Below are positions 1 through 64,000 of a stretch of 64,000 nucleotides of DNA, one piece after another. A program made the position numbers and the translations under genes. The stretch lies in assembly GCA_963924555.1 (NCBI GenBank), contig OZ004593.1, positions 3,902,480 through 3,966,479 of the forward strand, given 5' to 3'. The DNA is from Crambe crambe (Eukaryota; Porifera; Demospongiae; Poecilosclerida; Crambeidae). The notes below the pieces were generated by a model that did no database searches, was not told the origin of the DNA, and was given only the letters and a program-made list of their open reading frames with translations. Each line of letters opens with the position of its first letter. Within the stretch, counting starts at the first letter, position 1.

Positions 1-500
1 CGGGGTGGTCGAGTGAGATACCTTGAGTGATCAAAAGTACTGATGTGTGGATGAGAGCATTACTTTTGAGTGGTCGATGGGTGGGTGACCGAGATGTTTT
101 GAGCAGTTGATGGGTGTACTTTGTGGGTGAGTGATAGGAGTTGATGGGTTGGTAAGTGAGACACCTTGAGAGGTTAAGAGTACTTATGCATAGATGACTG
201 AGACACTTTGAGAAGTTGATGGGTAAGTGAGACTCCTTGAGTGGTTGAGAGTAATGACAGGTGTGTGCTTAAGAGGTTCAGTGTACTGATGGGTAGATGA
301 GTGAGACACCTTGAACAATTTATCAATTGGTCATCCACCCATCAGTACTCTCGACCACTCAAGGTGTCTCACCACCCACCCATCAACTGCTCAAGGTGTC
401 TCACTCATCCACACATCAGTACTCTCAACTTCTCAAGATTTCTTGTTCACCTATGCATCAGTACACTTGACCTCTCAAGCTCAAGGTGTCTTGATCACCT

Positions 501-532
<32 letters not shown>

Positions 533-705
533 GTGGGAGCTTGAGGAGTCTAGAGTACTGATGGGTTAGTGAGTGAGGCACCTCGAGTGGTTGAGAGTGC
601 TGTTGGGTGGGTGACTGGGACACCATTAGAGGTTGAGAATATAGATGGTAATTTGGTGATTCTCTGTGTGAGTGAGAGTATTAATGGGTAAGTGAGTGAG
701 ACAAC
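1..705. repeat. Strand-switching minisatellite with poly-C tract
   Basis: About 16 degenerate copies of a roughly 40-base unit built from GATGGGTGGGTGAGTGAG, ACACCTTGAG and GGTTGAGAGTACT. Bases 1-315 carry the unit in one orientation, about 316-500 carry its reverse complement (ACCCATCAGTACTCTC, CTCAAGGTGTCTCAC), and after a run of 27 C (501-527) the first orientation returns to about 705. Short open frames here are by-products of the repeat. The array ends just before the first recognisable exon of the membrane-protein gene. Confidence 0.9.
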
Positions 706-761
706 TTGAAGTCACTACTGGCCAAGACGTCAATATTTATTCTTTGGAGTATTTTTTATAG

Positions 762-3700
762 GAGATATTATTTGGTGATAACTGGAAAAACTTTCACATC
801 TAAGGAAATAATTCCAAATATGGCAGATTATAATTTAACCAATAATGGAAACATGTATTGTGAGGGATTGAAGTGTTATCAGAAGAATATGGATTACACT
901 AACAATGTACCTAATTCCATAATGATTATTGGTGAGTATTATTTTCATGAACATTTATATCAAGTTAATGGGAAATTCCAGAGTCCAACTCCACAACGAG
1001 TTCAACTTAATCCCTTTTGCTCGCTTCAGAAGATACGTCCCCTTTACTTTCCTTCAAATTCATTGTTGGATCCATTGAAGGCAGCAAGAGTAATTGCAGT
1101 TAGTAGGGATGCAGATATAGGCGAAGTCTATTTGAATACCCAAACTGAGAATCCATTTGTAAGTTATCAGGGAGTGTGCCAGCACTCTCTATATAGTGAA
1201 TACCCAGCATGCTCCATAGACTTAATACATAAATAGAATGAGTGTATATGGCTATGCTTTGTCGTGACCATTTCCCACCCTCCAACTCCACGTCCCATCA
1301 CTAAGCCTAGTAGTTCACTTAGAAAAAGTCATTCTATACAGTGCCACAGGCTTTCTATAATTTTTGTGTTCGTGAATGTGTAATTTGTCCAAATGTAGCT
1401 GAGATTATTTGAAAAGCATGTCCAGCTAACTATTTAACTTGACGATTGCTACAAATCTGTAGCTACATATATAACTTACAGTGGGCAATTGCAGTATCCT
1501 AATTTAGCATCCTGCTAAATAATTAGGATATAATCTATTCATCATTAAAAGTTGCTGGTACTTCAGTCTAGTGTAATGCAGAAACTGCTGGACGATGGAA
1601 CTTGATTTTAGGAGCTATGTAAACTGGATATTAGCTAGATATGCTTTTCAAGTAATGAATCCTACGTACACACTAGGACCTAAAAATGGCTTCTATAGAA
1701 TATAGCATACTGTAGAGGTAATAGTGATGCTAGTGGAAGACGTGTTGAAGATATACGTATGGAAGCCCACACCACCTTCGCACGCAGTTTTTTATTCAAC
1801 ATTGATATTTGTACTGTGGTGAGAGTGGTAGCTGATTTATATCTTTGCTCAGTTCCAGACCCAGCTTAGCTCTGGAATGAAGAAGTTATAAACCTAACTT
1901 CTGTGCATTGTGTATTAAGGCCAGAACTCTGTTTCATGGATTTTTAATCCACAGTAGTGAAGTGGAAAAGAAAAGTCCTGATCTTGACAACAATACTAAT
2001 CTTTAATTTTTATGAAAAGACTCAAAACTAACTGAATCATAAACTAGCATAGAAATCATATACATATCAGAGCTCTGTCAGAGAGTTCTCTGAGTAGGGA
2101 TGGCACGGATTGCCCCATTGGACTAATCTTTCATAACTCCAGAACTACAGTCAGCAACTCCTAACTTGAAATCAGAACACCTTCAATGTTCTAGGACTCA
2201 AGTATGAAGAGCAGAAGATAAAGCAGTATCATTTACAGTGACTTCTAAATTGCCATTTTCATCTGGTCATTCATCATCATCGTCAAACAGAAATGGTTCT
2301 TTCAAATGTTCTTATACTACACTGCTCAAAATTGACTGCGCTGTAATCCTTTACCTTTTAAAAAAATAGCGTCATTTTCCAACTTGCTAGCTTTCAGCCT
2401 ACAACATGGCAGACATTTTTTGCCCCGCTCCCGTACATGCAGCCAAAGAGCTAGAGAAGAGGGGAGAGCCTGGAGTTTGAGGCTGTTCTCAGAATAATTT
2501 ATCCCTGCCAGCCTGTACTTTATTGAGTCAAATCCCAGCTTTGAAAATGCTTCTTCAAGCGCTCCATCATACACAGGGGAACTCTGATCACTAGGTAGCT
2601 GTTTTGCTCTGCAGCCATGCCGGGAAGCACTCGGGTGATTAAGAAGAGCGTGCACACTAATTTCTAGCAATTTGATTCAGCCGCCGTCCTGGCAGCATTG
2701 ATACAACTCGTTTATGCTAGAGTTACCAGATCCCCCACACCCCCAAGAAAAAGGAAGTAAAAGGGTCGGCGCCGCCAGACTACATTCGTCCTTTTAATAT
2801 TATGATGACACCTCCAATGGACTACATAGCTACAATACAGAACTTTTAATAACTTGGGTAATAGGATCACAGCATCCAGTTGCCTATAATAAATATTACA
2901 TCAAAAAAAGTGATGAACATGTAAAGGAAGAATATTTATTCTAAATAAAAAGGAAAGTAGGGATGGCTGTGTGCGGTTCAAAAAAGTTCAGCAACAAGAG
3001 AGTTAAGTAACCCTTTACCCATACCCATCACCAATATACGGGCTAACTTTTCCTACTTCACTCCCTTTATATTTCATCTTGGCCTGTCATGTTGTTTTAA
3101 AGTACCTTAGTGGACAAATCACTTTACATATGTGATTCTTCAATATTGATCTGAAGTAATTGGAAGCACTCGGAATTCCTTCATCTGATGCACCACAAAA
3201 ACAAGTAATAGGGTTGAATCTCTCTGCACAACAAGCACTGGGCTCATTGAATCATGATGTGCAGCTGAGACAATGCTGTCAAGGTTGTCTTGTATTGAAT
3301 TTTCACTTTGAGCTCTGGGCCCATTTCTTCTCATGCTAGACTGACATTCAGTAATGCAAGATTGAGGATAGACATCACTCTCTTCGCCATATTGCTTCAG
3401 ATACACGTTCAACTTTAAATTCACAGAAAAAAAGGTCACAACAGAAGCATTTGAGGAACTTGTGATAATTTGACTTGATGACTTGACTCAACTTTGTAGC
3501 ATGGCTCATAGCATTATAAAGCTTTAGCAAATTGTTGCCTAGAAGATCCATTTTGATGTACCCATCTAGCATCAATTGTCTCAAAAATAATCATTACTAT
3601 AATCCTGGTCTGCTTTCGAATTATTTTTTCAGGTACGTATTGTCCAACTCGTATAATACTTTGAATGATCCAGTATGAAGTGGGTTATACGTAATTCGTA

Positions 3701-6700
3701 GCTGCTTGAAATTTGCCCATGAATAATAGTTAGCTTAAGGTTTCCCCTGTCATTATCACTTTTGCTCATAGTAATACCTATTTCTTGATCAGTGAGTGAA
3801 CCCCTTAAGTCCAAGTTCAAAAAGCATGTGTTGTAATTCTATAGTTTCGACAAAGGCTTATCGCTCTACATATTCTTTTCTAACAGAGATAGCTACCTTC
3901 CAGGAACCAATGGAAGGGTAGGGATAAATTGTAGATTGCACTCCAAGAAATACCTATCAACCCTTAGCACATGTGCAATAAAGTGTGAGTGTTCTGTATC
4001 TGTTACATTGCCAGTAGGAGATTTTACCCTTAATGAGATCTAGTCTGGAGTCAATTTTTTGGATAAAAGCTCCATACAATGCATGCACTATTGTATGTTG
4101 ATCATGATAGTCTGGACCCTAACCTCATACTAGTCCAGATATGTCTGCATGAGACAATACACCAATACAAGGTAAGCTCTGTGCAATGCTACCCTGAAGG
4201 CAAGAATGCCAATCTGAACATTAGATAATCACCTAATCTTTACTATTTGAAAATATGATTTATACATAGTAGCTAGGAGTTATTTTTTATATGTGCATCA
4301 CATAGCATAACAATGTAATAGGGATGATTGGTAAAGTGAGAGTTGGAACAAGGGTTGAATGTATGAGTGACAGCATCCATTCATCCCTTGCTATCTCTTT
4401 TTTGACCAGTTTACCAATCATTCCTACCTCCTTCATAAATGTTTACTTGTTTCTGTCTATGTTTCTATATTTTTGCCTTGGCACCAGAGTGCCGAGGTGC
4501 ACACAGTGCCGAAGACTACTATGGTATGTAGGCTTATGCTCTATTAGTAGCACGCATAAATAGTTATACGCATGCACATGACCTTGACCTTACAAGCCAC
4601 AGATATGTATGTAAGAGTAGTCTCGCTAGCCAGACTCTTTTCCCCCTTTCTATATACTTTGCACACACAAAACTTACTTGCACGCGCGGGCTGGGCAAGT
4701 TTACGACTGTCCGAGAGCAAACAGCGAGAGCAGAGTGTACAAACCTCATGGTTATCTGAACAGCAAGAGTAAGCCTTAAATAGCAAATAACAGAAGCTAC
4801 AAAGTTGAGTTAAGACTCTGAATTGCGAGAAAGCAGAAAGAGAGCCAAGCTGCAAGATCAGGCAACAGAAAGTAAGCAAGAAAACCAACATGAATGCCAT
4901 AAATAGCGAGAGCAGAAGGTACAAAGCTCAAGATCATCTAGCAAGAGAGCCTGCAAGAAAGCCCTTAAATAGCAAGAACAGAAGCTACAAAGTCACAAGT
5001 AGCTGAAAGAGACCCAAGCTATAACTGAATAGCTTTAACAAAAAAAACAAAAAAAAAAACTGATGTGATAATAATGACAGTGCATGCAAAAAGTAAGATC
5101 TTCAGTCATCAGTATAACTCCTATAATTATTTACCTGCAAAAATAAATCAGTTATAACCAAATGATAATAAGTTTACTACGTGCCGAGGCATCCAGTCTT
5201 TTAAAAGACTAACTTGTTAATGGAAATTCATACATAGGTATAATAATAGTTATCAACTCCTAAGAAGAAATTGTTTCAGACTTCTAAAGTGATGCAGTAA
5301 AGAGACTCAAGTTAGCTAGCGAGTCATGGCAGCTACACTTGTTTAATGACTTTTGTATAGTCTACTGCACTAAGAAAGCATTTTCTTTTCCAAGCAGAGG
5401 CCAAGCTCATACCTAGTTGGGGTAAAATGCATAGTGTGGCCTAAGCTTGTGCTATTAGCACTCATATAGTTTTTCTGTGTTGAGTATTTTAGCCTAAGCT
5501 ATAATCTTTCTGTACATAAAATATAGGGTACAGCTACATAATAATAGAAAGGAAAAGAAAGAAAGAAAGGCTAATTATTTTTAATAGCCCTATGTAGGTT
5601 CATAGGCCATCCTACATAGAGAGTATAGCTTCTGAGAGTGGACCGGGGCCTGGACTTTAGGTAATACTGGTATTAAACCCACTTTGCTTGCTTACCTTTT
5701 GTTGTACTAGCATAATAGATACTATTGTAGATACAACACGAAATGGTGTACACAAGTATCATATAATGTTTTCTCCTAATTCATTAACAGGTACGAATAT
5801 CTATAACCCTTGAAGATCAAAAAGACCGAATTGTTCAACTACCTAAAGCAGTAAAGGCTCTAACTGATGAGGGATTCAATACTACAGTGGCACTCCCAAA
5901 TTGGCGAATTCAAATTCAACCATTAGTTTGTAAGCTAAAGTATGATGAGGGAATATATGTAAACCCATTGACCTTCTGGGCACCACCTCATTAACTTTAC
6001 ATGCGCTAATATCATTACAGAGGTTTGCATGGTTCTTGCACCAGTAGTATTAAAGCACCATGCGCATGCTCAGTAACTAATACTTTGCAATAAGTGAAAA
6101 ACAACAACAAATAAAACAAATTTTACATCAAGTTTGACAGCATATGACACTTAACGTATCTCAAAACGGGATAATTTTCAACCTGGGTGTAGACAGAGCA
6201 CCACGTATATGCTCAGTGAGTATTGCTTTGTCCACACCAGCTATCCCATTTGTGTTGCCATATGCTGCCAAACTTGCTTTAAAATTTATTTCATTTACTT
6301 ATTCCTAAGTGAGCATCTATGTGGTGTTTCCTATTTCTGGTGCAAGAACCGTTCAAACCTCTCTAACATTTTAATTGCGCCTTCTTTTTTTTTTCAATGT
6401 CCAACCGCATACAAAGTAGAATTTTGAGCAGTTAGCTAGAATATATGGTAAAGGTTGTCACAAATAAGCTTGGTGATTTTTCAACACAATTCTCTACTGT
6501 TGGATTCTCCATGCATGAAGCTTTCTTGGCTGACCAGCTATATTTGTAAGCTCTAGAACTATCTCCTGGCATGCGTGAATTGGGTAAGGGCACCATGTAG
6601 CAGTGAGTGAATGTCATGACCCTTGCTCAGAAGACTTCTGTGTCATCACGAGAGAGTTGGGGAATCCACTCCTGTGTGCACCTAAAAAAGCAAGAATTTT

Positions 6701-9700
6701 TGCTTTAGAGTTGACCCACTTAAATTCCAAACTTCGTTGGCTTCTTGTGATCATCATCTATACTGAGGTGTTGAGAAGTGAAGTAGTATGCTGGAATAAC
6801 AGCAGAAAAATGATCAAGTAAAGGTCTAACTTTGAACAGAGGATCATATCCCACTTCTCCGTACTTCTGCTTGGTTGAATCAGACCCATAGCCACATTCA
6901 TTGCCAGAAAGTCTTTCAGCTCCTCCATGGAGAATGAAAATCAACCTTTTTTTGTAAAGCAATAGCTATATTCCAAGATAGCATTTGTAAGTAAAAGCTG
7001 AAGGGTTTGAAGTGGTGTTTTGCTTCTTTAGTACGTTCATCTTGCCCTGTCATGGGAGTATTGGTCATGGGAGTATTGGGGGTTACTTGACTGAAGTTCA
7101 CTCCCTTGTTGCTGAACTTTTTTGAACCGCACACAGCCATTCCTACTTTCCTTTTTATTTTACTTGTTCATCACATTTGTTCATCACATTTTTTGATGTA
7201 ATGCAGATAGCTATAATCTTATCTGGAAGGATAAATGCTGATGGAGCTCGTATCTGTACAGTTTATTGTCGTTGACCATAGTTATTTAAGGCCTTTACTG
7301 CATGTACTTTATATACTTGATTAGTGTTGCATCATGGCTTGATTCATAACCAGACCAGTGCCGTGTGTTTATTCTCTGAATCAATGGGCAGTCAGATGCG
7401 AGGTCAAGGTCCAAGAAACATGTGCACAGAGCAGGTCATATTCTTGCCACGTTGTAGGTTGAGAGCTAGCAGGTTGGAATATGACAAACTATTTTTGAAC
7501 ATGTCGAGATAAAGGTAAAGGATAATAGCGCGGTCAATTTTGAGTAGTGTGATATAAGAATTATACCATCTGAATGAACCATTTCTGAAATAATGACGTG
7601 AAAGATTGATTTTAGAAAATGACACTGCTTTATCTTCATACTTGACTCCTAGCACATTGAAGGTGTTCTGTTCAAGACAGGAGTTGTTGATCTAGAAGGA
7701 ACCATTCCTGGATAATGAAAGAAAATGTTTGGAATAGGGCAATTTGTGCCATCCCTACTTAGAGAGTACTATACGTACCTTCTGGTATTTCTTCTGTGCC
7801 AACTAAATCTCTATCAAGAAAAAGAAGGAGCAAGCTCTACATAATTCTTTGAAGAACGGCTGGATGTCTTTGCTGGACTTCCAGCGAAAGGCCCTTCAAA
7901 CACCATATTTAATCCTTCAGCATCTTCTTCATCAGAAGAACAAAATATCTCAGCTTCGCTGGTGGTTATTTCATGAAAATTTTCTTCAGAAGAAGGGTTT
8001 CTCTTGTTCCTGCTCTTAGATGCACTCTAGAGCTTCATTCTTCCCAACTAGAGCCAAATATTACATGCCATCTTCTCTTTCTTAGCCATTGCTCAGCAAA
8101 CACCCGACAGCTTTGTGAGGCCAGCGGAACAGAATGCCAATTTTTCCCTGCCTACATAATTAAATATCACATACTACTGCATTATATCGGCAACCCTTAC
8201 CAAATACACATAAGCTAGATACAGTGATAGCTATCTATGATAGAGCTTAGAAAGGCTTCACTAAGCTAGATAGCCAGCCGTGCACAGATTCCAACAACAG
8301 AGAGTCCTGTGGAAAATCACAAAAACTAAGGCAGGCTTTCCAGCTTATACACTTACAAATATACTAGCTATCTACGTATGCTACCTTTAGTACATTGTTC
8401 ACATTACATTACATTATTTAGTTTCTACTTTGTATGTAAAACCTGATTAAGGGTCCTGCCCACACATGGTTGCTAGGGAATTATTACTCAGGGGTGCTCG
8501 GAGCAGCAATATGCAAAACTTACCAAGTCAGTTAGCTATTATACATAAACATATTGAAGCTAGTGGATAATTTTGTAGATGCTAGAGTAGCCTTACGTAC
8601 TATCATATCTTCATCTTGATGATGATCAGTACTAATTTTTGCTCTACATACATTGTTCTACTGAATTTTATAGACTACAGGCAAAGTAATAAAAAGTTAT
8701 AGTGTACACACACTTTACCTGATAAAAGCTTCATGCAAAAATGTACTCTGTTTTGTTTCAGAGATAGAGAGTACCATTAGGTGTGTGTGGCTTAATTTTT
8801 TATTCCAGGAACCTGTAACTAGAGGCTGCATTTCAGATTGATTACTAGCAGGCACACAGGGTATGTTCATTTAGCATTATGGGTAACAGGCAAAGTATTT
8901 TTGCTCCCCATGCCAGGGCTCTAAGTCTTCACAGAAATCAGTCATGGGGTGAAAGCATTACTTTTTCGTTATGCAAGAAGCAATGCACCAATAATCATAG
9001 CTAAATAGCTAGATATACTTGTTTCCCAAAAATAAGTGATGTTGTATGGTCTTCTTTCTTCACGTTACTTCCTCCTTCTGTGCCTATTTATTAGTCAAAG
9101 ATTGTGGCATTCTGTTGATAATAGACCAGGGTATTATGCAACATTTGACAGTGAGTGAGTGAGCGAGCAAGTGCTTCATGTGCTACTTTCGTTAAGTTGA
9201 TGTTATCAGTAAAAAGACACTATTTAGCAACATGCATGCCCCCTGTACCCCCAGTCCACAAAATGTGGGGGGGCATGTGCCCCCAGCGCCCCCCTGTTTC
9301 CTTCCCCTATGGTTAAGTTATATAGATAAGTGGCAGGTAGCTGCATACGTACATATCCACAACTTATTTCAGAAATGGTTCATTAAAATTTTATGCCACA
9401 CTTGACTGCACCATAACTTGATGTGTTCAAAAATAGCACACGTCATTTTCCAACCTGCTAGCTTTCAACCTACAACGTGACAGACGTGTTGCAGTGCACT
9501 ATATGGAAGTATGCCTTGCCCCCATGCATGTGATTCTTGGACCTTGACCTCACATCTGACTAGTGAACTAGAATCTCTACTGTCGGCATTGATCAATGAG
9601 CTTTCTCTCTTGATGTTGGTGTAGCTTTTGTAAGTCCAAGTGGCTGAACTGGAATTTCACTTTTGTATTAGTCTATACGCAGCGTCTGCAGCTCTCCGTG

Positions 9701-12700
9701 ATAGTTCTATTCTGCCATGAACAAAATAAACAAGATAGCAGCATGCTAACTAGTTGGGCCATTTGCTAATGGCTTTCCTTACTAGACTATTTATTCATCA
9801 TGCTATGTATCATTTCTATAGATAATACAATAAGCATACCCACCAAAATCAAAACTGTCTATCAAGTGAGAGAGAGAGCCATTAGCTCTTTCAGCAATGA
9901 TTCTGAGCCTACTGAACGTTTGTCTAATATTCCAAGGCCAATGAAAATATTTCATGGGACTAGAACTATGAGTAAAGTCATCACATGCCCAGACAACTCA
10001 AGACGAAATCCAACAGAATTAAGAGGGAAAGTGAAGCACATTATTGATTATGGGTCATTTTATCACATGTTAGAACCCCGTTTTCGACATAGATGGAGTA
10101 TTACAGGCCAGCAACAACCTGGTGCTTATCTCTTGGATGAGTCAGGTGTGTATTTGATCATTCTATGAGATCATTTCCTATAACATACATTTTTACACAG
10201 GAAGAAGATTGCTGAATCTAGAGTTGCAATATGACAGATATCAGTAAGTGCACATAATTATTTTAACCATTATTTAGCCATAATTCAGTGTTGGAGCCAA
10301 GTGTGCATAATTAATTGTAATTACCTTGATGATTGATTTCTACAATCTTAGGTGGGAGTGCTAAGTGTAAGTGGATTGTAGGCACTAGGCTTTTCTATGT
10401 ATGCAGCTGCCAGATAGCTCAACAGCAAATATCTTCTAAGAAGCACAGACAAATGTATTGTATCATAGGCATATCCAAGTGCTTTGTGGTAAGCATTACA
10501 GCTTTAGTTAATGTATGTAGCTGCCTATACATAACTCAACAGCAAAATCTTGAAGTAAGTACAAATGAATATCAGCTCTAAAAGTGCTTGCTTGCTTGGT
10601 GTGACTCAAATGCTGCATGTTGCCGTAGTATATCCTGGAAGCAAAATTTAATTGGTCAGGTAGGGCTAGGTTTCAAAATATATCCATGTGGAAAATTTTT
10701 CCCCATACCACGCCTACTTTTTATAAACCACGCCCACTTGATGTACAATTAATGACTTAGCTAGCAGCTGCAATCGATATGAGGCGGTCAGGGAAATTAT
10801 GAAGATGGTAACCACTTCTTCATAACCAATCTACTGCCCAATTGAAGACCTACTTCCAGGTCAGGAGACGTGGCAGATTAATATATGGCCAGAACATTTG
10901 ACTGGCTCTTAATTAGGGTAGTGCATCAATATCTGTCTGTACAGTTTTTACAGCAAGATTTACAAGCTTAACTTAACTGTGGCTACTTTAAAGTCTCAGA
11001 CACTAACTGCTTTAAAGTCTCATTAGGGCTGAGTTATAGCTAGCTTATACCTAGCTAAAACTGACCTTTTCTGGATGAAAATACCAATAGGCTTGCCTAG
11101 TTCTCTTGCTTCGAGCTTACAGACAATTGAACCCCCACCCATGGCTACTGGCCTGCAGACCCGAAATTGAAATGAAATATCACTCCTATGCAGAGTAAGG
11201 AAGTCCAAGTTCACATGTTTTGAACTGACAGTCACTGAATGAACTTAGCTAAATTGTCCAAACATTTGCATGCAATGGTCATTTTGAGCTACGAATTCAC
11301 TAGCTATATCTGTTAAGTTTAATGAATCAGTTAGGTCCTTATGAACATATAAAAGCATTAGATGATTGAGTCGTTCCTGTGACATTATAGGTCTTAGGTA
11401 GGACTTGACCCTACATAGAGCACTAAAAGAACGCTCACTGGCAGCATTACCACGCTTCATTACAGTCATTACTTCATTAAATAATATCTTCTCAGAAGCA
11501 GAAAGTTTCTTATAACTTCAGAAATAGATGTGATCTCACCTTCAAAGTCAGAGCTCTGGCCAAAAATGTTTGAGCTGCATTCTCAGATTAGCTTCACTGG
11601 TATCTGTACCACAAGTCTCAACAGTGAGCTTCAAATCTTTTCCTTTATGGCAGCTGTAATCAACAAATTTCCTAAGCATTGGTACACCCTATAGCCAGGT
11701 TGATCAAACCTATCTTTAATACACTGGGTTATTAAATCAAGGGCCTCAAAATAAATTTGGCGAAAGTGATCAACTGGAACCAAAGAAAACTCTCCGGAAG
11801 CATTTCCTACTTCATACCTCCTAGGAACTTTTCATCTTCTTGGAAGCTTTGGTTCATCAACTCCTTTTTCTTCAGCCATCTCGCCTATTAATTCCCAAAA
11901 GAGCTTAAAATGTTCATCACATCGAAGAGAAGCTAGAGTTTTCCCTCAGCTGCAAACATGTGCACATGCTGGAGAGTTCTACTAAGATTGTCAATATGGC
12001 GTAGCAGTAACTCCCCTAGAACAAGACCAAAAGAAAATCCATTTGTGCTGCTACACGGTTTCTGTGTCTCTTAAGATGGAGCAAGCTTTATCCCACAGCT
12101 CAAGCAAGACTTCATAGTTTTGCATAATGCTCTTCATGGAGTCTGCCCAAAAAGTCCACCTAGTGGAGCAGAGAACTCTAATCCCAGGTGTATCAGGAGA
12201 TAACTCATCCTTTATTTCATGGAACAGATTTTGCCTCCTAGGTGAATACTTTATTATCTTAGTTATTTCATGTGTATTTTAGCTGATACAATTGTAGCTG
12301 ATTCAATAGAACAGTAGTTTGTCTGATTTGCCCTCAGTTGCAGAATAAGAAGTGCTAGTCAGTATGAAACTGTAGTTTTCAACTGCAGCATCTCATAGCC
12401 CATGCAACTACCCCCCTCATTAACTTATGAATTATTCATGAGCGAACACTCCCCTTAAATACACATTATTTAGAGTGAAAGTTTAGTTCGAATATAATAT
12501 ATAGTAATTCAGAACATTAGGACCACACAGATAAGATCACTTATAGATAGAAATAGAAGGAAGTACAATATACGTCGTTCAGATCAAAGGAAACACTTCC
12601 TTCTGGTGGAAAAGGTGCTGCTGACACGTCTCTTCTCCCAATGATTCCACCTGCCAGTTTAAATTAAACACTTAATCATTTATTTGGTAGAGGCCACCTC

Positions 12701-15700
12701 TATCTATCAGTTCCTGCCAATGAGTACTACATTCTGATAGAGAGTCAGGCTCTCTAGGTTGTTCATTTTTTTCAAGGTGTGGACAAAGAATGTGGACGGG
12801 TTACCAGAGCACCTTTTATGATAAAGCATGTGCACGAGGTTTCTGGTTGATTTAGTCCACCGTAGCCCGAGGGATTGTGCACTAAATCAACCAGAAACCG
12901 AGTGCGCATGCTTTATCTATTTTAGATCCCATTTCGCATGCGCGTAGCTACTGTAGTCCATAGTTACAAACATCAGTACTGTTTGGTTTGCTATAGCTAG
13001 CTAATTGTTGTGTCTCCACTTCTTTCTTGAGTTGTGAAATGGCGGCAAGAATAGTCCACGTACCTGCTGATGCTCCTGTTATAGCTATCTATAAATCGGG
13101 GATACTCCCCCGAGCACGAAGGATACAAGTATTTTGTGCCTGCCCAGTCCGAAGATCAAAGAAGGCGGCGTATGAAACACCAGCTTGCTGTAGACCAGCT
13201 AGAATGTTCCTTCTTTTATACTAGCTATTCTCAGAAAAGCTTGTTGGGTTTGAAGCGTGCGCGTGGAATTTTAATGTTATTCATTGACCACGTTGCACGT
13301 TTATAATGACATGATATTCATAACGTTTCAAACCCAACAAGCTTTTCAGAGAGTATAGTAGCCAGCTTAAAAACAACTTCTTCAAGCTGTCTTACAGCAT
13401 TCAGCATAGCCTGGGGATGCAAAAAATTAGTGCACTCCTACAAAATTAGTGCACTCCTACAGAATTAGTGCACACTTGCTGATTTAATGCACATAGCAAC
13501 CACATAGCAACGGGATCTAAATATATTTAACAACTTGATAGCACCCTTAAACCGTTACTTTCTCTGATTGTGAGGGCAGGCATTATATTGAATCATTGAT
13601 GGTTTGTAATTTTTTGATCTGTAGAGCAAGATCATGCTCCTTTTGCAGGAATTGTAGAGGAAATGAATGCATTCCAAGCTTGCAGACATGCATCTTATAA
13701 ATCTAACTACACTACACCTTGAGTAATGGAGTCTATACCTTTTCCAACAAGGAGACAATTATAATGGAGTGCCAATGTTAATAAGGGTATCTCCAGACCT
13801 CAAGTAATCCAGCAACAGTCCAGGTTTTTGCCTCTTGGACAATATTTGATCAATGTTCTTGCATTATATCAGACACAAAAGAAAGAAAAAATTCAGAAAA
13901 TCCTCCTAAATATTCCTCACTCACTGATTTTAATGAGCAAGTCTATGTACAATCAATAAAGAATGTGATTAACCAGATCTCTAATGCCATATTTGACATT
14001 GTTCTTGAAATTATATGTTTCTGAAGAGGCCTAGCTATAACATGGGCATAGCCAGGGGTGGTTCGGTCTTTTTTCAAAATATTTTAAGCGCGAGCACGCG
14101 CTATGCGCATACGCGCGTTCGTGAACTCAAAGCAAGAGAGAAACGAGTGAGGCAACCCTCTTATTATTTTCATCCAGAAAAGGTCAGTTTTACTTAGAAC
14201 TCTGCCCTACTGAGCAGTTAGTGGCTTAGTGCCACCTGAGATTATGACTATAAAGTATAAATCTTGCTGTAAAAACTGTACAGGTAGCTAGCAGATTGTA
14301 GAAGTGGTACCATATTCATACTTTCCCTGCCTTCATATGCTACATTGCAGCTGCTAGCTAAGTCATTGTTTTGTTTATAATTTTAAAAACATCGCGATAT
14401 CGGTTATAAAAAAGGGTGTGGTTATAGAAAAGTGGGCATGGTCTGGCCAAAAAACTTTCCCCCTATCAAAAAAATCTGGCTACGGGCCTGGGGAGTACTG
14501 CATACACAAATAATGAAGGGGACTAAGGCCACTATTAATAGAATGATTGTTTCCTGTCCACCGCCCGCGTATTGAAAATGTCACCGCATCAAAAATTATT
14601 AGCGCCTGCCATTGCTCATGCGCGCAGTAGAGCGCGCACATTTGGCTTCACATGTGTGGTGAATGATGGACAGGACCCTTGAGACAAACAACAAAGCAAT
14701 AATAGAATAATTATAATAACCGCCCGCCCGCAGCACTTGTGGATGTCTTCTTGGACAGGAAGCTAGGATCCTATAAATAGTGGCCTAATCATAATGACTG
14801 GTGTTATGACCGATTTCATTCTCAAGGTAAACTGTTGTGTTTATTGGAATTAATAGCTGATTTTCTTATACTTATTCCCATTGATTTATTTTTGCAAGGC
14901 TTATTTGAACTGCAAAGATTTTTATCTGGATTGGAGTTGCTGAACCATTATCTGAATATCCAATTTTATTTCTGAAGATAGTATCTTGTATCAATTTTAG
15001 TCTCAACAGTGTCTACCTTAGCAATGGTCAGTTGTTTTTCTTCAATTTCTCAGAAATGTTTTTCCCTCACTTGTTCCTCTCTCTTTCACTTTTCATAACT
15101 AGTGGTTTTATGTATGTACACATAAATGCAGGTAGTTACTGGGTGTTTCTCACTGAACTATGTTCACTGGTATAGAGGAATGTGGCTCATTTTTGTATAA
15201 AACTCACTCTTTTTCAAACGAAAACAAAAAACTATTGAAGTTTATGGATTCTCTTTGTTGGTTCTGATGAACTTGGCTGGAGATTACCACTGAGCATCCA
15301 GCAGTGGTCTCATTTCTGCATAACATTCCTGAGCTTACTTGAAACTGGTATAAAAAATTTATGCTAAATAAAAAGGCCATGTAGGGTTAGTCTGTACTTT
15401 AACAGTTTCTGTCAACAAAAGTCAAAAATTATGCTGCCTTCAATAATAATTCCTCCACCAAGCTGCTTTAATTGTTCATGTCAGTATAAAAATGTTCTGC
15501 TTGGTTTAGGCAGTGATGTTGGGATTATCATTGAAGGCAGCATAATTTTTGATTTTTGTTGACAGAAACTGTTAAAGTACAGACTAACCCTACATGGCCT
15601 TTTTATTTAGCATAAATTTTTTCCTTTCACTTGTTTATTTACTTTTTATACGACCTGAATATTGTTTTCAAGTGGTTGGTACACGCGTACGTGCACATGA

Positions 15701-18700
15701 TAGTGACAGACGCGCACGCATAACAAATGATGTCATTTTTAAATGGCTGACATAGTGAAAAGTCGTTCGATATGAGTGATTATTTTGAAGGGAATCTGTG
15801 GATATAACGATGGTAAAAGCACATTGTGTGGTTATAACTGCACAAGTTGATATGAATTTCATTGTCATATGTGAAAGGATCATGGAGTTACAGCCATCAA
15901 AGAAGATGAATCTGATGAACGAATCATAAAAATTTTAGATTTAGGTGGCGGCTGGTGCCGATCGTTGACGCTGTTCTGGAGGAGTTTGAGCAGTCATATC
16001 ATCTTCTCCATTGTTTTCCAGATGTAAGAACTTTAGTTGAGCCTGTAACAAGAATAGTTTGTATTGTTCTAATGAGAGAAGCCACGCCTAACCCTACATA
16101 GAGTGCTACCGCACTCTCTGATATAGGGATTGTTGGCTGGATATACAGAACAAAGATTATTTCATCCCTACCCTTGTTTGCTTACTTTGTAGCAATGATC
16201 ATCCCTACATTTTATTTATTTATTTATTTATCTTCACAGAAATATTTTAAAAATCTAGGCGTACCATAAGGAAGTTATTGTAGGACATGAAATTTCTCAA
16301 CAGCTATTATATGATCTCTACCATCAATAATATACATGGTGATGATAACATGAGAAGTTGTGCCGAGACATTCTACGTAAAAGACTAACTTGTTTCACTT
16401 CCTACTATAAAAACCATGTACACAATTTACACATTGGTCAATTCAGGTTTCTGTATATTATCATATCATACATGCATGCATGCGGTGTCTATTAAAGGAG
16501 TTACTTGTACAAAATCCTCTGCTAATGTGAAAAGAAGAGGATTTGTTTCTGCTGGTACTAATGTTATGGTAGCCAAGTGGAGAAAGTATTTATCCAAAAT
16601 CATAGTTATCATATCCTATCATATCACCATCTTCTTGCAAAAAATTGCACTTGTAGTTTGTAATTACACTCCCTACTGCATATTTGCAGTTTGCAAACGA
16701 AAAAGAAGAAAGCCACAGTTCTCCAGAATTCTTTGTTATAAAGTGCTTAGGTTTGAAGTGCTTATTGAAGTTAAGGCCACAGTGGAATCTCAGTATAACA
16801 GACCAGAGAGTGTTCAGAATACTGTATACTGAATTTTTGGTATTTTAAAAATTATTTTTTATTCGCTGGGTAGGCAACAAGTTATTTTTTGTTAAATCTG
16901 TCTGTAATGTGTTATGTTAAAGGCTTTTGCTCACTGCTGTGTTTTACCACATTATTTGCATAGTAGATAGAGGCAGTTTGACAAATGCCTTCTTCCATAG
17001 GAAGACTCTGTGAAGAAAGCTGGTGTGGAAGCCCTTCAGCGAGCTTGCTAGCTAGTGGATTTAGCTGTACTTAATTAAGTTCCATCATGTGCATGCGTTA
17101 TTATTATGATGTCATTAAAATTTGGGGTAAAGTTCTAATTTGTCCTGCACTTTGCTGGTGAGATGTCTGGTTAAGTGAGTTCTGTTATACTGAGATTCCA
17201 CTGTACTCACTTATTGTAGCTAGGGAGTGTACATGCTAGCATAGTTATTACTGTAGTAGAATTTTCAGGCATTCTGTTCTTAATAATTTAAGGTTCCCTG
17301 AAGCTGTAATGAAGGCTCTCATGGACTTCGTGTGCATATTTCCTTCATCTGCTGGGATAGCATATAGAAATCTTGGCGGCTCAAATGGAATTGTCCACAT
17401 TCAAATGGACAAGTGCATTTTTGTCCCTCGTGATATTGCTTATACTACGAAGTGTGGTGGATTAATGCTATTTAAGAATACAACAAATTTGGATCAGAAA
17501 TTTTGCGATTCTAACTTTGGTGAGTTGTAGTTCTCTACTTTTAGATTACTGATAGTGCCTCTATGATATTCAAGGTGATTGTATCGGTAAGCTGATTACT
17601 AGATACCCCATAATGTTGTCATTCGGTCGTGATGAATTAACTGGCTGGACAGAGTGCTCTAAAACTTCTGAATCATGTGCTTACCATTCTCCAAGTCAAG
17701 AACATTCAGTTGGGAAGTTGTATTTGAAGGACAAAAGACATGTTGCCCTTTCACGTTTAGTACTTCGCTTGTCTTCACGCTCGTCAATCAGGCATAGATA
17801 TATTTATAATCGTTTTGACTCCACCAATATTGTATTACTTCCAAAAAAGAGCGATTATTCACCATTGAAAGTACTTGTGAAAGTTAATAAGGATATTACG
17901 ATACTTCTTCCTGAATTATTAGCGCCCAATTCACATGCATTGGATTGTAATGATATATGGTCCTTGAAGAGATCTTCCTTCTCTTTCGCTCATCCCAATG
18001 CAAGTAGCGCACTCCTCATTGCAAAACTACACAATTATGGGAAGGTAAGTAATACACATTAACTATGTAAGTAGGTAATCCTCTGATGCAGGGAGGAACA
18101 GATTTGACTTTCAAAGTGGAGTGTAGTGGCAATCTTGAGTCAGATGGAGAAATAAAGCAATGGATTGAACCTGTGAGTTTCACCATTTATTTCTGTGATT
18201 GGACCATTAAATGATATTTTTTAAATATTATTTCAATTAGCTATCGACAACAACTGCAAATTTCATGCTGAGTGCTGAACTTGCTAGATTTTTTAGCAAA
18301 GTTAAGCACCTGTGCAAACTGAATATTCAAAGTTATAGGCATCCTGAAATCCCCTGTGTACGGGAAATATATACTTACTATGGATCTTTCCATGACCCAT
18401 GCTTACAGAGAGGTAATCAGAAATGAGTAAAGGTTCTGTGGAAGGGAGCAATGAAAGACAGTGCAATACCTAAGAATATTTTACAGGGCTATATACTATT
18501 GGCTATCCTACTATCTATGGAATTTAGACACTGAAACCGGGGATATTTACCCCTGCGGTGGCATCCAAGTGCAGTGAGGGTACTACTAGGGGTGTTTGTC
18601 AAGGTGTCTCAACTATTTAGACTGTAGCCAATCAAAACAGAGTACCAGAAATTATAACTCTTAGATTGTTTGTAGGAAATTTTCACTGCTCACTGCATCA

Positions 18701-21700
18701 AAATTTTATTTCAAAATATCACTATGAAATTATATTAAGCGTGTGTAGTGTGCACATGCGCTAGCGATTGATGGATAAGTTCAAGATAAGCTTCTGTTTT
18801 CATGAATATCTCCACATCTAGGCAGCAGTTATTGGTGAGCAGCTAGAGTGTAAAAGAGAACTCAGCAATATACATGACAGGTACTCTGTAAAGACGGAGT
18901 ATAAGAAAATGTCTTTTGTGCTTTTTTTCTTAATTGTCACAAGCAAATATTTACAGCTAAAACAAAAATGCTTACTAGAGTAGTGACGTGAAAAAAGGTT
19001 CGTGAACCAGAGAGTTAAGTTACCTCTTCTCCTACTTTCAATAACCACACCCATATCAGCTAACTTTCCCTCCTTTTAGTGTTCCGTTACTACTGCTGTG
19101 ATTAATTGAGCCATTATGCCATTCTGAAATATCTCAAGAATTATATTATCTCACAAGGAGTGAATTATGGATAGTTAGCTTAAGTTGGAAGATATGGGTG
19201 GGTGTGGTTATTGATATTAGGATGAGTAAGAAGTCACTTAATCATCTTGTTCATGAACTTCACATACGACCACATTTCCACAATACAAGCAGCTGATTAT
19301 GACCTAGCTTAGCTATTAAATACCGATGATAGTTAAAGCTGACTAGGTACTCACCTGAACCACATAATGCCTGTACACACTTCTTAGCAGAGTCTGTCTG
19401 CAATCAAGGCTTCCCACTACAGGAGAGAGCTAAAGAACTCTGCTTACACATGTTCTTAGATGAAGATCATAGAGATGGTAGTACAATTTCTGACCTGAAA
19501 CGAAGTGGAGTTAGGTGCTCTAAGTTAATAGCATGAAGAAGGACAAAGTTGCTTTAGAGATCCGTGATGGCAACGAAGCGCTGGGAAGAAATGTGCTTTG
19601 ATTATTTACATTATAATTAGATTACACTTTCTTCTTTTTTTCTACTTGTTTTTTTTTTGTTTTTTGTTTTTTATGCATAGCCATGTGATTATTCTTCTTT
19701 TTTTTTTTTGGTTTTTTAGTTGAACTGCCATGGGTGCGTTTGGTGTATTACACTTTGCCACTATCATACTCAAATACGATCCCATCACTAGTACGATTGC
19801 AAAAATTACTTGGAAGGCGTTATAGTCTCCTAAAAATAATAACTGTTGTTCCCCAGATCACCGAAAAGACTAAAGACATGGTAAATAATATTACGATTTT
19901 TGTGCTTGTCCCACATTAGAGAATTATCTGAGGAACTTTGACAATCTTTGTGCTGTGGATTGTACTAGATATTATAAGCATCCTTTATAATTTTCCTTCT
20001 AGATAGGACTATACCGAATTATTGTTACTGTAAAAGTTAGCAAGCTAGTAGGAAGCTGTAAAATTTACCATAAAGCACTCAGTGCTACATCTAGTACCTT
20101 AAATCCACTTTGTGTCATGCCCAGCCCAAAGAAGCCGCTCGAACTTCAAAGCGCATAAAGTTCAAGTGTGCTACAACCCACCCACGCACTGTGCTTTAAC
20201 TCGCCCACGCAGGGCAAGGGCACAGTGCCATAGTTGGGCGGTGACCTAGCAGGGCAGCTAGGAGCAAACTGGCATTCGAAACGCCAGCCTGCACTGTGAG
20301 ACAGCTGCCTTTTATGCTGGCTACAATCTGAAAAGCTTGTTGGGTTTGAACGTGGAATGTGCACCGTGGTCAATGAATAACATTAAAATTCCACGTTTCA
20401 AACCCAACAAGCTTTTCTGAGAGTGGCTAGTATAAAAGACAGAACATTCTAGCTGGTCAGCAGTGAGCTGGTGTTTTGCGCGCCGCCTTCTTTGATCTTC
20501 GGACTGGGCAGACAAAAAATACTTCTGAATAACTATTACATGTAATGGAGCATGCCATTATGCACGTAAGAGCTGTACATATATCGATACATGAGAATTG
20601 GCTCACTTGCTTGCTCATTACAATTACATCAAAATCAGTTGAAGCATGAAGGGTTAAGCCTATCAACAGAATCTAGGAATATTTCACTTGCTTGCTCTCT
20701 GTAAAGTGGTGCACATTGCGCTACAAAATTGTTTGCATTCTGAAGCTAGGATTAATCCAATTTTTTCATTCTTTTCCTAGTACCATTACAGTATACTGTT
20801 AGTCATTTTGTGGACTTGTTTAACTTCATATAATTATATAGATTTGGGCATCAAGATCACTTATCATAAACATAGATTGCAGCAATGATCACATTGTTGT
20901 ATTGGGTGATGATAATTATGTCCCAAATAATTTAAGTGATTATGCGAGGAATCATTTATATTATGAGATCATATCATCCAAGAGGCATATTTTTTTCTTT
21001 TCTTCTGAGTAAGTCTGGTTTGATTTACCTTGCAAATTTTAATGTGTCAATATTACAGTATTTCATTAGAGCAAAAAAAAAATGTTCTGATTTCTTGTGA
21101 CTTGGAGCTTTTAGTAAATCTACCAAATGGATACTGTGTGAAGAAGGCAAACATACTACAAAGAACACTCATCCCTTTCAACAGACCGAAAAAGAAGGGT
21201 GAGTTATTATTGTTATTCTTATTATGGAATACTTCAAAATACATAGCAGAACTGGAGTTTCTTCAAATGATATATACCAAACAACCAACTGAAATCATCA
21301 CTGTAATGTTGGGCTTAGTATTATCTACTTTGACTTTCTGTATTTGTTTAATATCTGGCTATACCTGCAAGGTATCCTGAGACAATAAACATGTAGTAAA
21401 GTTGTGCTAATTTAGTGTACAGTACTCTTTTAGAAGATATTTGGTGAAACATATCAATCTAACTTATTACAAGAAAAGACTAAAAGAAGGTACATTAGTA
21501 ATATCATAGCAACACAACTTTTATATAGTACAAACTTTTCTTGCAGTTAGAGGTGAACATCAAAATTATTGGGATGATCCTAACACCTACTTATTATCTT
21601 CTCCTTTTGGTCCACATTTTATTTTACACAATTATAAATCTACTGAGCCTTTGAATATAGAGAATCTTTCTACCTTCAGATTAGTTGGTACACTCAAGTA

Positions 21701-21938
21701 TAAGGTATGACACTTAAATTTTCATTCTGGCATTCCATATTATATTTTATTTAAGGAGAAAGAACTTTCTGTAATAGTTGGAGAAATTCAACACATATTC
21801 ATTAACAAGAAGGGAACCGTTTGGCTTCATGCTATTAGTGGAGTGTATTTACTGAATGTAGACAAATGTGCTTCTGATTATGTACAAGAAATGTGTGACT
21901 TTCTTAGGGAGAATGGAGTAAAGAATATGAATTTTTAA
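762..21938 (+). CDS. Uncharacterised single-pass (type I-like) membrane protein, 5' partial, 16 exons
   Basis: I do not recognise the family. Exons that fit in phase: 762-1158, 5791-5929, 9822-10145, 10201-10243, 17293-17519, 17575-18044, 18092-18172, 18241-18412, 19720-19880, 20003-20029, 20842-21008, 21059-21198, 21247-21371, 21434-21489, 21551-21704, 21756-21938 (stop TAA). Every junction is GT-AG and the phases agree throughout, giving about 955 residues without a stop. The first exon starts in mid-codon, so the N terminus lies left of the window. The long N-terminal part has scattered cysteines and several N-glycosylation sequons (NLT, NTT, NTT, NAS, NLS), which fits an extracellular or luminal side. 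Exon 13 encodes one hydrophobic span (TEIITVMLGLVLSTLTFCIC) followed by basic residues (CKK) and a ~130-residue tail ending VKNMNF. The 27-nt exon 10 is the least certain. Introns reach 7 kb because of transposons. Large single-pass families such as TMEM131, NUP210 or CatSper subunits were considered, without convincing motifs. Confidence 0.72.
2090..2440 (+). repeat. Inverted-repeat arm A (partner 7400-7770)
   Basis: The stretch from GAGTAGGGATGGCACGGATT through the CATTTTCCAACTTGCTAGCT motif is found again in reverse complement at 7400-7770, about 70-80% alike by eye. A third copy of the inner part lies at 9360-9505 on the plus strand. The two arms flank exon 2 of the membrane-protein gene, so they are two opposed insertions of one repeat family rather than the ends of one intact element. 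Confidence 0.7.
2935..3055 (+). repeat. Inverted-repeat arm B (partner 7080-7165)
   Basis: CTAAATAAAAAGGAAAGTAG and the following GGCTGTGTGCGGTTCAAAAA recur in reverse complement at 7080-7165. The outer part resembles the AAATAAAAAG...GTAGGG ends of the MITEs at 15353, 24388 and 62010, and a related GTTCGTGAACC-AGAGAGTTAAG stretch is in the MITE at 18975. Confidence 0.65.
7400..7770 (-). repeat. Inverted-repeat arm A' (partner 2090-2440)
   Basis: Reverse-complement relative of 2090-2440; it ends in GCCATCCCTACTTAGAGAG, the mirror of the left arm's start. The same GAGAGTGC...TAGGGATGGC signature recurs near 61130, in a NAMPT intron. Confidence 0.7.
9360..9505 (+). repeat. Third copy of arm-A repeat
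   Basis: Shares CATTTTCCAACCTGCTAGCT and CAACCTACAACGTGACAGAC with 2310-2430 and, in reverse, with 7440-7540. It is followed by sequence found nowhere else in the window, so this copy is partial. Confidence 0.6.
11245..12250 (-). pseudogene. hAT transposase C-terminal half (ZMYM1-like type), broken
   Basis: Read on the minus strand, about 12250-12100 gives LCSTRWTFWADSMKSIMQNY followed by EVLLELWDKACSILRDTET, the LC-TRWT block of the ZMYM1-like group of hAT proteins. Bases 11469-11245 encode the C-terminal dimerisation block with NAASERSFSALCRVKSYLRP and MSQERLNHLMLL. Between them the frame changes several times and in-frame stops occur, so it is dead. The N-terminal half (zinc finger and first catalytic residues) is not present. 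Only about 300 of the usual 600-800 residues remain. Confidence 0.8.
12810..12925. repeat. Palindromic MITE-like repeat
   Basis: Two arms, GGTTTCTGGTTGATTTAGT and its reverse complement ACTAAATCAACCAGAAACC, with matching outer parts ATAAAGCATGTGCAC / GTGCGCATGCTTTAT, separated by about 25 bases. The related ATTAGTGCACTCCTAC unit is repeated in tandem at 13425-13475. Confidence 0.75.
13060..13360 (+). repeat. Dispersed repeat with AAGCTTGTTGGGTTTGAA palindrome, copy 1
   Basis: Contains GCCCAGTCCGAAGATCAAAG, AGACCAGCTAGAATGTTCC and then a hairpin formed by AAGCTTGTTGGGTTTGAA and its reverse complement TTCAAACCCAACAAGCTT around TTAATGTTATTCATTGACCA. The whole block is repeated in reverse orientation at 20255-20525. 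Confidence 0.8.
14521..14790. mobile_element. MITE with TAA target duplication (Harbinger-like)
   Basis: The ends GGCCACTATTAATAGAAT...TTCCTGTCCA and TGGACAGGAAGC...CTATAAATAGTGGCC are inverted repeats of about 34 bases. TAA lies directly outside both ends, which is the duplication made by PIF/Harbinger elements. The interior has no reading frame and is CpG-rich (CCGCCCGCCCGC, GCGCGC). Confidence 0.7.
15353..15625. mobile_element. Foldback MITE with ~85-bp arms
   Basis: The left arm AAAAAATTTATGCTAAATAA ... GTCTGTACTTTAACAGTTTC ... TTATGCTGCCTTCAAT is mirrored almost perfectly by the right arm, ending TTATTTAGCATAAATTTTTT. The centre is about 90 bases. The tip sequence resembles the MITEs at 24388 and 62010 (AAAAAATTTCTTCTAAATAA), so they may share a transposase source. 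Confidence 0.85.
18975..19270. mobile_element. MITE with imperfect inverted arms
   Basis: Arms GGTTCGTGAACC, AAGTTACCTCTTCTCCTAC and CAATAACCACACCCATATCA are mirrored by ATGGGTGGGTGTGGTTATTG, AGTAAGAAGTCACTTAATC and GTTCATGAAC. No reading frame. It lies in intron 8 of the membrane-protein gene. Confidence 0.7.
20255..20525 (-). repeat. Dispersed repeat with AAGCTTGTTGGGTTTGAA palindrome, copy 2
   Basis: Reverse-complement copy of 13060-13360, including the hairpin (AAGCTTGTTGGGTTTGAA at about 20333, its complement near 20397) and CTTTGATCTTCGGACTGGGC at about 20490. It lies in intron 10 of the membrane-protein gene. Confidence 0.8.
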
Positions 21939-23480
21939 TATTAATCTTTTTTTGTGTGTAGCAGGTAACATGCCTGCATATTGCTGGCCACAAATTGTTA
22001 CTTGTTGATTGCTTATCAAATAGTAGTCTCGTCAAATAATCAGATATAAGCTACCACCTCTCCAATAGCTACTTTTCATACAGTGACTGGTGGCGACAAA
22101 ATGAGATAAGGCCGCTCACGCTCTAGAATATTTATCGCCTGGACAGAATCTCCAAGCAACAAACACAGATATCAAAGTTTTAGGGACCCCTGTCCCCAAA
22201 TTTACATAGATATGGGGACCCAAGCTTATTTTATCTATAGAGGGTATCTTGACAGCCAGCTCTGGCAAGCTAAGATTTTTACACTAGATTGACCTATTAT
22301 GGCTACTGTAACTGCATATTAATTGTAGGATATCAGCCAGTATTTTAGAAGTGGGGTGCTCAGGATATCAAGGATATGTGTTAGCTAGTCAGTTTACAAT
22401 CAATGTTTGATGTATTCATTCTATATAGCAGGCTAGCTACATAGATATCTTTAAGATTGGAACCCATCCTCATCTACAATCATAGATATGCCCCCATATA
22501 TCTGTAGATATGGGGACCCATCTCAAATGTATGTTTCATATCTCATCCACATATCTAATAATAATAATATCACATTGTATAACATGATGACCTACCTTCC
22601 CGTATTTCAGAGGTGATTCCCCTCTGACCAATAGCCTCACTACATAGCTACACTGTAGATTCAGTAATAGCACCTTAGAGAATGGCTGTGGTGGCTGAGT
22701 CTGACTTAGTTTTAAATTATTATCCAGCAAGCAAGCTGACTCTCAGGCAGACTAAGGTACTAGGTCATGACTCATTGATATAATTTAGGGAATCTTGCAA
22801 AACGCTGAGTATGCATTCTCTGCATGCTTAACTTTTGAGCCTCACCAGAGAAGGTGAATGGCATGCTAATGAGTTAGAACAATAGTAGAATTGTCACTAG
22901 CTAGCTCTTCAAAGCTAAATTGAACGCAATTCAAGCAGTGTGCATGCGTAGTAGCTAGTCACTGGGAGGGTGGTTCGAGGGTGCAGTTCACACTATTCGT
23001 GACATAGCAAACTGCAGGGCCTTGGACTGGGAATCTCCCCTGCTGAATGCACACTTCATCTTTTCCAGCGACTTGCCATTTCACTGTGGAAGGACAATAT
23101 TTCCCAGTGGCTGAGCCGTCTGCCCCACACCCCTAACTGCTCAACATAGAACATTCTGGCCCATTATTTACTCTTGATGTTAGTCCAAAATATTTCATTG
23201 TTATTAATTTTGAAAAGAAAATTGACCTTTGAACTAAAATAAAAAATATAAAAAAGTTGCAAGCTACGCTCCAAAATATCAGAGAGTGCGGTAGTGTAGG
23301 GCTAGGGCTAGGCTAGGGATGACGCAGACGTCCGCGCGCGCCGCCTATAGACTAATACAAAAGTGAAATTCTAGTTCCCCCACTTAGACCTAACAAAAGC
23401 TACTGTGAATGATTATCCAGCCTACTAGAGCCTACTACAATGTGCCATAGACTATAGAGGTTCCAGAATGGACTGGAAAT
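21939..23480. other. Gene-poor stretch after the membrane-protein gene
   Basis: No coding exon or RNA gene seen. Contains two short copies of ATAGATATGGGGACCCA (near 22207 and 22503) and a split copy of the dispersed GACTCTCAGGTCATGACTCA motif at about 22738-22780. No obvious polyadenylation signal could be fixed, although AT-rich sequence follows the stop. Confidence 0.45.
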
Positions 23481-23486
23481 GATTAA

Positions 23487-23710
23487 TTACATCCGCCTTG
23501 CGGTGTTCCGTATATTTATGGTAATACTTACCGGATATTGTATTCTGGGCCGGCTGTTTCCATCAATTAATTAACTGTCTAGTGAATTTCTACAACCAAA
23601 TATGTACCCAAAATGGATAAAAACAATACCATGCTTATATTACAGTATGAGCTGGATTGGTTAAACTTGGTCCTAGAAAATTACACAAAGCAGGTATACT
23701 ATTTGATAAA
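23487..23710 (+). mobile_element. 5' fragment of the Ulp1-PHD transposon family
   Basis: ATCCGCCTTGCGGTG, GATATTGTATTCTG, TAGTGAATTTCTACAAC, CCCAAAATGGATAAA and TATGAGCTGGATTG occur here in the same order as in the reverse complement of 51990-52157, where they lead into the N-terminal exon of the Ulp1-PHD relic. So this is a truncated second copy of that family on the opposite strand; it stops after the ATTACACAAAGCAGGT stretch. Confidence 0.65.
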
Positions 23711-23869
23711 GAAAGGTGTAGTAGTTAGTAACAATGTAGTAGAAAGTTGATATGTAAAACAATTTACTAACATGTACTTCAAGTCCTTAACCACATTAAC
23801 TATGGATGATAGAACTACTTCAGGAGATAAAATTACACAAAGTTTTTATATGCAATTTTAACTGCTAGA

Positions 23870-24615
23870 GCACACTTTAACTCGTCGGTAGGGGGCGGAG
23901 CGTATGGGCGGGGCCACGTATAAGTGCATATGTAGCTACAGTGCAGCTTAATCAGTTCAGTAGCTCTTAAGTTTAGTAAGCTAGGTCTTCAGTTTAATCG
24001 TTTAGCTAGCTTATCTAATGATCTTCCTGATACTTCTTGCTGCATTGCAGTATTGATGCTCATCCTATAGAGCCAGTACTTGGCTGTAGTGTAGTCAGCT
24101 CACTTTACCATGCCATGCACATGTCATTTACATTGCTGTTGCTGTAAAATTTTATATTAAATGATCGACAAAACTTAAATAGCTAAATAAATTCTTCCAG
24201 AGACTGTGTATGTGCCTACAAAAGAAAAAAAGATAGGTTTATGTAGAGCTGGCTTTGTACTGTAGCCTCATGTCAAATAATAATCACTGTATACTCTCAG
24301 TTCAAGTGACGATCAATACTGCCACCCTCAATTCTTTACTTACACAAACTTACTTTCAACTTCAAGCATAAAAAGGATAGAAACAAGTGAGTGCAAAAAA
24401 TTTCTTCTAAATAAAAAGTTAAGTAGGGATAGCCTCTGTATAATGTACTGCAGCCTCGTATGAAAATAATCCCTACATTTACAACGGCCCATAGCTAGCT
24501 GTAGGCAGTGAATGTAAATGTAGGGATTATTTTCATACGAGGCTGCAGTACATTATACAGAGGCTATCCCTACTTAACTTTTTATTTAGAAGAAATTTTT
24601 TGCACTCACTTGTAA
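23870..24615 (+). repeat. Dispersed repeat R, copy A (5'-truncated)
   Basis: From the GTAGGGGGCGGAGC stretch through AGTACTTGGCTGTAGTGTAG, ACCATGCCATGCACATGTCA and ATCAATACTGCCACCCTCA, ending in the palindromic MITE at 24388-24614. Copies B (24640-25340) and C (61345-62268) have the same order. Copy A lacks the 5' ~190 bases (CCGACTTACTGGCTATAGTC...) present in B and C. No reading frame: a non-autonomous element. Confidence 0.8.
24388..24614. mobile_element. Near-perfect palindromic MITE at the end of repeat R copy A
   Basis: Arms of roughly 100 bases (AGTGAGTGCAAAAAATTTCT, AAGTTAAGTAGGGATAGCCT, GTACTGCAGCCTCGTATGAA and their reverse complements) around a ~35-base centre. The near identity of the arms suggests recent activity or conversion. 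A matching foldback is at 62010-62268, and 25205-25340 keeps the left arm only. Confidence 0.85.
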
Positions 24616-24639
24616 TAATAATAGGGATAATAAATATAA

Positions 24640-25340
24640 GATCGACGCCCCGACTTACTGGCTATAGTCATCAAAATTCTGCTTTGGCCATCTGTTAGAG
24701 CGGCACCTAGAGGCTGATTTTTTGCTCTTAGTTTTGACTAAGGCTCTACTTCACTATTCGATAGCACTCGGCACTAGCTAATCTTTCTACGCCATTTTGA
24801 AGCGCACGTCGTTAGGGGGCGGGGCTTATGGGCGGAGCCACGTAAGCTTAGCTAGGTCTTCAGTACAATTTAATCGTTTATTCTTATCTGATGATGTTTA
24901 ATACAGTCACTCCTTGCTGAACTTATAGTAGTGTTATAGCCAGTACTTGGCTGTAGTGTAGTCAGCTCACTTCACCATGCCATGCACATGTCATTTAGCT
25001 ACATTGCTGTTGCTGTAAAGTAAATAATAGACAAAACTTAAATAGCTGAACAAATTCTTCAACCAGAGACTGTGTATGTACCTACAAAAGAAAGAGATAC
25101 TCATGTCAAATTAATAATCACTGCATGCATACTCTCAGTTGAAGTGACAGTCAATACTGCTACTCAATTCTTTACATACACAAACTTACATTCAACTTCA
25201 AGCACTATGAAAAAAGGATAGAAACAAGTAAGCGCAAAAAATTTCTTCTAAATAAAATGGTTAAGTAGGGATAGCTTAAAATCTAGCTGGGCTATAATAT
25301 AATGTACTGCAGCCTCGTATGAAAATAATCCCTACTTTTA
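24640..25340 (+). repeat. Dispersed repeat R, copy B (3' arm only partly kept)
   Basis: Starts with GATCGACGCCCCGACTTACT and CACCTAGAGGCTGATTTTTT, continues with AGGGGGCGGGGCTTATGG and the shared TGGCTGTAGTGTAGTCAGCT block, and ends in the left arm of the MITE. It follows copy A head to tail with only about 25 bases between them, which points to a tandem duplication. Confidence 0.8.
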
Positions 25341-25605
25341 CCATAGATATATTACACGGAACAGGATTGGAAACTCCCCAAATTTGCGGACTATCCATGC
25401 CATAGCGCACGCGGCCTGCTATGCACAATGCAGCTGGCCTAGTTAAGCACGGGTGATGGCTCTAATATAAGTCAAACAGGTATGGTTGCTTCTTTATAAA
25501 CTAGCTACGTAGCTATCTGAAAGATAGTTATAACAGCTAGGGCTAGCTAGCAAGCCATAAGCAAACAGGTAAAGATTTTACTTTTCCAACTTCATTGATT
25601 GTTCA

Positions 25606-26050
25606 GATTCTACTTCATGCAAAGACCGCAGAGACCTTTTCATAGCTACAATACAGTCTGTGATATCAGATGAAGGTTTCCACTTGCAGTCTGCACGAGC
25701 TCAGGAGGCACTGAAGTCAGCAAAGAGTCTTATGCAGTGGCTTCTTATAGAGAAAAACACAAACAGGACTGATATTTTTTTGGAGTTGCTGTTTGCTGAC
25801 TTGGATAAATGTCTTGATGATAAGAAGAGGCGGATGCACAAAATGTGGGAGAAATTTCATAAACTGAGAATATCAGAGCAATTCAATAAAAGATGGGTGA
25901 AATTTTTAGGTTATAGTGGTGGTGATGCAGCTAAAGATCCAATCCTCTATCAGCATCTGACTCAATTATTGCTCGAGAGACGAGTGAAAGAGCACTATCC
26001 TGTGGCAGAGGAGCAAAGTAAACAAAAAAAGACTGGACTTAAGCTTCCTA
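25606..26050 (+). pseudogene. Fragment of a transposon-associated ORF running into a minisatellite
   Basis: The frame reads DSTSCKDRRDLFIATIQSVI, then SDEGFHLQSARAQEALKSAK ... DLDKCLDDKKRRMHKMWEKF and PILYQHLTQLLLERRVKEHY. The pattern of helix-rich text with KRRMHKMWE-H and P-L-YQ-T is one I associate with repeated transposon-linked proteins of cnidarians and sponges, without a functional name. A splice acceptor (TTGTTCAG) may precede it. The C-terminal ~25 codons come from the 70-bp minisatellite, so the original end is lost. Confidence 0.5.
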
Positions 26051-26600
26051 GCGAAATAAAAGCTTTTGCTATAGGGACCAGTCAGCGATATGGGGCCCCC
26101 TCAATTTTCCAAGCTTCCTAGCGAAATAAAAGCTTTTGCTATAGGGACCAGTCAGCGATATGGGGCCCCCTCAATTTTCCAAGCTTCCTAGCGAAATAAA
26201 AGCTTTTGCTATAGGGACCAGTCAGCGATATGGGGCCCCCTCAATTTTCCAAGCTTCTTAGCAAAATAAAAGCTATAGGGACCAGTCAGTGATATCAATT
26301 TTCCGCAAAATAAAAGCTTTTGCTATAGGGACCAGTCAGCGATATGGGGCTCCCTCGAATTTCTAAGCTTCCTAGCATAATGAAAGCTTTTACTATAGGG
26401 ACCAGTCAGTGACATGGGGCCCCCTCAATTTTCCAAGCTTCTTAGCAAAATAAAAGCTATAGGGACCAGTCAGTGATATGGGGCTCCCTCAATTTTCCAA
26501 GCTTCCTAGCAAAATAAAAGCTTTTGCTATAGGGACCAGTCAGTGATATGGGGCCCCCTCAATTTTCCAAGCTTCCTAACAAAATAAAAGCTTAACTTTA
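26041..26600. repeat. 70-bp minisatellite, about 8 copies
   Basis: Units start AAGCTTCCTAGCGAAATAAA and contain GGGACCAGTCAGCGATATGG and GGCCCCCTCAATTTTCC. The first three units are identical over 70 bases; later ones are shortened or mutated. Related GGGGCCCCATATC pieces at 27460-27525 suggest the array was once larger or was shuffled. Confidence 0.92.
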
Positions 26601-27500
26601 CAGTGTAGCTGTGATGGTGCCTGAATATTGTCCACCCAGAATGGATAATTTTTACCAGTGAGTAATGTCCCCCTAGGACATAATGTCCCCCCTCAGTGAA
26701 TAATGAAATCCTCATTGTCACTGCATGGATGCGAGAGAGAGATTGGTGGTTTTCTCCAGTCTAGCTATAAAAATCACCTTGGAAGAAGCGTGGAAGAAGT
26801 GTGGTGAAATTCTAGCTAGCTATGTCGCATGCTAGATGAGAAAATGTCATCTTGATTCTTGGTCCACAATTGGATAGTTCGACCACAAAATAGCTATCTA
26901 TAGCTAGGTGAGGTTCCCTATTTCTACTCAGTAAGCTATGTCACATGACACTAGAAAAGTGTCTCAGTCTGCATGGTCAACGTCACAGAGTCTATGAAGC
27001 AAGTCAGTCAGAAAATTTACACTCGATCGTGGTTATAATACTCCAACCATTAGAATACTGTAGCTATGAGGAATCTATATAGAAACTATGTATCTTTGCC
27101 TCTTGTATGCAATGCATACCAGCTAGCCCAAGTCAATGGCGTCCTACCTCACATGGTTAGCCCCCTGAAACTCATGGCAGCTAGCTATGCATGCCTAGAT
27201 GAACAGGGCAGGGGCTAACTCCAAGAAGCTCTGCCCACCAAATCAACACATCAGTCTAGCTATAGCAATTTTTATAGGCTGCTGGATCTTCCTCCTCCTA
27301 AGACCATTCTTAGACTGCTCGTCATAGCCATCAGGACACACTCCACCTGTTAAGTACTCTTTGATGATAGCTATTCCCGATCCCAGCTGATTGCCAGCAC
27401 ACGTGCATGGGCCCTATTTCACTGGGGGAGCCCCAAAATACTAGCGCTATGAGGCCCCCTGGGGGCCCCATTTCACTAGTGATATACGGTCGGGGGCCCC
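26600..27500. other. Stretch without recognisable gene
   Basis: AT-rich sequence with TAGCTAGC-type short motifs common across the window. The end (27410-27530) carries degenerate GGGGCCCC/ATATC copies related to the 70-bp minisatellite. Short open frames show no family signal. Confidence 0.4.
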
Positions 27501-27503
27501 ATA

Positions 27504-28075
27504 TCACGGGGGGCCCCATATCGCTCCTACACCGGCATATGTCCGTTTACTGCAGTAAACTATAGCTAAATATAGTAACAATTTACACATTTCACCGTCT
27601 ACACTAGTTGCATGCTCTCGCCGCTTCGTGTCTCGATACGCCCTTGCTATATACCTGTAACTTGTGTGATTGATTTCTTCCATAGTTTCCATGATAATGG
27701 AATAATCCTTCAGCACAACTTCAATGGCTCCATGCCTTCCAGTCCACCGGGTAAGGCGTAGAGGCTTCAGAACAAAACCACTATTCTCTTGTTATGCTAA
27801 TTTCTCAGAGAATAAATGTGCTCTCTTTGGTGAGAATTTGATGAGCTTAACAATCTCTCTCATTATGTCAGGAGCATTACGAAGGATTGCAAGGCTTCCT
27901 GCAAACAAAGATTAAGGGAATGGGTAAAATAATGGACGGAAATAGCAGCAGGAACTTCTTTCTTTATTCTTGTGGCAACTCCATTTTGAATTATCATTAG
28001 TGCCTGCATGTAAAAATATACTGCTTGGAGTTTGTTGAGTATGTTACAATTGATTTTATTGGACCGATATCTCAT
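27504..28075 (-). pseudogene. hAT transposase central fragment (ZMYM1-like type)
   Basis: On the minus strand 28075-27870 gives GVATRIKKEVPAAISVHYFT followed by HSLNLCLQ, the block holding the conserved H-HSLNL. About 27860-27640 gives KLIKFSPKRAHLFSEKLA, LRLTRWTGRHGAIEVVLKDY and SIIMETMEEIN. Stops and frame changes separate these, and neither end of the protein is present, so it is a dead internal piece. It is a different region of the same type of transposase as at 11245-12250. Confidence 0.75.
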
Positions 28076-28079
28076 ATAC

Positions 28080-29988
28080 AGTATAGCAGGAAATATTGAC
28101 GAAGATTTTAATTTTTTGACGCTTTAGCTATTTAAATATCAAATTGCCAAAAATAAAACCGTCAAAAAGTCGCGCGGTTTAATTAAGTTCACTATACGTT
28201 GCGTTCTGTTTATTGCACACCACTGTTGGAGAGAAAGTTAATTCTAAATTTATAGGCCTCCTTGGAGAAGTAGCGCCTTGAACCTGTGATGGCGTAACAA
28301 ATTGAAGAGCCATCCATCACTATAAAGAGAGAACAAGTGGCTGAAATTCTTCAACAACGATTGCAGCTGTCTTATAGCATAAAGATTGCTATAACTGGAG
28401 AACTCATGCTAAATTGATGATATCATAGCTATATGGCGAGCTAGTACATACACAGCTCGTATGCACGACGCACGCTTATTATTTATTTTGCGCGATTTCA
28501 GATTCCGTCAAATTAAATACCGTCATTGGAGGAAATCGTGTAATATAATTCCAGTCAATATTTCCGGCTATACGGTATATATTAACACTAAACTTCACAA
28601 ATTGATTTATGACCTACATAGATTATGTAATTGGATAATACGTATTCCTAACCTTAAATCCTAGACCATCAAGACGCTCAATTGCTTCCCAGACAATAGA
28701 TAAAGATAGTCTGAGTGGATACCTCTTGTGGTAAAGTGGGCATAAGGAAAGCGGTCTTGGCAGCCAGTGGCTAATGCCCTGGAATTCTATGGTCGTGCTC
28801 ACACCACCAAGACAGAATATTTGTGACCAGATTTGCGAAAAAAGGCCACTCAGCGAAAATTAAAAATTTAGGGTTAAGATGAAATTCATTATCTATGGCC
28901 CCTAGGCTCTCTATTGCGCAAATTTCAAAGCTGTAGCTTCTATGATGCCCAAGGAACTGCTCTTAGAAGTTTCAAGAAGCGTCCATTAGCGTTTCTGAAA
29001 AAGCTGAGTAAGCTACGTAAACATTATTTCCGGACACGCCCGTGCACTACAAAAATTGCATGGCAAAAAGATGATGGGCGGAGTTTCGAACTAAAGTCTA
29101 GTTTCTTGCCTTCTGGCACTAAGAAGTGCTAACCGAAGCTCAGGGAAGAGAAATAAGGTATCGAAGGTAGCGTAGATAGCTTAGTCTGTTCATATTTCCG
29201 AGCGCATAAGCTTAAAAGCCTACTTTAGTTCTGATGATTTTCCACATGGCTTTCTACTGTTGGAATCTCCGTGCACGAAGCTTTCATGGCTGACTAGCCG
29301 ACTTTAGTGTTTCATTTGAAGCCTTTATACTTTAGTCTCAGCTCCAAAAATTTGTCTGTTATTTGTTCAAGGATCATAGTTGTCACTTGTGATATAAAAT
29401 TTTTTCGTCTAATTTTAGGTCAACTGACTAAACGCACATTATTAATTTCGTCACGGAGTGGCTGGTTTTCGTAAATCGGGTCACATTTAATAAGTTTTTT
29501 GATTGTCTCAATGATCGGAACATGCAAGAACACTTCAAAAGAATGAAACCTATTTAGCTACATGTATAGCTAGACTAAAAATATTTTTACCCCGCGCGCG
29601 AATGCGCAGAAAAGGGTAAATTTCACCAATGAGGCTGCAAGTGCCCAGACTTTAGCATCACTCTCAGATGACATCAACTCTACCTGCCTAGTTCTGGAAT
29701 GTACGGACCTGGAGCATTACTTTGGAACAGATTTCACATCAGCTATCCTTAAGATGCCATGCATGCTTGCCCCTCATGTAAGAGAGAAGACATCTGCAGA
29801 GACTCAACTACTGCCACCTCAGCAGCAAAGAACTCCCCCGAGCTTTCATCTGTGACTTAGTCTTCTTCAACCAATTATGTCATTTCACTAAACTGTTTCA
29901 AACTTGAACCCTATATCTCATATTTTATTATGCCCACTTGGGTCTTTTTGACTTCAAAGCAATCGGTAAATATATATGTCTGTGTCTA
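28080..29988. other. Stretch without recognisable gene
   Basis: No exon could be supported. It contains one copy of the dispersed CTACTGTTGGAATCTCCGTG repeat (29256-29305, relative at 6500-6560). Open frames at 28461-28664 and 28914-29132 are basic and without family signal. Confidence 0.4.
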
Positions 29989-32465
29989 CAGTGCCGGTAC
30001 AGGTGTCACAGTTTATTTTGTCGCTGGGAGATTCTATCGCGGCAATAAAATATCCTAGGAAATTCTGTTGCGAGCGACATAATTTTCTAGGATATTTTGT
30101 TGCTGCCAGGATATATTGTCGCTGCATGTGAAATAGCTCCGTATCTAATTATACAAAGACAATTGCTCCTAGCTAGCAATAAAAAATCACTATTTTTATT
30201 CTTTTAGTGTTCGATAGTGATATCTCCTAGCCTAAGGATATTTTTCATTAGCTATATTTCTATAGTTAATGAGAGATAGAGCAATGCAAAATCTAAAGCT
30301 TGTCAGCTATTCGCCTTAGTAGGGTGTATATATTATGTATCACTCACACTTCAAAAGAGCATGTTTTTTCTATTACCTAGCTATGTAGCTAGGAAGTTAA
30401 GTGTAACGATGTAATATCTCACAAGTTTATAGCAGCAAATAATTTATCCATTGATGTATACAAATCAATATTAAAAAATATCTACAAGGAGTGACAAAAT
30501 TATTCTAAGTGATTACGTTGCTCTGCTCTGTATCATTAACTACTCACTGAAAGTGATAATTATCGTTATGTTAAAGCTGCTAGCTATTAAGAGCAAAGAA
30601 AATTCCCGGAATTTATCACCTATATATATAGTTAATAGCTGGTCAGAACATGTCTCTTAGCTAATATAGATTATTCTACATAGAGTTCCAGCAAAATACT
30701 ATCTGTATGATCTGTCTCTAGAGTTTACACAATCTACCCACCTATGCCTATGTTGAGTTCCTAATGCAGGAATAGTACTTGATTAATTTGGCTGTTGCTA
30801 CAATTAGAGTAATTTTAAAAAGCATTCCATATTCTATTCCATATTTTTTAGTCACCCGGCTTTGTGTATGAGACTAACTTCCTACAGAATAGCAATGAAA
30901 GTTTCATAAGCCTACCTTCATTCCCTTCTTCTTTAATAATCTTGTACAGATAGCTACACTTGCCCACCCAGTCTAATCGCCAGCGTTGGCGAGGCCCATA
31001 CAACTTTAATTGCACAGACACGCACTTTTATCACTCACCAGTTTACGGAAGTATCCGGAGGGAGTGTTTGTGGTCAAATTCACTTCCTTTAGTTGTAGTG
31101 CCGAGATTTTCCCTTTACAGAAGGCATAAAGCTGCCTGTAGCTGCACCTTGCACGGTACTAACTCCACTATAATTTTAATAGCAAATGCAGCTGCACGCG
31201 CGAAGCAGCTGCTACATTTTTGTGGTCTTTGATATTGTGATAATCAATCGTGTTGTGGGCTGTGACATTTGTATTTCACACTTCCTGCCACTACTTCGAA
31301 GGTATGTAGAGCTCCTCCTATTATAAGTGGCATGTTATGCGTAATAAAATTAACTGTCCATTAGTGCATGTCTGTAATACAGCCTTTGCTTTATAGAGCC
31401 TTTGAATGCTACTCATAGCTTGAAGCTATACTGTTCATTGAATATAATGGCCTACTGAATAAGAATGGTGTGTTGGTATTAGCTATTAGCTAGCAGTAGT
31501 CCATCCAAATCTTTTACTATAGCTATACACACACTATAGCAATGACAACCCTTGCCCATGGACCATGTCACTCTGTAAGCAGTGATCATTCAGATACACA
31601 CTTAAAAATATTGATTGACTATTAATCATCATGGGACACTTTCAGACACGGATACCTCTGCCAGGCTTCCATGAAGCAAATCCAAAGGAAAACCCTTAGC
31701 TAACATTAAAATTTCCATCCTTGATGGCTCCCCAACCAAGCAGGTAGCTACGAACAGAAACAATTTATTGTATTCAGAACTGTAAAAAACTGACATACAG
31801 CACCACCAATCTTTTAATACCCCAGGCCAACCCCAGATAAAGTTGATATTCTCTCTTGATAGGTACAGATGTGTATCACATACGTTTGATACTATTATGT
31901 TTCCTGGGAGTAAGATTTTCATCCTAAAGATGCTAGCTATAGGTTCCTGAATCAGAATGCCCTTATCTCTCTTTGAACACTATATCAAAAAAGCTACTAC
32001 CACACTTAATGTCTGTACTCCTTTTTCATGGGATCGGGAATACCAGTTTTCTCTCTACATTCTATCATTTTTCTCCTTCATCAATAATGAAACACTGTGT
32101 GGTTCATTAGGACAAGTGACAGCAGATCCTGCCTCCCCTTCCCTCCGACTTGTTGGCTGTGGATATTTTAGAGTATATTTATCATGATTTCAGCAATCTT
32201 CACCAATCACCCTCTTTTATTCAATGAAATCAGAGTCTCTCCATGACTTGCACTATCATCAGGAGAACAGTGTGGGAGTGAGCAGACATGACCATGCCCT
32301 TTACCGAAGCTCTAAAGCTCCACTGGAATCACTCCCTGTGGTATTAGAGATGTGGCATCATGCAACTTCCAACGACATTGATCTTCCAGGTAAGTTAGCT
32401 GTTTGAGAAATGTAATTAAGATTCGATTTCTAGCTCACTGACACACATACATTTACCTATATAGC

Positions 32466-32771
32466 TGGAAATGGTTGGATGGAAAAGTCCAAAGTGTCTT
32501 AGACGTTCCTGAAAACATGGCAAGAGTTCAGGAGAGGTTGGATTTTGTTTTCAATGGGTGTGGCTGAAAATTGACAAGCATACAAATGTGGACCAGGATC
32601 CAAGTGTGTCAACTGTTTAAATAGCTATGACAACAGTCTCAATCATCCTGAAGCAGTGATGGAGCTGTAAACATTGATGGACTTCAGAAACAGAACGAAG
32701 AATTGATAGGAGATAATATAGAGAGTGATGAAGAACATGAACTAAATGAAAGACAGGATGAATGGGTGTGA
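32466..32771 (+). pseudogene. Transposon ORF C-terminus with CXC-like cysteine motif
   Basis: The plus strand reads DVPENMARVQERLDFVFNGC, then YKCGPGSKCVNCLN in a shifted frame, then an acidic tail DGLQKQNEELIGDNIESDEE ending QDEWV and a stop. The CGPG-KC-NC pattern after a GC(G) start is the tesmin/TSO1-like CXC motif seen in ORFs of several animal transposons. The pieces are out of frame with each other. It may be what is left of the transposase of the inner element. Confidence 0.5.
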
Positions 32772-33639
32772 CATTTGCATTTTACATACTTACATCCACA
32801 AAATTGCTACCGTATATTATACAAGCAATACTACACAGGATCCAGCTAGAATCTGAAGTGTCCACTGCTAGGAACGAAAATTCTAGCAAGAAACACTATG
32901 ACGTGATGAAACTAGCCAAGCAACAGAGGCAACATATAGCTGAATTTTCTGCCTGTTTATAGCTTGCAACAATGTTTACTGTGCAGTAATACTTACCTAG
33001 GTTTCATCTTTAGCAGAAAGTGCTCTCCATATTGCTTCTTCGGCTTCTAAGAGGCAGTTACAGTCCATACAAAACACCCGCACAATTTCTGTTTTTCGAC
33101 TACAATTTATGACGTCATCGCTAATACGTGGTAATTAATTACGTGCACTGGCGATTAGACTGCACCCGGTACCCTTGGGCTTCTGCACAAGAGCAGTAAC
33201 GAATTTATCCAAGATCCTCACTGATGCTAAGAGCCTGTGTTTTATAAGTAGCACACTTTCCACTTCTCTTTAACTGCGGTCATGCGGTATGCGCGGGACA
33301 AGTGCGTCGCATGTTTAGGCGGGACGGGATGGATTCTAAGTGCCAGCACTACCGGACCTATAGCTCTAAAAATAGTATCCGGCTGCCGGACGTATAGACA
33401 CAGCGTAATAAATTATATGTTCTCGCTATGAAATATGGAATATAGTCATGAATGCAGTGCTGAGCAACAAAATATCCTATGAGAAATGTATCAAGTAGCT
33501 ATAGCTAGCTGCGATAATATATCCTAGCGGCGACAGGAGATTACGTTGCTCGCGACAGGATATTTGTCGCCGAAACAGTATCTCCCAGAGACAAAATGAC
33601 TCATAATGTCCGTCGCTCAAGGTGACGGACATTATGGCT

Positions 33640-33835
33640 TAGACACTTCACTTGGAACTTCCGTTATTTTTTTGTGGGGCGTGGAAGGTGCTAGAGTGAT
33701 CTCTACGCTCTTAGCATCAACTTGAAACTTTTGTTCTGAATTAGCTCTGGTGCAAAGAGCGTGGAAATAGCGCCTCTCTATCACGAGCCACGCCCCACAG
33801 ATAGATTCACGGAAGTTCCAAGAGAAGTGTAATGA
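33640..33835. repeat. Small palindromic repeat
   Basis: CACTTCACTTGGAACTTCCG with TGTGGGGCGTGG is mirrored by CCACGCCCCACA and ACGGAAGTTCCAAGAGAAGT. On both sides lie copies of GACGGACATTATG in opposite orientation (33605-33632 and 33965-34005). Confidence 0.65.
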
Positions 33836-34822
33836 ACAGTAAACCACATCGCGGGCTTTTAATCTCGCCCACGCATGGGATATAAATTATTGCAGCGTGC
33901 GAGCGTAGGACTCTCAGGTCATGACTCATTGAGATCAAAGGCCCGCTTTGTGGTTTATAAGCGATAATGTCCATCGTAATGAGTGACGGACATTATGAGT
34001 CATATTGTCCGTAGACCACGGAAACATTTAATCCCCATGAAGATAAGAAAGCGCAGCCGCTAAAGCGTCACTTTACTGTAGCTAGCCCAGTCTATACCCA
34101 CCTTAGCTAGCTTTAGTAGGATATAAAATTGTTAATAACAGGTTATATGGAGTATAAATAATCTTTGCCCTCGAGCGCATATATTTTACAATTTTAATGA
34201 GTCTTGACCTGAGAGTCAGCTCGCTCACTACAATTAAAATAACCTATCTTCTCACCAGATAGAAACGTATCCGAGTGTACTGTCCAGCAATATATAGCTT
34301 TAGTATTGTGAACAAAAAGAAGCCATGATTCAAACTCTTAGGAGAATTTTGAGCAAGTTTTCCTATTCAAATTTGTTCTAGACAACCAGGGATGAAATCA
34401 AACAGCTAGCTATTGCTTCTTGATAGGATTTTGTTGCTCAGCACTGCATTCATGACTATATTGGATATTTCATAGCAAGAGCGTATTTCAGATATGTAGC
34501 ATGCTATAAGTGACGCTCTAGCCAGCTATTAATGTAGGTGACAAATACTGGGAATTTTCATTGCTCTTAATAGCTAGCAGCTTTAACATTACCATAATTA
34601 TCACTCTCAATGAGTAGCTAATGTGATACAGAGCAACGTAATCACTTAGAATAATTTGTCACTCCTTGATATTTTCCAATACTGATTTGTATTCATCAAT
34701 GGATAAATTATTTGCTGCTATAAACTTGTGAGATATTCCTTAACTTCCTAGCTACATAGCTAGATACTAGAAAAAAAAACATGTTCCTTTGAAGTAAGAG
34801 CAATACATTATAAACTGTGACA

Positions 34823-34826
34823 CCGG
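34823..34826. other. Target-site duplication CCGG, left
   Basis: CCGG precedes the first base of the left terminal repeat; the same four bases follow the right repeat at 48247-48250. Joining the two flanks gives TGACACCGGCAGGAC, which fits the terminal repeat of the older element ending here. Confidence 0.8.
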
Positions 34827-34898
34827 TGTTGCAGTGATTTCTGTTTCCCCGGGTTGCGTGTTTCCCCGCACATATAACCCTAGGGAGGAATGTTTCCC
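34827..34898 (+). repeat. Left terminal inverted repeat (72 bp, perfect)
   Basis: Identical to the reverse complement of 48175-48246. It holds three copies of TGTTTCCCC (34842, 34859, 34891); a fourth lies just inside at 34947. These direct repeats near the tip could be transposase binding sites. Confidence 0.93.
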
Positions 34899-35988
34899 CG
34901 CACATTGAGCACTGAACTGCGAAGATTCATTGCCGGCAGTGGTAAGTGTTTCCCCGGGTAGAATGTTTCCATCGCGAATAGCTACGATCTGTATTATCTG
35001 CTAGTCTCTTGCAACGTAGCTAGTCAGTCGTTCCGTGTTGTAAGGGACATGACATGATAAACTAGCTAATTAACCAGCTAATAATAAGTATGAGCCACCC
35101 AACATGTGAAAGAACCAGCAGAGGAACATATTCACTTCCCTGATAAGGCCACACAAACACAAGACTTTCAGATTTCCATGAGGGAGGGAACCTGGTCACC
35201 ATTCGATATTGTACTTTGGATAATCAAATGAATAAAATGTACCAATTTTTCAAATTTTTGTCTGAAATGCCTCACTAAAAATTCAATATTTTGATGATGA
35301 GGGAGGTGACGATAAACTCTGCTCGGCCTAAGCGACATGTCCTGACTACTAAAGAAATTAGGGAACACCAAGTTCCCTCTACATCATATATAGCTAATAA
35401 TTATCTCAACTGTGTTTCATTTAGTTTATGTATGTATGTCCAGCAATAAGTATCATCAGTCAGGGTTAGCTATGTCCTTTCTTTATGCAACCCAATTTTA
35501 TTTTTTTCCCATATCAGTGCAGTATAATATTGGGGTGCCATTTGTATGTATCAAAACAAAGAAATAATAGGTGTCATTTAGCTAGTGCAGAAACCATTTT
35601 AATCGCTATAATGAGTTCAATAATCAGTGAAAAGCATAATAAGCTTGACTTTGAAGGAATTAATATAGCTATCCCTTTTCATACCTAAAATACTATAAGG
35701 ACAGGTGCTACTAATTCGGGGTGGTGGTATATACTAACTCAGGACATGTACATACATACGTATCTTATGGGGAATTTGGAGTCTATCTACAATTTCATAA
35801 CCTGAGAGTCAACTCACTCGCTCTGCTCGCTCGTATACGTAGCTATACAGATTATAGTGAGAAATAACACTGAAATTACATAAAACAAAATGTTAGCTAA
35901 AGGTGCTTAAACAAATTTGATTTTTGTATATTCTGTCCGCTTCAGTTCTTTTGATTTCAAATCGTTCTTTAATGAACTGGATCATTGC

Positions 35989-36835
35989 CTATACAACAGT
36001 AACTAATACTATACTATACACCAATTTCATAGTTATCACCTCTGGCCATAGTATGAATTGTGCTATATGAAGACCCGTGATATTGTTTATCTGCTGCACA
36101 TCGCACTGAAGTGCTTTAAGATAATGTTCCACTTCAAATCCCTAAAAAAATTAGAGATAGTAGAATAATTATTAGCTAGCTATAATTATTATGTACCAAG
36201 TCCACCAACTCTATAGGCCACTGAGATGCTATTTTTTTTCTCTGTGCACGTGTAGGATATGTAGTGTATGAACTTGAAACTCTTCCTTCTATGATTCCTC
36301 TCCACAATTCCTGTCAATTAGCACCATTATAGTTTTGTATTAAATTTTAAATCAAATAGCTACCTCATTTTCTTTGATCACCCTTCTCACAAATTCCCTT
36401 TTGAAGATACAGTGACTAATATTAATGAAAATATCAATGCTTTGCATACTACCATAAGATTACTCCCCTATTATACATACCTGTCTGAAGCAATAGGACC
36501 TTTTTTATCACGATAATACATTTTTGCTATATCCAGCCACCTGTCTTTTATGCTTCTTTTATCAAAAGTGAAAATATCATCACTATCATAATTTGTTTGG
36601 TCTTCTTGGAAGGATGGGAATAGGAAGTTTGCTGGCAATACTGAATCACTTAAATCTAATGATCAAAAGAGCTGAAAATCAGACTGATTATCATGATTAG
36701 CAAATTTAAGTTCATTTTTTTGCAAAGACAGATACATGTAGTCTATTGACTATGCTGAAATTACCATTAGCTTTTGATCCTGACTCCTTGTTGGATTCAC
36801 TTTGATTATCTGATTCACTTCTTTTGGAATCTGCT
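35989..36835 (-). CDS. Unrecognised C-terminal exons of the integrase-protease gene
   Basis: Downstream of the C48-like part, five more minus-strand exons with GT-AG borders can be read: about 36835-36769 (acidic-polar, KRSESDNQSESNKESGSKAN), 36655-36484 (VLPANFLFPSFQEDQTNYDS ... RSIKDRWLDIAKMYYRDKKG), 36417-36364 (IFKREFVRRVIKENE), 36310-36198 (LWRGIIEGRVSSSYTTYPTR) and 36145-35989 (FEVEHYLKALQCDVQQINNI), ending at a stop at 35989. No family is recognised. The content is charged and probably helical. It could be a DNA-binding or partner-binding tail or the remains of another captured gene. Confidence 0.5.
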
Positions 36836-36875
36836 TATAATTATGATAGTTTATTGCCTTATTTTAATTACATAC

Positions 36876-38066
36876 AGAATCTACACCATTTTCCTTGAAT
36901 TTGATGGGCATCAATTTCCCCTGTCTTAGCTCATTATTCATCACCCTCCTTAAGTGAGGTATGTCGGCCTATTAGCTACAACAATAAAAAATATTAGTAG
37001 CAAATTTTGACCATACCATACCTGGCTGAAGGAAGGAACTTCATCTATTACTATGAAGCGAGCAGCCTGTAAGTAAGATATTATTCAGTACAGGGGGAAG
37101 ATTATAGGGAGAGGGGGGAGGGGGACGTATAAATACAAAGTACATGGGTTGTTGCCTGAATCTGTGCAGGAATATGGTTTTGCACAACATTGCACTATTT
37201 TGTGTCAATCATTCAACTTAACATGCATATAAATACTCCACAGTCAGATGTATTAGTCTGTAATGGCATACATCCCATCTGTGCATGGTGAAACAGATTG
37301 ATAATAATCATAATTATAATAATCAAGTCATTTACTTCAGAATTCCACCTCTTCCACTCAGTCTGGTCCATTTCACCGATATGTCCAGACTCCTGACTCA
37401 ACTCACATAAAAAATACCTATAATAATTATGGCACTTTAGCTGCACGTGTCATTAATTTTCATGCTTATAGTCTTACCAAATATTATTTTCAATACTAGA
37501 ATTGGAAAGCTCTAGAGAAGAGTCCATGTAGATCATTTTTCTTTCCTTTGGTTTTATAACCTGTGTAATAATGATGATTAATGTTGTATAATGAATTTTA
37601 TTACTTACCACTAATATCCAGTGAGAACTGTGTATATTCCATGGAATTAAAATAATGTTGTTGTCAAAGCAATTTTTCTGGAAATTATAATATCTGACAT
37701 CAGAATTCAAATTCAATACAGCTACTCTTACCTCAGGGAAGTACTTCTTTGATTTTATATAACCATGCAACAAAAAAGAGGTACCAAAAAAGTATTTGCT
37801 GCTGCAACTTTGAGCTATTTATAATAGATATAAGAATAAGAGCAGTAGAGAGCTGCAGCTAGTCATCTCACCTTAGCATCAGAAGCACTCTCATCAACAA
37901 TAAGTGAAAAATATTTGTTGATAATCTACAAGCAAACGAGCCCTTTTATCATCATGCATGCATTTGATAATGCATTCACATTATTTACCACATCATCCAG
38001 CCATTCACTATCATTTAATCTCCATAAGCTTGATTCTAACAGCGAGTCACTGAAAGATGAAACAAT
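36876..38066 (-). CDS. Ulp1/SENP-like (C48) cysteine protease domain of the transposon
   Basis: Family knowledge: Ulp1/SENP proteases cut SUMO or related modifiers using a His-Asp-Gln-Cys site. Exons on the minus strand show the landmarks in order: LNDSEWLDDV (38066-38000 region) with IINKYFSLIVDESASDAK (37928-37875) for the WLND-VIN-Y start; NNIILIPWNIHSSHWILV (about 37670-37610) with the catalytic His in HW; KERKMIYMDSS (about 37560-37520) with the Asp; MPLQTNTSDCGVFICM (about 37265-37215) with the Gln and Cys; then FIVIDEVPSFSQ and IPHLRRVMNNELRQGKLMPI, the usual C-terminal end. Introns are about 50-130 bases. The whole domain is represented, with the signature residues visible, but the frame is not fully intact in this copy. 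It follows the C19-like part directly. Confidence 0.8.
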
Positions 38067-38455
38067 CTACAAAGATAACGAAAACACTCAGTTCTCCTGC
38101 GAAATGTGTTATCATTATTCAGAAACTTAGCTATTATTATGATCACTAGCTATACCTTCATTTCCTCCTCAATGCTGAAGTCCTATTAAATGATACGCAA
38201 TGATGATAAGTATAACTGCTACGTATACATTATGATTTACCTTTAATTCCATTTGTAAATTACTGACATCAGTTTTCAAAATATGTACCTGAATGTATGT
38301 TGTGTAGGTTGTAGAAAGTATTAAATCGTGGTAGCTATAGAGAGGTAATTCTTACTGATATTTGAGGAGTAGAGTAGAGAATGATTACAACATTCCTCTG
38401 CATAGAATTAATACTCATTATTGATTCATGAAATTAATGTGATTCTAGTGTATAC

Positions 38456-38670
38456 CTGAATATAAGTAGACTCAATAACACTACTTTCTACTTCTGAAAC
38501 TTGTACATCATTGAAGTGGATTAAAGTATCTTGCTGAGTCAGAGTGTAAGCAGTGTCTAAGAAATGAAAACTATCATAGTCTATAGGTAGCTTATTTGGT
38601 GAAAACTTACAATGTCCACTTTTTGTTGTGGTACCATGATGCAACTAAAAAAAACAACTATTTTCATAAT

Positions 38671-38737
<67 letters not shown>

Positions 38738-39840
38738 CACTATAAAACCTTGTAGGTCATATTGAATCTCGTGACCATTATCAAGCTTCACATTCATTTT
38801 CCTGGAATGCAGAAGAATAATAGGGTGGCAATACTATAATGGCATAGAGTTTCACCTTTGGATGGTGACTGGCCTGTTTGATCTTTTTGGGGGGCCTGAC
38901 CTCTTTCTGCCAAACAGTGTCCTTTTACAAGTGATAAAAATGTACTTAGGGGCATTTTTAAGTTTTGAGGTCACATATATTCCTCCTGGCTTGAAACAGT
39001 TCGTGCACCTTCTGTATCCAGAATATTATTACAGCCATAGTAGTTATAATTATAGATATTAATACCTGTCATTAGGTCCTTTGGTGACTCTTTCAAGGTC
39101 ATAATTTGTGGTAATCAGATCCTTTACTGCAATATCTTCACGAGATTTACCAAGAGAGCAATATAAAATATTATGTTCTTCCACTCCAACATCACTGAAC
39201 TGATAAGAAATAAACATGTATCATATGTAGCTAGGGCAAGAAATGACTTAGAATAGGTGAAACAGTCACAGTCATTATGAGTATACCTTTTTGGTTCCTC
39301 CATTATGGCAAGAAGTGCAATATGACTGACTTAAATATGAGAAGGTAAGGAGTGCATCTTCCTGCATAAAAATGAAATTGAGAGCTCCATAGTTTCATTA
39401 TTAATCTAGATAGTATCAGTGTGTTAAACTACTTACGTTAATACATTCTGTCAATTTGTTTATTAAGCACTGCAAACCTTCAGCAGCATCCTGTTGTGCA
39501 GAACCAACTAGGCTACTCTTGAGCATGGACTAGAAGAAAAATTATTGTTTAAGTAATAATGTAGAAAATTAATAACGATTTCAGATTTTGTACCTTTAAG
39601 CATAGAATATTCACTGATTGATGCATGTCCAATGACTTACAGATATCACAATACTCAACCTGCACTTCATTGGTGCTTCTCATACCTTTTGGTATCATAT
39701 TTTATAGCTAGTTACATCATGGTATTTGCAGAACGTACCATGGAGGAAGTGATGAATATTTGTTCCATTTATTAATAACTGTATGCATGATATCAACCAA
39801 CAACTGTTCTCTTTGTTGGTAATTCCACAGTATTTTTTCT
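38456..39840 (-). CDS. Ubiquitin-specific-protease-like (C19) domain of the transposon
   Basis: Minus-strand exons: 39840-39739 (LWNYQQREQLLVDIMHTVIN), about 39690-39595 (VEYCDICKSLDMHQS), 39529-39437 (SSLVGSAQQDAAEGLQCLIN), about 39362-39290 (YLSQSYCTSCHNGG), about 39205-39065, about 39030-38858 (RCTNCFKPGG), about 38800-38745 and 38644-38456. USP landmarks are the QQDA-E motif, two CxxC pairs forming the zinc ribbon (CTSC, CTNC), HHGTTTKSGH with a short intron inside the SGHYTAY box, and FNDVQVSEV with the last catalytic residue. The Cys box (GNTCY) was not recognised upstream; a proline-rich exon (40110-39900) stands there instead. Known USPs remove ubiquitin; whether this one could act is open. 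Confidence 0.75.
38674..38735. repeat. (GA)n microsatellite inside a short intron
   Basis: About 31 GA units lying between two C19-like exons; on the coding strand it is a (TC)n tract, and so may double as a polypyrimidine tract for the next acceptor. Confidence 0.95.
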
Positions 39841-39899
39841 GGTTGAGTTGGGAGTGAAGGTGGAGGAAGTTTATTAGTTAACCTTCACTTACCACATTG

Positions 39900-42090
<2,191 letters not shown>

Positions 42091-42599
42091 GTTTGAAGGA
42101 TAGATGAAAGCCAAATCAGAAGATAGATTTTTTCGTCCCACTAGCTATAGAACTTTACAATAAACTGACTACAACTAGAATGCTCCTATTTATATAAAAA
42201 TCACCAAGACAAGAAAAAACATGCACCGAGTGTAAAGACAAGAAAAGACATGCACAAAACCAAAACCACTACAAGGATTACATAGTGCACAAACAGCACA
42301 AATCAAGAAACAAGAAAAAACTTGTCCAAAGCTGGCCACACAGCAACTGTTGTTGTTGTTGTTGCTGTTGTTTTACTCAGTGGTGGGTGTGGTCACACAA
42401 GTAGGCGTGGTCGACCTTGCATATGGATTGAAACTGAGCATGCTCAGTCATAGTTACTCATGCATGCATGAGAGGGCCCTAGGGAAGAATGCTTATATGG
42501 GATGGTTACGGACACTTAAGAAATTAAAATTGAGAAAAATTAGACCTTATAATATACTTTTGCTTCAACATCAATTTCGTTCACTTCACCTTAGGTTTC

Positions 42600-45500
42600 T
42601 TTTAGTGAAGGAATAAGCAGGGGAAACACATATCCCTGATCAGTGATATGTGTTCCCCTGACATAAAATTTGCAGCAAAGATACAGATACCCTGATATTA
42701 TAGCTTATACCTCTTAGAAATAAGCAGGAAAATATATCCCTGATCAGAGCAAAGGGATTATACATCAGTATGTCAGGGGAACACATATCACTCCCTTCAT
42801 GAAACCTCGGGTAAGATTTACCTCATGTCAGGCAAGGGTATACACTGATCAGGAATAATGTCAGGGGAATGCATATGTTTCCCTTGCTAATTCCTTCACT
42901 AAATTCAAGTGAGGTATTTATTGCACATTCATGCTTTGAATAATATTATCATGACTTATTACATGGTGGCAATATTTCAAGAGGCCATAGGCTGAGTGGA
43001 ATATTATGCCCAACCAAGGGTAAGTAATAAATCTGATATTCAGCAAAATAATGATCAGGAATATAACTATGATCTCTTTGCTGCCAACTTCGTGTCAAGG
43101 GAATGCATATCACTAATCAGGGATATGTGTTTCCCCTGCTTATTTCTTCACTAAAAGAAACCTCAGGTGAAGTATAATTGATTTTACCTTATGTCAGGCA
43201 AGGGTACACTGATTAGGAATGTGTATTCCCTTTGCTGCAAATTTCATATCAGGGGAACACATATCACTGATCAGGGATATGTGTTTCCCCTGCTTATTTC
43301 TTCACTAAAAGAAACCTCAGGTGAAGTATAATTGATTTTACCTTATGTCAGGCAAGGGTACACTGATCAGGAATGTGTATTCCCTTTGCTGCAAATTTCA
43401 TATCAGGGGAACACATATCACTGATCAGGGATATGTGTTTCCCCTGCTTATTTCTTCACTAAAAGAAACCTCAGGTGAAGTATAATTGATTTTACCTTAT
43501 GTCAGGCAAGGGTACACTGATCAGGAATGTGTATTCCCTTTGCTGCAAATTTCATATCAGGGGAACGCATATCACTGATCAGGGATATGTGTTTCCCGCC
43601 CTGCTTATTTCTTTACTAAAAGAAACCTCAGGTGAAGTATAATTGATTTTACCTTATGTCAGGCAAGGGTACACTGATCAGGAATGTGTATTCCCTTTGC
43701 TGCAAATTTCATATCAGGGGAACGCATATCACTGATCAGGGATATCTGTTTCCCCTGCTTATTTCTTCACTAAAAGAAACCTCAGGTGAAGTATAATTGA
43801 TTTTACCTTATGTCAGGCAAGGGTACACTGATCAGGAATGTGTATTCCCTTTGCTGCAAATTTCATATCAGGGAAACGCATATCACTGATCAGGGATATC
43901 TGTTTCCCCTGCTTATTTCTTCACTAAAAGAAACCTCAGGTGAAGTATAATTGATTTTACCTTATGTCAGGCAAGGGTACACTGATCAGGAATGTGTATT
44001 CCCTTTGCTGCAAATTTCATATCAGGGGAACGCATATCACTGATCAGGGATATGTGTTTCCCGCCCTGCTTATTTCTTCACTAAAAGAAACCTCAGGTGA
44101 AGTATAATTGATTTTACCTTATGTCAGGCAAGGGTACACTGATCAGGAATGTGTATTCCCTTTGCTGCAAATTTCATATCAGGGGAACACATATCACTGA
44201 TCAGGGATATGTGTTTCCCCTGCTTATTTCTTCACTAAAAGAAACCTCAGGTGAAGTATAATTGATTTTACCTTATGTCAGGCAAGGGTACACTGATCAG
44301 GAATGTGTATTCCCTTTGCTGCAAATTTCATATCAGGGGAACGCATATCACTGATCAGGGATATGTGTTTCCCGCCCTGCTTATTTCTTTACTAAAAGAA
44401 ACCTCAGGTGAAGTATAATTGATTTTACCTTATGTCAGGCAAGGGTACACTGATCAGGAATGTGTATTCCCTTTGCTGCAAATTTCATATCAGGGGAACG
44501 CATATCACTGATCAGGGATATCTGTTTCCCCTGCTTATTTCTTCACTAAAAGAAACCTCAGGTGAAGTATAATTGATTTTACCTTATGTCAGGCAAGGGT
44601 ACACTGATCAGGAATGTGTATTCCCTTTGCTGCAAATTTCATATCAGGGAAACGCATATCACTGATCAGGGATATCTGTTTCCCCTGCTTATTTCTTCAC
44701 TAAAAGAAACCTCAGGTGAAGTATAATTGATTTTACCTTATGTCAGGCAAGGGTACACTGATTAGGAATGTGTATTCCCTTTGCTGCAAATTTCATATCA
44801 GGGGAACACATATCACTGATCAGGGATATGTGTTTCCCCTGCTTATTTCTTCACTAAAAGAAACCTCAGGTGAAGTATAATTGATTTTACCTTATGTCAG
44901 GCAAGGGTACACTGATCAGGAATGTGTATTCCCTTTGCTGCAAATTTCATATCAGGGGAACACATATCACTGATCAGGGATATGTGTTTCCCCTGCTTAT
45001 TTCTTCACTAAAAGAAACCTCAGGTGAAGTATAATTGATTTTACCTTATGTCAGGCAAGGGTACACTGATCAGGAATGTGTATTCCCTTTGCTGCAAATT
45101 TCATATCAGGGGAACGCATATCACTGATCAGGGATATGTGTTTCCCGCCCTGCTTATTTCTTCACTAAAAGAAACCTCAGGTGAAGTATAATTGATTTTA
45201 CCTTATGTCAGGCAAGGGTACACTGATCAGGAATGTGTATTCCCTTTGCTGCAAATTTCATATCAGGGGAACACATATCACTGATCAGGGATATCTGTTT
45301 CCCCTGCTTATTTCTTCACTAAAAGAAACCTCAGGTGAAGTATAATTGATTTTACCTTATGTCAGGCAAGGGTACACTGATCAGGAATGTGTATTCCCTT
45401 TGCTGCAAATTTCATATCAGGGGAACGCATATCACTGATCAGGGATATCTGTTTCCCCTGCTTATTTCTTCACTAAAAGAAACCTCAGGTGAAGTATAAT

Positions 45501-46390
45501 TGATTTTACCTTATGTCAGGCAAGGATACACTGATCAGGAATGTGTATTCCCTTTGCTGCAAATTTCATATCAGGGGAACGCATATCACTGATCAGGGAT
45601 ATCTGTTTCCCCTGCTTATTTCTTCACTAAAAGTAACCTCTGGTGAGGAATAATTTTTTACCTTACATGTCAGGGTATACTGATCAGGAATGTATAGTAT
45701 ATTCCCTTCACTGCAAATTTCATGTCAGGGGAACAAATATCACTGATCAGGGATATGTGTTCCCCCTGCTTATTCCTTCACTAAACGAAACCTTTGGTGA
45801 GGAATACGTAATTGATTTTTTACCTTACATATGTCGGGGTATACTGATCAGGAATGTATAATCTCTTTGCTGTATCATGGCCACATATCACTGATCAGGG
45901 ATATGTGTTTCCCCCGCTTATTCCTTCACTAAAAGAAACTCTGGTGAGGAATATTGCCTTACGCATGTCAGGGTATATTAATCAGGAATGTATAATCCTT
46001 TCGCTGGAAATTTCATGTCAGGGGAACGCATATCACTGATCAGGGATATGTGTTTCCCCTGCTTATTCCTTCACTAAAAGAACCTCAGGTAAGGTATAGA
46101 GTCTAATTGATTTTACCTTGTGTCAGGCAAGGGTACACTGATCAGGAATATGTATTCCCTTTGCTGCAACTTTCATATCAGGGGAATGCATATCACTGAT
46201 CAGGGATATGTGTTTCCCCTGCTTATTTCTTCACTAAAAGAAACCTCAGGTTAGGTATAATTGATGTCAGGCAAGGGTACAGAATGTGTATTCCCTTTGC
46301 TGCAAATTTCATATCAGGGGAACGCATATCACTGATCGGGGATATCTTTCCCCTGCTTATTTCTTCACTAAAAGTAGCTAACCTCTGGTG
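42600..46390. repeat. ~154-bp satellite array within the transposon
   Basis: Highly similar 154- or 157-base units run from about 43080 to 45620 (about 16), with more diverged units on both sides (42600-43080, 45620-46390) and a further block at 47290-47755. The 3-base length variant reads CCCGCCCTGC in place of CCCCTGC. Each unit contains a dyad CAGGGGAACACATATC - ACTGATCAGG - GATATGTGTTTCCCCTG. The core GTGTTTCCCC matches the TGTTTCCCC repeats of the terminal inverted repeats. The array is upstream of the integrase start. Higher-order repetition is visible: blocks of several units recur in the same variant order. Confidence 0.95.
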
Positions 46391-46741
46391 AGGTTTTTCC
46401 TTCTTTTTTTTAAACAGGTGTAAATTCAACTTCAGGATCAGAAGTTTTTTTTCTAGAACAAATAAATACCAAGAAGAAAGCTAGTGGAAAACAAAAACAA
46501 AAACGATAACATGACTGTAATAATAATAATAATGATAATAACGAGTTCTAGATACAAAAATGAGATGGGAATCCGGAAACGGAGAATCAATAATGAAATG
46601 CCAACAAAAAAACAAAAAAATAAACAAACAAACAAACAAAAAAACTATAATATGGTTAAAGTTAATAAGTCCCCAGCACAGCAGAAGCATTGCCTCTTTG
46701 TATCTCTATGGACAATCTCTGCACTAAATAAAAGTAAGACT

Positions 46742-47280
46742 TTATCTCCCCAGTGTTTTCCCTAATCCTTCTCCAAAGAATGACATGGCAGCTGAACCAA
46801 AGGATCCTGATGTCTCCACTGCCAACGGGACAAAGAGGTACTGATCTCCTAAGTTTGAATATTTGACCTTCTTCTTGTGTTCCGCTTCATTAGCCACATT
46901 TCGTGCTTCAAGCAGCCAGGCTGACGTGCAATATAGAAAAAGTGAAGTCCCATACCAAGGGCAAAGGGTGACTCCATCAGGTCTCTTTCCGTCACTTCTA
47001 CTGATTCCACTTGGTTCTAATTTAGATGGGATTTTTGCAGATGATAAAGATCTTTTTATCAAGGCATTGATGGAACTATGCCTCAAATGTGTCCCCTAAC
47101 TCTTTCTGCAGTGGCAAGGACATCTACAGGGGAACCACAGTGACTACAGAGATGAGGTAACAGGCCAACAGCAATTCTAATGGTGTCATCATCAAGTCTC
47201 AGTCCAAGACATGATACTGGCAACGCATGTAGCCATGCCCCAGACTCTTTTTTAGTAGCAGCTAGCAAGCGAGCCCTGAA
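46742..47280 (-). pseudogene. Retroelement-type C-terminal domain fragment inserted in the satellite
   Basis: On the minus strand 47268-47083 reads [20 protein letters not shown] followed by [20 protein letters not shown], and 47086-46742 reads NALIKRSLSSAKIPSKLEPS, SDGKRPDGVTLCPWYGTSLF, KKVKYSNLGDQYLFVPLAVE and TSGSFGSAAMSF. This W-H-LP-GLRLDD / KRPDG-T--PW / KY--L---Y-FVP-VET-G pattern is found downstream of reverse transcriptase in repeated animal elements and resembles a nuclease-type fold. It is incomplete and broken, and flanked on both sides by satellite units, so it jumped into the array. Confidence 0.6.
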
Positions 47281-47289
47281 TCACATGTC

Positions 47290-47755
47290 CAAAAAGGTGG
47301 TTTATGAATAATTGATTTTTTACCTTACATAATATATCAGGGTATACTGATCAGGAATGTATGATCCCTTTGCTGCAAATTTCATGTCAGGGGAACACAT
47401 ATCACTGATCAGGGGTATGTGTTTCCCCTGCTTATTTCTTCACAAAAAGAAATATCAGGTCATTATAGCTAATTGATTTTATCTTATGTCAGGCAAGGGT
47501 ACACTGATCAGGAATGTGTATTCCTTTTGCTGCAAATTTTATGTAAGGGGAACAATATCACTGATCAGGGATATATGTTTCCCCTGCTTATTCCTTCAAT
47601 AAAAGAAACCTCTAGTGAGGAATATTACCTTACATATATCAGGGTATATTGATCAGGAATGTATAATCCCTTTGCTGCAAATTTCATGTCAGGGGAATGC
47701 ATATCACTGATCAGGAATATGTGTTTCCCCTGCTTATTCCTTCACTAAAAGTGTA
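47290..47755. repeat. Outer block of the 154-bp satellite
   Basis: Three diverged units of the same satellite (TATCACTGATCAGGGGTATG, TGTGTTTCCCCTGCTTATT) resume immediately after the inserted retroelement fragment. Confidence 0.9.
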
Positions 47756-48174
47756 CATAATCTTATAATCAACAATTACTATAGCTAGTTATGATCTCTG
47801 GCCACAGTAGGAACTGTGCTGTAAGAAGACTGGTTATTCTAGTCTCCATCACTTCAAGTACGTTGCATTTCTTATTTGGAGACCAATTGCTCTTGAGTAC
47901 CTGGTTCTATAATCCTGCATTATCACTCCTTGATAAAAAATTAATGTGTCTGGACTAGATGCAGCTATAGATACCTGAGATGACAGCAGTCATAGGCCAA
48001 TTGCTATGGACAACAATCGCAGGACCAAATATTAAACATGACTGGTTACATGATACCTGTCAGAGAGAAAACTGCAACTAAAAAGCTGGCTAGGAGCTCT
48101 GATGCAGCGCCGCAAGCAAGAACCAAGGAAACATCCAGCCCTGGAAACTTTGTGATGACCTTTGACCCCCCGTT

Positions 48175-48246
48175 GGGAAACATTCCTCCCTAGGGTTATA
48201 TGTGCGGGGAAACACGCAACCCGGGGAAACAGAAATCACTGCAACA
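48175..48246 (-). repeat. Right terminal inverted repeat (72 bp, perfect)
   Basis: Reverse complement identical to 34827-34898, ending in CAGAAATCACTGCAACA, followed by CCGG (48247-48250). Confidence 0.93.
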
Positions 48247-48250
48247 CCGG

Positions 48251-49800
48251 CAGGACAATAATAGCTAATACATAGGCCAGCTAAGCTGGCCTAGGCTATG
48301 TACTATAATGCACGGGAGTGAGCGCAGCGAGCGTTAGATGAATCAGACGTAATATTCACGCACTGTTGTGACTCCAAGGCTAGGCAACACTAAGGCAACC
48401 AAAGAGTTTGAGGTTAGAAATTATCGCGGCGTTGCCACTGTAGCGCATCGGTTAGTGCCGTCATATATGACGTAAACGGGATTGGAAACGCCTATACGTA
48501 ATGTATTAGTGACGTTATCAATTCGGTGACGCGCACGATGTTTTCTGGTGCGATACATCATTTAACGGCAATTAGTATAGTGCGCTTAGTTTAGTACTAT
48601 AGAAAAAAATTTAACTTTCAGTAGGTTTTTTTTTGTTGTTTTTTTTGAAGCAGGATCTTTGCTTCTATGCACTATGAGTGTGTTTCGGGGTTTAATCGGC
48701 GAAGATTAGCCGCTAATTTTAGTTTATTAACCCTCAGCGCTCATGCGCAGAGGGTCAGTTGTGTCTGTTCACCTAGTAGCGATTGGAACACTTCAACTTC
48801 ATCTGGACGATGCGATCCTGTGTTTAAATTGCTTCAATTTTTGAATAAGGCCTTCGTTCGTTCTATATAATCCACACCATAAACTTAATATACTCACTAC
48901 ATGTACCATGCATGCACTCTGCACTCCTTGAATGCTCAGAGCATTTATCTGCATTTTCACGTTTGCAAATTTGATCAAGACAAGAGTGACAGTCAGAATC
49001 CAGAGCGAATCTCTGCAGCTATAGCCCAAGGATAACCAGCAGCTATCAAGTTTGCATTTCATAATTCTAACATTTTGATATCTCTGGAGTGTGTGTGCCA
49101 AGAGTGTATGTGCCAGAAGCTGAGTATTTCATTCATGACACCTGTGCATGGTTTGATGATTATTGTCAGAGCAAGACGATTCAACTTTTGGAACTTGACT
49201 CTTGATATTCTCTGAGTTGCAATATTGCTTCCAATCACCTACACATGCACAACCAATAATAGTTTGCTGCGCTGAGGGTTAGCACTTTCAGTGCTTTTTC
49301 ATATTGACAATCTTTGTGATACACTAAGTACACCATAGAACTGAAGATTTTGTGTACTTATAAAAATAAAAATATAGCATGATGTCAATTGGCTATATCG
49401 TAGGGGTTTTCTGTCCATTATTATAGAAGCTAGAATCAGAGTTGTAGTTTTGTTATAACGTAAGTTTACCTTTGTCTGTCTTGCAATATGTTATAATAAT
49501 AGTAGCAACAGTGAAAAACCACCTGAACTAAAATTGAACTTATGTGCATGCTGTGGGAGGGAAGAAATTTCTCTTGGGGCATGTGAAATTCCTATATACC
49601 ACCTGGAAGACCAAGAAAGGAAAAGTTAGTTCAACCGTAGCAGTAGCTATAGCTAAGCTGTTATGTAATACATATAATATCATAGGCATCTCAAATTCGG
49701 AGAGAGGTTACGGGAAGTCAAACACAACTCACTATCGCACAGCTACATACCTCATTAGGAAAAGTAAACCAGCCATGGATAGACCAAATATCTCTGTTGG
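48251..49800. other. Stretch without recognisable gene
   Basis: Resumes the terminal repeat of the older element (CAGGACAATAATAG) for a few bases and then carries CpG-rich sequence (48440-48560). TAGCGCATCGGTTAGTGC at 48452 looks like a tRNA A box but no B box or cloverleaf follows. Open frames at 48667-48870, 48799-49101 (minus) and 49544-49813 have no recognisable motif. Confidence 0.4.
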
Positions 49801-50225
49801 TCACCAAGATTGAGCTTTGTATTTGTCCAGCCAGTCCTCAAATTCGAAGCAGCCATTAAAAGTCACACACTCTGTGACCGTTCATGATGATTTGACATGG
49901 GAATTGTTTGTGTATGGAAAAAAAAAAACCCTATCAACACCCCTCTCTCCAATATCCCTCCTTATCTTCACATAGATGCTCTTTCTGATTTACTTGAGCT
50001 ATAGTTTTGAAGTGTGTTGTATGCCCAGGAAACCCAGATCAGAGATTTATTGATTTGGTTACCTCCAGAAAGGGGAAGGTTATTTTGTGTGGCACTGGAA
50101 CTGTGAAAGCATATATTGATGGTGGATTTGATATACACAATGACATAAAGGGAAGAGTCTTTCATAGCACAGCCTCTTGTACAATTATTTCACACAGGGA
50201 TTGTCATGACATAAATGGTCCTACC
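49800..50225 (+). pseudogene. Transposon ORF fragment with CPGNPDQRF motif
   Basis: Plus-strand pieces VTVHDDLTWELFVYGK (about 49875) and, after a frame change, CVVCPGNPDQRFIDLVTSRK followed by GTGTVKAYIDGG (50015-50125). The C-PGN-D-RF--L--RKG pattern is one I know from repeated, transposon-linked proteins of sponges and cnidarians, where it lies at the N-terminal side; no function is known to me. It ends where the palindromic repeats at 50230 begin. Confidence 0.45.
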
Positions 50226-50229
50226 AGTA

Positions 50230-50480
50230 ATTTATCCTAGGACTAAATATTTCTGACAATTTGTCCTAGGACCAAATATTTCTATCCTAGGACAAAATAC
50301 ACTTTTCTCTGGGACATAATATGATAAACATATTTGGTCCTACCATGTCATATTTTGTCTCCTATAGCTGGGACAAAGAGAAAATGATTCAATCTCTATA
50401 GTTAATGGATAGAATAATCACAAAACACAGCACTAGGACCAAATATTCTGTCCTAGGACAAATATTTCTTGTCTCTGGGA
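50230..50480. repeat. Palindromic subterminal repeats (TGTCCTAGGACAAAATA)
   Basis: Five copies of a motif centred on the palindrome GTCCTAGGAC followed by (C/A)AAATATT, at about 50236, 50263, 50284, 50431 and 50449, plus degenerate TCTGGGACAT-type copies. They lie just past the C-terminal end of the Ulp1-PHD relic and look like the binding sites at a transposon end. Confidence 0.75.
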
Positions 50481-50556
50481 CATAGCATGGCAATCTCAAT
50501 AATAGCGAATATCATAAATTAAACACAGCATTATTGGTCCATAGTAAAGTTATCAG

Positions 50557-52157
50557 TCATGATGAACAGTTAGAGCAATACCACTTTTCTTTTTTAGGAC
50601 AATTGCTTGGAAAATATACACACTCCACATGGTACCAATCTTTGCAGCCACTGCATTCCACCATGTGACCTTTTTCTATCTGCCTACAGAAGCAGAACAC
50701 TGGAACCATCTGAAGATGATTGCTCTTCGCTGGCTTCCTTTTTGTGCTAGGAAAAGGAGTGATTGCAAGCACTTAAGGAGGTGACTTCTTAAGCTTTCTT
50801 GGGTATAACGCAATGATGAAGGGCTACAGCACCAGAACAAAGTGACTCAGCAAAAACTATAGCGAAAAGACCACAGTCATCTGAACCCCTCTGAACTTGA
50901 ACTGGTTGGAAATTAAGAGTAAACTGTTTTTCACCTCAGTTGCATCAATCACATTATCAGTGAGCCAATCAGTATTTAGTATCCGAGTACGATCTTCGGA
51001 ATATAAACATAGCTCTTTTATCCAATAATCTGGATCCAATCGTATCTTCTTTCTGGGGGATGGTTTAGGGGATTGAACCTCAACTATACATGTATGAATG
51101 TGGGCATATAGGATGTGAATGAAATGATCACAGCTTGTGCATGCATACTTACCCAAACTTCGCTTTTTCTTTATGTATGCTCCAGATCAAGATTTGATTT
51201 ATATCTTTCTAATTATAATGGATGAAAGATGACTACTAACCTTGCTCTGACTCTATCGACACATGACATCGTACATGTATGTTCATACAAGGTTGTTTAG
51301 GCCACTACAACTGCTTCTGGTCAGCCATGCGCATGTTTTAGAATGACATCATACAGGGATTTTCAGGTTGGTTGACACAAAATTTGCTGACTGTGCAGAA
51401 TTAAATTCGTGCTCGCAAAATTTAAGATCATTGTATTTATATGACAGTATATTGTGCTCGCTTGAATTTATCTTGCACATGTGCAAATTCTACTGGTCAA
51501 CCAACCTGAAAACCCCTGGGAAACACGCGGTATGCACATGCGTAGTAGCCTACATTAAAGCAGCTCGTCGTGGGAAGTGAAGCTATTCACCTATAGATCA
51601 TAAAAAATAAAAATAAAAACAAACAAACAAACAAAAAAACAACAACAAGCAATAATGATAGTACCTTTTTCCCCCGGGACTTGGGTATATTACAATCAGC
51701 AGGTGCTGATTCCACGGGTAATATTGAATCTGGGTTATATTCAGAGTGCAGAGTCAAATTACTAATCAACCATTTTTTGCTGTCTAAATATTGATTATCT
51801 AAAAGTGCCTAAGTTCAGGTTTGGGTAGTCTGATTGATTTTTTTGGACACCCACTTTGATGATGTACTGGTATATGAATTCGGATTCTGAATCAGTTTTC
51901 AATGGGCTATCTTTGATACCTAAATTGACCTTACTTGTATAAACAACATGTCTGGTAATTGATCCGTCTGATAATTGAACCTGCTTAGTGTAATTTCTTG
52001 GACAAAGTTCAAGCAATCCAGCTCATATAAAGTTTGCAGTGTTCTGGTTTATCCATTTTGGGAATAATTTTGTTGTAGAAATTCACTATACAGTTAATTA
52101 AACAGAATACAATATCTGGTGAGTATTTATATGGTACACTGCAAGGCGGATCTTTTA
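50557..52157 (-). pseudogene. Ulp1-PHD transposon relic with the protease core deleted
   Basis: Minus strand, 5' to 3': non-coding lead shared with 23487-23710; exon about 52016-51797 (CPRNYTKQVQLSDGSITRHV, ESEFIYQYIIKVGVQ); about 51775-51670 (WLISNLTLHSEYNPDSILPV); about 51100-50890 with LDPDYWIKELCLYSEDRTRI and LNTDWLTDNVIDA, the start of a C48 domain; then directly DDCGLFAIVFAESLC (about 50882-50840), the Cys block; then TPFPSTKRKPAK and a PHD finger, FCFCRQIEKGHMVECSGCKD followed by WYHVECV and WYCSNC, ending at 50557. About 100-120 residues that should carry the His and Asp of the protease are missing. PHD after Ulp1 is a known arrangement in animal transposon proteins. Frame shifts confirm it is dead. 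Confidence 0.72.
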
Positions 52158-52202
52158 ACAGCTATGTGCGTCATAAGCCATACTATGTAAAAACTAGGCC
52201 AT

Positions 52203-53211
52203 TCAATGTTCAACCATGAGCGACAGGTCTATTGCTGAAGGAGGTGATGGTGCTTGGTGATCTATTATTTTCTGAGAAAATGCCACAGGTCTGGTGGATG
52301 ATGTTCCCACAAGCAGTATGTTTAGGGCAGCTTTACGTCTTTACTTCCGCAAGTTTTGCAGAGTAGGAGAGCCTTCCTGCTGTAGCTTGACAGGTCCCCT
52401 ATGCACTGATGCCATACCTTTGATGTATGGAACTCATCTACATAGTCCACATGAAACCGTCTTCATATGAGCTCTCTCAGGTGCAGGTTGGGGGTAGGTT
52501 GGCATCCCTTCATCTTGACCAATTGCCAAACTTCACTGTGCAGTGGTCTCCATACTTGCTAGCAATTCTATTCAGCAACTTGTGCTTTCTGTAACAGAAT
52601 ATCCTGAATTTAAACACACACTACTTTTCTAGGTGGCAAAAAGCATTCATTTTCCTCTCTCTATTTGGATCTGGCTACAAGGTATTCCTTGTACCTCAAG
52701 GCGACATTGCTCTTGCCATAGTGAGAGCTCAGAGAGGCTTCCAGTTCATTTATACCGAATCGCTTCTTCTCTATGGAGAGCACTTTCCTGAACCGTGTGA
52801 GTTTAGAAGTTTCTCTGACGGGTGGTATACTTTACTGCATTCCTATCAAAGTCTACCATGGTCAACACGTTCTTTTCCCCTGGATCCAATCCTACAACTC
52901 TGCTCGGAAGAACTGGCTCTTGTTTTTCTTGATCTAATGATGACACATCTCCCTCTGGTTTTAATACAGTACTGACGCAGGAACTCTGTCCATAGTTATC
53001 TCATGATGAAAGAAGAAGGACCTGTTCTTTGCCTTGGTTTTGAGTAGCTTCTCCCACACTGCATCATTGAATGCCTTTCTGTCTTCAATTTACACTTGAA
53101 GGTGCAGAATTGCAGCTTCTCTGAAATCTTGAGCTGCAGACTGAGCTCGCTTTCTGGTGGCTTCCATGTCTCTTTTGTTGCTTTATTCAGGACTCTGCAA
53201 TCACACAGCAT
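52203..53211 (-). pseudogene. Fanzor (TnpB-like) RNA-guided nuclease relic
   Basis: Family knowledge: Fanzors are eukaryotic relatives of TnpB with a split RuvC site and a zinc ribbon. On the minus strand: SSCVSTVLKPEGD (about 52985-52950) resembling the TDG-SVSVL block; VVGLDPGEKNVLTMVD and YTTRQRNF (about 52900-52805), the RuvC-I block with its Asp; ALRYKEYLVARSK; then DEFHTSKVWHQC (about 52435-52400) and LLCKTCG (about 52363-52345), the zinc-ribbon cysteines; then KAALNILLVGTSSTRP (about 52335-52290), the RuvC-III block, and a stop at 52203. At least three frame changes or stops and several missing stretches make it non-functional. The N-terminal half (53211-52996, QFCTFKCKLKTERHSMMQC) is uncertain. 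No copy of the guide-RNA end could be assigned. Confidence 0.72.
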
Positions 53212-53384
53212 TAATGTCTATTGCATTTGACACTGCAAGTTCTGAGTTAATCATACAGTAAATGGCTAAGTTTTGGAGTGATCATGTGGCATGCAGGTGC
53301 TGAAGGTGTGGATTTTCAACACTAGCATGCAATTGCTTACAATAACCGGAGGAAAAAAAAGCGGTCTGGTTCTAGTGGCCCTGG

Positions 53385-53502
53385 CAAAGGGTCGATAGCT
53401 ACTGTGTGCACGCGCGCGCGCGTACGCGCATATGCGCGCGATGCATCGGATCGGGCGTACGTGTGGGTGTTGCCATACTGGACTGATCTATCCAATTCAC
53501 CA
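53385..53502 (+). promoter_or_regulatory. CpG-dense stretch just upstream of NAMPT exon 1
   Basis: A run of alternating CG (GCACGCGCGCGCGCGTACGC at about 53409) and GCGCGATGCATCGGATCGGG precede the NAMPT start codon by under 100 bases. High CpG next to an AT-rich background suggests a promoter or 5' UTR; no TATA box was identified. This is an inference from composition and place only. Confidence 0.4.

Positions 53503-64000
<10,498 letters not shown>

What the first reader, a model, noticed from the sequence alone, without database searches (positions are those of the whole stretch)
34827..48246. 13.4-kb cut-and-paste element joining a Ginger-like integrase to both a USP-like and a Ulp1-like protease domain
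Seen: perfect terminal repeats, CCGG duplication, and on one strand HHCC/DDE integrase, GPY/F-like module, C19-like landmarks (QQDA-E, two CxxC, SGH box, FND) and C48-like landmarks (WLDDV, HW, D, TSDCG). Known: Ginger elements can carry a single cysteine protease (Ulp1 or OTU). Inference: a ubiquitin-type plus SUMO-type protease pair in one transposon gene is new to me and could protect the transposase or loosen chromatin at targets.
Basis: partly seen in the sequence, partly recalled or inferred. Interest (0 to 1): 0.92.

Follow-up and report, generated by a model that had tools for sequence, protein, structure and literature searches.

The report
Transposon carrying two tag-removing proteases
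A large jumping gene in this genome encodes, next to its DNA-moving enzyme, two different protein-cutting domains of the kinds that strip ubiquitin and SUMO tags, and the same pairing recurs in several diverged jumping-gene families of the same genome, which suggests that both tags matter for transposition.

Summary
Window 34827-48246 is a cut-and-paste element with 72-bp perfect terminal repeats and CCGG flanks; 13 end pairs exist in the genome, with identical four-base flanks in 10 of 13 and an uninterrupted target for one insertion. The minus strand carries a computed 32-exon, 1,245-codon gene: Gypsy-type integrase, proline-rich linker, USP domain (PF00443, 61.1 bits, cut-off 23.9), Ulp1 domain (PF02902, 66.9 bits, cut-off 20.7) and a further C-terminal part. 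The window copy itself is broken in its integrase and Ulp1 parts. Three diverged families in the same genome also hold integrase, USP and Ulp1 in that order, in 4 of 5 loci fetched. A sister element shows only a weak C48-like match. Chance is excluded; a separate host gene or idle passenger is disfavoured. Ginger1 elements in print carry OTU or Ulp1, 'but not both', and no USP. I call it a new architectural variant of Ginger1. Its function (removing SUMO and ubiquitin from transposase or chromatin) is inferred; no RNA or biochemistry was available.

The parts
34823..34826 (.). target-site duplication CCGG, left
34827..34898 (+). left terminal inverted repeat, 72 bp perfect, begins TGTTG; holds three TGTTTCCC motifs
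35893..36830 (-). exons E27-E32: conserved C-terminal part after Ulp1 (weak RTC4-like match below cut-off), stop codon at the end
36887..38066 (-). exons E18-E26: Ulp1 (Peptidase_C48) domain; WLDDV, HW, MDS, PLQ, SDCG present; exon 20 frameshifted and exon 24 donor lost in this copy
38156..38288 (-). exons E16-E17: short linker between USP and Ulp1
38356..39838 (-). exons E7-E15: USP (UCH, peptidase C19) domain; Cys box NKENSCW, QQDAAE, two CxxC, SGH, FND
39893..40101 (-). exon E6: proline-rich linker between integrase and USP (junction E5-E6 is the least certain of the model)
40226..42090 (-). exons E1-E5: integrase/transposase (H2C2 zinc finger, DDE core, GPY/F-like end); frameshifted in this copy in E1 and E2
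43076..46374 (.). 154-bp minisatellite, 21.5 copies, about one TGTTTCCC motif (the motif of the terminal repeats) per unit; unit number differs between copies
48175..48246 (-). right terminal inverted repeat, 72 bp perfect
48247..48250 (.). target-site duplication CCGG, right

Best explanation
It is a cut-and-paste DNA transposon of the Ginger1 kind whose transposase gene encodes, after a Gypsy-type integrase, a ubiquitin-specific-protease domain and then a Ulp1/SENP-type SUMO-protease domain, plus a C-terminal part of unknown fold. Shown by sequence: the ends, the four-base target duplication, an uninterrupted target, the domains with their active-site residues, fewer protein-changing than silent changes in all three modules, and recurrence in diverged families. 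Inferred: that the parts are one protein; that the integrase binds the terminal repeats (and perhaps the internal array that repeats their TGTTTCCC motif), excises the element and reinserts it at mostly CGG-containing sites; and that the two hydrolases remove SUMO and ubiquitin from the transposase-DNA complex or from proteins at donor and target chromatin, keeping the complex from SUMO-targeted ubiquitylation and silencing. The window copy is disabled in integrase and Ulp1 and was probably moved in trans.
For: 72-bp perfect repeats and CCGG; 34 ends, 13 pairs, against 0 for the pattern read backwards; identical four-base flanks in 10 of 13; the joined 94-nt flank of copy C18a occurs uninterrupted at 40 scored places, 14 of them 100% identical. 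Pfam: Integrase_H2C2, rve, UCH, Peptidase_C48 above cut-off; Ulp1 part matches SENP1, E 2.5e-23. Gene model: 32 exons, commonest exon lengths sum to 3,738 bases in frame; 549 of 558 splice dinucleotides canonical in 9 aligned copies. dN/dS (rates per site) against copy C6: integrase 0.29-0.36, USP 0.31-0.40, Ulp1 0.22-0.26. Families B, C, D: integrase, USP, Ulp1 in order in 4 of 5 loci, UCH and C48 above cut-off in all three families. Window and C14a share integrase lesions but lie at different sites.
Against: No transcript: exon borders and the single-protein reading are computed by hand, and the E5-E6 junction has a weak acceptor. Each of the nine aligned copies carries at least one defect in the model. 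The USP part finds only USP35 at E 0.018 in the PDB by sequence. The dN/dS values all rest on one decayed copy, C6, so the four comparisons are not independent; between close copies there are too few changes and ratios scatter from 0 to 0.83 or are undefined. Three of 13 flanks differ in the first base. Length and intron number lie outside the published Ginger1 table, and no integrase tree was made. One of the five diverged loci (L045) shows no Ulp1 match in the stretch held. Some USP or Ulp1 matches in the genome stand alone.
Confidence: 0.72

Rival explanations
1. The element carries two genes: an integrase gene ending near 40150 and a separate USP-Ulp1 protease gene starting near the proline-rich stretch. 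The proteases act in trans, not fused to the transposase.
For: An in-frame stop follows the GPY/F stretch and the E5-E6 splice is weak; in family D a stop also ends the long integrase frame before the USP exons.
Against: With a GT-AG intron at E5-E6 the whole 32-exon reading stays in frame, 3,738 bases; the Met codon that could start a second gene reads Leu in copy C6; integrase, USP and Ulp1 keep order and strand in four of five diverged loci; published Ginger1 proteases are C-terminal parts of the transposase.
Confidence: 0.25
2. Only one protease matters; the other is a decaying passenger captured from the host.
For: Published Ginger1 elements have a single OTU or Ulp1 domain, and a sister element here (L048) has only a weak C48-like match.
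Against: Both domains have low dN/dS against C6 and score in Pfam in four families; USP Cys and His boxes are seen in A, B, C and D, and Ulp1 HW and DCG too, though I did not find the Ulp1 Asp stretch in family C.
Confidence: 0.07
3. Host protease gene or nested insertion that merely lies inside the terminal repeats.
For: A minisatellite and a retroelement-like frame (recalled likeness) suggest that the element can collect other DNA.
Against: The protease exons are in 11 of 13 end pairs (the two C15 copies are internal deletions) and recur behind integrases in diverged families.
Confidence: 0.03
4. A Gypsy LTR retrotransposon or Polinton remnant rather than a DNA transposon.
For: The integrase is of Gypsy type and the ends begin TGT.
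Against: Inverted terminal repeats, and no reverse transcriptase, RNase H, gag, polymerase or capsid match in the gene pieces and 11 other reading frames scanned; not every frame of the element was scanned.
Confidence: 0.02

Closest known systems
Ginger1 DNA transposons (Bao, Kapitonov and Jurka 2010, PMC2836005; parts 1 and 2 of 5 of the text and found passages seen)
   Same: TGTNR ends, TIR of 40-270 bp, four-base CCGG/CCGT-type duplication, H2C2 finger, DDE core, GPY/F, protease C-terminal to the integrase
   Different: Published ones have OTU or Ulp1 but not both, and no USP; 2.6-7 kb and 0-4 introns, against 13.4 kb here (4.0-14.5 kb between ends in other pairs) and 31 modelled introns
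Trichomonas protein XP_001314237.1 (transposase_11 with peptidase C19), named in the discussion of PMC2836005
   Same: a C19 domain next to a transposase domain
   Different: another transposase family, a protist; no Ulp1 domain is mentioned
Mutator elements with Ulp1 and Helitrons with OTU (PMC2836005)
   Same: a SUMO- or ubiquitin-type protease carried by a transposon
   Different: other transposases; one protease type each as described there
SENP1/SENP2 and USP enzymes of hosts
   Same: domain families and active-site residues by sequence
   Different: not fused to an integrase and not mobile (recalled)

Membership tests
Ginger1 | four-base CCGG or CCGT/ACGG target duplication | tested here: met
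   10 of 13 end pairs have identical four-base flanks; 6 of the 10 are CCGG (3, two of them probably one duplicated insertion), ACGG (2) or CCGT (1); the other 4 are CCGC (2), GCGG and CCCC
Ginger1 | ends TGTNR and TIR of 40-270 bp | tested here: met
   TGTTG, 72 bp perfect
Ginger1 | H2C2 finger and DDE core of Gypsy type | tested here: met
   PF17921 56.9 bits, PF00665 45.3 bits, letters of copy C10a
Ginger1 | GPY/F motif | tested here: met
   LGPYKIS in exon E5, read by eye
Ginger1 | YPYY motif before the zinc finger | tested here: inconclusive
   KYPLGY...NF...LFYI may fit by eye; no model was available
Ginger1 | C-terminal OTU or Ulp1, not both | tested here: met
   Ulp1 present, no OTU match; the USP domain is an addition that the published description does not hold
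Ginger1 | length 2.6-7 kb, 0-4 introns (descriptive range) | tested here: not met
   13.4 kb, 31 modelled introns; a range in a table, not stated as defining
Ginger1 | grouping with Ginger1 in an integrase tree | not tested
   no reference Ginger1 sequences at hand
Peptidase C19 (USP/UCH) | Cys box, Gln box, His box, Asp/Asn, zinc CxxC pairs | tested here: met
   PF00443 over 1-246 of 254; NSC, QQDA, SGH, FND, two CxxC; the list of landmarks is recalled
Peptidase C48 (Ulp1/SENP) | His, Asp, Gln, Cys catalytic set | tested here: met
   PF02902 66.9 bits; HW, MDS, PLQ, SDCG; SENP1 alignment; exon 20 read from other copies; the set is recalled
Peptidase C19 and C48 | hydrolysis of ubiquitin or SUMO | not testable with these tools
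   needs purified protein

The most novel reading that the evidence does not exclude
A deep lineage of DNA transposons carries a dual eraser fused to its transposase, one enzyme for SUMO and one for ubiquitin, so that both layers of SUMO-targeted ubiquitylation can be stripped from the transpososome or from silenced donor and target chromatin; an internal minisatellite of terminal-repeat motifs adds binding sites for the same protein.
Probability: 0.35. Interest if true: 0.82.

Novelty: new variant of a known kind. Interest (0 to 1): 0.64.

Why it matters
Why transposons carry ubiquitin- or SUMO-type proteases is open: Bao et al. proposed in general terms that these pathways take part in transposition or its repair. 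An element that keeps one protease for each tag, beside a sister element without a detectable USP, makes the question testable by mutating each active site alone and together. It may also offer a natural dual ubiquitin/SUMO hydrolase.

Tried and rejected
Chance resemblance was rejected by HMM scores. A separate host gene was disfavoured by copy mapping. Retroelement or Polinton origin was disfavoured for lack of RT or polymerase matches and by the inverted repeats. A second-gene start at a Met codon near 40120 was considered; it reads Leu in copy C6, but two genes cannot be excluded. Relatives in viral contigs: 2 scans, 6 and 5 stretches matched a pattern, none confirmed. Structure prediction was not attempted: the spliced proteins are not letter-for-letter readings of the DNA, which the tool asks for. 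The scripts failed (file name, time limit); one search did the work. My first gene model had wrong ends for exons 5, 7 and 26 and missed exons 27-32; it was replaced. The C48 query still carries a short tail from that first model. Copies C5 and C11a (insertions) and the partial copies C9b and C11c were left out of the nine-copy alignment; C15a and C15b lack the gene. For C11c I fetched the wrong side of the locus.
Full report
What is there. The window lies in contig C16 of an unnamed 143-Mb genome in 119 contigs. Positions 34827-48246 are bounded by 72-bp perfect inverted repeats beginning TGTTG and by CCGG on each side. A 27-base pattern of the end, with up to 3 mismatches, is found at 34 places and its reversed control at none; by position I group these into 13 pairs, the window included, and 8 single ends. 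The four-base flanks are identical in 10 of 13 pairs (CCGG three times, ACGG twice, CCGC twice, CCGT, GCGG, CCCC) and differ in the first base in the other 3; two of the CCGG pairs, C15a and C15b, share their flanks and are probably one duplicated insertion. Copies C18a and C9a sit at the same point of a repeated sequence, in opposite orientation. The joined 94-nt flank with a single ACGG occurs uninterrupted elsewhere: 40 places scored of 97 candidates, 14 of them 100% identical and 26 at 99%. This is what a DNA transposon that makes a four-base duplication leaves.

The gene. All coding landmarks lie on the minus strand. I built a splice model by hand from the three-frame display and checked it against eight other copies. 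It has 32 exons from 42090 to 35893. With the commonest exon lengths it totals 3,738 bases, an exact multiple of three, 1,245 codons plus stop. Of 558 splice dinucleotides in nine copies 549 are canonical. Since the model was drawn with GT-AG in view, the agreement of the other copies and the closed frame are the evidence, not the dinucleotides of the window. Order: integrase (E1-E5), proline-rich linker (E6), USP (E7-E15), short linker (E16-E17), Ulp1 (E18-E26), C-terminal part (E27-E32). The E5-E6 junction is the weakest point. No RNA was available.

Domains. Pfam gives Integrase_H2C2 E 2.2e-15, rve 1.1e-11, UCH 1.6e-16 over 1-246 of 254 profile positions, Peptidase_C48 2.9e-18, all above the curated cut-offs. 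The Ulp1 part aligns with SENP1 over 203 residues, E 2.5e-23; the USP part finds only USP35 at E 0.018, so it is a diverged USP. Catalytic positions are kept: NSC, SGH and FND for the USP; HW, MDS, PLQ and SDCG for Ulp1 (one copy, C8a, reads SDCE). The C-terminal part has only a sub-threshold RTC4 match (E 0.014).

State of the copies. Divergence over the aligned gene region between the window and seven close copies is 0.53-0.86%, and 4.89% to C6, so the family has moved recently. Yet each of the nine aligned copies has at least one defect in the model, many of them private. The window copy is frameshifted in exons 1, 2 and 20 and has lost the splice donor after exon 24. Copy C14a shares the lesions in exons 1, 2 and 20 (C18a that in exon 20) but lies at another site; so a copy with a broken integrase was probably moved, which implies help in trans. 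Gene conversion between copies could also give this and was not tested. Against copy C6, dN/dS is 0.29-0.36 (integrase), 0.31-0.40 (USP), 0.22-0.26 (Ulp1 with its linker, E16-E26) and 0.42-0.64 (E6 linker), four comparisons each that all share C6. dN is 0.014-0.031 in the three modules, against an intron distance of 0.051 (C8a-C6). Five comparisons between close copies have few changes; ratios scatter from 0 to 0.83 or are undefined. C6 is itself decayed, which inflates dN.

Recurrence. A protein search of the genome shows 14 close loci with both USP and Ulp1 matches, and further loci, mostly at 45-60% identity, where the two again lie a few kilobases apart: C1 5.06 Mb, C3 3.86, C6 2.56, C14 2.67, C8 3.38, C6 4.58, C5 7.08, C13 2.26, C18 3.95. 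Loci with a listed USP match but no Ulp1 match nearby are C10 3.11, C19 2.70, C9 4.37 and three in C3 (2.25, 2.52, 3.02); Ulp1 matches without a listed USP match nearby are C9 5.01 and C3 3.03 and 3.04. The USP list was cut by the tool. I fetched five diverged loci: integrase, USP and Ulp1 in that order in L043 and L044 (family B), L046 (family D) and L047 (family C); L045 (family C) shows integrase and USP but no Ulp1 match in the stretch held. Joined exon pieces score for UCH and C48 above cut-off in B, C and D, and rve scores in C and D; B's integrase was not scanned in Pfam. USP Cys and His boxes are seen in B, C and D; of the Ulp1 set I did not find the Asp stretch in C. The C-terminal part also lies next to several of these loci, and weaker matches to its first half occur at other places. 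The integrase of D is only about 24% identical to the window family, so the pairing is old or has been exchanged between integrase lineages. A sister element, L048, with integrase 59% and 48% identical in two stretches, shows downstream only a weak C48-like match, 19.4 bits against a cut-off of 20.7, and no USP match better than E 0.74 in the 3 kb held.

Internal array. Between 43076 and 46374 there is a 154-bp minisatellite of 21.5 copies. The motif TGTTTCCC, three times in each terminal repeat, occurs 24 times on the + strand and once on the - strand in 42400-47800, never in 35900-42100 and once in each flank of the window. As the units copy one another, this may be one coincidence multiplied; no shuffled control was run. 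I propose, without test, that these are extra binding sites for the transposase.

Comparison with what is known. Bao et al. 2010 (PMC2836005; parts 1 and 2 of 5 and found passages seen) describe Ginger1: CCGG or CCGT duplications, TGTNR ends, Gypsy-type integrase with GPY/F, and at the C-terminus OTU or Ulp1, 'but not both'; no USP in their table. Their discussion names one C19 domain, beside a transposase_11 domain in Trichomonas, and suggests a role of these pathways in transposition and repair. A 2026 paper on a Ginger1-derived crustacean gene (PMC12863088) holds none of the words ubiquitin, Ulp1, OTU, protease or peptidase in its main text (term search only). Searches for a USP- or C19-bearing Ginger element in the held library gave none by title and abstract start (in only 20 of 26 and 20 of 36 papers were listed). 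Repbase, preprint-only work and most subscription journals are not covered, so absence from print is not shown.

Mechanism. Shown: transposon anatomy and two protease domains with low dN/dS behind an integrase. Inferred: cut and paste by the integrase; removal of SUMO and ubiquitin from the transposase complex or from donor and target chromatin. SUMO takes part in small-RNA-directed silencing in worms (title and abstract start listed, PMC8131101), and SUMO-targeted ubiquitin ligases join the two tags (abstract start listed, PMC10444366). A transposase with both erasers could escape that sequence; this is a hypothesis.

Verdict. I file it as a new architectural variant of a known transposon group, with a clear experimental test.

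Noticed in passing
window 46745-47280 (-): Reading frames that resemble, from memory only, the end of a retroelement protein common in invertebrate genomes; no Pfam match. C5 and C6 seem to lack the stretch by the blastn mapping.
   Followed up: partly
window 47772-47906 (-): A short frame (AQFLLWPEIIT) like the C-terminal exon E31 (AQFILWPEVIT), at the 5' side of the element: perhaps a relic of a second copy of that part.
   Followed up: no
window 43076-46374: 154-bp minisatellite whose units repeat the TGTTTCCC motif of the terminal repeats; unit number differs between copies.
   Followed up: partly
copies C18a (L011-L012), C9a (L013-L014), C6 (L029-L030): Insertions at the same point of a sequence found at 40 or more places in the genome; C6 shares the left flank and only the first bases of the right one.
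   Followed up: partly
L025 and L026: Two internally deleted copies (4.7 and 4.0 kb) with nearly the same flanks, about 220 kb apart on contig C15: probably one insertion later duplicated.
   Followed up: no
L048:1071-1706 and 2506-2940: Sister Ginger-like element with a C48-like frame below cut-off, and a second integrase-like fragment downstream.
   Followed up: partly
G000 contig C8, 3.270-3.288 Mb: Two copies of the element lie almost end to end (protein matches 3.270-3.275 Mb, then the full copy 3276748-3288266).
   Followed up: no
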